From Ruegeria atlantica (GTDB taxonomy: Bacteria; Pseudomonadota; Alphaproteobacteria; Rhodobacterales; Rhodobacteraceae), in NCBI RefSeq assembly GCF_013032505.1, contig NZ_WQCG01000001.1, positions 1,240,001 to 1,304,000 of the forward strand: a DNA stretch of 64,000 bases. Reading direction: 5' to 3'. This document shows, piece by piece, positions 1-64,000 of the stretch (the stretch's first letter is position 1; each line of letters starts with the position of its first letter). The notes beneath the pieces are model-generated. The model saw nothing but the letters and a program-made list of their open reading frames with translations. It made no database searches and had not been told where the DNA came from. The position numbers were made by a program, and so were the translations under genes.

Positions 1-652
1 TTGCAACCAGCTTTTTCATTGTCAGTTTCGACTGGGCGAATTTTCGAATTGAAACACTGGGGCCGTCAATCGAACACGGGCGGATGATTGCGTTTACACG
101 GCTGCCATCTTCCAGCCGGGCATCCACCCAAGGCTGGCGCTCATCCACGCGTCGGCCGATCTTGCTGACGATCTTGTCGATAACACGCAACAGGTGCTTT
201 TCATCCCGGAACCGCACCGGAACGCGTTCCAGCAGGCCAGAGCGTTCGACATAGACCGTCTGATAACCGTTAACCAGAATGTCATTGATAGTTGGATCAG
301 CAAGCAATGGCTCCAACGGGCCAAAACCCAGAATTTCGTCCAGAAGTTCTTCGACGATGCGGTTGAAGTCTTCGGTATTCAGTGGCTTGCCCGCTTGGGA
401 TAAGGCGCTGCCGACAACCCCGGCGACTTCGCGCCGCAGCACGTCTTTTTCAACCTTTTCGATCACTGCAAGGTTCAAGCGTTCCAGCAAAGCCTCGTGC
501 AAAGTGCTTTTGAGCTCAAGCCAATCTGCCAGTTCTGTATCTTCGGCGGCAGTGTCTGGCTGAATGTCCTGGGCCTGCGGTTCGGCACGTTGATTCAGCT
601 GGATAACTTCGGCCTCATTGGGTCGTCCGGCGCGCGTAAACTTTTCAAACAT
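1..652 (-). CDS. cpaF: Tad/Flp pilus assembly ATPase CpaF (TadA), 5' part only
   Basis: Partial gene: the first 217 codons are present and the frame runs off the left window edge. CpaF/TadA is the cytoplasmic secretion-type ATPase that powers Flp pilus extension. The visible part is the N-terminal domain of the family, with the typical segments LGFGPLEPLL, DPTINDILVNG and RVDERQPWVDARLEDGSRVN; the Walker A and B motifs lie beyond the edge. The ATG at 650-652 follows a long open frame. The gene starts 14 bases after the cpaE stop, so it is the downstream member of the flp-cpaB-...-cpaE-cpaF operon. The family call is firm; integrity cannot be judged. Confidence 0.92.
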   Translation of the reverse strand, partial: MFEKFTRAGRPNEAEVIQLNQRAEPQAQDIQPDTAAEDTELADWLELKSTLHEALLERLNLAVIEKVEKDVLRREVAGVVGSALSQAGKPLNTEDFNRIVEELLDEILGFGPLEPLLADPTINDILVNGYQTVYVERSGLLERVPVRFRDEKHLLRVIDKIVSKIGRRVDERQPWVDARLEDGSRVNAIIRPCSIDGPSVSIRKFAQSKLTMKKLVA

Positions 653-666
653 CCCTTAGACTCCAA

Positions 667-1875
667 TTAGGCTGCGTTGTTTCTCAGGTCGGCTTTTCCG
701 ACCATCGTTTCATTTATGATTTTTCGACCCACCGAGCGGATCGCCTTGGACAGGGCACAACTGCCTGAGGCCTGCGACAGCAACTGACCCCGATCCAGCG
801 CCTGCTTTGCGTGTCGCGCGTCGCTGGGAAGCCAGAACCGCAATTCGCGTTCCAGCACGTTTTGGGCTTCAACATGTTGGCTTGACCGGAATGTCGGTTT
901 CGTTTCTTGGCTGATGACGATCTCAACCGGAGGTTCGAGCCGCTCTTTTGTGAAGAATTCGATCAAACGGCAGGACTGGCGCACCGAAGAGACCGAGCTG
1001 TCGCCCACCATCAGCATCCGGTCCGACGCGTTAACAACTGCACCCAGCCAATCGACCAGCACCCGAGGCAGATCAATGACGACAAAGTCGAATTCCAGAC
1101 GCAGAGTCTCGATCAGCGCGCTGACCTGTTCGCGTGTCAGAACATCCAGAGGAATGAATTCTTCGGGAGCGCTCAGGACTTCCAAACCGGATTCATGTTG
1201 CACCAGAGATTGCTGAAGGAACGTCCGGTCCGGCATGACCCCATCCTGAGCCATTCTCAGAAGCCCCGAGGAGGGCTGCAAGTCCAAGGACGTTGCGACC
1301 GTACCGAATTGCAAATCCAGATCGACGACAGCGACCTTGTTTTGCGTCTTTTTCCGGAAGATGCCGGAATACCCCTGCAACTGGTCGGCCAGATTAATAG
1401 ACAGCGTTGACGCACCGATGCCACCGCGGGCCGGGCATATGCTGATGATCTGTCCCAATCGCTGCGGTTGCGGCGCATAAATGGTGGGCAACAAAGATTT
1501 GTCGACCGTCAGACGCTGAATCTGCTCGGCCAGTTCGTCCTGCCCGATGGGATAGGGCAGAATCTCATCGACGCCCGATTTGTTCAGCGCACGCACTTCG
1601 GTCAATGAGATGTCACGGTCGCTAAGTGCCAGCAACGTGCCGCGCGAACCGGCGCTACGACGAAGATCGCTGACAGTTTCCAGATCCAACTCACCTGAAA
1701 AGCTGAACACCAGCAGATCATTTTCACCCATCAGACCACAGGCGCGGCCGTTTACCGAAGACAATGTTCCGGAGTGCGTCTCGAGCGAAAGATCGTCGAG
1801 CCGGTCGACGGCCTGGGCGACTGAATTCTTAATCGCCTCATTATCAGAGATAAGGGCTAATGATTTTTGAGTCAT
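667..1875 (-). CDS. cpaE: Pilus assembly protein CpaE/TadZ (ParA/MinD-like)
   Basis: 402 residues. CpaE/TadZ proteins direct the Flp pilus machinery to a pole or focus at the inner membrane. The first ~130 residues resemble a receiver-like domain without a clear phosphorylation site. A ParA/MinD-type ATPase domain follows, beginning with a deviant P-loop (ARGGIGAST, residues 149-157) that lacks the usual lysine of GKT, as is common in TadZ. A VAVVDLDLQFG stretch with aspartates in the switch/Walker B position is also visible. GGAG lies about nine bases before the ATG. It sits between two TadE-like genes and cpaF and is presumably co-transcribed with them. Confidence 0.93.
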   Translation of the reverse strand: MTQKSLALISDNEAIKNSVAQAVDRLDDLSLETHSGTLSSVNGRACGLMGENDLLVFSFSGELDLETVSDLRRSAGSRGTLLALSDRDISLTEVRALNKSGVDEILPYPIGQDELAEQIQRLTVDKSLLPTIYAPQPQRLGQIISICPARGGIGASTLSINLADQLQGYSGIFRKKTQNKVAVVDLDLQFGTVATSLDLQPSSGLLRMAQDGVMPDRTFLQQSLVQHESGLEVLSAPEEFIPLDVLTREQVSALIETLRLEFDFVVIDLPRVLVDWLGAVVNASDRMLMVGDSSVSSVRQSCRLIEFFTKERLEPPVEIVISQETKPTFRSSQHVEAQNVLERELRFWLPSDARHAKQALDRGQLLSQASGSCALSKAIRSVGRKIINETMVGKADLRNNAA

Positions 1876-1899
1876 TTTTCAGCTCCCATGGTTAGAAAT

Positions 1900-2595
1900 T
1901 CAACCGTTGACTCCGCTGGCGAGGTCTTCGCCAGGAAGGGTTGCGCTAAAGTCGGAAAATATCTTGAAGCCCGTTGTCGCGGTGGTCAGCGCATCGGTTT
2001 GCGGCGTGGAACCGCCCAAAACCAGCGCTGCGATCGAACCCAACGGAGAGACAAACCGGAACGGAAGCTCTTCGATTGTCACTGTGACCATCGGTACATA
2101 GGGGCCACCCAGGAAATTCATTTCCGGGTCGAAGTTGTAAGTGAACGTGATGTTGCTTTCGTCAAAAGTTGCGGTGGGATCGTTGGGAACGGCAAACTGA
2201 AGCATGTTCCAGATGTCGGTCACGGTGGTCTGGGCAGCTGCATTCGCGGGGGCCGCACCGGTGCATATGGTGGTGGCCGGTTCGACACAGACGCCAGCAG
2301 CGAAACTGCAATTGGTTCCGAACCGCGGGCCGGTGATATCGGTATAGGTGCCTCGGCTGTTGGTTGTCGGAACACCGCCACATGCGGGTGGCATCACTGC
2401 AGCCATCCGAGCGGCGACCTGTGCTGTTTTTTCAGCGGCCACATAGTGGAAGGCCAATCTGCCAAAATCTATCAGGCCCAGGAAAATCAAAAGGAACAAC
2501 GGCAGGACAAAGGCAAGCTCAGTGACCGTCGACCCATCTTCCTGACGGCCAAGTCGTGACATTTCGCGGGTTATCTTGTGAATGCGGCGGATCAT
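1900..2595 (-). CDS. TadE/TadF-like pseudopilin
   Basis: 231 residues with a short basic, charged N-terminus (about 24 residues including GRQEDGSTVTE) and then one long hydrophobic helix (LAFVLPLFLLIFLGLIDFG). This is the TadE-like pattern: G followed a few residues later by E, then the hydrophobic segment. TadE/F proteins are minor pilins processed by a prepilin peptidase. The remainder is a Thr/Ala/Cys-containing periplasmic domain of about 180 residues. The start codon overlaps the stop of the upstream TadE-like gene (ATGA), suggesting translational coupling. Whether it corresponds to TadE or TadF is not decidable from sequence alone. Confidence 0.85.
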   Translation of the reverse strand: MIRRIHKITREMSRLGRQEDGSTVTELAFVLPLFLLIFLGLIDFGRLAFHYVAAEKTAQVAARMAAVMPPACGGVPTTNSRGTYTDITGPRFGTNCSFAAGVCVEPATTICTGAAPANAAAQTTVTDIWNMLQFAVPNDPTATFDESNITFTYNFDPEMNFLGGPYVPMVTVTIEELPFRFVSPLGSIAALVLGGSTPQTDALTTATTGFKIFSDFSATLPGEDLASGVNG

Positions 2596-3104
2596 GGTCC
2601 AAACACCCGGCTGCGATCTGTGATCGTGGTTTGGATCTGCGCCGTTGCCGAGCCTCCAACCAGTTGGAACACGGGCGTAAATGGCAGATTTGAAATTGTC
2701 AGTGACGCGGTCAGTACGGCAACAGGTGTGGGCGAAACGCGGTATTCACCTGCGTTGCCAACGCATTCGAGGGACAGAGAGTCTAGACCAACAGCAATGT
2801 CAGTGGTCGAAAGCGACGTCAGTGTATTTGAGACATCGGTTTGAAAATCGCCGATAGCAGCGCTTGGCGAGGCAGTGCACAGGTCCGACGGGGCGATCCG
2901 GCCAACATAACGGGCAGTGTCCCGAACCCCCGTGATCGCATTTTGGTAGGACCAGAAAATCCGCCCCCCTTCGACGATCAGGGCAAATGTCACCAACAGG
3001 ATCGGTAAAAGGATCGCGAATTCGACCAACGCCGCGCCGAACTGGTCATTGCGGAACCGGTTGAGGGTCTTTCTGATATGACGGGATGCACCAAACATGA
3101 TCAT
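2592..3104 (-). CDS. TadE-like pseudopilin
   Basis: 170 residues. The N-terminal 25 residues are basic and end in FGAALVE, followed by a hydrophobic helix (FAILLPILLVTFALIVEGG). This is the classic TadE domain (PF07811), where G is followed by E at +5 as in Flp-type prepilins. A second in-frame ATG two codons in is an alternative start. It overlaps the tadG-like gene at TAATG and the next TadE-like gene at ATGA, so the three minor-pilin-like genes form one tightly coupled block between cpaB and cpaE. Family knowledge: TadE-like proteins are needed for Flp fibre formation and adherence. Confidence 0.87.
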   Translation of the reverse strand: MIMFGASRHIRKTLNRFRNDQFGAALVEFAILLPILLVTFALIVEGGRIFWSYQNAITGVRDTARYVGRIAPSDLCTASPSAAIGDFQTDVSNTLTSLSTTDIAVGLDSLSLECVGNAGEYRVSPTPVAVLTASLTISNLPFTPVFQLVGGSATAQIQTTITDRSRVFGP

Positions 3105-4687
3105 TACTCGTACAGCTGAACCAGATCGTGAACGATGCCGCCGACTCCGGCGCCGCCAATGCCGTCCGAAACGGTCTGAATGACTTCACCATAGATGACC
3201 GCGTTGGCACCGGTGCTGCCGGATTCAGAGGGGCGGATCAGAAACATCTCGATAAAACTGGTGACCGGAATGGTGCCCGATCCGCCGTTAAGCTCGTCCG
3301 CAAAAGTTGCGCAATCGATACCGGCGACGGTGATGACACGGCGCGTAGGATCTGCACGACCGGCTGACGCGGGTTGGCACGAAGGCATGCTGCTTTCAGC
3401 TTTACCACCAGCGGTCAGGATAGCTTCCAGAGCGGCCTGGTTGGTGACCTCAGCATTGTAGATGTCGTAGCGGGTGCCACCAGTCGGGAACCATGGCGGA
3501 ATACCGGTTGGGAGAGGGCCGCTGAAATCTGCGCCATAGTTGATGGTCAGATATTCGGTAAGACCAGCAGTGAATACGCCATTGCCAATACGAGGCGTCG
3601 GGCAAGTGCCACTGGCAAAACAATCGTCAAGCGGCAAACCAACGGTCGCGGACGGATCAAGGGCACCGTTTGAATCATAGCTAGGCGACGGCTGGCTGGT
3701 ACAGTTGTTTCCATTGCCCGAAGTGATCCAACCGTCCAAGACATGCGGAGAAGAGGCAAAATTGTCGACGTCGTAGCGCGAACCGTTACTGAATTGTTTG
3801 GCGCTGGATTCAAACCGGTCGAAGCGTGTGTTAAAGCCCGCGATCATGTTACCCACGCTCAGACCCGGTCTGGTTTCAACGCCTCTTTGGCTGAAGCACA
3901 TGGAAACAGCGCGCGACGCGGCCAGAGCACAAGAATCTTCCTGACCGTTTGGTGCAGGTTCGCAGGCACCAGACGCGTCGATGGCCAGATTCTGATTAGA
4001 AGACAGAAAACCAAAGTTTCCGGGACCCCAATGGCCATTGCCGCCCTGACTTACCATCCTAATCAATTGGCCCTCGGTCATATCGAGGCTAGGTTGCGGC
4101 AGGCAGATGAACATGGGGGTGATGTCGCAGGCCATCAAGGTGAACCCTGCCACAGCCTCGGCATTGACGCTGGAGAAGGGCTGCGCATTGCCCAACAAAG
4201 CCGCCGCTGCCGCTGCGAGCGGAGTACCAACCTCGTGCGTATCGACAGTCACCCGAACGAATGCAGCATTCGGTCCGCTGACCGGATCGGTCGAATCCAG
4301 CAGTTGCGCGGGTTGAGCTGGATCAGTCGCGGTGGTCGGCGGGTTTTCGTAAAACCGCAACTGGTAATCCGTTGCGCCGGACAACAGCTGATCCTTGTTC
4401 CGAACGCCAAAGCTTTGACGGTCGCGGATCATGTTTTCAGCCGCATTTGTGGCGCGGGTGATTGAATCCGGGCGACCATCAAGCTCCCCCGCAGCCGCAA
4501 GGGCAACATTGTCCGCAAAGCTCTGCAATTCCGACTGTGTGGTGGTCACCCGACCAATGTCGAATGCAAGGGCGGCCATACCGACCATGACCGACAGGGC
4601 CACCGCAACAAAGACCAGGATCGCGCCGTCTTCGGAGCTGCGGAATGGACGTATGAATTGAGCGAGGGACACGGTCGAAACCTTCAT
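3104..4687 (-). CDS. tadG: TadG-like Flp pilus assembly protein
   Basis: 527 residues. The N-terminus carries a TadG/TadE-type membrane anchor (SEDGAILVFVAVALSVMVGM, about residues 18-37), followed by the ALAFDIGRV segment typical of putative Flp pilus-assembly TadG proteins. The rest is a large periplasmic region with scattered cysteines and Gly/Ser-rich stretches. No clear von Willebrand MIDAS motif (DxSxS) was seen, so it may be a shorter variant of TadG. The start is eight bases after the cpaB stop. Role inferred from family and operon position: a minor pilin or pilus anchoring component. Confidence 0.82.
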   Translation of the reverse strand: MKVSTVSLAQFIRPFRSSEDGAILVFVAVALSVMVGMAALAFDIGRVTTTQSELQSFADNVALAAAGELDGRPDSITRATNAAENMIRDRQSFGVRNKDQLLSGATDYQLRFYENPPTTATDPAQPAQLLDSTDPVSGPNAAFVRVTVDTHEVGTPLAAAAAALLGNAQPFSSVNAEAVAGFTLMACDITPMFICLPQPSLDMTEGQLIRMVSQGGNGHWGPGNFGFLSSNQNLAIDASGACEPAPNGQEDSCALAASRAVSMCFSQRGVETRPGLSVGNMIAGFNTRFDRFESSAKQFSNGSRYDVDNFASSPHVLDGWITSGNGNNCTSQPSPSYDSNGALDPSATVGLPLDDCFASGTCPTPRIGNGVFTAGLTEYLTINYGADFSGPLPTGIPPWFPTGGTRYDIYNAEVTNQAALEAILTAGGKAESSMPSCQPASAGRADPTRRVITVAGIDCATFADELNGGSGTIPVTSFIEMFLIRPSESGSTGANAVIYGEVIQTVSDGIGGAGVGGIVHDLVQLYE

Positions 4688-4695
4688 TGGTCGAT

Positions 4696-5511
4696 TCAGT
4701 TGATGATGGATTCTGTCACTTCGGTGCCGCGGCGGACCCGAATAATCGTTTTGCGAACCGGTTCTTTGATGTCCCGCGCGACGGCTGGTTCATCAATCAG
4801 AAGATCGTTCAGTCGAGTCATGGTCAGCGTCTTGTCCTCGGTGTCATCAATGGACCGCAAGGTCAGGCTCAGCCGACCGGCACGTTGCGCCAGAGCAAGG
4901 CGCTGAACTTGATCCGGGGTAACGGCGACGGTGACCGTGCGAGCAACAACGGGTTGGTCGGTCTGTTCATCAGATTCCTGATCAACACCGATGACCCTGA
5001 TATTTTGCAAAATGGTGACGGCGTGCATGTCTCTTTTTTCGCCAGTGGTCATCACCACATCGACCCGATCACCCGGGGTAACAAAACCCCCAACGGCGGT
5101 TTCAGCGTCAACCTCAATGGCCATGGCGCGATGATCTGCGCCCAGCGTCTGAACGATGGTGACCTTTTCACCAAAGTCGGAAACCTTGCTGTTCAGGATC
5201 AGTTCACCCTGAGTAATTGCTCGACGAGCGCGACGGGACGGCATGCTAGCCGCCGCAATCAGGTCGTCATAATCTGTAAAGACTCCCACGGGTACAGCAC
5301 CGCGGGGCCAGTCAATGGTTGTCAGCGCGCCTGGCTCGATTTCTTCGCCAAACGAAATATCGCGCGACGCAACGACCACGCTCACCATCTCGCTCTCGGC
5401 CTCGACATTTGCGGACTGAGTATCGAATTGAATGTAATCCCGAGCGACGTAAACCGACCCTCCGGCTACGACCAGGCCCGTCAATGCTGTGAAAATGGCA
5501 GAGAGTCTCAT
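4696..5511 (-). CDS. cpaB: Flp pilus assembly protein CpaB/RcpC
   Basis: 271 residues. An N-terminal signal or anchor (FTALTGLVVAGGSVYVA) is followed by a SAF domain (VVVASRDISFGEEIEPGALT), the hallmark of CpaB/RcpC, and a second RcpC/CpaB domain containing the TPGDRVDVVMT motif. CpaB is a periplasmic partner of the outer-membrane secretin RcpA/CpaC. The start at 5511 was chosen because AAGGAG lies eight bases upstream and the hydrophobic segment then begins immediately; a longer frame to 5586 adds 25 hydrophilic residues and has no site. No secretin gene follows, which is unusual (see findings). Confidence 0.9.
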   Translation of the reverse strand: MRLSAIFTALTGLVVAGGSVYVARDYIQFDTQSANVEAESEMVSVVVASRDISFGEEIEPGALTTIDWPRGAVPVGVFTDYDDLIAAASMPSRRARRAITQGELILNSKVSDFGEKVTIVQTLGADHRAMAIEVDAETAVGGFVTPGDRVDVVMTTGEKRDMHAVTILQNIRVIGVDQESDEQTDQPVVARTVTVAVTPDQVQRLALAQRAGRLSLTLRSIDDTEDKTLTMTRLNDLLIDEPAVARDIKEPVRKTIIRVRRGTEVTESIIN

Positions 5512-5653
5512 CTGGTGCTCCTTCAGCTTTTTTTGGCGTTTATCGAATGAACCGATCTGAGCGGTTGCACTTTGCCAGCGGATCAAGAAAATATTCCGGG
5601 ACGATAAGCACGCGGGGCTGAGCGCACCGCGTGCTTTGTCTTCCGTCAGGTCA

Positions 5654-5824
5654 TTACATCAGGGTTTCAGCGTCTGTGAACTGACCGTTAACGTCGTTGC
5701 CCAACGCTGTCAGGGTAGCAACTGCAATCGCCGTGACGATTGTCAGGGCAACGCCATATTCCACAATGGTCGCGCCGTTTTCGTCACGTGCCATGGTCTT
5801 CATCATTACATAAAGCTTCAACAT
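5654..5824 (-). CDS. flp: Flp family type IVb major pilin
   Basis: 56 residues. The prepilin signature is textbook: a short charged leader (MARDENG), cleavage after Gly17, then ATIVEYGVAL with Glu at +5 and Tyr at +6 of the mature protein and an Ala/Val/Thr hydrophobic helix. This matches Flp pilins, which are cut and methylated by a TadV/CpaA peptidase (not in this window) and polymerise into bundled fibres. GGAG stands seven bases before the ATG. It is the first gene of the minus-strand tad block; cpaB starts about 140 bases downstream, leaving room for a terminator or attenuator between the abundant pilin and the machinery genes. Confidence 0.92.
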   Translation of the reverse strand: MLKLYVMMKTMARDENGATIVEYGVALTIVTAIAVATLTALGNDVNGQFTDAETLM

Positions 5825-6141
5825 CTTACTCTCCTAGTTAACTCACTAGCTACTCATGGATGCCGCCCAAATTCGCGGCGTTCTAACCCCCTCCATACCG
5901 ACGGAGCCTTCCACAAGCTTAGGTCCCGCCATCAGGGCACCGCATCCTCCAAACCACGGAGAAATACACGCCAGGATTGTAAAATTTGGCAGCTTGGTCG
6001 ATTCTTTGTCGCAAATTTGCCTGATTCCTTACCGGAATCCGAATGGCCAGATTCCTGATTCTTTCCCAACTGACGGGCCGCCAATTCCGGTGCCAAGCTG
6101 CTTTGCTGCACAAATGGACTGAAGGATTCACTTCATGAATC
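5825..6141. promoter_or_regulatory. flp upstream region with a cluster of GANTC sites
   Basis: About 300 bases without a supported gene. It must carry the flp promoter on the minus strand. Seven GANTC sequences (CcrM methylation sites in alphaproteobacteria) start at 6000, 6023, 6035, 6050, 6057, 6125 and 6137. Some are arranged as inverted repeats: GATTCC-5-GGAATC at 6023-6039 and GGATTCA-5-TGAATCC at 6124-6142. A small hairpin (GCCGC/GCGGC, 5862-5879) lies in the flp leader. The last two sites may belong to the neighbouring insertion-sequence remnant. Confidence 0.5.
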
Positions 6142-6142
6142 C
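6124..6142. repeat. Perfect 7-bp inverted repeat near the IS remnant edge
   Basis: GGATTCA and TGAATCC separated by five bases. It lies just before the region where transposase similarity begins, so it may be part of the original insertion-sequence end or its promoter region. No matching copy was seen on the right side of the remnant. Confidence 0.35.
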
Positions 6143-6149
6143 AGAACGA

Positions 6150-6929
6150 TAGCTGAGAGGTACGACCAGTTGGGCCCGGACGAAGCACAAGACCGGGAAA
6201 AGCCTTCGTACAATACCGCAATGAAAAAACTAGGATCGCTCTCGATCTGGTTTGATCCTGAGATGGATTGGACATCGCTACCTTCAGGCAAGCGCGGCAG
6301 TCACCAGAGTTTCAGCGACTCCGAAATCCAAGCGTGTCTGACCCTGAAGGTTTTGTTCGGGATGACGCTGAGGCAAACCACGGACTTCGTGAGCAGTCTC
6401 CTGCGGCTGATTGGCTTGGACTGTGCCATGCCTGATTTCAGTACACTGTGCCGCCGTCAAAGAACGCTGAACGTGAGCCTTCCGTATCGTGGTGGGAAGC
6501 GGCCCGCTGCATCTGCTGATCGACATCACCGGCATCAAATCCGAGGGCGAAGGAGAATGGAATGCCCGCAAGCATGGTAGCCCCAAGCGAAACATTTGGC
6601 GTAGAAAACGCATAGGCTTCGACGAGGAAACGCTGGAAGTGCGCGCCGTTGAAGGTATCACAAGCAACGTCTGAGACGCGCCAATGTTGCCCGAGTTGCT
6701 TGATCAAATACCTCCAGGTCACAACTTTGGGGCAGTGAGCGCAGACGGGGCATACGACACGCGCAAGTGCCACGGCGCGATTGCCGCCCACAAGGCCCAC
6801 GCCATCATCCCGACACGCAAGAACGTCAAGTCATGGAATCCCACATTTGCCGGTGCCATTGCCCGAAATGAGACGGTCAATGCATCTCGATACCTGGGCC
6901 GCGCCATCTGGAAACTGTGGAGCGGGTAA
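6150..6929 (+). pseudogene. Decayed IS5-family transposase
   Basis: The translated fragments match the IS5-type DDE transposase common in Rhodobacteraceae: SLSIWFDPEMDW, QACLTLKVLFGMTLRQT, then LHLLIDITGIKSEGEGEWN and VSADGAYDTRKCH. The gene is broken three times. A single extra base near 6500 shifts the frame (aagCggcccg). A TGA at 6672-6674 interrupts the reading after ITSNV. Similarity stops at GRAIWKLWSG, so the C-terminal part with the final catalytic Glu region (usually RSRVETKMH) is missing. The start of similarity is only approximate. It lies between the tad locus and the amino-sugar genes and cannot encode an active transposase. Confidence 0.85.
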
Positions 6930-7046
6930 GCGATGCGTCAGATGCCGTCAAGCGCCGTTCGAAGCCAGAATTCAAATTCGTCGACAAAAATTCACAGGCA
7001 TTTAACTGCAACCGGCAGGCAGTCATTCTGCATGAAAAATACAAGA

Positions 7047-8183
7047 TCAGCCTTGCGCAGGCAGCCAATCGCAACCGCTGAAATCAGATGAAATCCGGAT
7101 CATCGAGCTGTATTCCGGGGTTGCCGGGCTGTCCAATCCGACCAATTGAGCCGGATAAGAGATGGCTGCTGACAGCGCGTCCTGCAACGGGACACCGACT
7201 TGATTGACCAACACTCCGACAGCGGTGGTCAGGTCCAAATCCGCCCCGGCCAGAGTGCCATCATCCAGCGTCAACCTGCCGTTGGTTCGCGTGATTCTGC
7301 GCCCTTCAAGGGTGAACTCGGTTTGATCGGTTCCCGCCACAGCCATCGCATCGCTAACCAGAAAGATCTGGCCAGGTCCGGTTTTCGCAGACCAGGCAGC
7401 GCGCATGGCCGCGGGATGCACGTGAACGCCATCGGCAATCAGCCCCGCAGACAACTCGCCATTTGCCAGCGCCGCGCCGACAAGGCCGGGTTCACGACTA
7501 GCCAACTGGCTCATCGCGTTGAACAGATGGGTTACGCACCGAGCACCGGCGGCAACATAGTTTTGGCAAGTCGCAAAATCCGCATCGCTGTGTCCTAAAG
7601 AAACCAATATGCCTGCGCTGCTCATGGCTCGTACCTGCTGCTCGGACACACCCTCGGGTGCGACGGTCACCTTGAGGCAAGGCAGCGCATCCGCGGCAGC
7701 GATCAGCATATCCAAATCTGCCGCTTGCATCGGCCGTATCAGATCGCCGTCATGGGCCCCCTTTCGTGCAACCGATAGATGTGGACCTTCCAAATGCAAT
7801 CCGACGACGCCTGGCAACTGTGCTCGAACCGCCTCAATCGTCGCGTCTATCGCCGCGCGGGTCTTGGCCGGCCCATCGGTGATCAAAGTTGGCAAAAGCG
7901 ACGCGACACCCAGTCGACGATGAGCGCATGCAATTCTTCGGATCGTTTCAATTGACGGGTCATCGTTGAACATAACCCCATCGCCGCCATTGACCTGAAG
8001 ATCAACAAAACCCGGGCTAAGAATATCTCCATTCAGATCGACATAGTCCTTTGCGCCGGCCACCTCGGCATCAGGCACAACGTCGCCAGAGTGTCCTTCG
8101 CGAAAAACAATCGCGTGGTCTTGATGCAATCGCGTCCCATCAAAGATCGGACCGTTCCTAAAGATCACCGCATGCTCGGTCAT
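7047..8183 (-). CDS. nagA: N-acetylglucosamine-6-phosphate deacetylase
   Basis: 378 residues, normal family length. NagA converts GlcNAc-6-P to GlcN-6-P plus acetate in the cytoplasm. Visible motifs: FVDLQVNGGDGV (the NagA form of the first metal motif), GLHLEGPHL with the metal-binding Glu, the HDGDL loop, SLGHSDA, THLFNAM and LVSDAMAVAG with the catalytic Asp. It overlaps the SIS-domain gene by four bases (ATGA), so the two are coupled. The C-terminal ~25 residues do not show the usual PGxxAD closing strand clearly, and the end lies against the IS remnant, so the 3' end may have been altered. Confidence 0.93.
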   Translation of the reverse strand: MTEHAVIFRNGPIFDGTRLHQDHAIVFREGHSGDVVPDAEVAGAKDYVDLNGDILSPGFVDLQVNGGDGVMFNDDPSIETIRRIACAHRRLGVASLLPTLITDGPAKTRAAIDATIEAVRAQLPGVVGLHLEGPHLSVARKGAHDGDLIRPMQAADLDMLIAAADALPCLKVTVAPEGVSEQQVRAMSSAGILVSLGHSDADFATCQNYVAAGARCVTHLFNAMSQLASREPGLVGAALANGELSAGLIADGVHVHPAAMRAAWSAKTGPGQIFLVSDAMAVAGTDQTEFTLEGRRITRTNGRLTLDDGTLAGADLDLTTAVGVLVNQVGVPLQDALSAAISYPAQLVGLDSPATPEYSSMIRISSDFSGCDWLPAQG

Positions 8184-9208
8184 ACCGTCTCAGTCACTTT
8201 CTTAAGGTGTCGCGGCGCGTCCGGATCGATGCCGCGTGCGCTGGCGACGGCTTCTACCATGCTGTAAAAAGACGTAATCGCCGTTATCGGATCGGTTATC
8301 CAGTGATCTGTGCGAACCACAGGCAGTGCTTGCGCTCGCTTCACCTTGTCGCTCGTGGCAAAGACCGCAGCACCTTTCGCGGCCAACGCATCCGCCGCGC
8401 CGGCAGTCGCCTGTTCGGCTGCATCATTGGCTGCGAAGCAAATCACGGGAAATCCTTCTTCAACAATCGATACCGGCCCATGCAGAACTTCGGCGGCCGA
8501 ATAGCTTTCGGCGTGGATCTGGCAGGTTTCCTTGATCTTCAACGCAGCTTCGTCAGAGATGGCATAAGAAGGCCCCCGGCCAAGTGTGAACAACGAACGC
8601 CCGGTGATTGTTTCGGCTGCCGTCGACCAATCGCATTGCGCCGCCCGTGCCAGATATTCAGGCAATGATCGGATCGCACCGATCAATTCAGCATCCCCTT
8701 TGACCTCGGCCAGCAGCCAAAGGCCGGACACCAGTGAGGTCACAAACGTTTTGGTCGCCGCGACGCTCAATTCCGGGCCCGCATGAAGCGGAAGAACAGC
8801 ATCCGCGACGTCAGCCAACCGGGATTCAGAGTTGTTGGTTACCGCAATTGTCGTTGCGCCCGAGTTCCTCAGGGAGCCGGTCAAACCCACGATATCCGGG
8901 CTTTGGCCGGATTGCGAAATGGACAGACAGACTGATCCTTTGGCCCTGAGGTCCACGCCATAGATCGAACTGACGGACGGGCCGACCGACGCAACCGGCA
9001 ACCCCAAAAGCAACTCGCTGGCGTATTTCAAATAGCTGCAGGCATGATCGGATGATCCGCGCGCGACAGAGATCAAAAAGCGTGGATCCGAATCCCTGAC
9101 ACTTTGCGCAACCTCTCGGATATTGCCTGCCCCCGCGCTCAGCAATCTGTCGACGGCGTCCGGTATTTCCAGGATTTCCTGGCGCATTTTTGACGTTTGT
9201 TCAGACAT
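8180..9208 (-). CDS. SIS-domain glucosamine-6-phosphate deaminase, NagB-II/AgaS type
   Basis: 342 residues with two SIS domains and no glutaminase domain. Motifs: SVARGSSDHA and SISQSGQSPD in the first half; GRGPSYAISDEAALKIKE and SAAEVLHGP in the second, as in the isomerase half of GlmS. Proteins of this size in nag operons act as glucosamine-6-phosphate deaminases (NagB-II), producing fructose-6-P and ammonia. No classical NagB is seen nearby, so this is the best candidate for that step. It overlaps nagA by four bases and follows the regulator gene by 19 bases. An aldose-ketose isomerase on a different amino sugar is the main alternative. Confidence 0.87.
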   Translation of the reverse strand: MSEQTSKMRQEILEIPDAVDRLLSAGAGNIREVAQSVRDSDPRFLISVARGSSDHACSYLKYASELLLGLPVASVGPSVSSIYGVDLRAKGSVCLSISQSGQSPDIVGLTGSLRNSGATTIAVTNNSESRLADVADAVLPLHAGPELSVAATKTFVTSLVSGLWLLAEVKGDAELIGAIRSLPEYLARAAQCDWSTAAETITGRSLFTLGRGPSYAISDEAALKIKETCQIHAESYSAAEVLHGPVSIVEEGFPVICFAANDAAEQATAGAADALAAKGAAVFATSDKVKRAQALPVVRTDHWITDPITAITSFYSMVEAVASARGIDPDAPRHLKKVTETV

Positions 9209-9227
9209 TTGATCCCGGTCCTTCCGG

Positions 9228-9977
9228 TTAAAGGCGTAATTCAGCGACGAAGTCGTAGGCGTCGCCGCGATAGAGCGATCGCGTCATTTCCGCGACCCGC
9301 CCGTTTTTGAGGAATGAGATACGCTCGATGTTCAAACCTGCAGCGCCTTCGGGCACCTCCAGCAGTTCTGCCTCGCGCGCGGCAAGGTTGAGGGCCGAGA
9401 TCTTTTGCACCGCGCGTACCGGGCGGTGCCCCAGAACATCAAGCACTTCATAAAGTGATGTGGTGACTTCGATTGGGTTTGGCAGAATATCAAGCGGCAG
9501 CGCAGCACGTTCCAGCGCCAGCGGACGCCCGTCCGCCTCGCGCAGGCGGTAAATGCGGGATATCTGCTCACCCTCTGACAGATTCAGTGCAGTGACCTCT
9601 TCCGGGGTTGGCGCAAATACTCCGCGCTCCAACCACTTTGAGGTCGTCTCCATGCCCCGGCTCGACATATCTTCGGTGAACGAAGTCAGGTGCTTCAGCG
9701 ATTGTTCGACCCGTGGAACACGTTCGCGGATGAATGACCCTGATCCCTGTCGTTGCTCGATTATGCCTTCCTGAACCAATTCTTGAATCGCCTTGCGCAC
9801 AGTCACGCGCGATAACTCTGTTATTTCAACAAGTTCACGCTCAGATGGCAGCGAGGAATTCGGCGCAAGCACGCCCGTATCGATCCCCTCTTGCAGCCTG
9901 CGGCGTAATTGAACGTAGCGCGGACCGCTTTCCGGGGTCAGCCAAAGATCAGCGCGTAGGAATTCAGCAATGCTCAT
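9228..9977 (-). CDS. nagR: GntR-family regulator with UTRA domain (NagR/DasR-like)
   Basis: 249 residues. An N-terminal winged helix-turn-helix (about residues 20-85; LPSERELVEITELSRVTVRK is the recognition region) is followed by a UTRA effector domain of the HutC/NagR type. NagR/DasR proteins bind GlcN-6-P or GlcNAc-6-P and repress amino-sugar genes. The position within the operon, overlapping the kinase gene by 14 bases, supports autoregulation together with nagA and the deaminase. Likely operators are the paired CAATACC repeats in 10840-11008. The functional name is an inference from context. Confidence 0.85.
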   Translation of the reverse strand: MSIAEFLRADLWLTPESGPRYVQLRRRLQEGIDTGVLAPNSSLPSERELVEITELSRVTVRKAIQELVQEGIIEQRQGSGSFIRERVPRVEQSLKHLTSFTEDMSSRGMETTSKWLERGVFAPTPEEVTALNLSEGEQISRIYRLREADGRPLALERAALPLDILPNPIEVTTSLYEVLDVLGHRPVRAVQKISALNLAAREAELLEVPEGAAGLNIERISFLKNGRVAEMTRSLYRGDAYDFVAELRL

Positions 9978-10839
9978 GCGGGACCTCCTTCGCCAGAGCC
10001 AGCGCCCCGGTCAACGGCTCGCCCGATGGGCGGCGTATTTCTGATTGCATGTCAGCAGACAAATAATCCGCATAGTACGGAGAAATTCCGCCGGTCAGGC
10101 AAATCACCACTCCAGGAACCCAACCGAGCCGCTCCGCCATTTCGGAAACGTAAGTGGCCCCTGCCTGCATGATTTGTTTGGCGACCACGTCCCCCGTCTT
10201 TGCGGCGGACGTCACCGCAGGGGCGAGCGCACCAAACTCAGTCGGCGTCGCATGGCCTGCAAACTCGACTATCCCGGCAGCGCCGCCAAGTTCATTCATT
10301 AAATGCCGCGTCAGATCGCTTACGGTCTGAATTCCGTCTTCTGAGTTCAAGGCCTCTGCCAACGCACGACGGCCGACCCATTGCGCGGACGCCTCATCCC
10401 CCAAAATCGGCCCCCACCCACCGGCAAATTGCATCACCCGGCCCTTCTGAGAAGCGAAGAAGGATCCTGTACCACAATGCGCGACCAACCCATCCTGAGA
10501 ACCAAGCGCGCCACGCAGCGCCGCAGGACGATCATCTGAAACGCGGGCACACGTTAGTCCCAGAGCACTTTGCACGCGGCGAGCGATACGATCATCTGTA
10601 ACTCCGGCCAATCCGACATAAGCCGGCAATCGAGCCAGGTCCTGAACATTTACAGCCAGCATTTGCGCCAACCGCACTAACCCCGATTTCATCTGCAAGA
10701 CGGACGCTTCGAAATCTGTCGAGACATTGGCTGCGCCGGTTTCAACGGAGTGAACAATACCAGCCGCTTCACAAGCAACCCGGCATCGGGTTCCACCACC
10801 ATCTATGGCCAGCACAGCATTGCTTAGAGACTCAGTCAT
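9964..10839 (-). CDS. BadF/BadG-type amino-sugar kinase (MurK/NagK-like)
   Basis: 291 residues of the ASKHA BadF/BadG/BcrA/BcrD ATPase family: phosphate-1 motif IDGGGTRCR near the N-terminus, AHCGTGSFF (phosphate-2) and CLTGGISPYY (adenosine motif). Members of this family phosphorylate GlcNAc, MurNAc or glucosamine (human NAGK, clostridial MurK). With murQ, nagA and a deaminase beside it, a role making GlcNAc-6-P and/or MurNAc-6-P after ABC uptake is likely. The start at 10839 is preferred over an upstream in-frame start because the extra 71 residues lack similarity and would overlap murQ. First gene of the minus-strand operon. Confidence 0.85.
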   Translation of the reverse strand: MTESLSNAVLAIDGGGTRCRVACEAAGIVHSVETGAANVSTDFEASVLQMKSGLVRLAQMLAVNVQDLARLPAYVGLAGVTDDRIARRVQSALGLTCARVSDDRPAALRGALGSQDGLVAHCGTGSFFASQKGRVMQFAGGWGPILGDEASAQWVGRRALAEALNSEDGIQTVSDLTRHLMNELGGAAGIVEFAGHATPTEFGALAPAVTSAAKTGDVVAKQIMQAGATYVSEMAERLGWVPGVVICLTGGISPYYADYLSADMQSEIRRPSGEPLTGALALAKEVPHEHC

Positions 10840-11008
10840 GACAATACCATTATAATACCTGTTTAAGTTAAGGAAGGTCAAAATAGACCAATTTCCCAGT
10901 ATTTTTTCCAAAAAACAGGGAAAAGCGTTGATTTCTGTTGGAGAAATAAAATTATGGACAAGTGGTATTGAATAGGTATTGTATTGATAACCGCAAAGGG
11001 GGATTCTC
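10840..11008. promoter_or_regulatory. Divergent promoter region with paired direct-repeat operators
   Basis: AT-rich gap between the kinase and murQ. CAATACC-5-AATACC stands at 10842-10859, and the same motif on the other strand (CAATACC-5-AATACC, read leftward) at 10964-10981. Both keep a five-base spacer and they face each other across 104 bases, one near each start codon. A further GGTC-6-GACC inverted repeat lies near 10896. These are candidate binding sites for the GntR/UTRA regulator encoded two genes away; this is inferred. Confidence 0.6.
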
Positions 11009-11896
11009 TTGACGCTGCCGTCGACCGAACAACTGCATCCAGACGCCACCAAACTGGACCCACAGGACCTAGTCGCTTCTGCTCGGGCACTGGTCGAGGG
11101 TCAGATTGCGGCCGCAACATCAGCGCGGAACGCATTGGATGCAATCGCGCGCGGCGGTAACGCTATGGCGCAATCCATCCGCGCAGGCGGCATTTTACAC
11201 TATGTGGCCGCTGGCTCATCCGGGTTGATGGCTGCCGCCGACGCACAAGAGCTGGGCGGCACCTTTTCAATCCCCTCGGAGCAGCTTCGCATACATATGG
11301 CCGGCGGCCTGCCGACCGATGTTGAAATGCCGGGCGGCGCAGAAGACGAAGCCGAAGGGCTTGAGGATGCGCTCGCGGCACTAAAGCCGGCAGACACAAT
11401 CATCGCGGTATCCGCAAGCGGATCGACACCATACACTTTGACCGCCAGCGCAATCGCGCGGGCACATGGCGCAACTGTTATCGGCATTGCCAACAACGCC
11501 GGCAGCCCTTTGCTGGAAACGGCTGATATCCCGATTCTTTTGGCGACGCCGCCGGAGTTGATCTCGGGTTCGACGCGAATGGGTGCCGGAACAGCTCAAA
11601 AAATCGCTCTGAACATGCTGTCGTCTATTATGGCGCTGCAACTTGGCCATGTTCACGGCGGCATGATGGTCAACCTGCGCGCCGACAACGACAAATTGCG
11701 CGCGCGGGCTGCGGGTATCGTCGCACGGATCGCCAATGTTGATACGGAAAAAGCAAAACACGCGCTGGACGCCGCGAACGGAGACGTGAAGCCGGCGGTG
11801 CTGATCGCCGCACGTGGCATATCACACAAGGATGCCTCAGCCGTTCTCAACGCAAGCAACGGGGTTCTGAAGTCCGCGCTGGAACAAGATAAATGA
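11009..11896 (+). CDS. murQ: N-acetylmuramic acid 6-phosphate etherase
   Basis: 295 residues. MurQ cleaves the lactyl ether of MurNAc-6-P to give GlcNAc-6-P and D-lactate. The SIS domain motif (AVSASGSTPYTL), the N-terminal AAGSSGLMAAADAQE (family GTGTSGRL.. region) and the signature SGSTRMGAGTAQKIALNMLS identify it. A small C-terminal helical region (residues ~240-295) contains the usual UBA-like repeat. The start is TTG at 11009 with AAAGGGGG just upstream; the next ATG is much further in and would remove conserved sequence. It opens the plus-strand operon with an ABC transporter, implying import of MurNAc or a muropeptide-derived sugar. Confidence 0.9.
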   Translation: MTLPSTEQLHPDATKLDPQDLVASARALVEGQIAAATSARNALDAIARGGNAMAQSIRAGGILHYVAAGSSGLMAAADAQELGGTFSIPSEQLRIHMAGGLPTDVEMPGGAEDEAEGLEDALAALKPADTIIAVSASGSTPYTLTASAIARAHGATVIGIANNAGSPLLETADIPILLATPPELISGSTRMGAGTAQKIALNMLSSIMALQLGHVHGGMMVNLRADNDKLRARAAGIVARIANVDTEKAKHALDAANGDVKPAVLIAARGISHKDASAVLNASNGVLKSALEQDK

Positions 11897-11921
11897 CTGC
11901 TAACCAACTGGGAGAACAAGA

Positions 11922-13175
11922 ATGAAACGCAACAGCCTGAAACTGGCCTTACTGGGCACGACCCTGATGGCATCAAGTGCCTATGCCGAGGACGTAACAC
12001 TGATCATCGAAAGCTGGCGCAACGACGACCTGACGCTTTGGCAGGAACAGATCATCCCGGCGTTCGAAGCCAACCACCCTGGGATCAAATTGCAGTTCAC
12101 CCCATCAGCTCCGGCGGAATACAACGCTGTGCTGAACTCGAAACTGGATGCGGGTTCGGCCGGTGATCTCATCACATGCCGTCCGTTCGATGCGTCGCTG
12201 GCACTGTATGAGGCCGGGCACCTGACCGATCTGTCCTCGGTCGACGCGATGAGCAACTTCTCGGACGTGGCAAAATCGGCATGGCAGACGGATGACGGCT
12301 CGGCCAGTTTCTGCGTTCCGATGGCATCGGTGATCCACGGCTTCATCTACAACAAAGATGCGTTTGCCGAGCTTGGCATCGACGTGCCGACCACCGAAGA
12401 CGAGTTCTTTGCTGCCCTCGACAAGATTAAAGAAGACGGCACATACATCCCAATGGCGATGGGCACCAACGATCAGTGGGAAGCTGCCACAATGGGCTAT
12501 AACAACATCGGCCCGAACTACTGGAAAGGTGAAGAAGGTCGTCAGGCCCTGATCGCAGGCGAACAGAAACTAACGGACGAAGCCTGGACCGCGCCCTATG
12601 CAGCGTTGGCACGTTGGGGACAGTATCTTGGTGACGGGTACGAGGCGCAGACCTATCCTGACAGCCAGAACATCTTCACTCTGGGCCGGGCCGCTATCTA
12701 CCCCGCCGGATCGTGGGAAATCGCTGGCTTCAACACACAAGCCGACTTTGAGATGGGCGCATTCAAGCCGCCAGTCCAAAACGCAGGCGACACCTGCTAT
12801 ATCTCTGACCACACAGATATCGGCATCGGCATGAACGCCGCCACCGAACATCCCGAAGCGGCCGAAACATTCCTAGCGTGGGTCGCAAGCCCCGAGTTTG
12901 CCGAAATCTTTGGCAACGCCGTCCCGGGCTTCTTCCCGCTGTCCAACACGCCAGTCGAACTGCAGGACCCGCTGGCCAAGGAATTCGTCGGTTGGCGTGA
13001 TGAGTGTGAATCGACCATCCGTTCGACATATCAGATCCTGTCGCGCGGCACGCCGAACCTAGAGAACGAGACCTGGGGCGCGTCGGTTGCTGCAATCAAA
13101 GGCGCAAACAGCCCTGAGGAATTGGGCGCAGACCTGCAAAAAGGCCTGTCCTCCTGGTACGCTCCGCACCAGTAA
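11922..13175 (+). CDS. ABC transporter sugar-binding protein (CUT1)
   Basis: 417 residues. A cleavable signal peptide (about 22 residues ending SAYA) is followed by a bacterial extracellular solute-binding protein type 1 fold, with the usual start IIESWRNDDLTLWQEQIIPAFEANHPGI (in two parts) and the mid-protein FTLGRAAIYPAGSWE segment. These periplasmic proteins bind mono- or oligosaccharides and deliver them to the two permeases encoded next. GGGAGAA precedes the ATG. A gap of 72 bases separates it from the first permease. Context suggests GlcNAc, MurNAc or chitobiose-like ligands; specificity is not readable from the sequence. Confidence 0.92.
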   Translation: MKRNSLKLALLGTTLMASSAYAEDVTLIIESWRNDDLTLWQEQIIPAFEANHPGIKLQFTPSAPAEYNAVLNSKLDAGSAGDLITCRPFDASLALYEAGHLTDLSSVDAMSNFSDVAKSAWQTDDGSASFCVPMASVIHGFIYNKDAFAELGIDVPTTEDEFFAALDKIKEDGTYIPMAMGTNDQWEAATMGYNNIGPNYWKGEEGRQALIAGEQKLTDEAWTAPYAALARWGQYLGDGYEAQTYPDSQNIFTLGRAAIYPAGSWEIAGFNTQADFEMGAFKPPVQNAGDTCYISDHTDIGIGMNAATEHPEAAETFLAWVASPEFAEIFGNAVPGFFPLSNTPVELQDPLAKEFVGWRDECESTIRSTYQILSRGTPNLENETWGASVAAIKGANSPEELGADLQKGLSSWYAPHQ

Positions 13176-13247
13176 GCGCTGATCTGACACATACCCGGGC
13201 GGCGGTGATCGCCCGGGTATCCCCGACACCCCATTGAAAGCAGTCCC

Positions 13248-14162
13248 ATGAACCGCCCCCGCTTCCGCTGGCATATCCTTGTGTTTCTTGCACCGGCCGT
13301 TCTTGTCTACACCGCGGTCATGATCTTCCCGCTGTTCAACACACTGCGACTGGCGCTTTACTCCGAAGTCGATCAGAGCCGCGTCTTCGTTGGATTGCAG
13401 AACTTTCAAACCCTGTTCTTTGATCCGATCTGGTCGGAACAGTTTTGGAATGCGTTAGGCAACAACTTCTGGTTCTTCCTGATCCACATGCTGGTTCAAA
13501 ACCCAATTGGGATTGCTCTGGCTGCCCTGCTCAGCCACCCGCGCCTGCGGTTTGCCGCGCTGTACCGGTCGGCAATCTTCATTCCCACGATCCTGAGCTT
13601 TGTGATTGTTGGGTTTGCCTGGAAACTGATCCTCTCGCCGATCTGGGGCATTGCGCCGTCAATGCTGGATGCTGTCGGGCTCAAATCGCTGTTTGCGCCC
13701 TGGCTGGGGAAAGAAGAATACGCGCTGACAACGCTTGCGCTTATCTCGGTCTGGCAGTTCGTCGGCATCCCGATGATGCTGATCTATGCTGCATTACTGA
13801 CCATCCCGGAAGAAATCCTTGAGGCGGGGGAGATTGATGGGATCACCGGAACTTCGGCCTTCTGGAAGATCAAGCTACCGCTGATTCTGCCCTCAATCGG
13901 CATCATTTCGATTCTGACATTCGTGGGCAATTTCAACGCATTCGACCTGATCTATGCGTCACAAGGCGCGCTGGCGGGGCCTGATTTCTCGACCGATATC
14001 CTTGGTACGTTTATGTACCGCACGTTCTTCGGCTTCCAGTTGCAACTGGGTGACCCGCATATGGGTTCGGCAATCGCCGGGGCGATGTTTGCCATCATCC
14101 TTGTGGGCGTTTGCATTTATCTTTTCGGCATCCAGACCCGGATGCGCCGGTATCAACTCTGA
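13248..14162 (+). CDS. ABC transporter permease (CUT1, MalF/UgpA type)
   Basis: 304 residues with six predicted membrane segments. The cytoplasmic EAA loop (EAGEIDGITGTSAFWKIKLP) is the contact site for the ATPase. It forms the inner-membrane channel together with the next permease. Located 10 bases before the second permease; the order binding protein, permease, permease, (oxidoreductase), ATPase is a common CUT1 layout in Rhodobacteraceae. Substrate inferred as an amino sugar from murQ upstream. Confidence 0.93.
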   Translation: MNRPRFRWHILVFLAPAVLVYTAVMIFPLFNTLRLALYSEVDQSRVFVGLQNFQTLFFDPIWSEQFWNALGNNFWFFLIHMLVQNPIGIALAALLSHPRLRFAALYRSAIFIPTILSFVIVGFAWKLILSPIWGIAPSMLDAVGLKSLFAPWLGKEEYALTTLALISVWQFVGIPMMLIYAALLTIPEEILEAGEIDGITGTSAFWKIKLPLILPSIGIISILTFVGNFNAFDLIYASQGALAGPDFSTDILGTFMYRTFFGFQLQLGDPHMGSAIAGAMFAIILVGVCIYLFGIQTRMRRYQL

Positions 14163-14172
14163 GGGCATCACG

Positions 14173-15012
14173 ATGAACAAAGCACGTCATAACCCCCTCA
14201 ACATGGTCGCGATGCACGGCGCGCTGATCCTGTACACTCTGATCGCCCTGTTTCCGGTCTTTGTGATCCTGATCAACAGCTTCAAATCCCGTCGGGCGAT
14301 CTTTCGCGAGCCATTGGCCCTGCCCAACGCAGATAGCTTTTCGATGATAGGCTATGAGACGGTGATGAAGCAGGGGGATTTCTTCCTCTATTTCCAGAAC
14401 TCGATGATCGTCACCGTCGCGTCGCTGTTTTTTGTTCTCTTGTTCGGCGCGATGGCTGCTTATGCGCTGTCGGAATACCAGTTCAAAGGCAACCTGATCA
14501 TGGGCCTGTATCTGGCACTTGGGATCATGATCCCAATCCGTATCGGCACCGTGGCGATTCTTGAGATGATGGTGGCGACCGGGTTGGTGAACACACTTTG
14601 GGCGCTGATCCTGGTTTATACCGCGCAGGGGTTACCATTGGCCGTCTTCATTCTGTCCGAATTCATGAGACAGGTCAGTGATGACCTTAAGAACGCCGGG
14701 CGCATCGATGGGCTATCCGAATACACGATCTTTTTCCGTCTGGTTCTTCCTCTTGTCCGTCCCGCCATGGCAACGGTCGCGGTATTCAACATGATCCCGA
14801 TCTGGAACGATCTGTGGTTCCCACTAATCCTCGCGCCAGCGGAAGAGACCAAGACATTAACGCTGGGCAGCCAAGTGTTCATCGGACAGTTCGTGACGGA
14901 TTGGAACGCAGTCCTTTCGGCCCTGTCGATGGCGATCCTGCCGGTGCTGATCCTGTACGTCATCTTTTCGCGCCAGCTGATCCGCGGCATCACCTCCGGA
15001 GCAGTCAAATGA
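14173..15012 (+). CDS. ABC transporter permease (CUT1, MalG/UgpE type)
   Basis: 279 residues, six membrane segments, EAA-loop sequence KNAGRIDGLSEYTIFFRLVLP. The ATG at 14173 was chosen: it lies 10 bases after the previous stop and is followed by a basic N-terminus and the first hydrophobic segment, whereas longer frames run back through the preceding gene. Its stop overlaps the start of the oxidoreductase gene (ATGA), indicating a coupled operon. Confidence 0.93.
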   Translation: MNKARHNPLNMVAMHGALILYTLIALFPVFVILINSFKSRRAIFREPLALPNADSFSMIGYETVMKQGDFFLYFQNSMIVTVASLFFVLLFGAMAAYALSEYQFKGNLIMGLYLALGIMIPIRIGTVAILEMMVATGLVNTLWALILVYTAQGLPLAVFILSEFMRQVSDDLKNAGRIDGLSEYTIFFRLVLPLVRPAMATVAVFNMIPIWNDLWFPLILAPAEETKTLTLGSQVFIGQFVTDWNAVLSALSMAILPVLILYVIFSRQLIRGITSGAVK

Positions 15013-16043
15013 CCCGCGTTCTGATTGCAGGCCTCGGCAACATGGGGCTCAGCCACGCGTTAGCCCATCACCACCACCCTGACGCGCAGATCGTTGGCTT
15101 GGTGAACCGGTCTGGTCGTGTGGATCATCCAGACCTTGCTGGCTATCCGGTATTTACCGATTTCGACACGGCGCTGGCCGAGACAAAACCCGATCTGGTC
15201 GTGGTCGCCACCTACTCGGATAGCCATGCCAATTTTGCCTGTGCGGCGATGGAGGCCGGCGCGCACGTATTCGTCGAAAAACCCCTTGCCACCAATGTCG
15301 CCGATGCCCGCCGTGTGGTCGAGACAGCAACGCGGCTGAAACGGAAACTGGTGGTTGGGTATATCCTGCGCCATCACCCGTCGTGGGTGCGGTTGATCGA
15401 CGAGGCGCGCAATCTGGGTGGACCATACGTGTTCCGGCTGAACTTGAACCAGCAATCTTCGGGCACGGAATGGGAGACGCACAAGGCGTTGATGCAAACC
15501 ACCTCGCCCATCGTCGATTGCGGCGTGCACTACGTCGACGTGATGTGCCAGATCACCGATGCGCAGCCTGTCCGCGTGCATGGCATGGGTTTGCGCCTGT
15601 CAGATGAGATCGCAGAAGACATGTACAATTATGGACAGTTTCAGGTGGTGTTTGGCGACGGCTCGGTCGGCTGGTACGAGGCCGGATGGGGCCCGATGAT
15701 GTCGGAAACAGCGTTCTTCGTGAAAGATATCGTGTCGCCCAACGGGTCGGTCTCGATCACCGATGGCAACAAGGGTGCGTCTGCCGACATCGACGGCCAT
15801 ACCAAAGTCGGCGGCCTGCTGGTCCATACACCGCAAGGCGACCACACCATCGAGATGCCGGACGAACCCGGCCATCAAGAACTCTGCGATGCAGAACAGG
15901 CCTACATGCTGCGCGCCATCGCTGACGACATCGACCTGACCCGTCACATGAATGACGCCGTCCAATCGCTTGCCATTTGTCTGGCGGCGGATCAAAGCAT
16001 CCGAACCGGCCAGCCAGTTTCCCTTGAGGAGCCCGCACCATGA
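15009..16043 (+). CDS. Gfo/Idh/MocA family oxidoreductase
   Basis: 344 residues. N-terminal Rossmann fold with GLGNMG (residues 8-13) for NAD(P) and the family motif VFVEKPLATN (catalytic Lys of EKP), then the C-terminal alpha/beta substrate domain with HYVDVM. Members act on the hydroxyls of sugars and inositols. The start at 15009 follows from the four-base overlap with the permease gene; its stop overlaps the ATPase gene in the same way. Its place inside the transporter operon suggests it converts the imported sugar or a derivative, but no step in the MurNAc/GlcNAc route known to me requires it. Confidence 0.9.
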   Translation: MTRVLIAGLGNMGLSHALAHHHHPDAQIVGLVNRSGRVDHPDLAGYPVFTDFDTALAETKPDLVVVATYSDSHANFACAAMEAGAHVFVEKPLATNVADARRVVETATRLKRKLVVGYILRHHPSWVRLIDEARNLGGPYVFRLNLNQQSSGTEWETHKALMQTTSPIVDCGVHYVDVMCQITDAQPVRVHGMGLRLSDEIAEDMYNYGQFQVVFGDGSVGWYEAGWGPMMSETAFFVKDIVSPNGSVSITDGNKGASADIDGHTKVGGLLVHTPQGDHTIEMPDEPGHQELCDAEQAYMLRAIADDIDLTRHMNDAVQSLAICLAADQSIRTGQPVSLEEPAP

Positions 16044-17035
16044 CCGCCCTGACCCTGAAAAATGTCAACAAATCCTTTGGCAATGTACATGTCCTGAAAG
16101 ACATCACGCTTGAGGTTGAAGAAGGCGAATTCGTCGTCTTTGTCGGCCCCTCGGGTTGTGGCAAATCCACCTTGCTACGGGTGATCGCGGGGCTGGAGGA
16201 TGCGTCATCCGGCGATATCAACATTGGCGGCCAGCAGGTCAATCTGGTGCCGCCCTCTAAGCGCGGGATTGCGATGGTGTTCCAAAGCTATGCGCTCTAC
16301 CCCCATCTCAGCGTACGTGGAAACATGACACTTGCGTTGAAGCAGGAAAAGCAGCCCAAATCGGTGATCGAGGACCGCGTGGCCAAGGCCAGCCGCATGC
16401 TGAATCTTGAACCCTATCTGGACCGCTACCCGTCGGAATTGTCAGGCGGGCAGCGTCAACGGGTCGCCATTGGCCGGGCCATTGTGCGTGAGCCAAAACT
16501 GTTCCTGTTCGATGAACCCCTGTCCAATCTGGACGCCGCCCTACGCATGAACACGCGGATCGAGATCGCAAATCTACATCGGGCGCTGGACGCATCGATG
16601 ATCTACGTGACCCATGATCAGACCGAGGCGATGACGCTAGCCGACAAGATCGTCGTGCTGCGCGACGGGCGGGTCGAACAGATCGGCAGCCCGATGGAGT
16701 TGTACAACAACCCCGCCAATCAGTTCGTGGCCGGGTTCCTTGGTTCACCCTCGATGAACTTCCTGCCCGAAGGCTTGCTGCAAGACGGTGGCCAGAACAC
16801 GATTGGAATACGCCCCGAGGACCTGTTTCTGTCCGATGACGGCCCGCTTACCGCGCATGTCAGTCACGTTGAAAAACTGGGCGGTGACACCAACGTTATT
16901 GCCAAGGTTCAGGACCACGATGTTACGGCACGGCTGTTTGGACAGCATTCGATCTCAGAAGGTCAGGAACTGCGATTTGGATATGCGCCAGATCGGGCCT
17001 ATCGATTCGACACATCTGGTCAGCGCCTGCTCTGA
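16040..17035 (+). CDS. ABC transporter ATP-binding protein (UgpC/MalK type)
   Basis: 331 residues. Walker A GPSGCGKST (36-44), Q-loop FQSYALYPH, signature LSGGQRQRV (from 134), Walker B LFLFDEPLSNLDA and H-loop VTHDQTEA. A shortened TOBE domain follows (GIRPEDL onward). It energises the two upstream permeases. Last gene of the murQ operon; ATGA overlap with the oxidoreductase. The C-terminal regulatory part is slightly shorter than in E. coli MalK. Confidence 0.94.
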   Translation: MTALTLKNVNKSFGNVHVLKDITLEVEEGEFVVFVGPSGCGKSTLLRVIAGLEDASSGDINIGGQQVNLVPPSKRGIAMVFQSYALYPHLSVRGNMTLALKQEKQPKSVIEDRVAKASRMLNLEPYLDRYPSELSGGQRQRVAIGRAIVREPKLFLFDEPLSNLDAALRMNTRIEIANLHRALDASMIYVTHDQTEAMTLADKIVVLRDGRVEQIGSPMELYNNPANQFVAGFLGSPSMNFLPEGLLQDGGQNTIGIRPEDLFLSDDGPLTAHVSHVEKLGGDTNVIAKVQDHDVTARLFGQHSISEGQELRFGYAPDRAYRFDTSGQRLL

Positions 17036-17144
17036 GGATACCGCGTTTTAGGAAAACACCTGATTGAACCATTTGGCCGGTCACAAATTACGGTCGCTTC
17101 AATCTATTACACAGGAATTCAAGCGTTTAGGTTCCGGCAAACGC

Positions 17145-17164
17145 GGTACAGTATTTGCTGTACC
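17145..17164. repeat. Perfect palindrome GGTACAG-6-CTGTACC
   Basis: A 7-bp inverted repeat with six-base spacer in the 230-base gap between the sugar transporter ATPase and phoX. A second inverted repeat, ACCGCGTTT (17040-17048) with AAACGCGGT (17139-17147), overlaps its left arm and encloses about 90 bases. It has no T-run, so it looks more like an operator than a terminator. Confidence 0.4.
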
Positions 17165-17204
17165 AACTTAAACGGAAGACTTCATTAATGACGCTGTTAA
17201 CAAC

Positions 17205-17235
17205 CTGTCACAAAGACGTCCTACATGCCTGTCAT
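17205..17235 (+). promoter_or_regulatory. Possible Pho box upstream of phoX
   Basis: CTGTCAC at 17205-17211 and CTGTCAT at 17229-17235, 31 bases before the phoX ATG. CTGTCAT is the PhoB half-site in alphaproteobacteria. The spacing (24 bases start to start) is two bases off the expected 22 for units one and three of a tandem Pho box, so the match is imperfect. Confidence 0.45.
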
Positions 17236-17265
17236 CAACTACGATAAGACAGCCAGGAGCTATTC

Positions 17266-19155
17266 ATGAAAGACGTTGATCCCACCACCCTGTCCGCCGA
17301 CGATTGGGATGAGTTGCACTTCCCCCGACCCGAGGAAAACGACTTTGACCGCGTCGTCGAAAGCGCAATCTCGCGCCGTGGCTTTCTGGCTGGCGTAGTG
17401 GCCTTTGGTTCGGGTGCTGTCGCGATGGGCACGGGCCTGCTAGGCTCCACTTCCGCCCAGGCTGTCGAAGCTTCGCGCTTTGCCTTCACTCCGATTGCCG
17501 CACAGACTGACGGCACAGTACATGTCCCCGAAGGGTACGAGTGGAAAGTTGTGACACGCTGGGGCGACCCACTGTTTTCCGACGCTGATGGCTATGACAT
17601 CACCGATGGTGGCCCGGTTGAGAAATCGGATCGCATCTTTGGCGAAAACACCGACGGGATGGAGACATTCTCGTTCCAGGGTCACGAGTTGATCGCGATC
17701 AACCACGAATACCCGAACCGCAAGATCAATCTGACCGCCGCGCAGGAAGGTGTTCCGGCCAACGCCGACGATGTTTTGAAACTGCAGAACATTCAGGGTG
17801 TCACCGTGATGGAAATCACCGAAGGCCCCGATGGCTGGTCTGTCGTCAAAGACAGCCCTTTCAACCGTCGTATCCACCACAACACGCCGATGAAGATCGT
17901 TGGCCCCGCCGCAGGTCACGACCTGCTGAAAACTGAAGCTGATCCGACCGGAACCTCGTCGCTAGGTACGATGAACAACTGTGGTGCAGGTAAAACTCCA
18001 TGGGGTACCTACCTGACCTGCGAAGAGAACTTTAACGGCTACTTCGGGTCCAGCGATGAAAACGCCACTTACGACCAAAAGGTTGCAGATGGCTTCAAAC
18101 GCTATGGCGTCAAAGCTGAAAGCTGGAACGGCTATGAACTGTTCGATCCGCGTTTCGACACGTCGAAAAACCCGAACGAACCGCACCGCGCGGGCTGGAT
18201 CGTCGAAATCGACCCGACCAAACCTGACAGCGCGCCGGTCAAACACACTGGCCTGGGCCGTTTCAAACACGAAAATGCAGAGGTCACTCTGGCCGCAGAT
18301 GGCCGCGTGGTTGTCTATATGGGCGACGATGAGCGGGGCGAGTATCTGTACAAGTTCGTCTCGAACGGCACTTACCAGCCGGGCGGCGAAACCGAGAGCC
18401 TGCTGAACGACGGCACGCTTTATGTGGCCAAGTTCAACGACGACATGAAGGGAGAATGGCTGCCTCTGACGCCGGAAACGACCGGCATGGAAAAAGCTGA
18501 GATCGCGATCTTCACCCGTATGGCCGCGTCCAAGGCAGGCGGCACCACCATGGACCGCCCCGAATGGGTGGCCTCCAGCCCTGTTGCGGTCGAGGCGTAT
18601 TGCTGCCTGACCAACAACAAGAACCGCGGCGTGAAGCCGAACGCAGGTGGAGACGATACGTCCGTCAACGCCCCCAACCCGCGTGAGGCCAACAAATACG
18701 GTCAGATCGTGCGCTGGCGTCCGGCAAATGACGATCACGCCGCCGAAGGGTTCGATTGGGACCTGTACGTCATGGCCGGGAACCCGACCGTGCATTCGGA
18801 CGACCGCGCCGGTTCAGCGAATGTGAACGAGGGCAACCTGTTCAACTCGCCCGACGGCATGGTGATCGACTCGACCGGCCTGATCTGGATCCAGACAGAC
18901 GGCAATGACGACAACGAGGGAGATTTTGCAGGCAACGGCAACAACCAGATGCTGGTTGGTGACCCGATCACCGGCGAGATCGCGCGCTTTATGACCGGTC
19001 CGAATGGCTGTGAAGTCACCGGACTGGCCTGGTCATCCGATCTGCGTACCATGTTCGTTGGTATTCAACACCCAGGCAGCAACTGGCCCGATGGTGGTAC
19101 ACCCCGCTCTTCCGTGATCGCGATCAAGCGCACGGACAACGGTCTGGTTGGATAA
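17266..19155 (+). CDS. phoX: Tat-exported alkaline phosphatase PhoX
   Basis: 629 residues. PhoX is a periplasmic Ca/Fe-dependent phosphatase that releases phosphate from organic esters; it is widespread in marine bacteria. The N-terminus carries a twin-arginine signal (SRRGFLA, residues 36-42) placed after about 35 hydrophilic residues, then a hydrophobic stretch and an Ala-x-Ala cleavage region. The body is the DUF839/COG3211 fold with GTMNNCGAGKTPWGTYLTCEE (in two parts), INHEYPNR and MVIDSTGLIWIQTDG. AGGAG precedes the ATG. Monocistronic, with a terminator after it and a possible Pho box before it, consistent with phosphate-starvation control. Confidence 0.93.
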   Translation: MKDVDPTTLSADDWDELHFPRPEENDFDRVVESAISRRGFLAGVVAFGSGAVAMGTGLLGSTSAQAVEASRFAFTPIAAQTDGTVHVPEGYEWKVVTRWGDPLFSDADGYDITDGGPVEKSDRIFGENTDGMETFSFQGHELIAINHEYPNRKINLTAAQEGVPANADDVLKLQNIQGVTVMEITEGPDGWSVVKDSPFNRRIHHNTPMKIVGPAAGHDLLKTEADPTGTSSLGTMNNCGAGKTPWGTYLTCEENFNGYFGSSDENATYDQKVADGFKRYGVKAESWNGYELFDPRFDTSKNPNEPHRAGWIVEIDPTKPDSAPVKHTGLGRFKHENAEVTLAADGRVVVYMGDDERGEYLYKFVSNGTYQPGGETESLLNDGTLYVAKFNDDMKGEWLPLTPETTGMEKAEIAIFTRMAASKAGGTTMDRPEWVASSPVAVEAYCCLTNNKNRGVKPNAGGDDTSVNAPNPREANKYGQIVRWRPANDDHAAEGFDWDLYVMAGNPTVHSDDRAGSANVNEGNLFNSPDGMVIDSTGLIWIQTDGNDDNEGDFAGNGNNQMLVGDPITGEIARFMTGPNGCEVTGLAWSSDLRTMFVGIQHPGSNWPDGGTPRSSVIAIKRTDNGLVG

Positions 19156-19173
19156 GCCCATCTACAACGAAAC

Positions 19174-19198
19174 GCCCCCGTCCTTTCGGTTCGGGGGC
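19174..19198 (+). terminator. Rho-independent terminator after phoX
   Basis: GCCCCCG / CGGGGGC, loop of 11 bases, followed by a T-rich tract (atttcgtttc). It may serve both phoX and the converging TPR gene. Confidence 0.7.
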
Positions 19199-19208
19199 GC
19201 ATTTCGTT

Positions 19209-19775
19209 TCAGATTTCCTCACCCGGCAAGGCAAGCGGCCCGCCCGGCGCCATCAGATGACGCTCTGACAGCCAGGGATTCAATTCGAGTGCCTGAGACA
19301 ACGCTTCGCGCGCCTCATCAATGCGCTGAAGTCCCAACAATGTCAGGGCCCGTCCGCTGATTGCCGCGACGTGGTTGGGCGACAGCTCTATAGCTTTCTC
19401 CAGATCGGGCAGTGCGGATTGAAAATCTTGTCTCAAATAGTGAGCAAAAGCGCGTTGGTTGTACCCTTCAGCGTAAGACGGACAATACGCGATCAGCTTG
19501 TCGAAATCCTCAATCGCACCCAGCAGGTCCCACGCATTCCGGCGCGTCATGCCGCGATCCAAAACGGCCTGTGCACTTTCATCCGGCGCATCAGTCCAGA
19601 ATTCCCAAAGCTGACCAGATAGAGCGCGGGCGGACTGTTCGGATTCAGCGTTCTGTATTTGCGATAGCACTGAAGATACGTCAGCGGAATGGTCCGGCGC
19701 GATAGGGCACTCCTGAGCACTGCCCGCGAATGCAGTCGCAGCATAGAAGATTGAGGCGTAGGCTAAGCTTTTCAT
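19209..19775 (-). CDS. Secreted tetratricopeptide-repeat protein
   Basis: 188 residues. A signal peptide (about 19 residues ending AFAGSA) is followed by Cys-containing sequence and about three TPR units (AIEDFDKLIAYCPSYAEGYN, ALPDLEKAIELSPNHVAAIS, ALSQALELNPWL). TPR proteins mediate protein contacts; nothing here indicates a specific partner. It converges on phoX and is 30 bases from the putR stop, so it could be read from its own promoter upstream of 19775. Function unknown. Confidence 0.82.
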   Translation of the reverse strand: MKSLAYASIFYAATAFAGSAQECPIAPDHSADVSSVLSQIQNAESEQSARALSGQLWEFWTDAPDESAQAVLDRGMTRRNAWDLLGAIEDFDKLIAYCPSYAEGYNQRAFAHYLRQDFQSALPDLEKAIELSPNHVAAISGRALTLLGLQRIDEAREALSQALELNPWLSERHLMAPGGPLALPGEEI

Positions 19776-19805
19776 GCGCCAATGGTGACCCGCACAAGGC
19801 GTTCG

Positions 19806-20294
19806 TCAACCCATCGCGTCCAAAGCTCCAGATACACCAGTCTCTTTCACAGCCTCCATCGCAACAAACGTTGAGGTACTGGCGACATGCGGCAACGATG
19901 ATATCTTTTCGGCAAGAACGGCACGGTATTCCGACATCGACCTAGTGCGTATTTTCAGCAGATAGTCAAAATTCGACGCAATCATATGAGCTTGCTCAAT
20001 TTCGGGCACCTTCCGAACGGCGGCGTTAAACTCGGCCAAAGCCTTCTCGCGCGTGTCGGTCAGGCGGACCTCAACAAAGGCAACGTGGTCCAAACCAAGG
20101 CGAATGGGGTCCAGCAAGGCGCGATAACCTGTGATAATGCCTTCTGCCTCAAGTCTCTTCACACGTGCTTGAGTCGGGGATTTTGACAGTCCGATGCGCC
20201 GCGCGAGATCGGCGATGGGTATCCGGCCATCCTCGGCCAGAATCGCCAGAATTGTCCTGTCGAACCGATCCAATCCCGGAAAGTCTTTTTGCAT
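19806..20294 (-). CDS. putR: Lrp/AsnC-family regulator, probably PutR
   Basis: 162 residues: N-terminal HTH (DGRIPIADLARRIGLSKSPT, about residues 23-42) and C-terminal RAM/AsnC ligand domain. Divergent from putA with a gap of about 100 bases, the arrangement known for PutR, which activates putA in response to proline in alphaproteobacteria. ATG at 20294 chosen; a GTG three codons earlier is possible. The putA product here lacks the N-terminal ribbon-helix-helix that gives E. coli PutA its autoregulation, so a separate regulator fits. Confidence 0.88.
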   Translation of the reverse strand: MQKDFPGLDRFDRTILAILAEDGRIPIADLARRIGLSKSPTQARVKRLEAEGIITGYRALLDPIRLGLDHVAFVEVRLTDTREKALAEFNAAVRKVPEIEQAHMIASNFDYLLKIRTRSMSEYRAVLAEKISSLPHVASTSTFVAMEAVKETGVSGALDAMG

Positions 20295-20396
20295 CGTCTG
20301 CACCCCAAAAAACAGGCCATTCGCCTATCCACGTGTGAAAATAAGGCAATCGTCCCGGAAAATCGACACTATATTACTCAAAAGACCGGAGGATAC

Positions 20397-23300
20397 ATGT
20401 CACACAGCCTGCGCACCCGAATTGATGCCCAAACCTATGCCGATCCCACTGAGGTTCTTGACGCACTAATCGCCAAGGCCGACCTCAGCGCGACCGACCG
20501 CAACGTGATTTGCGCGTCTGCGGCGCAATTGGTGCGTGATATCCGATCCAGCACCTCACCCGGTATGATGGAAGTGTTCCTTGCAGAATATGGCCTCTCC
20601 ACGGACGAAGGCATCGCGTTAATGTGTCTGGCCGAAGCGCTGTTGCGCGTACCCGATGCCGACACGATCGACGCGCTGATCGAGGACAAGATTGCGCCAT
20701 CGGATTGGGGCAAGCATTTGGGTCAGTCCTCATCGTCGCTGGTCAATGCATCCACTTGGGCTTTGATGCTGACTGGCAAGGTGTTGGACGAAGGCAAGAC
20801 CTCTCCGGTCGGCGCGCTTCGCGGGGCTATCAAGCGCCTGGGCGAACCCGTGATCCGAACGGCCGTTGGACGCGCGATGAAGGAAATGGGTCGTCAATTC
20901 GTATTGGGCGAGACCATCCAATCCGCCATGGACCGTGCCAACGGGATGGAGACCAAGGGCTATACCTATTCCTACGACATGTTGGGAGAGGCCGCCCGGA
21001 CCGAGGCAGATGCCGCCCGTTATCACCTGTCCTATTCACGCGCGATTGCAGCCATCGCAGAAGCCTGTATTCACGATGATATCCGGGCCAATCCGGGGAT
21101 TTCAGTCAAACTGTCGGCGTTGCATCCACGCTATGAATTGGCGCAGGAACAACGGGTTATGGACGAGCTGGTTCCCCGATTGCGCGCGTTGTGCCTGTTG
21201 GCAAAGGCCGCTGGAATGGGTCTGAACGTTGATGCCGAGGAAGCAGACCGTCTGTCCCTTTCGCTGCAGGTAATAGAAGCCGTGATGGCCGAACCCGCTC
21301 TGTCCGGTTGGGACGGTCTGGGAATCGTGGTTCAGGCTTATGGGCCGCGTGCTGGGCTCGTGCTGGACACGCTGTATGAGATGGCCGAGCGCCACGATCG
21401 CAAGTTGATGGTACGCCTGGTCAAGGGCGCGTATTGGGATACCGAAGTCAAACGGGCTCAGGTCGAAGGCGTAGATGGCTTTCCGGTGTTCACCCGCAAG
21501 GCGGCCACGGATATTTCGTACATCGCCAATGCGCGCAAGCTGCTGAGCATGACCGATCGCATTTATCCGCAATTTGCCACCCACAATGCCCATACGGTCA
21601 GTGCGATCCTTCACATGGCCGAGGGCCAGCCTTTTGAATTCCAGCGCTTGCATGGGATGGGCGAGACCCTGCACCAGCTTGTCAAAGACCAAAGCAATAC
21701 AGGGTGTCGGATTTATGCGCCAGTCGGGGCACATCGGGATCTTCTGGCTTATCTGGTGCGACGCCTGCTAGAGAACGGTGCAAACTCGTCGTTCGTCAAC
21801 CAGATTGTAGACGAGAACGTCCGCCCGGAAGAGGTGGCCGCCGATCCGTTCCTGACGCTCAAGGATCAGGTCCGCCCGCTGCCAACCGGGCCAGACCTGT
21901 TCCAACCGGAACGCGTCAACTCGAAAGGATTCGACCTTAATCACACCCCAACGTTAGACAGGATCGACGCTGCGCGGGATGCATACCGGGCGCACCACTG
22001 GTATGCGCAACCGCTGTTGTCCGGTGACGCAAATCCGGAACAGGACCAACCGGTCATGAACCCGTCCCAGCCGCAGGATCGACCTGGAGCCGTCGCCGCC
22101 GCCAGCGCGGAAGATGTCGAGCTTGCTCTGGCATCCGCCGCACCATGGCAGACATCTCCGGTCGAACGATCGCGTATCCTGAATATCGCAGCCGACCTGT
22201 ACGAGGCTCATTTCGGTGAACTTTTCGCCTTGCTGGCGCGCGAGGCGGGTAAATCAGTACCCGACGCCGTCGCTGAGTTGCGAGAGGCGGTGGATTTCCT
22301 GCGTTACTACGCCGCGAACATTCCTGATGCCGAACCGGCGGGTACATTTACTTGCATCAGCCCATGGAACTTCCCTCTGGCTATCTTCACAGGCCAGATT
22401 TCAGCGGCCCTGGCCACAGGCAACGCGGTTCTGGCGAAACCTGCGCCACAGACGCCGCTGACTGCGCATCGCGCTGTTCAACTATTGCACGAGGCCGGAA
22501 TTCCCCGAGACGCACTTCAGCTTCTGCCGGGTGGTCCCTCAGTCGGCGCTGCTCTGACCTCGGACCCGCGCGTCTCGGGCGTTGCGTTTACCGGATCAAC
22601 CTCAACTGCGTTAAAAATCCGCACAGCGATGGCTGAAAACCTGCGCCCTGGTACGCCGCTGATCGCCGAGACTGGCGGATTGAACGCGATGATCGTGGAC
22701 AGCACCGCCTTGCCTGAACAGGCCGTTCAATCCATCATCGAAAGCGCGTTCCAATCTGCAGGACAACGGTGCTCGGCCTTGCGATGCCTCTATGTTCAGG
22801 AGGATATCGCCGAGGATCTTCTAACAATGCTGACCGGCGCAATGGATGCTCTGCTGGTTGGCGATCCCTGGTTGATCGCAACCGATTGCGGACCGGTCAT
22901 TGATGAGGCCGCGCGCCAGGGCATAGCGGATCACATTGGCAAAGCCCGCGCAGAAGGGCGCGTTTTGAAAGAAACCGGCGTACCGCGCGAAGGGACGTTC
23001 ATCGCCCCGACGCTTATCGAGATACCCGGCATTTCCGCCTTGCAGCACGAAATTTTTGGCCCTGTCCTGCATGTCATACGCTTCAAGGCATCCGAGATTG
23101 ATCAGATCATTTCCGAAATAAACGCCACTGGATACGGGCTGACCTTTGGCCTGCATACTCGGATCGACGACCGCGTACAGCACATCACCGAGGCAGTGCA
23201 CGCCGGAAACATCTACGTCAACCGCAACCAGATCGGTGCAATCGTGGGGTCTCAGCCATTTGGCGGCGAAGGGCTTTCAGGCACGGGCCCCAAGGCTGGT

Positions 23301-23798
23301 GGGCCGAACTACATGGCACGATTCTGCGCCCCTGACCGGCAGCAGTCCGACGATCAATGGGATAGCCAGATGAGCGAGCTTCCCGGCGCTCAGGGTACGC
23401 CCGCTCCGGTGCAGACCAAGTCATTGCCAGGCCCAACGGGCGAATCCAATCGGCTAAGCGAGTTCCCACGCGCGCCATTGCTGTGCATGGGCCCCGGAGC
23501 CGAGGTCGCGCGCGCGCAGGCTGACGCCGTTCAGGCACTTGGGGGAACGGCTATTCAGGCGACAGGTTCGCTGGATTTGCACCGGTTGGAGAATATCACC
23601 GGGATATCGGGCGTGCTTTGGTGGGGCGATGACGATACAGCGCGTGAGATCGAACGACACCTCGCCCGTCGGGACGGCCCGATCCTGCCGCTGATCCCGG
23701 GCCATCCGGACCGCGCACGGGTTCTGGCTGAGTGCCACCTGTGCGTTGATACAACAGCCGCTGGTGGCAATGCCGCTTTGCTTGGGGGTGCGGCGTAA
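20397..23798 (+). CDS. putA: Bifunctional proline dehydrogenase / P5C dehydrogenase
   Basis: 1133 residues. PutA oxidises proline to glutamate in two steps, the first with FAD, the second with NAD. The PRODH barrel (about residues 80-450) shows MVRLVKGAYWDTEVKRAQ and FATHNAHT. The ALDH-like domain (about 530-1000) shows CISPWNFPLAIFTGQ, ETGGLNAMIV and the catalytic Cys in QSAGQRCSALR. A further ~130-residue C-terminal domain follows, as in long (type B) PutAs. The start at 20397 follows GGAGG; an extended frame upstream has no ribosome site. No ribbon-helix-helix domain at the N-terminus. Confidence 0.95.
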   Translation: MSHSLRTRIDAQTYADPTEVLDALIAKADLSATDRNVICASAAQLVRDIRSSTSPGMMEVFLAEYGLSTDEGIALMCLAEALLRVPDADTIDALIEDKIAPSDWGKHLGQSSSSLVNASTWALMLTGKVLDEGKTSPVGALRGAIKRLGEPVIRTAVGRAMKEMGRQFVLGETIQSAMDRANGMETKGYTYSYDMLGEAARTEADAARYHLSYSRAIAAIAEACIHDDIRANPGISVKLSALHPRYELAQEQRVMDELVPRLRALCLLAKAAGMGLNVDAEEADRLSLSLQVIEAVMAEPALSGWDGLGIVVQAYGPRAGLVLDTLYEMAERHDRKLMVRLVKGAYWDTEVKRAQVEGVDGFPVFTRKAATDISYIANARKLLSMTDRIYPQFATHNAHTVSAILHMAEGQPFEFQRLHGMGETLHQLVKDQSNTGCRIYAPVGAHRDLLAYLVRRLLENGANSSFVNQIVDENVRPEEVAADPFLTLKDQVRPLPTGPDLFQPERVNSKGFDLNHTPTLDRIDAARDAYRAHHWYAQPLLSGDANPEQDQPVMNPSQPQDRPGAVAAASAEDVELALASAAPWQTSPVERSRILNIAADLYEAHFGELFALLAREAGKSVPDAVAELREAVDFLRYYAANIPDAEPAGTFTCISPWNFPLAIFTGQISAALATGNAVLAKPAPQTPLTAHRAVQLLHEAGIPRDALQLLPGGPSVGAALTSDPRVSGVAFTGSTSTALKIRTAMAENLRPGTPLIAETGGLNAMIVDSTALPEQAVQSIIESAFQSAGQRCSALRCLYVQEDIAEDLLTMLTGAMDALLVGDPWLIATDCGPVIDEAARQGIADHIGKARAEGRVLKETGVPREGTFIAPTLIEIPGISALQHEIFGPVLHVIRFKASEIDQIISEINATGYGLTFGLHTRIDDRVQHITEAVHAGNIYVNRNQIGAIVGSQPFGGEGLSGTGPKAGGPNYMARFCAPDRQQSDDQWDSQMSELPGAQGTPAPVQTKSLPGPTGESNRLSEFPRAPLLCMGPGAEVARAQADAVQALGGTAIQATGSLDLHRLENITGISGVLWWGDDDTAREIERHLARRDGPILPLIPGHPDRARVLAECHLCVDTTAAGGNAALLGGAA

Positions 23799-23840
23799 GC
23801 ATGCCTTGACGCTGGGCCGGGAAAAGCCCAGCGTCGCCTC

Positions 23841-24584
23841 ATGTTTCCAATCCGTGACCATAACCCTTCGGGGCGAACGCCGTATGTCGTCTACCTGCTG
23901 ATGGCGGCCAATATCCTGATATTCCTAAGCTATGTGGGCATCATGAACGATGCTCGGCTGATCAATCAGCTTTACTACGACTATGCGATTATCCCGGCGC
24001 GGATTGCCGACGGGTTTGCCTTTGAAACGTTGGTGACGTCGATGTTCCTGCACGGAGGTTGGATGCATCTTGCGGGAAACATGCTGTTCCTATGGATTTT
24101 CGGCGACAACCTCGAAGATGAAATGGGCCACCTGCCCTTTCTGCTGTTCTACACTGCCGCCGGCATTGGGGCGGGTCTGATCCACATCGTCACAGCGCCG
24201 GGTTCGGTGGTGCCGACCATTGGGGCATCGGGTGCGATTGCGGGCGTCATGGGCGGCTACCTGCTGCTGTTCCCCAAAGCCCGCGTGGATATCCTGCTGA
24301 TCCTCATCGTTTATTTCCGGGTATTCACGATACCAGCCTTTGTCATGCTAGGGGTTTGGTTAGCCATCCAGTTCTTTGGAAGTCTGGCCAGCAACCCGGA
24401 CGAAGGCGGGGTGGCATATTGGGCCCATACGGGTGGATTTTTCGTAGGATTGATCCTTTGCATTCCACTTTGGCTGCGGCGCGGTGGCACTGATTTCTGG
24501 AGTCGCACCCACGGCCATCCGCCGCATCCAGAACACAAGTACAAGCTAACGCAGTCCCGTATCCCCCGCGTGCCCCGCAAATAA
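23841..24584 (+). CDS. Rhomboid-family intramembrane serine protease
   Basis: 247 residues with six or seven membrane segments. The catalytic dyad is visible: Ser130 in GASGAIAG and His196 in AHTGGF; HLAGNMLFLWIFG supplies the conserved HxxxN. Rhomboids cleave membrane helices within the bilayer. A hydrophilic His/Pro-rich tail (about 35 residues) ends the protein. It follows putA by 42 bases and may be read from it, although no functional link is known. Substrate unknown. Confidence 0.92.
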   Translation: MFPIRDHNPSGRTPYVVYLLMAANILIFLSYVGIMNDARLINQLYYDYAIIPARIADGFAFETLVTSMFLHGGWMHLAGNMLFLWIFGDNLEDEMGHLPFLLFYTAAGIGAGLIHIVTAPGSVVPTIGASGAIAGVMGGYLLLFPKARVDILLILIVYFRVFTIPAFVMLGVWLAIQFFGSLASNPDEGGVAYWAHTGGFFVGLILCIPLWLRRGGTDFWSRTHGHPPHPEHKYKLTQSRIPRVPRK

Positions 24585-24890
24585 TAGGTCTTCAAGGTCG
24601 CGCAAGCTGGTCCTGGTAAGACACGTGATTTCCTGCTGTAAGGGTTGAAATGCGGTGCCAGCGGCAATCATCGCCATTTGCTCCCCGAGCGGGCAGCCAA
24701 TGCGGATTGAGGTCGGCGCTCTAACCTAGGCACCGTGGTCCACACGCCCTCCGGCCGGTCCAGGAATTGCATGGACACAGCCAGTTGTACCCGTGGCCGG
24801 GTGAGAGATTGCTGTTAGCAACATGCGAACTTGTGAAGGCGGAAAACGCCTCTAAGTTGGCGCATGCCTAATGAATTGGCGGTTAGGCTA
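24585..24890. other. Convergent intergenic region with strong inverted repeats, possible structured RNA
   Basis: 306 bases between the 3' ends of the rhomboid gene and suhB, with no supported gene. Three structured blocks stand out. Block one is a long imperfect hairpin closed by CGGTGCC (24653-24659) and GGCACCG (24729-24735), with inner pairs CAATC/GATTG, CATT/AATG and GCTC/GAGC stacked on the same axis. Block two has CCGGCC (24751-24756) / GGCCGG (24795-24800) enclosing GTCCA/TGGAC. Block three is AGGCG-GAAAA-CGCCT at 24837-24851. It does not match tRNA, tmRNA, RNase P or SRP RNA signatures that I could recognise. Confidence 0.4.
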
Positions 24891-25676
24891 TCAGCCCCGG
24901 ATCACCTTGGAGAACTGGTCAAAAATCGGTTCGTTCGAACAGATCACTTCACCGTCTTCCAGAACGTCACCTTCAGGATTCAGCGCCTGGACAAATCCGC
25001 CCGCTTCCTTGACGATGATGATCCCGGCCGCCAGGTCCCATGCATTCAGGCGACGTTCCCAGAAGCCTTCGTAACGCCCGGCGGCCACATAAGCCATGTC
25101 CAGCGCAGCGGCGCCCCAGCGCCGCACACCGGCACAAACAGGCATCAGACGCGCCAAATCCTGCAAGGTTGCAGGAAGGTCCGAGCGACCACCAAAGGGC
25201 AGGCCGGTCGAGAAAACCGACTCGATCATTCGATGACGGCCCGAGACACGGATGCGCATATCATTCATCCACGCACCCTCGCCTTTTTCGGCAAAGAACA
25301 TCTCATCCTTGGCTGCGTCATAGATCACGCCAGCCACGATCTTGCCCTTGTGTTCCAGCGCGATCGAGATTGCCCAGTGCGGCAAACCGTGCAGGAAGTT
25401 CGTAGTACCGTCCAGCGGATCGACGATCCAGCGACGGGTTGGGTCTTCGCCGTCAATTGCGCCGCCCTCTTCGGCCAGCCAGCCATAGGTTGGACGCGCG
25501 CCCAGCAGTTCCTCTTTCAGGATCGCCTCGGCGGCAATGTCAGCTTTGGACACGAAGTCGCCCGCGCCTTTCATCGACACCTGAAGGTTCTCTACTTCAC
25601 GGAAATCCTTGACCAAAGAACGCCCCGCCTTGCGCGCGGCTTTGATCATGATGTTGAGGTTTGCACTGCCAACCAT
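24891..25676 (-). CDS. suhB: Inositol monophosphatase family protein (SuhB)
   Basis: 261 residues. Motifs of the Mg-dependent inositol monophosphatase superfamily: WLAEEGG (metal Glu), IVDPLDGTTNFLHG (residues 84-97, two metal Asp) and NAWDLAAGIIIVKEAGG (third Asp). Full length. SuhB hydrolyses inositol-1-phosphate and in E. coli also assists rRNA antitermination; which role applies is unknown. It is followed by the structured convergent gap and preceded by the MetR-like gene on the same strand. Confidence 0.93.
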   Translation of the reverse strand: MVGSANLNIMIKAARKAGRSLVKDFREVENLQVSMKGAGDFVSKADIAAEAILKEELLGARPTYGWLAEEGGAIDGEDPTRRWIVDPLDGTTNFLHGLPHWAISIALEHKGKIVAGVIYDAAKDEMFFAEKGEGAWMNDMRIRVSGRHRMIESVFSTGLPFGGRSDLPATLQDLARLMPVCAGVRRWGAAALDMAYVAAGRYEGFWERRLNAWDLAAGIIIVKEAGGFVQALNPEGDVLEDGEVICSNEPIFDQFSKVIRG

Positions 25677-25772
25677 TGTCCAAAGGCTCCTGTCCGGTCA
25701 AACCGCGCGTATACTGATGCAAAGCCCCCTTGCCAAGAGGAATGATACGCATAGCAGACCCGCGTTTTTCGC

Positions 25773-26678
25773 CTATTGCGTCTGCAGCTTGCGCGCCTCG
25801 GTACCGGCCAGCTGAATCAGCTCTTGCACGAAGGGTTTTTCCAGGTCCTCGGCACGCACTGCTGCGTAAAGCCTGCGGGTGATGCCTTCTTTGGTCAGCG
25901 GACGTGTAACATAGTCCGAATTATACTTCACTTCGCGCACAACCCAATCGGGCAGAACAGAAATGCCGCGGTTCGACGCAACCAGCAAAAGGATCACCGC
26001 AGTCAATTCAACCTGCCGGATCGCCGCCGGTTCGACCCGAGCGGGGATAAGCAACTGGCTGAACACGTCCAAACGGGTGCGTTCTACCGGGTACGTGATC
26101 AGGGTTTGCCCACGAAAATCCTCGGCTTCGATAAACTCTTTCTGAGCCAGCGGATGGGACGAAGCCGCGACAAAGACAGCGTCATAGTCGAACAGTTCAA
26201 TGAACTCGATGCCCGGCAGATCTTCTGGATCGGACGAGACGACCAGATCGACCTCTTCTTTTTGCAGCGCAGGCAGTGCGTCGAATGCCAATCCAGGCCG
26301 GATATCGACGTCCACGTCGCCCCACGACTTCCGGAAAGATTCAAGCACCGGGAACAACCACTCGAAACACGCGTGGCACTCGATTGCGATATGCATACGT
26401 CCGGTCCGTCCATCCCGAAGCGACGAGAATTCCTGTTGTGTGGCCTCGACTTGCGGCAAGATCTGTTCGGCCAAACGAAGCAGGCGCAACCCGGCCGCAG
26501 ACAGTTTCATCGGCTTGGATCGGCGCAAAAACAACTCAACCCCTGCCTGATCCTCTAGCCCTTTGATTTGGTGGCTCAGCGCCGATTGGGTGATGTTCAA
26601 TTGATCCGCCGCACGGGCCAACCCACCACATTCATGGATCGCCTTGATCGTGCGCAGGTGGCGGAATTCGATGTGCAT
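25773..26678 (-). CDS. metR: LysR-family regulator, MetR-like
   Basis: 301 residues. The N-terminal HTH (CGGLARAADQLNITQSALSH) is the MetR subtype, and a LysR substrate domain follows. Divergent from metF, which MetR activates with homocysteine as cofactor; the position strongly supports the name. ATG at 26678 (giving MHIEFRHLRT) is chosen because MetR homologues start there; an upstream ATG at 26693 adds five residues. A TGAG-5-CTCA site lies in the shared promoter. Confidence 0.87.
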   Translation of the reverse strand: MHIEFRHLRTIKAIHECGGLARAADQLNITQSALSHQIKGLEDQAGVELFLRRSKPMKLSAAGLRLLRLAEQILPQVEATQQEFSSLRDGRTGRMHIAIECHACFEWLFPVLESFRKSWGDVDVDIRPGLAFDALPALQKEEVDLVVSSDPEDLPGIEFIELFDYDAVFVAASSHPLAQKEFIEAEDFRGQTLITYPVERTRLDVFSQLLIPARVEPAAIRQVELTAVILLLVASNRGISVLPDWVVREVKYNSDYVTRPLTKEGITRRLYAAVRAEDLEKPFVQELIQLAGTEARKLQTQ

Positions 26679-26710
26679 TGCAGTGATACTCATGTTGTTC
26701 TTGAATAATA

Positions 26711-26723
26711 TGAGTTTGTCTCA
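26711..26723. promoter_or_regulatory. Probable MetR-type operator in the metR/metF gap
   Basis: TGAG-5-CTCA palindrome, resembling the E. coli MetR consensus TGAA-5-TTCA, 50 bases before the metF ATG. A further CTCA at 26689-26692 together with the TGAG here forms a wider inverted pair. Confidence 0.5.
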
Positions 26724-26772
26724 CATTGCCGGAACTGGCACAAGGTCTCTGTACCAATCAAATGAGGCCGAG

Positions 26773-27639
26773 ATGACCAAGCCAGAAATTTCGTTCGAGT
26801 TCTTTCCGCCCAAGACGCTCGAGGCCTCGTTTCGCCTTTGGGATACGGTTCAGACACTGGCCCCGTTAGAGCCACGCTTTGTCTCGGTTACGTATGGTGC
26901 GGGTGGCACAACGCGGGAACTGACACGCGATGCGGTGGCGACCCTTCACAAATCCTCAGGCCTGCCGGTTGCCGCGCATTTGACATGCGTGGATGCCTCG
27001 CGCCAGGAAACGCTTGAAATCGCGGACACATTCGCGCGCGCAGGCGTGCAGGATATCGTAGCCTTGCGGGGCGATCCGCCAACCGGTCAGGACCGATTCC
27101 AGCCGCATCCCGATGGTTTTGCAAACTCAGTTGAACTGATCTCGGCCCTGGCCGAGACCGAGATGTTCAGCATTCGTGTCGGAGCCTACCCAGACATTCA
27201 CCCCGAAGCACAGAACGCCCGCACTGACATTGATTGGCTCAAGGCCAAACTGGATGCAGGGGCAGACGAGGCCCTGACGCAGTTCTTCTTTGAGGCCGAG
27301 ACGTTTTTCCGGTTCCGCGATGCCTGTGCAAAAGCTGGCATCGACAAGCCCATCGTGCCTGGCATTCTGCCTATCGAGAACTGGAGAGGCGCACGCAATT
27401 TTGCCAAGCGTTGCGGTACACGCATTCCGGATTGGGTTGAGCACGCATTCGACAAAGCGGTGCGCGACGATCGTGAAGATTTATTGGCCACAGCACTGTG
27501 TACCGAGCTGTGTTCGGACCTGATCGAAGGTGGCGTGGACAAGCTGCATTTCTACACGTTGAACCGTCCTGAACTGACCCGCGACGTATGTTTTGCCCTT
27601 GGCATCACCCCAAAAGCCGAGTTGCAAAACGTCGCCTGA
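26773..27639 (+). CDS. metF: Methylenetetrahydrofolate reductase
   Basis: 288 residues. MetF reduces 5,10-methylene-THF to 5-methyl-THF with FAD, feeding methionine synthesis. Family segments: ISFEFFPPKT at the start, FVSVTYGAGGTTRE (FAD/folate pocket), ALRGDPP, and DEALTQFFFEAE. The ATG at 26773 preceded by GAGG is chosen; a longer frame would begin inside metR. Followed by a 166-base gap with strong inverted repeats. Monocistronic and divergent from metR. Confidence 0.94.
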   Translation: MTKPEISFEFFPPKTLEASFRLWDTVQTLAPLEPRFVSVTYGAGGTTRELTRDAVATLHKSSGLPVAAHLTCVDASRQETLEIADTFARAGVQDIVALRGDPPTGQDRFQPHPDGFANSVELISALAETEMFSIRVGAYPDIHPEAQNARTDIDWLKAKLDAGADEALTQFFFEAETFFRFRDACAKAGIDKPIVPGILPIENWRGARNFAKRCGTRIPDWVEHAFDKAVRDDREDLLATALCTELCSDLIEGGVDKLHFYTLNRPELTRDVCFALGITPKAELQNVA

Positions 27640-27673
27640 CCGGGCCAAACGAAGAGCGGCTCCATGCTACGGA

Positions 27674-27754
27674 AAAATTGAGAACAATTGCCGCCACCCG
27701 CCGCAATTGTTCCTCCATGCACCTCAATTTTGCGTGAAATTTGACAAATTCACG
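27674..27754. repeat. Nested inverted repeats between metF and the J-domain gene
   Basis: GAACAATTGC (27682-27691) pairs perfectly with GCAATTGTTC (27703-27712) around an 11-base loop. The flanking AAAATTGAG (27674-27682) pairs with CTCAATTTT (27723-27731), leaving a 10-base bulge on one side. Next to it CGTGAA (27733-27738) pairs with TTCACG (27749-27754). The first element may act as metF terminator, but no U-run follows directly. Confidence 0.6.
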
Positions 27755-27805
27755 ACCCTGGTGAAACTGGGGCAGTGTTATTTTTTGTAATGAGTAAGTT
27801 AGGTT

Positions 27806-28456
27806 ATGGAATCTGTTGACAAGATCAACGCCCGCGCAGAGGCACTGCATGCTCTGGGGCTGGATCAAAGCGCAACCTCAGATGATATCAGGAGCGCCTG
27901 GCGAGACATTGCGTTCCATGGTCATCCAGACCAGGCCCAAGGCGACAGTTCCGGGTTTACCCGCGCCAAGGATGCGTACGATTTTTTGCGCAAAGAAGGT
28001 CTGGCGGGCAAGGGTGTCGGGTCGGGGAAACCCCGACGTCCAAAACTGCGCCGTCGTATCCTTTCACTGGAAACAGCCGACATAAACGCATGCCGCGCCC
28101 TGCTGAACACAGCGTTGCCGGACAGATCGGACGAAGTCGAAGTTCCGGATTCCGAGCTGATATGCAAGTCAGATCATGTGCCTGATGCGGTCGGATTCTT
28201 TGGGCGTCATGTGACCTTCTTTGTCTCAACGCCGGTCTATGAGGGTGCAAACCGTGTGGCATTGCCGACATCAGTTTTAGCAAGCTCACGCCAGACCGAA
28301 ACCGAGGTGCTGAATTTCCAGTCAAACAACTCGGGCGGTGGTGAAGTTGTTGTGCCGGATGCGATCACGGCCCGGACGTTCCCGGGGGCTAAGAGCGTTC
28401 GAATTCGGTTCGATGCTGATCAGCAGATGCGGGACGAATTCTCGTTCGCACATTGA
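27806..28456 (+). CDS. J-domain protein with an uncharacterised C-terminal region
   Basis: 216 residues. Residues ~10-65 form a short J-domain: helix II, the HPD tripeptide (FHGHPDQAQGD) that stimulates Hsp70/DnaK ATPase, and helix III with AKDAYDFLRKEG. A basic linker (KPRRPKLRRR) follows, then about 130 residues of predicted beta-rich sequence with no zinc-finger Cys repeats or DnaJ C-terminal motif, so this is not DnaJ itself. It has its own gap of 166 bases upstream and a strong terminator after it. Substrate or partner unknown; likely a DnaK co-chaperone. Confidence 0.8.
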   Translation: MESVDKINARAEALHALGLDQSATSDDIRSAWRDIAFHGHPDQAQGDSSGFTRAKDAYDFLRKEGLAGKGVGSGKPRRPKLRRRILSLETADINACRALLNTALPDRSDEVEVPDSELICKSDHVPDAVGFFGRHVTFFVSTPVYEGANRVALPTSVLASSRQTETEVLNFQSNNSGGGEVVVPDAITARTFPGAKSVRIRFDADQQMRDEFSFAH

Positions 28457-28460
28457 CGGA

Positions 28461-28488
28461 AAAGCCCGGCTAAAATGGGCCGGGCTTT
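28461..28488. terminator. Bidirectional terminator between the J-domain and YHS genes
   Basis: AAAGCCCGGC / GCCGGGCTTT, a perfect 10-base stem with an 8-base loop and A/T runs at both ends, suited to both converging genes. Confidence 0.85.
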
Positions 28489-28506
28489 GACTTGGTGAGT
28501 GGCCAC

Positions 28507-29025
28507 TTAGTTTGAAATCGGGCCTTCCGAGGTGAATTTCGGAATCACGCTGGTGGATGCTCCGTCAGGTTCGATCCCCGGCCAATTGCCTTCTGCGATG
28601 TTAATGTTGCCGGGTACGTCTTCTTCCCAAAATCCAACAACTACATCGGTGATGTTCAGATAAAGTTTATCATCGACGATGCGCCACAGGTTCGGGTTCG
28701 CGGGAACCTTTCCGCCTTTCGACACACCATACGCGCAATGGCCGTCATATTGCGGGGCGTAGTATGCCGGGTTTTCCAGAAACTTGTCGCGGTTTTCTTC
28801 CGACGCAAATGCCCAGGTGGCGCCGTTGTACTCCGCGGTAATATCTGCGTGTCCGCGCACAGCTTCGGGCTGAGATTGACCAATCGCAACCTGATCCAGA
28901 TCACGGTAGGCGACGACATCGTAACCGGAAACTGCAAAACCGGTGCCGTCAACATATTGATCGCCAGCAAAGGCCGGTGCGGCAAGGGTCAGCGCCGCAG
29001 CGACTGTCAGGGCAAAACGTTTCAT
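28507..29025 (-). CDS. Exported YHS-domain protein
   Basis: 172 residues. An N-terminal signal peptide (about 20 residues ending PAFA) is followed by a YHS-like region: FAVSGYDVVAYRDLD, WAFASEENRDKFLENPAYYAPQYDGHCAYGVSKG and VDDKLYLNI (given in pieces). YHS domains often bind metals or sit in copper/heme handling proteins; the YHS family of periplasmic proteins is common in Roseobacter but of unknown function. Terminated with its converging neighbour by a shared hairpin. No operon partner. Confidence 0.83.
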   Translation of the reverse strand: MKRFALTVAAALTLAAPAFAGDQYVDGTGFAVSGYDVVAYRDLDQVAIGQSQPEAVRGHADITAEYNGATWAFASEENRDKFLENPAYYAPQYDGHCAYGVSKGGKVPANPNLWRIVDDKLYLNITDVVVGFWEEDVPGNINIAEGNWPGIEPDGASTSVIPKFTSEGPISN

Positions 29026-29276
29026 GGTGGCAAGTCCTTTTGTCCTCGGGGTTGTATATCTGCCCGAACTTACGGGTCTGAACTTACAATAGGCGATTCA
29101 GATGGGTTGCGAAGTCCCCCTCGCGTCGCTGTGACGTTGAATGAGGATTCGTGAGAAGTCAGGTGAGGAATGTTACAAAAAACGCTACGCCCATGGGGGT
29201 TGGACTCTGGGCTTTGCAACATTAGCTGTTGGAACGGACGGACAATTCACCTGCACTTTGTGAAGAAAGGCAAGAA

Positions 29277-30155
29277 ATGAGCGAGCAACCGACCTATACG
29301 CCCCCAAAGGTCTGGACTTGGGACAGCCAGAATGGCGGCCAATTCGCCAACATCAATCGCCCGATCGCCGGCGCCACCCACGACAAGGATCTGCCGGTTG
29401 GGAGGCACCCGCTACAGCTTTACTCGCTGGCCACCCCCAACGGCGTCAAGGTAACCGTGATGCTGGAAGAACTGTTGGCATTGGGTCATGAAGGCGCTGA
29501 ATATAACGCGTGGCTGGTCAACATCGGCGAAGGTGACCAATTCAGTTCGGGCTTTGTCGGAGCCAACCCAAATTCGAAAATCCCCGCTCTTTGGGATCGC
29601 TCGGGCGACAAACCGACACGCGTGTTTGAAAGCGCATCAATCCTGTTTCATCTGGCCGAGAAGTTCGGTGCGTTTTTGCCTGCATCCGGACCGGAACGTG
29701 CGGAAGTCATGAACTGGGTCTTCTGGCAGATGGGTAGCGCACCCTACCTGGGCGGTGGGTTTGGCCATTTCTACGCCTACGCGCCGGAAAAATATGAATA
29801 CCCGATCAACCGCTTCACGATGGAGACCAAACGTCAACTGGACGTTTTGGATCGCGAACTGGCGGATAAAACCTACATCGCGGGTGAGGACTATACTATC
29901 GCCGATATGGCAATCTGGCCGTGGTATGGTCAACTGGTTCTGGGCCGCCTTTACAGCGCCGCGGAATTCCTGGACGTCGAATCTTACAAGAACGTCATGC
30001 GGTGGGCCAAGGCTATTGACGCACGCCCGGCCGTTCAGCGGGGCCGAATGGTCAACCGTCCGTTCGGTGAACCTCATACTCAGCTGCACGAACGTCACGA
30101 AGCCAGCGATTTCGAAACCCGCACCCAAGACAAACTGGAAGCGGCTGCAGAATAA
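29277..30155 (+). CDS. yghU: Glutathione S-transferase-like protein YghU
   Basis: 292 residues, near the size of E. coli YghU (288). The N-terminus is typical of that nu-class GST (TYTPPKVWTWD, INRPIAGATHDKDLPVG), then the thioredoxin-like domain (LYSLATPNGVKVTVMLEE) and the helical GST domain. YghU uses two glutathiones and has disulfide-bond reductase activity. ATG at 29277 with GAAAGG before it; an earlier in-frame start adds 16 residues without similarity. Stands alone, ended by a strong terminator. Confidence 0.9.
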   Translation: MSEQPTYTPPKVWTWDSQNGGQFANINRPIAGATHDKDLPVGRHPLQLYSLATPNGVKVTVMLEELLALGHEGAEYNAWLVNIGEGDQFSSGFVGANPNSKIPALWDRSGDKPTRVFESASILFHLAEKFGAFLPASGPERAEVMNWVFWQMGSAPYLGGGFGHFYAYAPEKYEYPINRFTMETKRQLDVLDRELADKTYIAGEDYTIADMAIWPWYGQLVLGRLYSAAEFLDVESYKNVMRWAKAIDARPAVQRGRMVNRPFGEPHTQLHERHEASDFETRTQDKLEAAAE

Positions 30156-30159
30156 ATGC

Positions 30160-30194
30160 AAAAGCCCCGCAGACCATCCGGTTTCGGGGCTTTT
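30160..30194. terminator. Bidirectional terminator after yghU
   Basis: AAAAGCCCCG / CGGGGCTTTT, 10-base stem, 15-base loop, with T-run. It touches the stop codon of the converging SseB-like gene. Confidence 0.85.
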
Positions 30195-30982
30195 CACTTC
30201 AGAATCGGTGGCTTATCCGGATCGCTGCCGGGTGTCGTCTGGGTGATAACGCGCGCTTCGGGCTGCGGTAGATCAAACCGCAAGCCAACCCGCGCCAATG
30301 ATGCGGCAGCCGGATCATGTGCGCCGAAGAAACCGACATCCATAGCCCCTGCTTCAATCCCGGAAAACGTCAACGCCTCGGACGCGGCCTTGGCCAGTGC
30401 GGGTTCGGACCCCTCGACCGCACCAATGAAACCCAGCAGGTGGCCTGAACCCCCGCCATCGGATTTCGTGCCCACCAGATACGCGGCTTCAGCCAGCCCA
30501 ACTGCGGTGGCGAGCTTAGCGTCCAGCGCGGTCAGCAAATCGTCGGGCAGACCCGCAGGCGGCAGGAACTCTGCCAACCGCTGCTGAACCTCTTCTGGCC
30601 CGTGCTGCAGCGTTTCCGCCAGCCAGCCCAGCGCCTCGGAAGGGATCAGCATAGAGGATGGCGCGACTTCAAGGTTGAGCCCCAGCCCAATCCCCTGCCC
30701 CGCCAGCATGGATGACAGCACCCGGCCCGACAGGGCCACGTAAGGAACTGGGCGTTCTGCAAACCGCGCCAGCCGGTCCTCGCGGTCAAAGGCCAGCACA
30801 AAACGCCCATCAGCGACGTCAAACAACTCGGGCGAAATGTTTTCGCCCTTTGCCTCTTCCGTCAGCATCAAAAACAGCTCGCTATCGGCAAGCCGTTCGA
30901 AAAACCGCAAACGCGCTGCATCGTCCTGTGGATTAGCGTTCATCGCGGCGTGGGCAGTGTCCAAAGCGGTGGTTTCAGTCAT
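30194..30982 (-). CDS. SseB-domain protein
   Basis: 262 residues. The N-terminal half resembles the SseB N-terminal domain (FFERLADSELFLMLTEEA; VLAFDREDRLARFAE; YVALSGRVLSSMLAGQGIGLGLN), and the second half contains a further acidic/hydrophobic domain of the SseB C-terminal type. SseB-like proteins are cytoplasmic and of unclear function. It overlaps the uracil-glycosylase-like gene by eight bases, so the two are translated together. Confidence 0.8.
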   Translation of the reverse strand: MTETTALDTAHAAMNANPQDDAARLRFFERLADSELFLMLTEEAKGENISPELFDVADGRFVLAFDREDRLARFAERPVPYVALSGRVLSSMLAGQGIGLGLNLEVAPSSMLIPSEALGWLAETLQHGPEEVQQRLAEFLPPAGLPDDLLTALDAKLATAVGLAEAAYLVGTKSDGGGSGHLLGFIGAVEGSEPALAKAASEALTFSGIEAGAMDVGFFGAHDPAAASLARVGLRFDLPQPEARVITQTTPGSDPDKPPILK

Positions 30983-31562
30983 TCAGAACCTCTTGCACCC
31001 GCGCACGCAGGACCGGCAGAAGGTCGGTCTGGAACCACGGATTCTTCTTTATCCATGCCGTATTCCGCCAAGAAGGATGAGGCAAGGCAAAGACGCGCGG
31101 CGCATGGTCCCGCCAGTTGCGAACCGTTTCCGTGACCGATCCGCGCACGTTCAGGTGGTACTTATGCGCGTGACCACCCACCAGAATGGTTAGGGGTACA
31201 TCGCCCAGTGTTTGCATGACCTTTTTGTGCCAGGTTTGCCCGCAAACTGTTGGCGGCGGCAAATCAGCCTTGCGCGCATTATAGCCCGGAAAACAAAAAG
31301 CCATCGGTACGATCGAAACCCGTGATCGGTCATAGAACACGGTTTCATCCACTCCAAGCCAATCGCGTAAGCGATCTCCGGATGGATCGGTGAATGGCCG
31401 GCCCGACGCGTGCACCCGTGCACCCGGCGCCTGACCGGCAACCAAAATCGGCGTTCCCGGCTGAAACCAGACCACCGGGCGCGGCTGGTGGGCGGTCTCT
31501 GTCGCGGCGAATCTTTCCGCGCAGATACGGCAGGATGAGATTTCTTTCTGCAGCGAATTCAT
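30975..31562 (-). CDS. Uracil-DNA glycosylase family protein with Fe-S cysteines
   Basis: 195 residues of the COG1573 uracil-DNA glycosylase superfamily. The four cysteines (11, 14, 90, 107) have the CxxC...C...C spacing of family 4 enzymes, where they hold a 4Fe-4S cluster, and the C-terminal HPSWRN (from about residue 166) matches the family's HPS motif. The first motif reads GQAPGARVHASGRPF (43-57) instead of the usual GEAPGxxED form, so the acidic catalytic residues are replaced. It may be a distinct subfamily with altered chemistry or a DNA-binding relative. First gene of a two-gene unit with the SseB-domain protein. Confidence 0.8.
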   Translation of the reverse strand: MNSLQKEISSCRICAERFAATETAHQPRPVVWFQPGTPILVAGQAPGARVHASGRPFTDPSGDRLRDWLGVDETVFYDRSRVSIVPMAFCFPGYNARKADLPPPTVCGQTWHKKVMQTLGDVPLTILVGGHAHKYHLNVRGSVTETVRNWRDHAPRVFALPHPSWRNTAWIKKNPWFQTDLLPVLRARVQEVLND

Positions 31563-31708
31563 CAGATGGCAAGGTTTCCCGCATCAAATTGGTTGACGGT
31601 CACCCTGAAAGATAGTCAACGCAACGCGCGGGTCCAACCGAAGGAAAAGTCACATTACCAACAGCACATTTGCCGGTGCATTGATCATTGCTGTAAAAAT
31701 TCGACATA

Positions 31709-31721
31709 ATATGGCCCATAT
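31709..31721. promoter_or_regulatory. 13-bp palindrome upstream of kpsT
   Basis: ATATGG-C-CCATAT in an AT-rich stretch, 72 bases before the kpsT ATG. It could be a regulator site or part of the promoter; no family match was made. The 230-base gap 31563-31792 holds no supported gene. Confidence 0.3.
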
Positions 31722-31792
31722 AAAACGTAGGATAAAACCCCGGTTACCGGCGCATCCGGTGCAGTATACAAGGTACAAGCAGCAGGCCCTTA

Positions 31793-32452
31793 ATGCTTGA
31801 GTTTGAAAATGTCAGTAAGTCCTTTTGGACCGGGACCCGCCGCAAGGTGATCTTGGACAGTGTCTCGTTCCGGGTAGAATTGGGCCGTTCGATTGGCATT
31901 CTTGCACCTAATGGAACCGGGAAAACGACCTTGATCAACATGATGGCGGGGCTGGAAAAACCCGATGAGGGCGTAATTCGAAAGTCCTGCAGGGTATCGT
32001 TTCCCATGGGATTCACCGGGGGTGTCGCAAACAAACTGTCGGCCCTGGAAAACGCGCGCTACGTCGCCAACATCTACGGGATGGACCCCGACTACGTCGA
32101 AGCCTACTGCAAGTGGCTGTGCGGATTGGGCGAGTATTTTGACCAGCCTTTGGCCACCTATTCCAGCGGTATGAAGGCACGATTTACGTTTGCTCTGATG
32201 TTGGCTCTGGATTTCGACATGTATCTGATTGACGAAGGTATGCCCGCGACGACGGATGTGGAATTCAACAGGAAGGCCGGTGACATTCTTCGGGAAAAAC
32301 TACGCACGACAACGATGGTTATCGTGTCCCACAGTCCCGCTGTGCTGGAAAAATTTGCACAAGAGGCCGCCGTTTTGATGGATGGCCAGCTTTATATGTT
32401 CGACACCTTGGAAGAGGCAAAGCAGTTATATGACTACCAAACCCAAGGCTAA
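31793..32452 (+). CDS. kpsT: Capsule/polysaccharide export ABC ATPase (KpsT-like)
   Basis: 219 residues, the size of KpsT/CtrD/BexA. Walker A APNGTGKTTL (from residue 38), signature YSSGMKAR (123-130, the degenerate ABC signature of polysaccharide exporters), Walker B MYLIDEGMP and the switch His in VSHSP. These ATPases drive export of capsular polysaccharide across the inner membrane with a KpsM permease. kpsE follows with a 23-base overlap. No kpsM is present in the cluster, so the membrane partner must be elsewhere. Confidence 0.88.
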   Translation: MLEFENVSKSFWTGTRRKVILDSVSFRVELGRSIGILAPNGTGKTTLINMMAGLEKPDEGVIRKSCRVSFPMGFTGGVANKLSALENARYVANIYGMDPDYVEAYCKWLCGLGEYFDQPLATYSSGMKARFTFALMLALDFDMYLIDEGMPATTDVEFNRKAGDILREKLRTTTMVIVSHSPAVLEKFAQEAAVLMDGQLYMFDTLEEAKQLYDYQTQG

Positions 32453-34004
32453 AATCTACAACTGGCGTCGCAAACGCCGCAGCGCAGGAACGGAAGAAGA
32501 CCGCGCTGACGCTATTTCTCGGATTCGCAAGGCAACTCAGCCGCCCTCCGCCGCCAATGACTCGCAACCTAACGCCGAGATTGATGCCATCAGAAATGAG
32601 GGGCTGACCGGACGCCAATTGCGGATGGCACGCAGGCTGGCACAAAAGAACGGGCTGGACGCGACCTCGGACTATGATGCGGTGCGTTTGCTGCGCCAAA
32701 AAGGTATCGACCCGTTTCATCGCGCCAACTTGCTGGGGATGGCAGGAGAAACAGAGCAGACCGAGGACCACACAAAGGACAAAGTCACTATTCACTTGCC
32801 GCAAACGGTCAACGAAGGTGGAAAGACGCTACCCGGCCCCGAATTGACCCCTGCAGAACGGCGCGCGTTTGAAATTGGCGAAATACAAAAAGACATCGCC
32901 CGCCGCCGCCGCCGTAAGCTGTTTACCCTGTTTGTCCGCTTGGCGGTTTTTGTCTTCCTGCCCACCTTTATAGTCGGGTTCTATTTCTACCGGGTGGCAA
33001 CGCCGATGTATGCCAGCGACTCGGCCTTCTCAATCCTTCAGGCGGACGGCGGCGGTGCAGCTTTTGGCGGGCTTTTGGCGGGAACCCAGTTTGCCACCGC
33101 GCAGGATTCTGTGGCCACACAGGAATTCCTGGAATCCAAAGATGCTCTGCTTAGGCTTGAGCGCGACATGGGCTTTGCCGAAATCTTCAAACAAGACTGG
33201 ATCGACCCAATTCAACGGCTTTCGCCGGACGCCACGCTGGAAGAAACCTACAAGCTTTTCCGCCGGATGATCACGATCGGATATGATCCGAGTGACGGCA
33301 TCATTCGGATGGAAGTTGCAGCACCTGATCCGGAGATTTCAGTAGCCATTTCCGATCGCCTGCTGTCCTACGCGGAAGACACGATAAACGGGCTTACGGA
33401 ACTCAAGCGCGAAGACCAGATGCGTGACGCACGGGCTGGATTCGAAATGGCTCAGAACGAGCGGCGGAAAGCCCAGGAAGCCTTGATCGAACTTCAGATT
33501 CAAGGCGCATTACTGGATCCGCAAAATGTCATCGCCGGCTTGCGTAGCCGCATCAACGCCTTGGAAACACAGCTTCAGGAAAAAGAGCTGCAGTTGGCCG
33601 CATTGCTGGATAACCGTCGTCCAAACCAGGCCAAGGTCGATGGCGCACGTGCTGACATTGCGCGGCTTGAAGTTGTGTTGGAAGAGCTCAACTCAGAAAT
33701 GCTGGATGTGTCTGCAGGCGAAAACTCGCTTGCCAGGCTTAGTGTTCGAATTCAGATGGCGCAGGCCGATCTTGTTGCAAGGGACATGATGCTGCAGACA
33801 GCCATGCAGCAAATGGAAACCACACGGACCGAGGCAAACCGCAAAGTACGCTATCTGACAGTTTCGGTGCGGCCAGTCCCAAGTCAGGAACCCACCTATC
33901 CGCGCAAGTTCGAAAATACGATTTTGGCTTTTCTGTTGTTTGCTGGTATCTACCTGTTGATCTCGCTTACCGCGTCGGTCCTTCGTGAACAGGTATCCTC
34001 GTAA
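32430..34004 (+). CDS. kpsE: Capsule polysaccharide export inner-membrane protein (KpsE/CtrB-like)
   Basis: 524 residues. A long basic and acidic cytoplasmic N-terminus (about 175 residues, longer than in E. coli KpsE) precedes a membrane segment (FVRLAVFVFLPTFIVGFYFY), a periplasmic part with coiled coil (about residues 330-460, rich in Glu/Gln/Arg/Leu) and a C-terminal membrane segment (ILAFLLFAGIYLLISL). This is the polysaccharide co-polymerase type 3 layout. The start at 32430 (MTTKPKAK) overlaps kpsT by 23 bases; longer frames lie inside kpsT. It links the ABC exporter to the outer membrane. Confidence 0.87.
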   Translation: MTTKPKAKIYNWRRKRRSAGTEEDRADAISRIRKATQPPSAANDSQPNAEIDAIRNEGLTGRQLRMARRLAQKNGLDATSDYDAVRLLRQKGIDPFHRANLLGMAGETEQTEDHTKDKVTIHLPQTVNEGGKTLPGPELTPAERRAFEIGEIQKDIARRRRRKLFTLFVRLAVFVFLPTFIVGFYFYRVATPMYASDSAFSILQADGGGAAFGGLLAGTQFATAQDSVATQEFLESKDALLRLERDMGFAEIFKQDWIDPIQRLSPDATLEETYKLFRRMITIGYDPSDGIIRMEVAAPDPEISVAISDRLLSYAEDTINGLTELKREDQMRDARAGFEMAQNERRKAQEALIELQIQGALLDPQNVIAGLRSRINALETQLQEKELQLAALLDNRRPNQAKVDGARADIARLEVVLEELNSEMLDVSAGENSLARLSVRIQMAQADLVARDMMLQTAMQQMETTRTEANRKVRYLTVSVRPVPSQEPTYPRKFENTILAFLLFAGIYLLISLTASVLREQVSS

Positions 34005-34009
34005 GACAC

Positions 34010-34843
34010 ATGAAACATGTAAAAATCTCCGATCTCACGGTCGGTAATGATCTGCCTCTGACGATCATTGCCGGTCCTTGCCAACTTGAATCTGCCGACC
34101 ATGCTCAGATGATCGCAGGCAAAATGAAAGAGGCTTGCGACGCGGCCGGCGCTCAGTACGTGTTCAAAGGTTCGTTCGACAAGGCGAACCGCACCTCTGT
34201 AAATGCGGCCCCTGCGCTTGGGCTCGACAAGGGGTTGGCAGTGCTGCAATCGGTAAAAGACAGCATCGGTGTCCCTGTCACCACAGATGTGCACGAGAAG
34301 GAGCAATGCGCGCCCGTTGCCGAAGTATGCGACATCCTTCAGATCCCAGCTTTCCTGTGTCGACAGACCGCCCTTCTGAAGGCCGCGGGGCAAACAGGCG
34401 CGACGGTCAACGTAAAGAAAGGTCAGTTCCTGGCGCCTTGGGATATGCAGAATGTTGCAGCCAAGATCGAAAGCACGAACAACCACAACATCATGCTGAC
34501 CGAACGTGGTGTCAGCTTTGGCTACAACCGCCTGGTCGTAGACATGCAATCGTTACCGGAAATGGCCCGCACCGGGTATCCGGTGATCATGGACGCCACT
34601 CATACCGTGGCGCAGCCTGGTGGCCTGGGCGGCGCATCCGGCGGTCAGCGCGAATTTGCACCCGTTATGGCCCGCTCGGCTGTTGCTGTAGGCGTGGCGG
34701 GTGTCTTCATGGAAACCCACCAAGATCCAGACAATGCACCGTGTGACGGGCCTAACATGATCTATCTGGACCAAATGCCTCAATTGATTGACACTTTGAT
34801 GCGCTTTGATGCATTGGCCAAAGCCAATCCAATACAGATTTAA
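34010..34843 (+). CDS. kdsA: 3-deoxy-8-phosphooctulonate synthase
   Basis: 277 residues. KdsA condenses arabinose-5-P with PEP to Kdo-8-P, for lipid A core or the Kdo linker of capsules. Family segments: IIAGPCQLES, YVFKGSFDKANR, TDVHE, LCRQTALL, NVKKGQFLAPWDM, MDATHTVAQPG and METHQDPDNAPCDGPNM. Begins five bases after the kpsE stop. Its position after the exporter genes suggests the polysaccharide is Kdo-linked, although essential LPS synthesis may also use this copy. Confidence 0.94.
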   Translation: MKHVKISDLTVGNDLPLTIIAGPCQLESADHAQMIAGKMKEACDAAGAQYVFKGSFDKANRTSVNAAPALGLDKGLAVLQSVKDSIGVPVTTDVHEKEQCAPVAEVCDILQIPAFLCRQTALLKAAGQTGATVNVKKGQFLAPWDMQNVAAKIESTNNHNIMLTERGVSFGYNRLVVDMQSLPEMARTGYPVIMDATHTVAQPGGLGGASGGQREFAPVMARSAVAVGVAGVFMETHQDPDNAPCDGPNMIYLDQMPQLIDTLMRFDALAKANPIQI

Positions 34844-34857
34844 GTAAGAGCAATAGC

Positions 34858-36354
34858 ATGACGAAACCCATCCCCGAGGTGACCCCGAACACCTGGAGCT
34901 TTCTGCGCGATCCGATGATCAAGCCAACCGGCTTTCGCGAATATGACGCACGTTGGAAATACCCTGAAGAGATCAATCTGCCCGGTATGACTGCGCTTGG
35001 TCTGGGATTGGGTACGCAGATGCGAAAGCGCGGGATCGAGCCGGTGATTGCGGTGGGCAACGACTATCGCGACTATTCACTGGCGATCAAGAATGCGCTG
35101 ATCCTGGGCCTGATGCAGGCCGGTATTCAGGTCAAGGATATTGGTCCTGCGCTGAGCCCGATGGCTTACTTTGCGCAATTCCATCTGGATGTGCCGGCCG
35201 TGGCCATGGTGACCGCCAGCCACAACCCGAACGGATGGACCGGCGTCAAGATGGGCTTTGATCGTCCTTTGACACACGGCCCCGACGAGATGTCAGAGCT
35301 CCGCGACATCGTCCTGAACGGTGAAGGCACCCCGCATGAGGGCGGAACATACGAATTCGTTGATGGTGTAAAAGAAGCCTACATCGACGATCTGGTCGGC
35401 GACTTCAAAATGTCCCGCCCCCTGAAAGTCGTATGTGCAACCGGAAACGGAACAGCTTCGGCCTTTGCACCTGAGATTTTCGAACGCATTGGCGTCGAAA
35501 TGGTGCCCAGCCACACCCGATTGGACTACACCTTCCCCAACTATAACCCCAACCCCGAGGCTATGGAGATGTTGCACGACATGTCCGCCTCTGTGAAAGC
35601 CAGCGGGGCCGATCTGGCTTTGGGCTTCGACGGCGACGGCGATCGCTGTGGTGTTGTGGATGATGAAGGCGAAGAGATTTTTGCCGACAAAGTCGGTGTG
35701 ATCATGGCCCGCGATCTGGCGAAACTGTACCCCAATTCGACCTTCGTGGCGGATGTGAAATCCACCGGCCTGTTCGCAAGCGACCCCGAATTGCAGGCCC
35801 ACGGCGTCAAAGCGGATTACTGGAAAACCGGCCACAGCCACATGAAGCGTCGGGTCAAGGAGATCGACGCGCTCGCCGGTTTTGAAAAATCTGGCCACTA
35901 TTTTTTGGCTGAACCGATCGGGCGTGGCTACGATTGTGGAATGCGGGTTGCCGTTGAGATCTGCAAGCTGATGGATCGCAACCCGGATCAAAGCATGTCG
36001 GACTTGCGCAAGGCGCTGCCAAAAACCTGGTCTACGCCGACCATGTCGCCCTATGCCGCCGATACCGAGAAATATGACATTCTTCAGCGGCTGGTCGACA
36101 AGCTGGTTGCAAAAGCAGATGCCGGAGACAGTTTTGCCGGTCGCGCGATCAAAGAGGTCGTCACCGTCAACGGCGCCCGTGTCACTCTGGACAATGGCAG
36201 CTGGGGTTTGGTGCGCGCGTCTTCGAATACCCCGAACCTTGTTGTGGTCTGCGAAAGCAGCGAAAGCGAGGATGAGATGCGCGCAATCTTCGCAGATATC
36301 GACGCAGTTATTCGCACTGAACCCGGTGTGGGCGATTACGATCAGACCATCTAA
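34858..36354 (+). CDS. Phosphomannomutase/phosphoglucomutase
   Basis: 498 residues of the alpha-D-phosphohexomutase superfamily. Catalytic serine loop VTASHNPNGWTG, metal loop GFDGDGDRCG, sugar-binding GFEKSGHYF (EKSGH) and a C-terminal phosphate-binding region. It interconverts 6- and 1-phosphates of mannose or glucose to supply GDP-mannose or UDP-glucose. Fourteen bases after kdsA, so presumably the last gene of the kpsT-kpsE-kdsA operon. The EKSGH form suggests dual mannose/glucose specificity, but this was not tested. Confidence 0.92.
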   Translation: MTKPIPEVTPNTWSFLRDPMIKPTGFREYDARWKYPEEINLPGMTALGLGLGTQMRKRGIEPVIAVGNDYRDYSLAIKNALILGLMQAGIQVKDIGPALSPMAYFAQFHLDVPAVAMVTASHNPNGWTGVKMGFDRPLTHGPDEMSELRDIVLNGEGTPHEGGTYEFVDGVKEAYIDDLVGDFKMSRPLKVVCATGNGTASAFAPEIFERIGVEMVPSHTRLDYTFPNYNPNPEAMEMLHDMSASVKASGADLALGFDGDGDRCGVVDDEGEEIFADKVGVIMARDLAKLYPNSTFVADVKSTGLFASDPELQAHGVKADYWKTGHSHMKRRVKEIDALAGFEKSGHYFLAEPIGRGYDCGMRVAVEICKLMDRNPDQSMSDLRKALPKTWSTPTMSPYAADTEKYDILQRLVDKLVAKADAGDSFAGRAIKEVVTVNGARVTLDNGSWGLVRASSNTPNLVVVCESSESEDEMRAIFADIDAVIRTEPGVGDYDQTI

Positions 36355-36411
36355 GTATACTTGCGTTTCGGGGCACTTTCCTGCCCCGAAACATTCTGTA
36401 ATTGGCGCGCT

Positions 36412-38361
36412 TTAGTTACCGCCAAACAGTTTCAAAAGCCCCTTGTTCACTTCGTCTTCCAGTTTGTTCTTGATCGCGTCTTCGATCTGATCACTGTCGG
36501 TGATCGTCGTGTTCAGCTCGTTTCCGACTTTGTCCAAGACTTTCTGCTTAGCCTCGTCTTCAAGTTCTTTGGCCTTTCCTTCGGCGACCGCTTCTAGGAC
36601 CTTGGTCAGGTCTGGCTTGATCGATGGGTTGCTCCAAGGCCCAACGATCTGAACCGGCACGGAAATCCCATTGCCCGAATTCGCGCGCAGCGCAACAGGG
36701 GTGAACAGATAGTCTATATCTCGGTTACCGATTCCGACGCGTCCGGTGCCGTCGGCCCGGAAGTTATCCAGCGACATCAACAGGTCATCGTTCCACAATA
36801 CCCCCTGGTCTATTGTGAAGCTGGCGGACAGGCTATTGAAGACAGTTGTGCCTCTCTCGCCGCCGCTGCGGCCCATCAGGCGATCCAGATCAAACCCCGA
36901 AATCACACCCTTGCCCACGTCCACGCGGCCCTTGCCGCTGAGTGAGCGCATGATTTGATCTTCGGTCTGTCCAACTCCCAGAAACTCGAACGATCCCGAT
37001 CCGGTGCCAGACAGGCGCTCAATGCCACCGAGCGCGGACAGCGCTTGTTTGATGTTTATCCCATTTGCGGTCAGGTTGCCGCCGACCGATAATCCGTTCC
37101 GGTTATTTGCAACCACCTGCCCGTTCAATTGTCCTGAGAACAGGGTGGCGGGGCTCATCTGAAGAACTGCTCTGGACCGATCGAGGTTAAGCGTCAGATC
37201 GCTGTGACCCAGCGTTAGCCCCGGCACGGCAATCGAATTTGCTTTGAGTCGGATCTTGCCGTTGGCCAACGCCAGCGCAGAAGCATCAATCGGTGTGGTT
37301 GACCAACCTTGGTCTGGCGGGGGCGCTGCCCCTCCGCCACCACTGCTGGGCGCATCGGTGAAATGAGTGAGATCAAGATCACCGCCATCCAGCCGGGCGG
37401 TGATCTGCGGCGTGTCCGAGATCACGATATCTGCCTCACCGGTCAGACGGTTGTTATCAAGCAGCGCTACCATGTTGCGCAGGGAAATCCGACCATCACT
37501 GGTATAGGTCATCTGACCGGCCACATCGGCCTCGCGGCCCAGTCCCAAAGGCAGTCCGACGCCGGGCTGACCAAAAGCGGCCAGCATTCGTTCTGTATTC
37601 GTCGATTTGGCCAACAACCTGCCGTCCATTTCACCGGCAAGATTGACCCGGCCAACAAAACCAAACTGCCCTCCCGGGGCGGTCATGGTCAGATCCAGAG
37701 GCGTAACCGAACCAGACGCATAGGCCGGCAGATCCTGAATCTTTAGGTCGACATCGACCTCTCCTCCCGGGACCGCCATTTGCGCCTGAACTTGCAGAGG
37801 CGCTGAAACGTCCGGCCAACTGGCCGCCAGATCGACATTGGCAAAGTCGAACTTTGTTGCACCGTTTTCGATGTAGATCAGGCGCGCGTTCGTCAGTTTC
37901 AGGTGATCCAGCGTAACCTCGCCTTGCTGACCTTGCGGCGCTGCACCTCCCGTGGCGCTTGTCGAGGTCGCGCTTGTGGGCGCTGAAAGCTCCCAATTCC
38001 CGCGCCCGTCAGAAAGTTCCAACCGCAGAACCGGATTATCGGCGATCACCCTTTTGATCCGCAAATCCCCGGATATCAGCGCGGCGGCTTCAACTCCTAC
38101 GGCCAGGCTTTCTGCGCTCAACATTGGTTCTGAACCGGCCCACGATGCGTTTCCAAAGGTTACGGGACCGGTCTCCAGCCCCAGTACAGGCCAGAAAGAC
38201 AGATTCACATCACCTGAAAGCGTCAGGTCGCGACCGGTCTGGGCGCGAACCTGCTCGGCCAATATCGTGGCCAGCTTGTCGCCGGGCATAAGTAGCAAAG
38301 CCCCAATAATCAGGCCAAATACTGCCACTAACAGAAACAGGATGCGCAATAACCACTTCAT
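36412..38361 (-). CDS. AsmA-family protein
   Basis: 649 residues. An N-terminal membrane anchor (ILFLLVAVFGLIIGALLLMP) precedes the AsmA region (DLTLSGDVNLSFWPVLGLETGPVTFGNA, in pieces) and a long repeat-like beta region; the C-terminal AsmA_2-type domain has a LPVQIVGPWSNPSIKPDL-like motif (VPVQIVGPWSNPSIKPDL). The tail is charged and helical. AsmA-like proteins are tubular lipid-transfer proteins bridging inner and outer membranes. Monocistronic; it diverges from rimO. Confidence 0.9.
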   Translation of the reverse strand: MKWLLRILFLLVAVFGLIIGALLLMPGDKLATILAEQVRAQTGRDLTLSGDVNLSFWPVLGLETGPVTFGNASWAGSEPMLSAESLAVGVEAAALISGDLRIKRVIADNPVLRLELSDGRGNWELSAPTSATSTSATGGAAPQGQQGEVTLDHLKLTNARLIYIENGATKFDFANVDLAASWPDVSAPLQVQAQMAVPGGEVDVDLKIQDLPAYASGSVTPLDLTMTAPGGQFGFVGRVNLAGEMDGRLLAKSTNTERMLAAFGQPGVGLPLGLGREADVAGQMTYTSDGRISLRNMVALLDNNRLTGEADIVISDTPQITARLDGGDLDLTHFTDAPSSGGGGAAPPPDQGWSTTPIDASALALANGKIRLKANSIAVPGLTLGHSDLTLNLDRSRAVLQMSPATLFSGQLNGQVVANNRNGLSVGGNLTANGINIKQALSALGGIERLSGTGSGSFEFLGVGQTEDQIMRSLSGKGRVDVGKGVISGFDLDRLMGRSGGERGTTVFNSLSASFTIDQGVLWNDDLLMSLDNFRADGTGRVGIGNRDIDYLFTPVALRANSGNGISVPVQIVGPWSNPSIKPDLTKVLEAVAEGKAKELEDEAKQKVLDKVGNELNTTITDSDQIEDAIKNKLEDEVNKGLLKLFGGN

Positions 38362-38455
38362 TTTCTGCTCTCCGCCTTTTTCATGCGTTTAAAAAGATCA
38401 TCCAAATCCTGCGTCGCATTTGCAAGGGGAAGCGTTCCCCACTATATGCCGCGCC

Positions 38456-39850
38456 ATGACCACGAACCCGCCAAACCTCCGCCCCGACCTGGCGCCTGCC
38501 GCCCGGATGCCCGAGACGCCACGTTCGAACCAGCCGACAATCGGTATGGTTTCCTTGGGCTGCCCCAAAGCACTGGTCGACAGTGAGCGTATCCTGACGC
38601 GCTTGCGTGCCGAAGGTTACGGCATATCACCGGACTACTCAGGCGCGGATGCCGTGATCGTGAACACCTGCGGGTTCCTCGACAGCGCCAAGGCGGAATC
38701 TCTGGATGCGATTGGCGAGGCTTTGGTGGAAAACGGCAAGGTCATCGTGACCGGCTGTTTGGGTGCGGAACCGGATTACATCCGCGAACATCACCCGCGC
38801 ATCATGGCTGTCACCGGCCCACACCAATACGAACAGGTGCTGGATGCAGTGCACTCGGCTGTGCCCCCCGATCCCGATCCGTTTGTGGACCTGCTACCCG
38901 CCGCCAGCGTACAATTGACCCCGCGTCACTACAGCTATCTCAAGATTTCCGAGGGCTGTAACCACAAGTGCAAGTTCTGCATCATCCCCGACATGCGTGG
39001 CAAGCTAGCCAGCCGTCCAGCCCATGCGGTACTGCGCGAGGCCGAGAAGCTGGTCGACAATGGCGTGCGTGAGCTGCTGGTAATCTCGCAGGACACTTCC
39101 GCCTATGGGTTGGACCGGAAGTATGACGTGAACCCGTGGAAGGACCGCGAGGTCCGCAGCCACATCACCGATCTGGCGCGCGAGCTGGGGCAGTTAGAGG
39201 CATGGGTCCGGCTGCACTATGTCTATCCTTACCCACATGTGCGCGAGTTGATCCCTCTGATGGCGGACGCAGGGTGCAACATCCTGCCCTACCTGGATAT
39301 TCCCTTCCAGCATGCCCACCCGGACGTTCTGAAACGCATGGCTCGCCCCGCGGCAGCGGCTAAAACACTGGATGAAATCGCCGCATGGCGGGCGACCTGC
39401 CCGGATATCACCCTGCGTTCAACATTTATCGTCGGTTACCCCGGTGAAACTGAGGCCGAATTCCAGACCCTTCTGGATTGGATGGACGAGGCACAACTGG
39501 ATCGTGTCGGCTGTTTTCAATACGAAAACGTCGACGGCGCACGTTCGAATGATCTACCTGATCATGTCCCTGCCGAGGTCAAGCAAGAGCGCTGGGACCG
39601 TTTCATGGAAAAAGCTCAGACCATTTCCGAGGCCAAGCTGGCCGCCAAAGTCGGCCAGACCCTTGAAGTGATCGTGGATGAGGTTGATGACGAGGCCGCA
39701 ACATGCCGCACGAAATCAGACGCGCCCGAGATCGACGGCAACCTGTTCATCGACGAAGGCTTCGAAGACTTGAAACCTGGGGACATCGTATCGGTCGAGA
39801 TCGACGAAGCCGGCGAATACGATCTATGGGGCACACGCACCAGACCCTAA
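38456..39850 (+). CDS. rimO: Ribosomal protein S12 methylthiotransferase RimO
   Basis: 464 residues. RimO adds a methylthio group to Asp of ribosomal protein S12. The N-terminal UPF0004 domain has Cys36, Cys72 and Cys101 for one 4Fe-4S cluster; the radical-SAM core has CNHKCKFC (168-175) for the second, followed by a TRAM-like C-terminal domain. ATG at 38456 starts the homologous part ([18 protein letters not shown] region begins near residue 28); a TTG 36 bases earlier is possible. No clear ribosome site in front of either. Divergent from asmA. Confidence 0.95.
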
Positions 39851-39959
39851 TGTATCCGTTCACCCCAAATAGTCAGAGCGTGACTTAAGTTTATTGGCTT
39901 TGGACCGGATATTCCCGGACCATGAATGAAGACCTCAACTCGCAAGAAGGAGGGTTTTC

Positions 39960-40307
39960 ATGTCATACCTTCGTGCAATCTCTTTCAATTGCATGGCCGC
40001 GATATTCCTGTCCCAACTTTATGCCGTTCCTGCAAACGCTGGCAACGCCACTGCTGGAACGGGAGTCATAGTTTTTGTCGGGGCAAAATCGCAGCATATT
40101 CATAACCACAACAATATCCGCATACACAGGCACTATGCCTCACCTAAAGCTTACACGCCCAAAGCGCTACACGCGAAGCCAGTAGCCAGGCATGATCCTT
40201 ACGCTCTGCGTAAGCCAAAAAAGAAATCCTATCTCTACCTGTATGGGCCTTGGTATGGGTCTAAGCGTCAATACTACCACCGAAGGTCATTTGGACACGG
40301 ATATTGA
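39960..40307 (+). CDS. Small exported His/Tyr-rich protein, unknown function
   Basis: 115 residues that I do not recognise. The first 28 residues look like a signal peptide (hydrophobic core around AAIFLSQLYAV, cut near ANA). The mature part is very basic and rich in His, Tyr and Lys (HIHNHNNIRIHRH; KKKSYLYLYGPWYG; YYHRRSFGHGY), a composition seen in metal-binding or structural surface proteins. AAGGAGGG lies seven bases before the ATG, an unusually strong site, so it is probably translated well. Stands alone after rimO. Confidence 0.65.
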   Translation: MSYLRAISFNCMAAIFLSQLYAVPANAGNATAGTGVIVFVGAKSQHIHNHNNIRIHRHYASPKAYTPKALHAKPVARHDPYALRKPKKKSYLYLYGPWYGSKRQYYHRRSFGHGY

Positions 40308-40385
40308 TAGCTACTGAGGAGACGAGCTGATTGCCTGGCGCAACCTGACCCGACACTGCGCCAGCCTGAAGCAGGCAAGAAAAAA

Positions 40386-40405
40386 ACCGCCCTGAAGGAG
40401 GCGGT
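40386..40405 (-). terminator. Terminator for the small lipoprotein gene
   Basis: ACCGCC / GGCGGT with 8-base loop; on the minus strand it is followed by a run of seven T. A stronger CGGGCGGCCC / GGGCCGCCCG hairpin (40424-40448) stands just before it, giving two hairpins in a row. Confidence 0.8.
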
Positions 40406-40456
40406 CGAATCGAACTCAGAAAGCGGGCGGCCCCAAAAGGGCCGCCCGTAGAATTC

Positions 40457-40645
40457 TTATTGAGCGACTGGGTTACAGACCGTCTGACCCGCTTCGGTCG
40501 TGGCCAATGCAGTACCTGCCGGGCAGCTCGGTGTGCCGTACTTGTCGTATTCAGGCGTGATGTAAACCGGTGCCGGTTCTTCCTGCTGCGAGCATGCAGC
40601 CAAAACCAGGGCAATTGCGCTTACGGCAGCAAATTTAAGTTTCAT
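40457..40645 (-). CDS. Small lipoprotein
   Basis: 62 residues. A lipoprotein signal (MKLKFAAVSAIALVLAAC, lipobox LAAC with Cys18) is followed by a 44-residue mature region containing a Cys pair (PSCPAGTALATTEAGQTVC) likely forming a disulfide. Homologues of such YT-rich mini-lipoproteins occur in Roseobacter but have no known role. The ATG at 40645 is preceded by AGAGGA; a start nine codons earlier would put charged sequence before the signal. Two terminators follow. Confidence 0.75.
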   Translation of the reverse strand: MKLKFAAVSAIALVLAACSQQEEPAPVYITPEYDKYGTPSCPAGTALATTEAGQTVCNPVAQ

Positions 40646-40858
40646 GTCCGTCAATCCTCTAAAATTTTTCATATTGACCTATAACCTCGGGCCAGTCTCA
40701 AAATACGACCTCATTGAATTTATTGCAACAAAATCAATCACGGAACTGTGAGAACGGCAAAACCATGCTGCTTCCATAAAGAATCAGATGCGCTCTACAC
40801 GCCCTGCCCACAGGGTCTATAGTTGATTCACGACATCAGCCAAAAGCGGAGCAGCCAC

Positions 40859-41101
40859 ATGTCAGATCAGCCGAAACTTGCCCAAAAAGCCCCATATCCG
40901 GTCGAAGTGACCGAAGGAAAAAGCTATTTCTGGTGTGCCTGCGGTAAATCAGAACGGCAGCCATTCTGCGATGGTTCACACAAAGGAACACAGTTTGAAC
41001 CGGTGAAATTTACCGCCGAAACCAGCAAAAAAGTGTTCTTTTGCGGTTGCAAGCATACAGCCAATCCGCCGCTGTGCGACGGTTCGCATTCCAAGCTCTG
41101 A
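40859..41101 (+). CDS. Double CDGSH iron-sulfur domain protein
   Basis: 80 residues with two CDGSH [2Fe-2S] motifs: CACGKSERQPFCDGSH and CGCKHTANPPLCDGSH, each giving the 3-Cys/1-His cluster of mitoNEET-type proteins. It probably acts as a redox or Fe-S transfer protein in the cytoplasm. ATG at 40859 with GGAG nine bases upstream. It ends directly at the 3' end of the converging DUF6455 gene (no gap). Confidence 0.92.
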   Translation: MSDQPKLAQKAPYPVEVTEGKSYFWCACGKSERQPFCDGSHKGTQFEPVKFTAETSKKVFFCGCKHTANPPLCDGSHSKL

Positions 41102-41362
41102 TCACGTCTTCAAAGCGTTCAACGTTTCCGCATTTGCGCAGAACGCGGGTGCTGAGTTGGCTTTGGATTGCTGCTGCGACAGCCACAATTCGCATTGGCC
41201 ACTGCAGCCAGAGGCGCGACAGCGGGTCACGATATCTGCATAGCCGTTGCTGCTCAGACGCCCCTCGGCCATCGCTTCGGTCAACGAAACATTCATGCAT
41301 CTGGCGACTGACCGCGTGAGCCAGAAGTGTTTTTCCACGTCGCCCAAAATATCTCGGGTCAT
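41102..41362 (-). CDS. DUF6455 protein (first of a tandem pair)
   Basis: 86 residues from ATG at 41362; an upstream TTG at 41389 would add nine. The pattern is that of DUF6455, small Cys-containing proteins of Rhodobacteraceae: MTRDILGDVEKH..., GVSL-like segment (NVSLTEAMAEG), TRCRASGCSGQCELWL and FCANAETL. Four conserved Cys in CxxxxCxxxC...C arrangement may hold a metal or Fe-S cluster; this is a guess. Function unknown. A paralogue follows 80 bases upstream on the same strand. Confidence 0.75.
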   Translation of the reverse strand: MTRDILGDVEKHFWLTRSVARCMNVSLTEAMAEGRLSSNGYADIVTRCRASGCSGQCELWLSQQQSKANSAPAFCANAETLNALKT

Positions 41363-41440
41363 TAACGGATCTGCCTTTCGTTCAAGCAAAGCACCAAAAC
41401 ATGGGGCAACGGCGGGGTTTGGTTTTTTCCACCCGCCGCA

Positions 41441-41704
41441 CTATCCGTCTGAAAGCGAAGTCAGGCGGTCAAACAGTGCCGTGTTCCTGCAGTATTCCGG
41501 CGTCTTTCGGTCCTGTGCGGATTGAGCCAGAAACCGTGCGCAATGATCTGGGTTCGAGCAATCCCTGCAGCGCAATACCGCCTCAGAGATCTGATCAATC
41601 GAGACCTCACCACCAATGGCTGCATCTTCCAGATCAACCCCGACACGGGTTGCCATTTGGTCGACCAATTCCGCATGTCGTTTCAGAGTGTTCTTTCCAG
41701 TCAT
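41441..41704 (-). CDS. DUF6455 protein (second of a tandem pair)
   Basis: 87 residues: VDQMATRVGVDLEDAAIGGEV, VLRCRDCSNPDHCARFL and EYCRNTALFDRL match the same family as the neighbour, with the Cys spacing kept. GGGAG stands ten bases before the ATG at 41704. The two copies share little overall identity outside the Cys core, so duplication is old. Function unknown. Confidence 0.8.
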   Translation of the reverse strand: MTGKNTLKRHAELVDQMATRVGVDLEDAAIGGEVSIDQISEAVLRCRDCSNPDHCARFLAQSAQDRKTPEYCRNTALFDRLTSLSDG

Positions 41705-41772
41705 TGCGCTGTCTCCCTGTCGCACGGTTTGGACAGGATAGCGCAGCGGTTCGATCAGGCATTTGACTCAGG

Positions 41773-42141
41773 TCAAGACCCGACGCCGATGTGATCCAGA
41801 TAGGCTCGCGTGGCATCCTGAACCCTGCGAAAGCGGTCTCCACCGAGTTTTTTGCCCCCATACCAGCGGGTAACGATGATGACGTGGCCGTCCAAGCCGG
41901 CCCTTTCGAGCATGCGCAAAATGACCATTCCGGCACCACTTTCGCCATCGTCGGCCTTTAGCGCCCCTGTCGGCAGGATCGCAGCCCAGGTATTGTGCGT
42001 CGCCTTGGCATAAGCTTTGTCGGACTTTAGGTCTTGCAGCACGGCATCCACGTCATCGCGGGTTTGAACCGCAGCGCCTGATACTGCGTACTTCGATCCG
42101 CGATCCGTCAGGATTACGCCTAGTTGGATCATTGAACTCAT
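41773..42141 (-). CDS. YigZ/IMPACT-family protein
   Basis: 122 residues of UPF0029 (IMPACT N-terminal domain): THNTWAAIL, DDGESGAGM and VTRWYGGKKLGGDRFRR are the family core. E. coli YigZ is about 200 residues, so this is a one-domain version. The biochemical role is unknown; the fold resembles ribosomal S5 domain 2-like proteins. Its ATG overlaps the M48 stop (ATGA), so the two are co-translated. Confidence 0.85.
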   Translation of the reverse strand: MSSMIQLGVILTDRGSKYAVSGAAVQTRDDVDAVLQDLKSDKAYAKATHNTWAAILPTGALKADDGESGAGMVILRMLERAGLDGHVIIVTRWYGGKKLGGDRFRRVQDATRAYLDHIGVGS

Positions 42142-42845
42142 TGCGTCAGTCCAAGTTGTCGCGCGGTGTCCTTGACCATCTTGACGCGCTGCGCATTCGG
42201 GGGGTGCGTTCCTAGAAATTGATCGCCCGGGTCCGGAATGCGATCAAAATACTTTGCACCGATCAAAGGGTTGTAGCCGGCATTGTAAGTAATGATCGTA
42301 CCCAACTGATCGGCCTCTAGCTCGAAGTCTTTGATATAGACTTGGGCGCCAACCTCAGCTCCTAGTCTCTGCGCCTCTTCGATACCCGCTCCGTCCGCAC
42401 CGCCCAACCGGGCCAGTTCGCCGAAAATGGCCGCGCTGTCCCGCGCGTTTCTGGATTGCCTTGGAATGTGACGCAGGATGTGATGCGCCGCTTCGTGACC
42501 CATCACAAACGCCAATTCATCCGCGTTGTTTGCGGACTCGATCAACGCGCGGGTAAAGATTATGACCGGCTGATCCTCATTGTCGAGCGTTTGAAACGCA
42601 TTGGCCTCAGCGTTCGGGTTCAGGTCAACCAGAATCGTAAACTCGCAATTGGTCACGTTTGACCGCCGCAGGCATTCTTTACGCGCCTGTTCTCCAACCT
42701 GCTGGCTGACCTGCTGGAAAACTTGTGCTTCGGCCTTGAACTCCCGGGCCTCCTGCGCCCATTCGGTTGCGGGTTGAACGCGCAACGAATTGGCACTGCA
42801 CGCCGCCAGCAACAGGGGAAGAATTAAACAGATCAGACGGCGCAT
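42138..42845 (-). CDS. M48-family metallopeptidase lipoprotein
   Basis: 235 residues. A lipoprotein signal (LPLLLAAC, Cys16) is followed by a zinc peptidase core: HEAAHH (117-122) and the third ligand in FELEADQLG. Homologous to BepA/LoiP-type periplasmic proteases that handle outer-membrane protein assembly. Located in the periplasm, tethered to a membrane by its lipid. Precedes the YigZ gene in a two-gene unit. Confidence 0.92.
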   Translation of the reverse strand: MRRLICLILPLLLAACSANSLRVQPATEWAQEAREFKAEAQVFQQVSQQVGEQARKECLRRSNVTNCEFTILVDLNPNAEANAFQTLDNEDQPVIIFTRALIESANNADELAFVMGHEAAHHILRHIPRQSRNARDSAAIFGELARLGGADGAGIEEAQRLGAEVGAQVYIKDFELEADQLGTIITYNAGYNPLIGAKYFDRIPDPGDQFLGTHPPNAQRVKMVKDTARQLGLTQ

Positions 42846-42967
42846 TCATAATCCTTTGAAACGGTTGGCCCGTTTTCACGACCATAGCGCGGACCTGCGG
42901 CGATCACCACAGGCCGATTACGACAGTACGGGTTGCATTGCGCTCGACGGGCTTGCACTCTGGCTTC

Positions 42968-43216
42968 ATGTTTTCGATTGAGCATGAATTCGACTCGACA
43001 GTCATTACTCTAGTGGACGAGGGCCCAAAACCTTTGCAAGAGGATGTCGTCATCAACAGCTTCGCAGAATGTGTGACGCTTGAACAATTGGATCCACGGA
43101 CAGATAGGATTCAGAGGATCACGTTATCCCCTGAACAGGTGCGCGATCTGGCGGCGGCTTTGGATCTGCCGGAAGGCGTGTACCAAATCCGTGAATCACC
43201 GGATCAAGGTGAATAG
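42968..43216 (+). CDS. Conserved hypothetical small protein
   Basis: 82 residues, not recognised. It starts FSIEHEFDSTVITLVDEG and has an acidic, beta-then-helix composition (LSPEQVRDLAAALDLPEG near the C-terminus), suggesting a compact cytoplasmic domain. Upstream alternative starts exist (TTG at 42938) and no good ribosome site is visible. Its end overlaps the converging DUF167 gene by 13 bases. Real but unassigned. Confidence 0.6.
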   Translation: MFSIEHEFDSTVITLVDEGPKPLQEDVVINSFAECVTLEQLDPRTDRIQRITLSPEQVRDLAAALDLPEGVYQIRESPDQGE

Positions 43217-43479
43217 ACAAATACTTTGTCGCGCGACGCCTGACCCCGCCTGAGGGTCAGCGAAGACGGTGCCACACCCAAGGCAACAGCGAGGATGGAA
43301 CGCACCGCCCCGTTTGCCTTGCCATTTTCAGGTGGCGCGGTGACGGTGATGCGGATGGTTCCCGGATCGGAAACAATTCCGTCTTTCGCCGCTTTCGGCG
43401 TGACTCTGACCTTGATCTCTTCGCCGGGGATGGCGCGCGCGCTCAGGTTCGGTACATTTCGCAGCTTTGGCTTGGCCAT
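43204..43479 (-). CDS. DUF167 (YggU) family protein
   Basis: 91 residues. DUF167 core: IKVRVTPKAAKDGIV, APPENGKANGAV and SLTLRRGQASRDKVF. The start at 43479 (MAKPKLRN) is taken because GAGAGGAAAG precedes it; an upstream frame reaches 43617 but without similarity. YggU-like proteins are small cytoplasmic proteins of unknown function. Nearby nitroreductase is divergent. Confidence 0.87.
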   Translation of the reverse strand: MAKPKLRNVPNLSARAIPGEEIKVRVTPKAAKDGIVSDPGTIRITVTAPPENGKANGAVRSILAVALGVAPSSLTLRRGQASRDKVFVYSP

Positions 43480-43617
43480 CTTTCCTCTCTTCTTCTTGAA
43501 CACCCTTGCACGAACGCGCAGGGAGTGAAATTGATCTTCTGCATCCAGCCGCTTGCCCTTGAAACCCGCCAGATGTTCAACCACATACACAACCGCCAAT
43601 GTAAAGGAAGTTAACAT

Positions 43618-44196
43618 ATGTCCTTGAAGAATCCGGCCGCTCTAGAATTTCTACAATCGCGGCGGTCGCGCCCAGCGAAAACGCTGATTGAACCCGCGCC
43701 CACGCGGGACCAGTTGTTACCCCTGCTAACGGCCGCGGCGCGCAGTCCGGATCATGGCAAGCTGGAACCCTGGCGTTTCATCGTGCTCGATAAAGGCGCT
43801 ATGCCGCGCCTTGCGCAATTGACCGAAGAATGTGGCTCGGCGCTGGGTAAATCCGCCGAGGACATAGCCAAGGCCCGCAACCAGTTTGACATGGGCCATC
43901 TGGCGGTCGCTGTGGTCGAGGTGCAAAAACCGTCAGCGAAAATCCCCGCGCTCGAGCAGACCTATTCCGCCGGCGCTGTGTGCCTGGCCCTGCTGAATGC
44001 CGCTCTTGCTGCGGGTTGGGGGGCGAACTGGTTGTCTGGTTGGCAGACACATGATCGCGGTTTCTGCCTAAAGGCGTTCGGTTTGCAAGACAACGAACGC
44101 GTCGCGGGCCTTATCCATATCGCGACCGAGGGCTCAGCGCCGCCGGAAAGGCCGCGCCCTGATGTGGCCGCATTGACCGAGTGGGTTTCGGAATGA
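43618..44196 (+). CDS. Nitroreductase family protein (YdjA-like)
   Basis: 192 residues: FLQSRRSRPAK (FMN phosphate contact), AARSPDHGKLEPWRFIVL (typical of YdjA), and GWGANWLSGW. These small FMN enzymes reduce nitro groups or other acceptors with NAD(P)H. The next gene overlaps its stop (ATGA), so it is co-expressed with an EI24 membrane protein. Substrate unknown. Confidence 0.88.
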   Translation: MSLKNPAALEFLQSRRSRPAKTLIEPAPTRDQLLPLLTAAARSPDHGKLEPWRFIVLDKGAMPRLAQLTEECGSALGKSAEDIAKARNQFDMGHLAVAVVEVQKPSAKIPALEQTYSAGAVCLALLNAALAAGWGANWLSGWQTHDRGFCLKAFGLQDNERVAGLIHIATEGSAPPERPRPDVAALTEWVSE

Positions 44197-44891
44197 TCAT
44201 CTTTAATGCCTTTTTCGCAGCACTGGGACAGATCGGAGACCCAAAGTTCCGATCCGTCCTGTTGCGCGGCGTTGGCCTGACGATCGTTTTTCTGATCCTC
44301 GCCTGTGCAGCCGCAATCTGGATAATCAACCGCCTTTCAGGGAACGAGATATCACTACCCTTTGTCGGTGCCGTACCGTGGCTGAACGACGTGCTGAATT
44401 ATTCGGGCATCTTTGTCGTCCTGATCCTGCCTGTGTTCCTGATGGTTCCGGTCGCTTCGGCGGTTACGTCATTGTTCCTGGAAGAGGTCGCTCAAGCCGT
44501 TGAGGACAAGCACTATCCGACCCTTCCCAAAGTCCCCGGCATTCCGCTCAGCGAAAGTATACTGGACGGGCTGAGTTTCATGGGGGTTCTGATAGTTGCC
44601 AACCTGCTGGCCCTTATCCTGTACGCGATATTTACCCCGCTCGCCCCGTTCATCTTCTGGGGCATGAACGGATTCCTTTTGGGACGAGAGTACTTTACTT
44701 TGGCAGCGATGCGCAGGTTGGGTCGTGAAGGTGCACGTAAACTGCGCGCCAAGCACGCTACGACCATCTGGATGGCGGGAACGTTAATGGCGATCCCGCT
44801 TTCCGTACCTTTGGTAAACCTTGTGATCCCAATCCTAGGGGTCGCAACCTTCACCCATATCTACCACAAACTGTCGGGGCCAACCGCATAA
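44193..44891 (+). CDS. EI24/CysZ-like membrane protein
   Basis: 232 residues with about six membrane segments, matching the EI24 domain (CysZ-related): FFAALGQIGDPKF near the start, PVFLMVPVASAVTSLFLEEVA and GMNGFLLGREYF. CysZ in E. coli takes up sulfate, but alphaproteobacterial members have not been assigned. ATG at 44193 inside the stop of the nitroreductase gene; an in-frame GTG four codons earlier is less likely. Confidence 0.83.
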   Translation: MIIFNAFFAALGQIGDPKFRSVLLRGVGLTIVFLILACAAAIWIINRLSGNEISLPFVGAVPWLNDVLNYSGIFVVLILPVFLMVPVASAVTSLFLEEVAQAVEDKHYPTLPKVPGIPLSESILDGLSFMGVLIVANLLALILYAIFTPLAPFIFWGMNGFLLGREYFTLAAMRRLGREGARKLRAKHATTIWMAGTLMAIPLSVPLVNLVIPILGVATFTHIYHKLSGPTA

Positions 44892-44894
44892 AGT

Positions 44895-45170
44895 TCAGCC
44901 GCGCGGCTCCAACTGATTCAACCAGTCAAAGTCACGCACCGAAATAACGCCGGACAAGATAATGCCAGCGATTATGGCCCACAGCACCACCGAGATACCG
45001 GTGGTGATCCACATCTTTTTCTTTAAGTGATGCTCTTCCGGTGCGCCCGAATGGGTGCCCGGAACGATGTCACCCAGATCACCCTGCGTCTTGATGCGGA
45101 TTGGCAGCACCACCAGCAAGGTCATGAACCAGATTACGGCGAACAATACGGCCGCAGCAGTAATCGTCAT
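44895..45170 (-). CDS. DUF1467 membrane protein
   Basis: 91 residues with two membrane helices at either end (TITAAAVLFAVIWFMTLLVVLP and WITTGISVVLWAIIAGIIL, read in parts) and a short Gly/Asp-rich loop (GDLGDIVPGTHSGAPE). This is the DUF1467 family, often beside mce in Rhodobacteraceae, of unknown function. Separated by 21 bases from the epimerase gene upstream, so the two form an operon. Confidence 0.9.
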   Translation of the reverse strand: MTITAAAVLFAVIWFMTLLVVLPIRIKTQGDLGDIVPGTHSGAPEEHHLKKKMWITTGISVVLWAIIAGIILSGVISVRDFDWLNQLEPRG

Positions 45171-45191
45171 CTCATCCCCTCCGGGGTTTGG

Positions 45192-45596
45192 TTAGACCTG
45201 TTCCAGCTCGACCAGGCAGCCATTAAAGTCCTTGGGGTGCAGAAACAGCACCGGTTTACCATGCGCACCGATTTTGGGCTCGCCTGAGCCCAGCACGCGC
45301 GCTCCGGTTTCCTTCAGATGATCGCGCGCGGCGATGATATCCTCGACCTCGTAGCAGACATGGTGGATGCCGCCGGCGGGATTCTTTTCCAGAAACCCAT
45401 TGATCGGACTGTCGTCACCCAGCGGGTAAAGTAGTTCGATCTTGGTGTTGGGCAGTTCGATGAAAACAACAGTTACGCCATGATCCGGCTCATCTTGCGG
45501 GGCGCCGACCTTCGCACCCAACGCGCTGCGGTACTGCTCAGAGGCAGCCTCAAGATCAGGGACGGCAATGGCGACGTGGTTCAGGCGACCAATCAT
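45192..45596 (-). CDS. mce: Methylmalonyl-CoA epimerase
   Basis: 134 residues of the VOC superfamily, typical epimerase length. Motifs: LNHVAIAVPDLEAA, GGIHHVCYEVEDI and FLHPKDFNGCLVELEQ; the two His and the Glu at the end form the metal site. It interconverts (S)- and (R)-methylmalonyl-CoA in propionate catabolism. The mutase genes are not in this window. Confidence 0.95.
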   Translation of the reverse strand: MIGRLNHVAIAVPDLEAASEQYRSALGAKVGAPQDEPDHGVTVVFIELPNTKIELLYPLGDDSPINGFLEKNPAGGIHHVCYEVEDIIAARDHLKETGARVLGSGEPKIGAHGKPVLFLHPKDFNGCLVELEQV

Positions 45597-45731
45597 GGAA
45601 CTCTCCTCTATTTCGGCGTTGCAGCGGTTATGGGGGCTGATTGGGTAAAGGACAAGTGCGCCAAATTGACGTTAACGCCCTGTTAGCCAGAACTTCCTAG
45701 CGTAAGGCATCTGCTGATTAGGAGTTCCGCC

Positions 45732-46448
45732 ATGGACGATTCGAGCCCCTTTGCCTCTCCCGCGCAGCCGACGGCCACGCGGCCCCTGCTGGGACAAACC
45801 ATTTTGGTTGTGGAAGACAGCCGCTATGCCTGCGACGCTATTCGGCTTATGTGCCTGCACAGTGGTGCGCGTATCAGGCGGGCGGATTGCCTGCAATCGG
45901 CGCGGCGTCACCTTCAGATCTACCGCCCGTCTGTCATCATCGTGGATATGGGTCTGCCCGACGGGTCCGGTGCAGATCTGATCGCCGATCTGTCTGAAGC
46001 CACGCCCCGTATTGGGGCCATTCTTGGCATGTCGGGCGACGACCAAACGAAACGCGCCGCAATGCGGGCCGGTGCCGATGGTTTTTTGGCGAAACCCCTA
46101 AAATCTCTGGCCTATTTTCAGACGTCGATTCTGGAATGTCTGCCCGAAGACCGCCGCCCCAGCAGCCCACATGCAGTCCGGGATGAGGTGATTCATGCCG
46201 ATCCGATGGCCTATCAGGATGACATGGCCCATATCGCCGACATTCTGGCCGGTCCGAATGATCAGCGCACGCTGGATTACGCGGCACAGTTTCTGCACGG
46301 GGTTGCCCGCGATGCCGAGGATACGGTTCTGGCAGAAGCTGCCCAGCGGCTTGCCGAATCCCGGGCTGACGGGACCCCAGTAACGGCTATAGCCGCTCAA
46401 GTCGCCGGAATTGTGCAGACCCGTTTGGAACAGCGCGAGGCGATTTGA
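45732..46448 (+). CDS. Response regulator with a helical C-terminal domain
   Basis: 238 residues. Receiver domain about 22-135 with VVEDS (acidic pair 28-29), phosphoacceptor Asp72 in IIVDMGLPDG, Ser101 and Lys121 in FLAKP. The C-terminal ~100 residues are helical (DDMAHIADILAGPNDQ... QFLHGVARDAEDTVLAEAAQ) without a DNA-binding motif; it resembles a histidine-phosphotransfer-like helical bundle but the expected HxxKG is not clear. No kinase lies nearby, so it is an orphan. A 39-residue membrane gene follows directly. Confidence 0.85.
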   Translation: MDDSSPFASPAQPTATRPLLGQTILVVEDSRYACDAIRLMCLHSGARIRRADCLQSARRHLQIYRPSVIIVDMGLPDGSGADLIADLSEATPRIGAILGMSGDDQTKRAAMRAGADGFLAKPLKSLAYFQTSILECLPEDRRPSSPHAVRDEVIHADPMAYQDDMAHIADILAGPNDQRTLDYAAQFLHGVARDAEDTVLAEAAQRLAESRADGTPVTAIAAQVAGIVQTRLEQREAI

Positions 46449-46449
46449 G

Positions 46450-46569
46450 ATGATGACCGCTTACTTCATAACCGCAACGATCCTGTGCCTTTGGATCTAC
46501 TGGCAAACGCGCGCCACCGCCCGCGATATTCGATCGAGCCGGAAGTCATTTAGGGACCCATGGGAATAG
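46450..46569 (+). CDS. 39-residue putative membrane protein downstream of the response regulator
   Basis: ATG ATG ACC start two bases after the response-regulator stop, ending TAG at 46567-46569. One hydrophobic segment (YFITATILCLWIYW) is followed by a basic, Arg/Ser-rich tail (ATARDIRSSRKSFRDPWE), consistent with a single-pass inner-membrane peptide whose tail faces the cytoplasm. Position implies translation coupled to the regulator. Real gene status unproven. Confidence 0.5.
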   Translation: MMTAYFITATILCLWIYWQTRATARDIRSSRKSFRDPWE

Positions 46570-46656
46570 GTCGCCGACAAACGGGCTAGGCGGATCTGTG
46601 AACAGTCATTGCTATAGGTCCACGACCGAGACATATGCACCAGCGCGAGCCATAAA

Positions 46657-46687
46657 AAAACCCGCTGCAGGGTAAGCAGCGGGTTTT
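46657..46687 (-). terminator. Terminator of aspS
   Basis: AAAACCCGCTGC / GCAGCGGGTTTT with a 7-base loop; on the minus strand it is followed by a T-run. Confidence 0.9.
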
Positions 46688-46694
46688 GCTATTC

Positions 46695-48470
46695 TCAGTC
46701 CTGAGGGATGATCCGCAGGCCCAGCTCCATCATCTGATCCGAGGTCGGATCGGACGGTGCGTCCATCATTAGATCCTCGGCACGCTGGTTCATGGGGAAC
46801 ATCATGACCTCGCGGATGTTGGCTTCGTCGGCCAGCAACATCACGATACGGTCGATACCAGCGGCGCAGCCACCGTGCGGCGGCGCACCATAATGGAAGG
46901 CGTTGAACAGCGCCCCAAAACGGCTTTTCACTTCTTCTTCGCCGTATCCTGCCAGTTCAAAGGCTTTCAGCATGATTTCCGGCTTGTGGTTCCGGATCGC
47001 GCCCGACACCAGCTCATACCCGTTACAGGCGAGGTCGTACTGATAGCCACGCACGTCCAGAGGATTGCCGTCCAGAGCCTCCATTCCGCCCTGCGGCATC
47101 GAGAACGGGTTGTGTTCAAAGTCGATCGCGCCGGTTTCTTCGTCCTGCTCATAGATCGGAAAATCCACGATCCAGGCAAAGGCAAAGCGATCTTTCTCGG
47201 TCAGGTTCAGTTCCTCACCAATCACATCACGCGCCTTGCCAGCGACTTTTTCAAAGGCTTTCGGCTTACCACCTAGGAAGAATGCCGCATCGCCGACACC
47301 TAGCCCCAGTTGCTGACGGATCGCCTCGGTGCGTTCGGGGCCGATGTTTTTGGCCAGCGGTCCTGCGGCCTCCATCCCTTCGCCCTGATCGCGCCAGAAG
47401 ATGTAGCCCATACCGGGCAGACCCTCTTTCTGGGCAAACGCGTTCATGCGGTCACAGAACTTGCGGCTGCCGCCGGTCGGCGCAGGGATGGCGCGGATTT
47501 CGGTGCCGTCCTGTTCCAACAGCTTCGCGAAAATCGCGAAGCCAGAGCCGCGGAAGTGGTCGGAGACCACTTGCATTTTAATAGGGTTCCGCAGGTCGGG
47601 CTTGTCGCTGCCGTACCACAGGGCCGCGTCCTTGTAGGAAATCTGCGGCCATTCCTGGTCGACCTTGCGGCCGCCACCGAACTCTTCGAACACACCGGTC
47701 AGAACCGGCTGGATCGTGTCGAACACGTCCTGCTGTTCGACAAACGACATCTCAAGATCAAGCTGGTAGAAATCAGTGGGCGAGCGATCGGCGCGCGGGT
47801 CTTCGTCGCGGAAGCAGGGCGCAATCTGGAAATACTTGTCGAAGCCCGACACCATGATCAGCTGTTTGAACTGCTGTGGCGCTTGCGGCAGCGCGTAAAA
47901 CTTGCCCGGGTGCAGACGCGAGGGCACAAGGAAGTCGCGCGCGCCTTCCGGCGAAGAGGCGGTGATGATCGGTGTCTGATACTCGCGGAAGCCCTGATCC
48001 CACATGCGTTTGCGCATGGAAGAAACAACATCCGAGCGCAGCGTCATGTTCTGCTGCATCGCTTCGCGACGCAGGTCCAGATAGCGATAGCGCAGGCGCG
48101 TTTCCTCTGGGTATTCCTGATCGCCGAACACCATCAGCGGCAGTTCGTCGGCGGCACCCAGCACTTCCAGCTCACGCACGTAAACTTCAACCTCTCCGGT
48201 CGGAAGTTTCGGGTTCACCAGTTCCGGGTCACGCGCTTTTACGGTGCCGTCGATACGGATACACCACTCGGACCGAACACTTTCAAGCTCGGCAAAAGCT
48301 GCACTGTCGCCGTCGCAGAGAACCTGTGTCACCCCGAAATGGTCGCGCAGGTCGATGAACAGCACGCCGCCGTGATCTCGAACCCGATGCACCCAACCGG
48401 ACAGGCGAACGGTTTCGCCAACATTGGCGGCGGTCAGTGCGGCGCAGGTGTGGCTGCGGTAGGCGTGCAT
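46695..48470 (-). CDS. aspS: Aspartyl-tRNA synthetase (AspRS)
   Basis: 591 residues, the bacterial (long) type with GAD insertion domain. Segments: [22 protein letters not shown] (anticodon OB-fold), [43 protein letters not shown] (motif 2), [17 protein letters not shown] (motif 3). The ATG at 48470 with GAAGGG before it starts the OB-fold; a longer frame adds 14 residues without similarity. In alphaproteobacteria AspRS is often non-discriminating, coupled to GatCAB; not decidable here. Monocistronic with strong terminator. Confidence 0.96.
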
Positions 48471-48548
48471 GGATATATCCCTTCGGGCGCAGAATTCGTC
48501 GCGCCGATACACCCTGTCAGGCTTGGAAAGTCAAGGCAGGTCGCGCCG

Positions 48549-49220
48549 TCAAAACGGCCTTTGGACGTTACCGGAATAGAAATAGATGCCCAGACCGGCC
48601 GCAAAGATGATATTACCCGCGATTGCGTGCAACAGAACCGCATAGAAAAACGACCCGCGCTTGCGATATGCCCAAGTGAACAGCAGCCCACCGGCAAAGG
48701 TCATGATGGCGACGATCCAGCTCCAGTACATCAGGTGGGCCAGCGAAAACAGGGACGCGTTCAGAAGGTAAGCTGCTTTCCCGTTTGGCAGGATTGCTTG
48801 ATAGCGGCGGAAGAACAGCGACCGGAACAACAGCTCTTGCGGCAGGGCGGAAGCAATCGGGTAAGCCAGCCAGATCACGGCCAGGAATTCGGGCCGGTAG
48901 AGAAGCATGCGAAATGCAACATCCGGTCTCGTTGCCAATACGATCGCCGTGCAAAACGCGGTCATAACAACAGTGAACACGGCGAGTTCGCGCCACGACC
49001 AGTTGCGCCAGTTGTACCGAAGTTCGGCCCAGGCAAAGCCCGGCGTGCAGTGGAGCAGGATGATTCCGATGGCCGTGAAAGTGAACAGCGACGGAAACAT
49101 CCAGTTCGGAGGGAAGAAAACCGCGATCAGGACCGGCACTGCTATGAAAAACAGGCCGAATTCCAGCCGCAACCGAAAGTGCTGCGTCCCGTCATGCGCC
49201 CAATCACTTTGTTTGCTCAC
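48549..49220 (-). CDS. CPBP-family (Abi) intramembrane protein
   Basis: 223 residues with about seven membrane segments. CPBP signature: PQELLFRSLFFRRY (Gln128-Glu129-x3-Arg133), His162 in SLAHLMY and His198 in LLHAIAGN. Canonical members have EExxxR; here the first Glu is Gln. Family members are CAAX-prenyl-endopeptidase-like proteases, in bacteria often linked to bacteriocin immunity or protein maturation. Its stop overlaps the next gene (pabC) region by four bases on the same strand. Substrate unknown. Confidence 0.82.
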   Translation of the reverse strand: MSKQSDWAHDGTQHFRLRLEFGLFFIAVPVLIAVFFPPNWMFPSLFTFTAIGIILLHCTPGFAWAELRYNWRNWSWRELAVFTVVMTAFCTAIVLATRPDVAFRMLLYRPEFLAVIWLAYPIASALPQELLFRSLFFRRYQAILPNGKAAYLLNASLFSLAHLMYWSWIVAIMTFAGGLLFTWAYRKRGSFFYAVLLHAIAGNIIFAAGLGIYFYSGNVQRPF

Positions 49221-49864
49221 AATACCGCCAACTCCGCCCGGATCAGGCCACGCAAGGAATTCCCTACGAAAACTTTTTCCGCGTTTTGCAGATCGGTCAA
49301 GGACAAGACGCTTTCGGTAACCTGTTTATTATCAATCAGTTCTTCTCGCAGAATTCCCGGAAGCAAACCGCAGCTCAACTTCGGGGTCAGGCGGCGACCG
49401 TCCGGCATGTGCAGGAACAGGTTGGTGATGGTCCCTTCGCACAGTTCGTCACGTTCATTCAGAAACAGCATCTCATCGATTCCACCGGGCAACGACGCAC
49501 GGGCTGTGTCGTAGACAGAGCGTTGGGTTGTCTTGTGCTGCAGCCAAACATCTGACGTCGAAAGCCGTGTATCCGTTACCGCGACCCGCCAAACCGGAGG
49601 GTTTTCGGCCAGCACTCCGGTTGTCACGTCATACGTTCCATCAACTGCCAGCGTCAGCCGGCACCGAAGGGGTGATTGCCCCGCGACAGAATCCAATGTC
49701 TTAAGGGCCGCGTCCCGATCGAATGGAATGTCCAGGGTTGCAGCCGATCGGGCCATGCGGGCCAGATGCCGCTCTTTGCGCCCGAACCCTTGCCCGGGTC
49801 GAAAGCCCAAAGTTTCGATCAGACGGAAGTCAGGGTCACTTGGCGGGCAAAGCGGGCTTTCCAT
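49217..49864 (-). CDS. pabC: Aminotransferase class IV, probable aminodeoxychorismate lyase
   Basis: 215 residues of the class IV PLP fold: IETLGFRPGQGF start, HLARMARSAATLDIPF, the PLP lysine in QHKTTQRSVYD, and NELCEGTITNLFL-like (DELCEGTITNLFL) followed by GLLPGILREEL. With pabB upstream and overlapping by 46 bases, aminodeoxychorismate lyase (p-aminobenzoate for folate) is the likely job. Shorter than E. coli PabC (269) but in line with Roseobacter homologues. Confidence 0.85.
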   Translation of the reverse strand: MESPLCPPSDPDFRLIETLGFRPGQGFGRKERHLARMARSAATLDIPFDRDAALKTLDSVAGQSPLRCRLTLAVDGTYDVTTGVLAENPPVWRVAVTDTRLSTSDVWLQHKTTQRSVYDTARASLPGGIDEMLFLNERDELCEGTITNLFLHMPDGRRLTPKLSCGLLPGILREELIDNKQVTESVLSLTDLQNAEKVFVGNSLRGLIRAELAVL

Positions 49865-50946
49865 AGCGCTTCCTCGTATTCGGATGGGGCCGTGCTGTCC
49901 CAGATGACGCCGCCGCCCACATTCAGGGTGGCCGAACCATCCTCGACCATCAGCGTCCGGATCGCCACGTTGAATTCTGAACGCCCATCAGGGGCGGCCC
50001 AGCCGATCGCACCACAATAGATGTCGCGCGGCCAAGGTTCGAGGTCGGACAAAATCTCCATCGCGCGGATTTTCGGCGCACCGGTGATCGAGCCGCACGG
50101 AAACAGCGCCATCAGGATATCCGACAGCTCGGCACCCATATGAAGCTGTGCCTGCACCAGCGAGATCATCTGATGCACGGTTGCGTAAGTTTCGACTTTG
50201 AACAGTTCGGGCACTTTGACGGATCCCGGCATCGCAACGCGACTGATATCGTTGCGCAAAAGGTCGACGATCATCAGGTTCTCGGCCCGGTTTTTTTCGT
50301 CAATGGCCAGGAACGCGCGGCGTCGGGTGTCCTCGGCCATGTCGTCGCTGCGGGGCTGAGTGCCCTTCATTGGGCGGGTTTCGATCCCTCGGTCCGCATT
50401 CGTACGAAAAAACAGCTCAGGCGAACGACTGAGCAGATCGGGCAATCCATCCTGCTGAATCAGTGCGCCGTGACCCACGGGCTGCTCGGCTGCCAGTGCA
50501 GCATAGAGTGCAGCGCTGTCGCCATCCACTTTCAAATCAATCGGGAATGTCAGGTTCGCCTGATAGATATCCCCTGCCCCAATGGCGTCGTGCACGTCTT
50601 GAAAAGCCCGCGTGTACCGCGCCTCATCCCAGCGCGGCTCAAAGCGGGTAAAACCACCGGATGGCGCGGGAAGCTCGCGTTGAGTCGGCCGATCAAAAAC
50701 ACCAAAGCACAACAAAGGCAGCCGACGGCCTGTTGGCATGCGATCCGCCAGGCGCGCCTCAAGCGCATATCCCATCTCATAGCTGGCATAACCGGCCAGC
50801 CATGCCCCTTGTGCACGTGCCTCGTCCAATGCCTCCATCGCCTGGGGCACGTCCTCCGCATTGTCCGCGCGGATCACTTCGGCTGGCCGGTCGAAACTGG
50901 TTCCGACCCCGACTGGCCCCTGATCAAACCGAATACGCAATTGCAT
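49819..50946 (-). CDS. pabB: Aminodeoxychorismate synthase component I
   Basis: 375 residues, chorismate-binding enzyme: AGYASYEMGYALE, IGAGDIYQANLTFPI, SPELFFR, MKGTQPR, LLRNDISRVA, PCGSITGAPKIRAMEI (the chorismate-binding signature) and GGGVIWDSTAPSEYEEAL. It makes 4-amino-4-deoxychorismate for folate. Start at 50946 with AGGAATTTGAGG just upstream; an extended frame to 51144 overlaps the carB start and lacks similarity. Co-translated with pabC. The glutaminase partner (PabA) is not in the window. Confidence 0.92.
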   Translation of the reverse strand: MQLRIRFDQGPVGVGTSFDRPAEVIRADNAEDVPQAMEALDEARAQGAWLAGYASYEMGYALEARLADRMPTGRRLPLLCFGVFDRPTQRELPAPSGGFTRFEPRWDEARYTRAFQDVHDAIGAGDIYQANLTFPIDLKVDGDSAALYAALAAEQPVGHGALIQQDGLPDLLSRSPELFFRTNADRGIETRPMKGTQPRSDDMAEDTRRRAFLAIDEKNRAENLMIVDLLRNDISRVAMPGSVKVPELFKVETYATVHQMISLVQAQLHMGAELSDILMALFPCGSITGAPKIRAMEILSDLEPWPRDIYCGAIGWAAPDGRSEFNVAIRTLMVEDGSATLNVGGGVIWDSTAPSEYEEALWKARFARQVTLTSV

Positions 50947-51124
50947 CCTCAAATTCCTGTGCTGCGCGATATAGAGGATACGGCGGAGAGGGAAAGAGGT
51001 TAAAGCGGCAAATTCGTCCCTGTTTCCGATACCTCTTGAACCTTTTCGCGCGGTCCCTATAACGCAGGACAATTTGGGCGCTTGGGGTGCGCCCTGACTC
51101 GCGGACAATCGAAGGAACAAGGCC

Positions 51125-54100
51125 ATGCCGAGAAGAACCGACATTCAGTCGATCATGATCATCGGGGCGGGCCCCATTGTTATCGGTCAGGCTTGCGAAT
51201 TCGACTATTCCGGCGCTCAGGCCTGCAAGGCGCTGCGTGAAGAAGGATACCGGGTCATCCTGGTGAACTCAAACCCTGCAACCATCATGACCGATCCCGA
51301 ATTGGCCGACGCGACTTATATCGAGCCGATCACGCCCGAGGTCGTTGCCAAGATCATAGAGAAAGAGCGCCCTGACGCCCTTCTGCCCACAATGGGTGGT
51401 CAGACTGGCTTGAACACCTCACTCGCGCTGGAAGAGATGGGTGTGCTGGACAAATTCGGTGTCGAAATGATCGGCGCCAAGCGCGACGCCATCGAAATGG
51501 CCGAAGACCGCGCCCTGTTCCGCGAAGCGATGGACCGGTTGGGCATCGAAAACCCCAAAGCCGAGATTGTAACCGCCCCGAAAGACGACAGCGGCAAGAA
51601 AGACCTTGATGCTGGCGTCGCGTTGGCCCTCGAAACTCTCGAAACTGTCGGTCTTCCGGCCATCATCCGCCCCGCCTTTACGCTGGGCGGCACCGGCGGC
51701 GGCGTGGCGTATAACCGTGAGGATTATATTCATATTTGCCGCACAGGCATGGATGCCTCGCCCGTTGGTCAGATCCTGATCGATGAAAGCCTGCTGGGTT
51801 GGAAAGAATACGAGATGGAGGTGGTGCGTGACACTGCGGACAACGCCATCATCGTCTGCTCCATCGAAAACGTCGACCCCATGGGTGTGCACACCGGCGA
51901 CTCGATCACCGTTGCCCCTGCTCTGACGCTGACCGACAAAGAATACCAGATCATGCGCAATCACTCGATTGCTGTGTTACGTGAAATCGGTGTCGAAACT
52001 GGCGGATCAAACGTGCAATGGGCGATCAACCCGGTTGATGGCCGCATGGTCGTGATTGAGATGAACCCGCGCGTATCGCGATCTTCGGCGCTGGCGTCAA
52101 AGGCGACAGGTTTCCCGATTGCCAAGATCGCAGCCAAGCTGGCCGTGGGCTACACGCTGGACGAGCTGGACAACGACATCACCAAAGTCACACCGGCCTC
52201 GTTCGAGCCGACCATCGACTATGTCGTCACCAAGATCCCAAAATTCGCGTTCGAGAAATTCCCCGGCTCCGAACCCTACCTGACCACCGCGATGAAATCG
52301 GTAGGTGAGGCGATGTCCATCGGTCGCACCATCCACGAATCGATGCAAAAGGCGTTGGCCTCGATGGAATCGGGTCTGACAGGCTTTGATGAGATCGAAA
52401 TCCCCGGCCTGAATGTCGGTGTCTGGGACGAGGCCGACGACAGGGCCGCCGTCATTAAGGCGATCAGCCAGCAGACACCCGACCGCCTGCGCACCATCGC
52501 ACAAGCTATGCGGCATGGCCTGACCGATGACGAAATCTTTGGCGTCACTAAATTCGACCCGTGGTTCCTGGCCCGTATTCGCGAGATCATCGATGCCGAG
52601 CGTCAGGTGCGCAAGGATGGCCTGCCGGTGACCGAAGATGGCGTCCGCAAGCTCAAAATGCTGGGCTTCACTGACGCACGTTTGGGCAATCTGACCGGGC
52701 GTGACGAAGACAATGTCCGCCGAGCCCGACGGAACCTTGGTGTCAACGCCGTATTCAAACGCATCGACACCTGCGCTGCCGAGTTCGAAGCGCAAACGCC
52801 TTATATGTATTCGACCTATGAAGCCCCGATGATGGGCGAGGTTGAATGCGAGGCACGCCCGTCTGATCGTAAAAAGGTCGTCATCCTCGGCGGTGGTCCG
52901 AACCGGATCGGTCAAGGGATCGAGTTCGACTATTGCTGCTGTCACGCCTGCTTCGCGCTGACAGAGGCTGGTTATGAAACCATCATGATCAACTGCAACC
53001 CCGAGACCGTGTCGACCGACTATGACACCTCGGACCGGCTGTATTTCGAACCGTTAACCTTTGAGCACGTCATGGAAATCCTGACGAAGGAACAGGAAAA
53101 CGGCAACTTGCACGGTGTGATCGTTCAGTACGGCGGTCAGACCCCTCTGAAACTGGCCAACGCGTTGGAATCAGAAGGCATTCCGATCCTCGGCACCACG
53201 CCGGACGCCATCGACCTGGCCGAAGACCGTGAACGGTTCCAGGCACTGGTCAATGATCTGGGCCTAAAACAGCCTAAGAATGGCATCGCATCCACCGACG
53301 AACAAGCGCTTGAAATTGCTGAAGATATCGGTTTCCCGCTGGTGATCCGCCCTTCTTACGTTCTGGGTGGTCGCGCTATGGAAATCGTACGCGATATGGA
53401 TCAACTGAAACGCTACATCAACGAGGCGGTGGTCGTCTCGGGCGACAGCCCTGTGCTGCTGGATAGCTATCTGGCTGGTGCGGTTGAGCTGGACGTTGAC
53501 GCTCTTTGTGATGGCACAGACGTTCACGTTGCAGGCATCATGCAGCACATCGAAGAAGCTGGCGTCCACTCGGGCGACTCGGCCTGTTCGCTGCCGCCCT
53601 ATTCGCTGTCAAAAGAGATCATCGCGCAAATCAAGGACCAAGCATACAAACTGGCCAAAGCGTTGAACGTCGTCGGCCTGATGAATGTGCAGTTCGCGAT
53701 CAAGGATGATGAAATCTACCTGATCGAAGTGAACCCACGCGCCTCGCGCACCGTGCCATTTGTCGCCAAGGCGACCGACAGCGCGATTGCATCCATCGCA
53801 GCCCGCGTCATGGCCGGCGAAAAACTCTCAAGCTTCCCTCAGCGCCCTGCGTATAAGGAAGGTCAGGACACTAAGATCGCCGACCAGATGACGCTGGCCG
53901 ATCCGGACATGCCTTGGTTCTCGGTGAAAGAGGCCGTGTTGCCCTTTGCCCGTTTCCCTGGAGTTGACACGATTCTGGGCCCGGAAATGCGGTCGACCGG
54001 TGAGGTCATGGGTTGGGACCGCGACTTCCCTCGCGCCTTCCTGAAGGCGCAGATGGGCGCGGGTATGGTTCTGCCTTCTTCGGGCCGCGCGTTCATCTCG

Positions 54101-54469
54101 ATCAAGGATGCCGACAAAGGTGCCGCAATGCTTGAGGCCGCTCAGGTCTTGACCGAACAAGGCTTTTCGCTTGTCGCGACACGTGGAACGCAAAGCTGGC
54201 TCGAGGAACAGGGCGTCGCCTGTGAGGTGGTCAACAAGGTTTACGAGGGCCGTCCGGACGTGGTCGACATGTTGAAAGACGGTCAGGTTCAGCTGCTGAT
54301 GAACACCACCGAAGGGGCGCAGGCGGTCGAGGACAGCAAGGCTATCCGCTCCATCGCGCTTTACGACAAAATCCCGTACTATACGACTGCAGCCGCAAGC
54401 CACGCCGCCGCGCTGGCGATCAAGGCGCAGGCCGAAGGTGATGTAGAGGTTAAATCGCTGCAGGGCTGA
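51125..54469 (+). CDS. carB: Carbamoyl-phosphate synthase large subunit
   Basis: 1114 residues, full length. Two homologous ATP-grasp halves: the N-terminal with [20 protein letters not shown] and [10 protein letters not shown], the C-terminal with [17 protein letters not shown] and [12 protein letters not shown]; a C-terminal allosteric MGS-like domain ends the protein ([13 protein letters not shown]). CarAB makes carbamoyl phosphate for pyrimidines and arginine. carA is not adjacent, which is common in alphaproteobacteria. GAAGGA precedes the ATG. Confidence 0.96.
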
Positions 54470-54503
54470 TCGGCCTTAACCTGCTTACATGACTGATCGT
54501 TTC

Positions 54504-54536
54504 GCGCGCCCGTTGACCTTGTGTCCTCGGGCGCGC
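54504..54536 (+). terminator. Probable terminator of carB
   Basis: GCGCGCCCG / CGGGCGCGC, nine perfect GC pairs with a 15-base loop, followed by a weakly T-rich stretch. Confidence 0.7.
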
Positions 54537-54571
54537 ATCGTTTCTGTGATCGAGCAGAAGGAAAATGACAA

Positions 54572-54646
54572 ATGCGCAGGTTTTTGGTTTTTGCCGCAAT
54601 GATGACGCTTGCAGCGTGTGACGTGCCCCTGGTCCCGTTGATCTAA
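54572..54646 (+). CDS. 24-residue lipoprotein, possible microprotein
   Basis: ATG at 54572 to TAA at 54644-54646. The whole peptide is a lipoprotein signal plus nine residues: MRRFLVFAAMMTLAAC (lipobox LAAC) then DVPLVPLI. AGAAGGA lies upstream at a slightly long spacing of 11-12 bases. After lipidation the mature lipopeptide would be only nine residues. It follows the carB terminator, so it likely has its own promoter in the short gap. Confidence 0.5.
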   Translation: MRRFLVFAAMMTLAACDVPLVPLI

Positions 54647-54723
54647 GGCAACCTTCAGTGCTGTTTTTCTGTAACCCTCCGATATAAGGGCCTTGTGACA
54701 CTGTCCCTAAAACGGGGGAATCC

Positions 54724-55134
54724 GTGCGCCTTTATGCCACCTATGGAACAAATGACCTACCGCGGGCCATAAAGTTCTATGACGCGATCTTTTCTGTCTT
54801 GGAACTGCCACGCCTTCCGGGATGGACCAAAGACCGCGCGGGTTGGGGAACCGAACCAGACGATGGGACCGGGTTCTGGATATGCGCGCCCTTTGACGGA
54901 AGCCCTGCCAAGGTTGGCAACGGGACGATGATCGCGTTCCCTGTCCAATGCGCCGCGAAAGTCAGACAGTTTCACGCTGTAGGCCTGGAACATGGTGGTA
55001 CAGATGCGGGCGCTCCGGGTACAAGGGACTATTACACTCCTGATTTTTATGTCACCTATCTGCGTGACCCCGACGGGAACAAGCTGTCCTGTTTTTGCTA
55101 TCACTACGACCCGGCAAAGGATCCGGGCGACTAA
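54724..55134 (+). CDS. VOC-superfamily (glyoxalase-like) protein
   Basis: 136 residues with the paired beta-alpha-beta-beta-beta modules of VOC proteins: LYATYGTNDLPRAIKFYDAI, FWICAPFDG and YYTPDFYVTYLRDPDGNKL. GTG start with GGGGAA upstream. Substrate unknown; such proteins include lyases, dioxygenases and drug-binding proteins. Small gap (83 bases) before the glycosyltransferase. Confidence 0.87.
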   Translation: MRLYATYGTNDLPRAIKFYDAIFSVLELPRLPGWTKDRAGWGTEPDDGTGFWICAPFDGSPAKVGNGTMIAFPVQCAAKVRQFHAVGLEHGGTDAGAPGTRDYYTPDFYVTYLRDPDGNKLSCFCYHYDPAKDPGD

Positions 55135-55217
55135 CAAACCGCCGCAAGCAATACCGCTGCCCTGGCGATCAAAGCGTGAGGCGAAGTGAGATCACTAGAA
55201 GATTAAAGGCAACGACA

Positions 55218-56366
55218 TTGACAGAGCAGAGCCATCCCGTTCTTGCCTCCAGCAGCCTGACGGAACTTGGGCTACGGCGCGAGATGAAACCGGGCCATAC
55301 AGGCCCGGACTATACCGAACATGTCTACGACTATGACACGTTCTGGTATGACGCATTCTGGGACAGGGGCCGCCTGACGATCATCTGCCCCAAGCTGTTC
55401 GGCCTGTATGACGTTATCCGCGAAGGCCAGTTTTTACTGGATGGCAAACGGGTGGGCAAAGCTCGACTGAAACCGCATGAATTCTATGATGCCCTGATAA
55501 TCCGGGAACCTGAAAAACCTGAAACACTGGCGTTCGAATGGGGTGGGTCACGGGTTGAATCTTCGGTGAATTCGGTCCCACAAGACTCGGCCCCTTTCAC
55601 GGGTAAAAACGTGGCCGTCACCCTTTCACGCGACAACGATCTGACTTGGATCGAGGATTTCACTCGATACCATTGCCAGGTACACGGACTGGAGCAGATG
55701 TTGTTCTTCGACAATGCCTCTTCGCTATACGGTCTGGATGATATCCGCGCCGCGCTGAAGCGCGGCGGGATCAAAGACGCTGTCGTAGTGTCAGCCCCAT
55801 CTCGCTTCGGCTTGGCGACGCACGACAAAAAGGGAAAACTCCGTTACAATACCGAGTTTTTGCAGACTTCCCTGTTAAATATCTCGCGCCTTCGCTTTCT
55901 CTCCGGGGCTCGCGCTGTTTTACAATGCGACATTGACGAATTGGTCTGGTGCAAAAACGGTGCGATTTTCGACCTCACTCGGAATCGACCATCAGGATTC
56001 ATCCGTTTGGGTGTTGAATGGAGATATCCGGATACAACCCGCACCAAGGATTTCCGACATTCGGATCACATCTGTAAAGTACCTGGTGATAAATTGTGCA
56101 GAGCTAAGTACTGCATCGCGCCCTCGGGCCCGCTTTGGTTTACATCATGGCACATCCACACAATCGGCCTGCTCCGACAGCGAGGCAGCCTGATCGCTCC
56201 GAAGGACAACGGCGTCTGGCACTGCAAGGCGATCACGTCGAGCCCATGGCGTAGCTACGACAAGGATGCGCTGACCAACTGTGAGGTGGATCCTCAAACA
56301 CAGGCTGCATTCGACCGCGTCAGCTGGTCAATAAACCCGGCCGGAAAAGACACCAGCCGGGTTTGA
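55218..56366 (+). CDS. Glycosyltransferase, GT92/Glyco_tranf_2_4-like
   Basis: 382 residues. Central segment NVAVTLSRDNDLTWIEDFTRYHCQVHG is followed by LEQMLFFDNAS and the DxD-type ARAVLQCDIDELVW, the signature of the GT92/Glyco_tranf_2_4 family of single-domain glycosyltransferases. The N-terminal ~120 residues are an additional domain (GPDYTEHVYDYDTFWYDAFWDRGRLTII) of unknown role. TTG at 55218 is the best start; the longer frame runs back into the VOC gene. No polysaccharide gene is adjacent, so the acceptor is unknown. Confidence 0.75.
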   Translation: MTEQSHPVLASSSLTELGLRREMKPGHTGPDYTEHVYDYDTFWYDAFWDRGRLTIICPKLFGLYDVIREGQFLLDGKRVGKARLKPHEFYDALIIREPEKPETLAFEWGGSRVESSVNSVPQDSAPFTGKNVAVTLSRDNDLTWIEDFTRYHCQVHGLEQMLFFDNASSLYGLDDIRAALKRGGIKDAVVVSAPSRFGLATHDKKGKLRYNTEFLQTSLLNISRLRFLSGARAVLQCDIDELVWCKNGAIFDLTRNRPSGFIRLGVEWRYPDTTRTKDFRHSDHICKVPGDKLCRAKYCIAPSGPLWFTSWHIHTIGLLRQRGSLIAPKDNGVWHCKAITSSPWRSYDKDALTNCEVDPQTQAAFDRVSWSINPAGKDTSRV

Positions 56367-56384
56367 ACGGTTTTCAGGTTTTAC

Positions 56385-59300
56385 TTAGGCCGCTGCTGCT
56401 TTCGTCTCGCGTCTTTCATCCCGCGCGAAGAAGATCATGTAGAAAACCGGTGCGGCGACCATCGTCAGGATTGTCGCGAAGGCCAAGCCACCCATAATCG
56501 TCACCGCCATGGATTTGAAGAACGCATCCGTCAGCAATGGCGCCATGCCCAGAATTGTGGTGATCGCGGCCAGCATCACGGGGCGCAGACGCGAGACCGA
56601 CGCCTCGATGATCGACACGCGCAGGCCCTTGCCGGTTTCGCGGACCAGATCGATCTCCTCGACCAGTACGATGCCGTTCTTGATTAGCATCCCCGACAGG
56701 CTGAGCAGCCCCAGCAGCGCCGTGAAAGTGAACGGAAGACCCGTGCCCAACAACCCGATTACCACGCCATTTACGGACATCGGCACCAGCAACCAGATGA
56801 TAATCGGCTGACGGACGGCGTTGAAGATCAATACCGAAATCAGCACCATGATCAGCAGGCTTACCGGCAACTGACGGCCCAGGCTTTCGTTGGCGTCACC
56901 CGCGTTTTCAAACTCACCGCCCCACTCCATGCGATAACCGGCGGGCAGTTCCATCTCTTCGATTACAGCGCGTACTTCCGAGTGGACCTGAGCTGCCGTC
57001 AGGCCAGCAGGAATTTCGGCCCCGACCGTTATGGTCAGCACCCTGTCGCGGCGGTGAACCAGCGTATTGAGCGATTGGTATTCAAACCCGTCGACCATCT
57101 GTTCGATTGGAACAAATCTGTTTGACTGATCCGAATAAACGACCTGGTCAACGATCGAGTAATCTCCGTCCGCAGGGCGGCGAATAATGATCGGGATCAG
57201 GCGGTCGCGTTCACGGAAGACACCCGCCCTGACACCATCGGTCGAGAATTGCAGCGTTCCGGCGATATCCTCACGGGTCACCCCAGCTGTCTGCGCCCGT
57301 TCGGTTGCATAGATAGGCTGAACAGCCAGCTCTTTTTCACGCCAGTCGTGGTGAACATGCAGGGCATTCTCAGAAGCCGCGCGCATTCGCACGATCGCTT
57401 CATCCGCAAGCTGCCGCAGAACCGCCGGATCACTGCCCGAGAACCGCGCCTGAATCGGATCACCGCCTCCTGGGCCAAAGATCAGACGTTTGGTGCGGAA
57501 CTCACCTTCGGGGAATTGCGCCGAGCCAAACGCCTCAAGATCCGCCTGCAATGCAGGGATGTCATCCAGAGTTTCGGTGCGGATGATCATGTGACCATAA
57601 CTGGGGTTCGGTTTCTCTGCCGAGTAGGTCAGCAAGAACCGGGTTGCGCCCTGCCCCACAAATGTGGTGACGGCGACCACGTCTTCGCGGTTATCCAGCC
57701 ATTCCTCAAATACGGCCATGTCCTCAGCCGTCCGCGCGATAGGCGTACCTTGCGGCAGCTTGTAGTGCACGAAGAACAGCGGCGTATTCGAATCCGGAAA
57801 GAACTGCTGCTTAACCAGACCGAACCCGGCGAAGCAGGCAAAAGTGACGCCAACCAGCCCGGCGACGACCAGCCAGCGGAACCGCAACGCCCAGCGCAAA
57901 ATCGTGCCGTAGACACGGAACATGATCCCGCCATAGGCATCTACGGCCCCTTCCTCGCCCTGTTTAAAGAAATAGTGGCCAAGCAACGGGGTCACCGTCA
58001 GGGCAAGTACCCAGCTCAGCAACAGCGAAATACCGATCACCGCAAACAGGGAGAACAAGAACTCGCCCGTCGCATCGGGGCTAAGACCGATCCCAGCAAA
58101 AGCCATGATCCCGATTACCGTCGCGCCCAACAACGGGATTTGCGTCTTGGACGCAGCCTCATCCGCTGCATCGCGCGAGTTCTTTCCGCGCAGCATGGCG
58201 ATCTGCATGCCCTCGGCAACAACGATGGCGTTATCCACCAGCATACCCATCGCGATGATCAGCGCGCCCAGCGAGATCCGCTCCATCTCGATCGAGAACA
58301 TCGACATGAACAGAAGCGTTCCCACCACGGTCAACAAAAGGGTCGAACCAACGACAATAGCCGCGCGCCACCCCATGAAAACCGCCAGCACAATGACCAC
58401 GATGGTCACAGACATGGCGAGGTTCACCAGAAAGTCGTTTGAGGCCTGTTCCACCACCACGTGCTGTTGGTAGATCGGCAAAATTTCGACGCCAAAGGGG
58501 ATTTGCGAATCCAGCTCGGCGAATTTTGCATCCGCGCGTTTGCCTACCTCGACAATGTTTTCGGTGGACAGGCCCGCAATGCCCAATGTGAAGGCTTCAG
58601 TCCCGTTAAACCGGATCATCACATCTGGGTCGGTCTGGCGGCCACGGTACACGTCGGACATATCAAAAAGGTTGATCACCTGCCCTTGAGAGCCGACCGA
58701 CAATCCCGCAATCGCTGAAACACTGTCCGACCCTTCGGCGGTCAGAATCGTTGTACGGTCATTTTCTGACCGAACCGACCCCGAAGCATTCACCGAATCC
58801 GCATTGGCAATGGCCTCGTTAATGGACTGGAGCGGCACGTTCTGATTCACCGAAATGGCTAGATCGGGTTCCACAAAAATCGCCTCTTGTGGCAACCCCA
58901 TCACTTCTACGTCTGCCACGCCGTCGACGGTCAGTAGTTCGCGCCGCAAGAAGGTGGACAGTTCGTGTTTTTCGGCATCTGAAAACCCGTCCGCCGTTAC
59001 CGCATAGAACAGCCCAAAAACGTCGCCGAACCTGTCATTGACCAATGGCTGCTGCACTCCAGACGGCAGGCTGCGGGCCGTATCACGCACTTTGGCGCGC
59101 AGTTTGGTCCAGATTTCGGGCAGTTCGGTTCCGTCATATGTCGATTGGATCTCGACTTCGATCAGCGAAAGACCGGGCTGGTTCACGGATGTGATGGTTT
59201 CAATTTCGCCCATTTGCTGGATAGCGGATTCCAGAGGCTCTGAGACCTCCAGCGCTACTTGTTCCGCGGTTGCGCCGGGGTACTGTGTGGCGATCACCGC

Positions 59301-59432
59301 GTTCTTGATGGTGAAAGCCGGATCTTCCAGACGTCCCAACGAAAGGAACCCCCAGACGCCACCAAACAAAGCGATCAGGATGATCAGCCAAGTATAGATC
59401 GGACGATCAATGGATGCGCGCGCAATGTTCAT
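56385..59432 (-). CDS. RND efflux transporter, inner-membrane pump
   Basis: 1015 residues of the HAE-1/AcrB family: 12 membrane segments with two large periplasmic loops, IDRPIYTWLI at the start, and repeats of GxxMxxDAx type. The proton-relay Asp in TM4 reads GMLVDNAIVVAEGM, with Asn in the place of the second Asp. It exports hydrophobic drugs or metabolites with the adaptor encoded next and an outer-membrane TolC-type protein not present here. It follows the adaptor by 11 bases in the operon MarR-adaptor-pump. Confidence 0.94.
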   Translation of the reverse strand: MNIARASIDRPIYTWLIILIALFGGVWGFLSLGRLEDPAFTIKNAVIATQYPGATAEQVALEVSEPLESAIQQMGEIETITSVNQPGLSLIEVEIQSTYDGTELPEIWTKLRAKVRDTARSLPSGVQQPLVNDRFGDVFGLFYAVTADGFSDAEKHELSTFLRRELLTVDGVADVEVMGLPQEAIFVEPDLAISVNQNVPLQSINEAIANADSVNASGSVRSENDRTTILTAEGSDSVSAIAGLSVGSQGQVINLFDMSDVYRGRQTDPDVMIRFNGTEAFTLGIAGLSTENIVEVGKRADAKFAELDSQIPFGVEILPIYQQHVVVEQASNDFLVNLAMSVTIVVIVLAVFMGWRAAIVVGSTLLLTVVGTLLFMSMFSIEMERISLGALIIAMGMLVDNAIVVAEGMQIAMLRGKNSRDAADEAASKTQIPLLGATVIGIMAFAGIGLSPDATGEFLFSLFAVIGISLLLSWVLALTVTPLLGHYFFKQGEEGAVDAYGGIMFRVYGTILRWALRFRWLVVAGLVGVTFACFAGFGLVKQQFFPDSNTPLFFVHYKLPQGTPIARTAEDMAVFEEWLDNREDVVAVTTFVGQGATRFLLTYSAEKPNPSYGHMIIRTETLDDIPALQADLEAFGSAQFPEGEFRTKRLIFGPGGGDPIQARFSGSDPAVLRQLADEAIVRMRAASENALHVHHDWREKELAVQPIYATERAQTAGVTREDIAGTLQFSTDGVRAGVFRERDRLIPIIIRRPADGDYSIVDQVVYSDQSNRFVPIEQMVDGFEYQSLNTLVHRRDRVLTITVGAEIPAGLTAAQVHSEVRAVIEEMELPAGYRMEWGGEFENAGDANESLGRQLPVSLLIMVLISVLIFNAVRQPIIIWLLVPMSVNGVVIGLLGTGLPFTFTALLGLLSLSGMLIKNGIVLVEEIDLVRETGKGLRVSIIEASVSRLRPVMLAAITTILGMAPLLTDAFFKSMAVTIMGGLAFATILTMVAAPVFYMIFFARDERRETKAAAA

Positions 59433-59443
59433 CGATACGCCTT

Positions 59444-60481
59444 TCAGTTTGCAAAGCCGGCAAAGCGGCGAACGGCCTGACCATCTGCCAGGGTGCCGCC
59501 ACCCGCGACGACGATCTCATCGCCGTCCTTCAAACCGGTCAGAACGCGAACTTCGCCGGTCTGAGTGGGTTCTATGGTAACCGGCACAAGTGTGACGGCG
59601 CCTTCATCAGCACCAACCGGCGAAAACACCATTACGCCCAGACCACCTTCGGCGTCTGCTATGATGGCGGTGGCCGGCACAACGATACCTGTGCGGGTGT
59701 CCTGAACCTTTACGTTCACCGTCACCGACGAACCCGGCAAAATCTGCAAACCTTCGGGTGGGGTAAGACCAAACTGGATACGGAACGTCTGACCCACGCT
59801 CGAGGTTTCCGCGTCAAATTCTCGGATCTGTAGCGGGAAGACCTCGTCGCTGGTGGGGAACTTCGCGGTGATCGTGATGTCATCTTCCTGACCCGAGCGT
59901 TGGAACAGGATTTCAGGAACGTCCACTTCGATCCGCAGTTCGGACATGTCGTGGATACGCACGATGGGCGCCCCCGCGTTTACAGTCGTAAAAGACTCGA
60001 CCGTTCGCCGAGATACCAATGCATCAAAAGGCGCAGTCAGCGTGGCGTGCTCCAAATCATATTCGGCATCGCGGACGGCAATATCCGCCAGTTGCGCTTC
60101 GGTTTCCGCGTCGTCCACCGCAACCTGGCTGGCCGTTGATCCGCGCAGGCGGGAAAGACGAGCGACGGTACGATCCGCTTGATCTTTTTGCAGGACAGCC
60201 CGGTCATAGCGGCGCTGGAACGGTTCCTGATCGAGTTGGGCAATCAGTTCACCTTTGGGAATCACAAACCCCTCGGTCACGGGCATTTCGACAATTTGGC
60301 CGGAAACCTGAAAGGCCAGATCAACCGTCTGCCGCGCAGCGACGCGGCCAAAGAACTGGCGTGAAAAGCCGGGCGAGGTCTCTTTGACCACCATCAGTTT
60401 CACGGGCTTAGCGATATCCTGCGCCAGCGCAGAGGTTGCAAACACGGTCAGAGCAACGCTCAGTACAGAGAAGAGCTTCAT
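59444..60481 (-). CDS. RND efflux periplasmic adaptor (membrane fusion protein)
   Basis: 345 residues. Signal peptide (MKLFSVLSVALTVFATSALA) then a biotinyl-lipoyl half-motif (VDLAFQVSGQIVEMPVTEG), an alpha-hairpin coiled coil, second lipoyl half (ATLTAPFDALVSRRTVESF) and beta-barrel domain (AKFPTSDEVFPLQI). It bridges the pump and an outer-membrane channel. Its start is overlapped by the MarR gene end; it is the middle gene of the unit. Confidence 0.93.
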   Translation of the reverse strand: MKLFSVLSVALTVFATSALAQDIAKPVKLMVVKETSPGFSRQFFGRVAARQTVDLAFQVSGQIVEMPVTEGFVIPKGELIAQLDQEPFQRRYDRAVLQKDQADRTVARLSRLRGSTASQVAVDDAETEAQLADIAVRDAEYDLEHATLTAPFDALVSRRTVESFTTVNAGAPIVRIHDMSELRIEVDVPEILFQRSGQEDDITITAKFPTSDEVFPLQIREFDAETSSVGQTFRIQFGLTPPEGLQILPGSSVTVNVKVQDTRTGIVVPATAIIADAEGGLGVMVFSPVGADEGAVTLVPVTIEPTQTGEVRVLTGLKDGDEIVVAGGGTLADGQAVRRFAGFAN

Positions 60482-60957
60482 TTCTTCAATCCCTCAGGAA
60501 TTCCTGTTTTCATTATGTTTTCCCGGATCTTCCGGGCCAGTCGTGCAAATTCGGCGGTTTCTTCCGCATCCAGCCCCGAGGCACGGCGGAACAGATCCCC
60601 CGCTTCGGACATCAGAACCTGACGCATCTCATTTCCCTTGTCGGTCAGAACCAACAACCATGCCCGACGGTCTTCCGGATCGCGCTGACGGGTCAGATAC
60701 CCTGCCTTCTCGAGCGCATCAGCGGTCGAAGTGATGGTGGAAGGAACTGTCAGCATGTCCGCAGCTAAAACGCCCATGCGCTTGGGTCGTTCCAGTTTGA
60801 CCATCATGTGGCATTCCTGATGGCTCAACTCGACCTCAAGGGCGTCAAAGCTCTCTTCCAGTTTCCAGTAGAGCGCATAGACACCCATCATCGCCTGCAC
60901 TTCGGGGCTGAGACGGCGGATCAGTGCACTGTCATCATAGGTCATCGGCGAATCCAT
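60478..60957 (-). CDS. MarR-family transcriptional regulator
   Basis: 159 residues. The winged HTH is visible: LERPKRMGVLAADMLTVPSTITSTADALEKAGYLTRQRDPEDRRAW (the DxRxxxxxLT wing follows, LVLTDKG). MarR proteins repress efflux genes and release them upon ligand binding. It is first in the operon with the adaptor (overlap of four bases) and RND pump, and diverges from the KAS III gene. A start at 60945 is an alternative. Confidence 0.9.
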   Translation of the reverse strand: MDSPMTYDDSALIRRLSPEVQAMMGVYALYWKLEESFDALEVELSHQECHMMVKLERPKRMGVLAADMLTVPSTITSTADALEKAGYLTRQRDPEDRRAWLLVLTDKGNEMRQVLMSEAGDLFRRASGLDAEETAEFARLARKIRENIMKTGIPEGLKK

Positions 60958-61113
60958 CTGCGATTTCAGCCCCGCATATACTTCGAAATATGAACTATTC
61001 AAGAAGTGAAGCGGATTTCGGCGCGAAGATTGAGGTTCCCTTGGGTCAACCTCTCTTGATCTAACCCCTATATGACTGCATTTTGTGCAAATCCGAAACA
61101 TTCAGGTCTTATC

Positions 61114-62238
61114 ATGTACACGCCCGCGATCACCGGCTCAGGTGTTTTCACCCCAGAAAACGTCATTACAAACGCCGAACTTGTCACGGCCTTCAACGCC
61201 TACGCCGACAAGATAAACGCCCAAAACGCAGGCGCGATTGCGGAGGGCGAGGTGGAACCGATGCAGCATTCGTCGGAAGAATTCATCGTCAAGGCATCGG
61301 GCATCGAAAAGCGGTACGTAATGGACAAGGACGGTGTTCTGGACCCTGATGTGATGCACCCCCTTCTGCGTCAACGCAGTGATGATGAGCCGGGCATTAT
61401 GACCGAAATGGCCGTGGATGCCTGCCAAAAGGCACTGGAACAGGCCGGGCGTACTGCCGAAGACGTTGATCTGGTTATCTGTGCCGCCTCGAACCACGAA
61501 CGCGCCTATCCTGCGGTTGCTATCGAGATACAGCAGGCACTTGGAATCAACGGATTCGGGTTTGACATGAACGTCGCATGTTCTTCAGCCACATTCGGAA
61601 TTCAGGCCGCTGCGGACATGGTTCGCTCTGGTTCGGTCCGCGCCGCATTGGTGGTCAACCCCGAGATTTGTTCCGGCCATCTGGAATGGCGTGACCGCGA
61701 TTGCCATTTCATCTTTGGCGACGTGGCCACCGCCACCCTGATCGAACGGGTGGAAGACGCAAAGGGTCCGCATTTCGAAATCCTTTCGACCCGTTGCGCG
61801 ACCGAGTTTTCAAACAATATTCGCAATAACAACGGCTTCCTGCGCCGCTCGCGTCCTGACGGAGTGGTCGATCGCCGTGACATGCAGTTCATGCAAAACG
61901 GCCGCAAGGTGTTCAAGGAGGTGCTGCCTATGGTGAGCAAGCATATCTCGGATCACATGGACGCGGAGGGCATACACAGCGATGACCTGAAACGCCTGTG
62001 GCTGCACCAGGCCAACAAGACGATGAATGATTTCATCGGCAAAAAGGTTCTGGGTCGTGAGCCGGAGCAGGGCGAACAACCCAACATCCTTCAGGACTAT
62101 GCAAACACGTCTTCGGCCGGATCAATCATCGCGTTCTCAAAATATTCAGATGATCTTTCAGACGGTGACGTCGGGCTGATCTGTTCTTTCGGAGCGGGCT
62201 ACTCGGTGGGTTCAGTGATCGTTAAGCGGCACGGGTAA
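61114..62238 (+). CDS. Beta-ketoacyl-ACP synthase III (KAS III) family
   Basis: 374 residues, longer than E. coli FabH (317). Thiolase-fold KAS III with active-site Cys156 in MNVACSSATFG, His298 in WLHQANKTM and Asn331 in YANTSSAGS. Extra sequence lies near the N-terminus (about residues 20-60, acidic) and around 230-260. The divergent MarR gene and pump suggest it may make or modify a fatty-acyl product that the pump exports; this is inferred. Standard FabH for fatty-acid synthesis is expected elsewhere. ATG at 61114. Confidence 0.88.
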   Translation: MYTPAITGSGVFTPENVITNAELVTAFNAYADKINAQNAGAIAEGEVEPMQHSSEEFIVKASGIEKRYVMDKDGVLDPDVMHPLLRQRSDDEPGIMTEMAVDACQKALEQAGRTAEDVDLVICAASNHERAYPAVAIEIQQALGINGFGFDMNVACSSATFGIQAAADMVRSGSVRAALVVNPEICSGHLEWRDRDCHFIFGDVATATLIERVEDAKGPHFEILSTRCATEFSNNIRNNNGFLRRSRPDGVVDRRDMQFMQNGRKVFKEVLPMVSKHISDHMDAEGIHSDDLKRLWLHQANKTMNDFIGKKVLGREPEQGEQPNILQDYANTSSAGSIIAFSKYSDDLSDGDVGLICSFGAGYSVGSVIVKRHG

Positions 62239-62326
62239 TATACTGATGCAGCGAAAGCTGCACCGCCTCTGGGTGCACTCCAGGTTTTGGCATTGACCCA
62301 GACTTGCAAGCTGTCATCTGTCGTCC

Positions 62327-62836
62327 ATGACATTACGCAGGCCAAAAATAACAGATGCATCCAGCATTGCCGCAATTTCGATTGAGGTGTGGGTGGGCAC
62401 TTATCTGAAGCGCGGCGTAAGTGCCTTTTTTGCGGACTATGCGCTGGAAGAGTTCCAGCCATCGAATATCGAGAAACTCATACTCGATCCCACTCAGTTC
62501 ATCATCGCCTCGGAAAATGAGGAAGGGATCGACGGGTTCATACGTGTTTCCTCTGGAAGCATAGCGCCGGTGCCCGGCTGCTCAGAATTTGAAATCGCTA
62601 CTTTCTACGTACAGCCGCGTCACCAGGGAAAGGGGATTGGCAAACGTTTGTTGAACGCGGCGCTACAATTCTGCCGTGACCAACAGGCCGCTTCAGTTTG
62701 GCTTGCGACGAACGCTGAAAACGACCCGGCTATCGCTTTCTACCTTGCGCAGGGATTCGATCATGTCGGAGAGACCCATTTTCGGATCGAAAACCAAAAG
62801 TACCTGAACAACGTGTATTCGGTTCACTTGGCTTGA
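62327..62836 (+). CDS. GNAT-family N-acetyltransferase
   Basis: 169 residues. Acetyl-CoA motif A is visible: ATFYVQPRHQGKGIGKRLLNAALQFCR (Q/RxxGxG/A). The start fits the common opening RRPKITDASSIAAIS. These enzymes acetylate small molecules, proteins or antibiotics; substrate unknown. Stands alone 90 bases after the KAS III gene. The region 62837-62936 holds nothing recognisable. Confidence 0.87.
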   Translation: MTLRRPKITDASSIAAISIEVWVGTYLKRGVSAFFADYALEEFQPSNIEKLILDPTQFIIASENEEGIDGFIRVSSGSIAPVPGCSEFEIATFYVQPRHQGKGIGKRLLNAALQFCRDQQAASVWLATNAENDPAIAFYLAQGFDHVGETHFRIENQKYLNNVYSVHLA

Positions 62837-62936
62837 TTCAGCAAAAAATTCGCAGCGGACTTTATGCCGCTACGCGGTAGGCAACAATTCCCTCGAAACT
62901 GACCGCCCAAAATTACTGGTGATTTGCTTAGGAACC

Positions 62937-63398
62937 TCAGCTTACGCTTTCCTCTTCCAGATGCAGTTTCATGTCCAGAAGGACTTGTTGCAGCTGGCTG
63001 GTTTCCCTCAACAGGCGCTTGGCCTCGTTCACCGTAATGATACCGTCCTCGATTGCCGACTGATACTCGGTCATCAACATCGCAAAACGCTGGCTCAGCG
63101 CGATCACGTCTGAATTCACGCCACCGGTGCGGGGGCTGTCGTCATTGCGGCCGTCATAAGACAGAGTGATATTTTTCAGGTCGGCCAGCGCCGAGGTGAC
63201 GTGAGGGAAGTTCGACACAGCCTCCAGTCTTGCCACTGCATCCACTGGCATGAACCTGTCAGCATGTTCCGTATTGTCAGAATAGTAACGGCCCAATGTG
63301 GCTTTGGATTTGCCTGTAATCTCGCATGCGGATTCGATTCCGACATCCTTGACCAGCGCTTCAGTATGTTTTTTCAGGTAGGCCCCGATATCTGCCAT
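62937..63398 (-). CDS. Unrecognised protein with a possible helix-turn-helix start
   Basis: 153 residues. The N-terminal half (IESACEITGKSKATLGRYYS) looks like a helix-turn-helix, then a Ser/Asp/Gly-rich linker and a C-terminal helical, Glu/Leu-rich segment (VNEAKRLLRETSQLQQVLLDMKL) that may coil. This resembles small phage-type regulators, but I cannot name the family. ATG at 63398 is preferred (AAAGG seven bases upstream); two further in-frame ATGs extend it to 63470. Divergent from tdk. Confidence 0.6.
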   Translation of the reverse strand: MADIGAYLKKHTEALVKDVGIESACEITGKSKATLGRYYSDNTEHADRFMPVDAVARLEAVSNFPHVTSALADLKNITLSYDGRNDDSPRTGGVNSDVIALSQRFAMLMTEYQSAIEDGIITVNEAKRLLRETSQLQQVLLDMKLHLEEESVS

Positions 63399-63754
63399 AT
63401 TTTTACCTTTACTGCCTGCACGCCCCACTAAATCTGCCATTGCGGGGGAAAGGAAAAAGAAATTTCCCATACTCGATTCATAATTGAAATGTCATATGTT
63501 GGCTATCCCTCAGATAAGCAGGGGTTTTGTGAGTGAGTGGGGGCATTTCATGCCAGTAATGAGTGATTGCGGGTCGGTTTTCTTGTCCCGCTACGGTTAG
63601 GCCGCATGTTGGCCGATGGCGTCGCTGTTGTTGAGGCGGGGGGATCCATCCCCAATGGGCTTACGCTCGACCTCTGCAACAATAACGGCGACGTCGCTTA
63701 TTCAAGCGCTTTTGATGGCTTGCCCGGATAAGACAGGCGTTTTAGACCCGGGTC
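63399..63754. other. Intergenic region before tdk
   Basis: About 356 bases. I see no convincing gene. A GGGGAT-2-ATCCCC hairpin stands at 63640-63653 and a weak CCCT/AGGG hairpin with T-run lies near 63513-63530. The thymidine-kinase promoter must be here, but no consensus is clear. Confidence 0.4.
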
Positions 63755-64000
63755 ATGGCAAAACTATACTTCAATTATTCGACAATGAACGCGGGTAAGT
63801 CGACCGTGTTACTGCAAGCTTCGCACAACTACCGTGAGAGGGGCATGGACACCTATCTAATGACCGCAGCCTTGGACGGCCGGGCCGGTGTCGGCAAGAT
63901 CGCCTCGCGCATCGGAATCTCGGCTGATGCGGACACGTTCGCAGCTGAAAACGACGTCTTCGCGATGATTGAACAGCGCTTGAAAAAAGGGAACGTCACC
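63755..64000 (+). CDS. tdk: Thymidine kinase, 5' part
   Basis: 82 codons before the window edge. The start [17 protein letters not shown] contains the P-loop of thymidine kinase type II (GxxxxGKST form), followed by [20 protein letters not shown] and the [14 protein letters not shown] region that fits the TK1 lasso area. Tdk phosphorylates thymidine for nucleotide salvage. The ATG has no strong ribosome site. Right end missing. Confidence 0.93.

Follow-up and report, generated by a model that had tools for sequence, protein, structure and literature searches.

The seven-site GANTC cluster and its setting

The window analysed here, a 64-kb stretch of Ruegeria DNA, contains a dense cluster of GANTC sites upstream of a flp pilin gene. 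After flp come cpaB, a gene with a Tad domain and one for a CpaE/MinD-like ATPase, the last below its curated cut-offs. The flp product matches Flp_Fap with an E value of 1.4e-6 and 28.4 bits, under the curated cut-off of 32.2. The features discussed below are the following (negative numbers are distances upstream of the flp start):

4696-5586, minus strand: cpaB/rcpC, next gene of the Tad cluster (TIGR03177, 212 bits; RcpC)
5654-5824, minus strand: flp, encoding a 56-aa pilin, downstream of the cluster (Flp_Fap)
5825-5988, minus strand: conserved flp leader and presumed core promoter region, -1 to -164 (five-genome comparison)
6000-6004, no strand: native GANTC at -180, kept in four of five genomes
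6023-6027, no strand: native GANTC at -203, arm of the dyad 6023-6039, kept in four of five genomes
6035-6039, no strand: native GANTC at -215, arm of the dyad 6023-6039, kept in all five genomes
6050-6054, no strand: native GANTC at -230, kept in four of five genomes, once as GATTC instead of GAATC
6057-6061, no strand: native GANTC at -237, kept in all five genomes and aligning with the site of loci L006 and L007
6099-6929, plus strand: remnant of an IS5-family (IS903-like) element with broken transposase frames at 6170-6580, 6489-6674 and 6684-6929
6125-6129, no strand: GANTC inside the IS, at left-end position 27 (alignment to IS copies)
6137-6141, no strand: GANTC inside the IS, at left-end position 39 (alignment to IS copies)

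A motif scan of the window placed the seven sites of the cluster at 6000, 6023, 6035, 6050, 6057, 6125 and 6137, exactly where a first-pass annotation had listed them, each being GATTC or GAATC and five of them falling within 62 bases (6000-6061), as that annotation had also stated. They lie 180-317 bp upstream of the flp start (given there as about 175-320 bases), and the inverted repeats described there in part are two GATTC-N7-GAATC dyads, at 6023-6039 and 6125-6141. The assumed background of about one GANTC per 256 bases was too high, as this genome avoids the word: the window has 140 sites where shuffles predict 299, and contig C1 has 2312 (1.56 per kb) where base composition predicts 5597. 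The excess of the cluster over chance is even stronger than had been claimed, this being the densest spot in the 2.284 Mb scanned, which correspond to about 45% of the 5.12-Mb Ruegeria genome (1,484,000 of 1,484,760 bases of C1, 680,000 of 756,539 of C23 and 120,000 of 201,142 of C29). Only here did the scan find at least five GANTC in 62 bp and, likewise, at least six in 150 bp; the chance expectation of such clusters on C1 is 0.01 under uniform placement and 0.0036 with the intergenic GANTC rate. The two dyads share an identical design and are 102 bp apart. C1 has only three copies of GATTC-N7-GAATC, of which this cluster accounts for two, and a genome-wide regulon built on this dyad was rejected.

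The cluster is composite, made of five native flp-upstream sites and two IS-borne ones. The IS starts at about 6099-6100 and most matches to other Ruegeria copies begin at 6100 or 6101, so that the sites at 6125 and 6137 are IS DNA, which bears out the earlier suggestion that an IS boundary contributes the last two sites. The transposase matches DDE_Tnp_1_5 (E 6.5e-29) and, with its broken frame, reaches 105 bits with NF033579, below the cut-off of 140, and the GGCTTTGTTG-type terminal repeats fit the IS903-like group of the IS5 family. We did not find the right end of the remnant. Among 13 copies with a located right end, the 9-bp target duplication is exact in one (L147), 8/9 in another (L149) and not seen in the other 11. 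In the four genomes that retain the insertion, the two IS sites are kept in six of eight instances, and the pair in this decaying remnant probably plays no part in flp control. Around the cluster, no Rfam element was matched at E<=1 in 5400-6600, flp leader included, and no sigma70 consensus on the flp strand in 5600-6250; a plasmid-borne source of the flp region or of the Flp protein was discarded, neither having a match in the plasmid collection.

Conservation of the sites upstream of flp

The 276 bp of flp upstream DNA that end at the IS start are 90-94% identical in four other Ruegeria genomes and, used as a query, match in 7 of 54 genomes of the genus, always beside flp. In one of the close relatives (L003) all five native sites are present without the IS903-like element, and the other three carry five, four and three of them. 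The comparison with relatives that the first-pass annotation had proposed reveals a five-site cluster common to related Ruegeria genomes. Over the five genomes, 22 of 25 native site-instances are kept, where permutation of the variable columns leads one to expect 18.6 (P=0.059); the site cores contain 4 variable columns out of 20 and the other positions 26 out of 73 (Fisher P=0.15), and the cluster stretch as a whole is more variable (31 of 98 columns) than the flp leader (23 of 164). Conservation of the array beyond that of its surroundings is thus marginal, and these alignments are suggestive only. Four more distant loci with the same flp type were also compared: three of them (L006, L007 and L190) have one GANTC at -233 to -238, to which L006 adds another at -194, and the fourth (L067, a close second flp copy in another Ruegeria) has no GANTC in the array region. 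Five sites together occur in a single Ruegeria lineage, whose members carry three to five GANTC; the array, as judged from these alignments, is a lineage-specific elaboration with at most a putative role of its own (P=0.06). The extended word YGAKTCG is not matched exactly by any of the five native sites of the window.

More widely, we compared flp upstream regions from a discovery set of 64 loci, reduced to 53 by removals and to 40 by clustering (L162, L165 and L171 were removed for odd length; L013, L023, L170, L172, L177, L164, L182 and L009 as downstream tandem, duplicate, short or lacking a start codon), and from a later set of 40 further loci, one of which had been seen before (L271 = L162) and nine more of which came from genomes or a genus seen earlier and were left out in a recount. 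Start codons and gene calls in all counts followed simple ORF rules. In the discovery set, GANTC occurs in the bin -240 to -210 at 16 of 40 loci and in other bins at 0 to 8. The interval -255 to -205 was fixed after the discovery set had been seen; in it, GAATC ranks first for enrichment among 454 five-mers (17 of 40 loci against 3.3 expected), as does CGAATC among 1035 six-mers (10 against 1.1). The recurrent form is YGATTCG on either strand, both orientations occurring. It is found in this interval at 10 of 40 discovery loci, against 10 of 360 in other bins, and at 8 of 40 later loci, against 5 of 360; leaving out the locus seen before gives 7 of 39 (P 1.2e-6) and strict exclusion 5 of 30 (P 1.9e-5), P values that treat the loci as independent and are optimistic because flp loci are related. 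Plain GANTC is present in the interval at 19 of 40 discovery and 14 of 40 later loci, the later figure being a modest rise, with two other bins at 12 and 11 of 40, so that the extended word carries the signal; under strict exclusion, plain GANTC is at 10 of 30 (P 0.005), a count reached by another bin as well.

Pooling both sets, YGATTCG occurs in the interval at 18 of 80 flp loci and GANTC at 33, which leaves 62 without the former and 47 without any of the latter. By comparison, among 234 other genes of the same genome with long noncoding upstream DNA, the interval contains YGATTCG at one and GANTC at 22, the highest other bin of these genes having 4 and 35, respectively. A neutral background was rejected on the density of the cluster and on this control. 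Of the 80 flp loci, 16 have at least two GANTC in -270 to -170, and three other intervals of the upstream DNA reach 7, 4 and 1: small GANTC clusters recur at flp, and the five of Ruegeria are the extreme. Lack of conservation in relatives, which had been put forward as evidence against the first-pass proposal, is not what we observed, since a GANTC at this distance, mostly as YGATTCG, recurs above background across Roseobacteraceae. These counts show statistically that a GANTC, often within YGATTCG, 205-255 bp upstream is a recurrent, positionally constrained part of putative Roseobacteraceae pilin promoters. Of 27 sites at the discovery loci, 25 have A or T as the central N, and neither GASTC (2 of 39) nor YGAGTCG (2 of 40 discovery and none of 40 later loci) is enriched at flp; the real constraint may therefore be a reader of the longer word.

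GANTC pairs at IS903-like left ends

The two IS-borne sites belong to a pattern separate from the flp array and perhaps more general. We aligned 24 Ruegeria left ends, this copy and 23 others out of 30 loci, seven of them from a single genome (G013), leaving out L131-L133 (one insertion) and L145, L149 and L151 (no left-end match): 22 have a GANTC near position 27, 19 near position 39, and 18 have both. Among the best copies of each of 30 genera, the site near 27 is present in 27, the one near 39 in 25 and both in 23, although these were the best-scoring copies among 122 genomes with a match and, since the query itself carries the pair, the sampling favours copies that have it. Four of the sites kept in these 30 copies differ only at N (two GACTC and two GAGTC). 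Likewise, 21 full-length copies contain 36 GANTC in their first 50 bp and 17 in the rest, against 2 and 178, respectively, for GATC; all such copies are non-independent because IS move between hosts.

Thirteen plasmid copies of IS903-like elements were also compared. In the copies from Leisingera, Paracoccus seriniphilus and Pseudosulfitobacter (the last with an uncertain right end), the sole GANTC sites are at 26-27 and 38-39; the copies from Phaeobacter and Paracoccus yeei have one GANTC site. Three Escherichia or Salmonella copies carry instead GATC at 39 and 44, which are their sole GATC sites in two cases (the third has one more at 234), and in the Vibrio and Shewanella copies GATC stands at 43 and 48, Vibrio having a further one at 940. 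Neither word occurs in the first 100 bp of two copies from Acinetobacter, a genus not known to have Dam. One Enterobacter copy has no clear left end. Dam is reported to act on promoter GATC sites of IS10, IS50 and IS903 (PMC9296519). The Rhodobacterales elements resemble Dam-controlled IS903 in IS family, in similar terminal repeats and in a pair of adenine-methylation words restricted to the transposase end, but differ in that the words are GANTC, the target of CcrM, at 27 and 39 rather than GATC at 39 and 44. By this analogy, the simplest and most likely reading is that CcrM takes the role of Dam for Rhodobacterales IS903-like elements, a dyad-binding protein being the rival candidate as reader of the pair.

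Candidate readers and rival explanations

The CcrM setting evoked by the first-pass annotation does exist here: the genome encodes CcrM (best PDB match CcrMI, 6pbd, E 4e-170, with a RAMA domain) and also GcrA (7ye1, E 2e-36; PF07750). In Caulobacter, according to PMC7987155, YGAKTCG is the extended motif of GcrA-activated methylated promoters and the GcrA targets include cpaB, cpaD, cpaE and cpaF; the same study states that neither this motif nor GcrA regulation of cpa genes was seen in Brevundimonas. The situation here resembles the sigma70 promoters controlled by GcrA and CcrM in Caulobacter crescentus in several respects, namely an intergenic GANTC word with identical flanks, the presence of both proteins, and pilus genes among the known targets (PMC7987155). 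It differs in that the T form alone is enriched, in both orientations and placed by start codon instead of transcription start site, and in that the five sites of the window lack the full extended word. In the 2.284 Mb scanned, YGATTCG lies between genes in a larger share of cases than other GAWTC words do (28 of 152 against 239 of 2244, P 0.004), with intergenic copies upstream of gcrA (C23:212555) and three upstream of rpoD. The rpoD and gcrA words suggest a small GcrA-type regulon; other intergenic copies precede CarD-type, IHF/HU-type, NusG, response-regulator and ordinary metabolic genes. The three copies before the sigma70 gene rpoD are contained in 42 bp (C1:739948-739989 of this genome; L094). 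Another copy (C1:744203; L095) precedes a second TadE/G-like gene, which has a VWA domain, by 73 bp, and a divergently oriented glutamate dehydrogenase gene by 61 bp.

We favour control of flp by GcrA and CcrM, at roughly even chances given these comparisons. The combined proposal, that CcrM and GcrA tie flp to replication via the native sites and that the IS pair does for CcrM hosts what GATC does for Dam hosts, has in our judgement a chance just short of even. CcrM would methylate the native GANTC sites upstream of flp, the passage of the replication fork would leave them hemimethylated, and GcrA with sigma70 would read this state, so that flp transcription would be tied to replication; the extra sites of the array might add methylation-dependent binding or lengthen the hemimethylated period. 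The IS pair, for its part, would couple transposase expression or transposition to replication, as GATC does under Dam. Methylation-linked control of flp is partly supported, having comparative backing at the family level, and is unproven. We consider it possible, with somewhat lower than even chances, that CcrM is a replication clock for two unrelated users in Roseobacteraceae, the flp promoters (through YGATTCG about 230 bp upstream) and the IS903-like elements.

Another DNA-binding regulator could read YGATTCG or the GATTC dyads, the overlap with the CcrM word GANTC being incidental. The near-exclusive A or T at the central N (25 of 27 discovery sites), the lack of enrichment of GASTC and YGAGTCG, even if the Caulobacter motif permits G, and the GATTC-N7-GAATC dyad in the window would all fit such a protein. 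However, YGATTCG is one form of the published GcrA motif and has intergenic copies upstream of gcrA and rpoD, and the native dyad shows no genome-wide enrichment (two of the three on C1 are in this cluster). We rate such a regulator as an unlikely, if credible, reader. A single functional element accompanied by an array that is mere neutral drift in a fast-changing spacer would explain why the array is found in one lineage only, with marginal conservation (P=0.059), a variability above that of the leader, and the exact YGAKTCG lost; it would explain less well a cluster of which 0.004-0.01 are expected on C1, a site changed only at N, and the recurrence of small clusters (at least two GANTC at 16 of 80 flp loci). 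We rate drift of this kind, too, as rather improbable.

Two further explanations have very little in their favour. Occlusion by a MucR-type protein, which would keep the cluster unmethylated, has a precedent in the Caulobacter P169 promoter, which has four GANTC and is bound by MucR (PMC5172544). P169 is alike in grouping several GANTC in one promoter but is shielded by MucR, and we found no ROS_MUCR (PF05443) match in the Ruegeria genome with a search that did match the Caulobacter control, so that this explanation was rejected as highly improbable. Derivation of the whole cluster from the IS or from an older IS end, which had been named as an observation that would speak against the first-pass proposal, is correct for the sites at 6125 and 6137 and refuted for the five native ones. 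The native and IS dyads are 72% alike and a full-window scan with an IS-end profile lists 6005-6041 at -1.5 bits (E 59), but a direct test of the native stretch with this profile gave no match (43 of 2000 shuffles match), L003 has the five sites without this IS, and the upstream query lies beside flp in all seven matching genomes of the genus; the chance that all seven sites have an IS origin is close to nil.

DNA replication may thus set the timing of pilus synthesis as well as of transposition. A major role of methylation timing in Rhodobacterales has been doubted because only 45% of their ctrA promoters have a GANTC (PMC8116508). A GcrA-type word whose position upstream of pilin genes is conserved would offer a concrete target for this question, with a bearing on how marine bacteria attach to surfaces. 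The IS pair leads to the prediction that CcrM gates transposition in these hosts, as Dam does in enterobacteria, and would, if this is true, mean that one IS design is tuned to whichever orphan adenine methyltransferase the host uses. We found neither the YGATTCG element upstream of flp nor the IS GANTC pair reported in open-licence PMC papers.

A second class of Ruegeria flp loci (L010, L011, L014-L016, L020 and L028), read by eye, has at about -225 to -190 the sequence ATTGTTTCC, then GATTCG, then TTAA-N7-TTAA boxes, whose spacing we take to be that of a CtrA-type box. This class may represent a compact, putative CtrA-type plus GANTC promoter; TTAA-N7-TTAA anywhere upstream was found at 3 of 40 later flp loci. 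CtrA and LexA sites have been predicted at the Dinoroseobacter Tad locus (PMC6473078). In Caulobacter, pilA likewise encodes a pilin controlled by the cell cycle and has a promoter with several regulatory sites (PMC11264516); in pilA these are CtrA sites, whereas the array of the window is made of GANTC, with no TTAA-N7-TTAA seen upstream of flp. Lastly, where the window has the IS903-like remnant, L003 carries, about 280-520 bp upstream of its flp gene, what by eye resembles a piece of another transposase, so that insertions may be especially frequent at this border of the Tad cluster, a possible hot spot.
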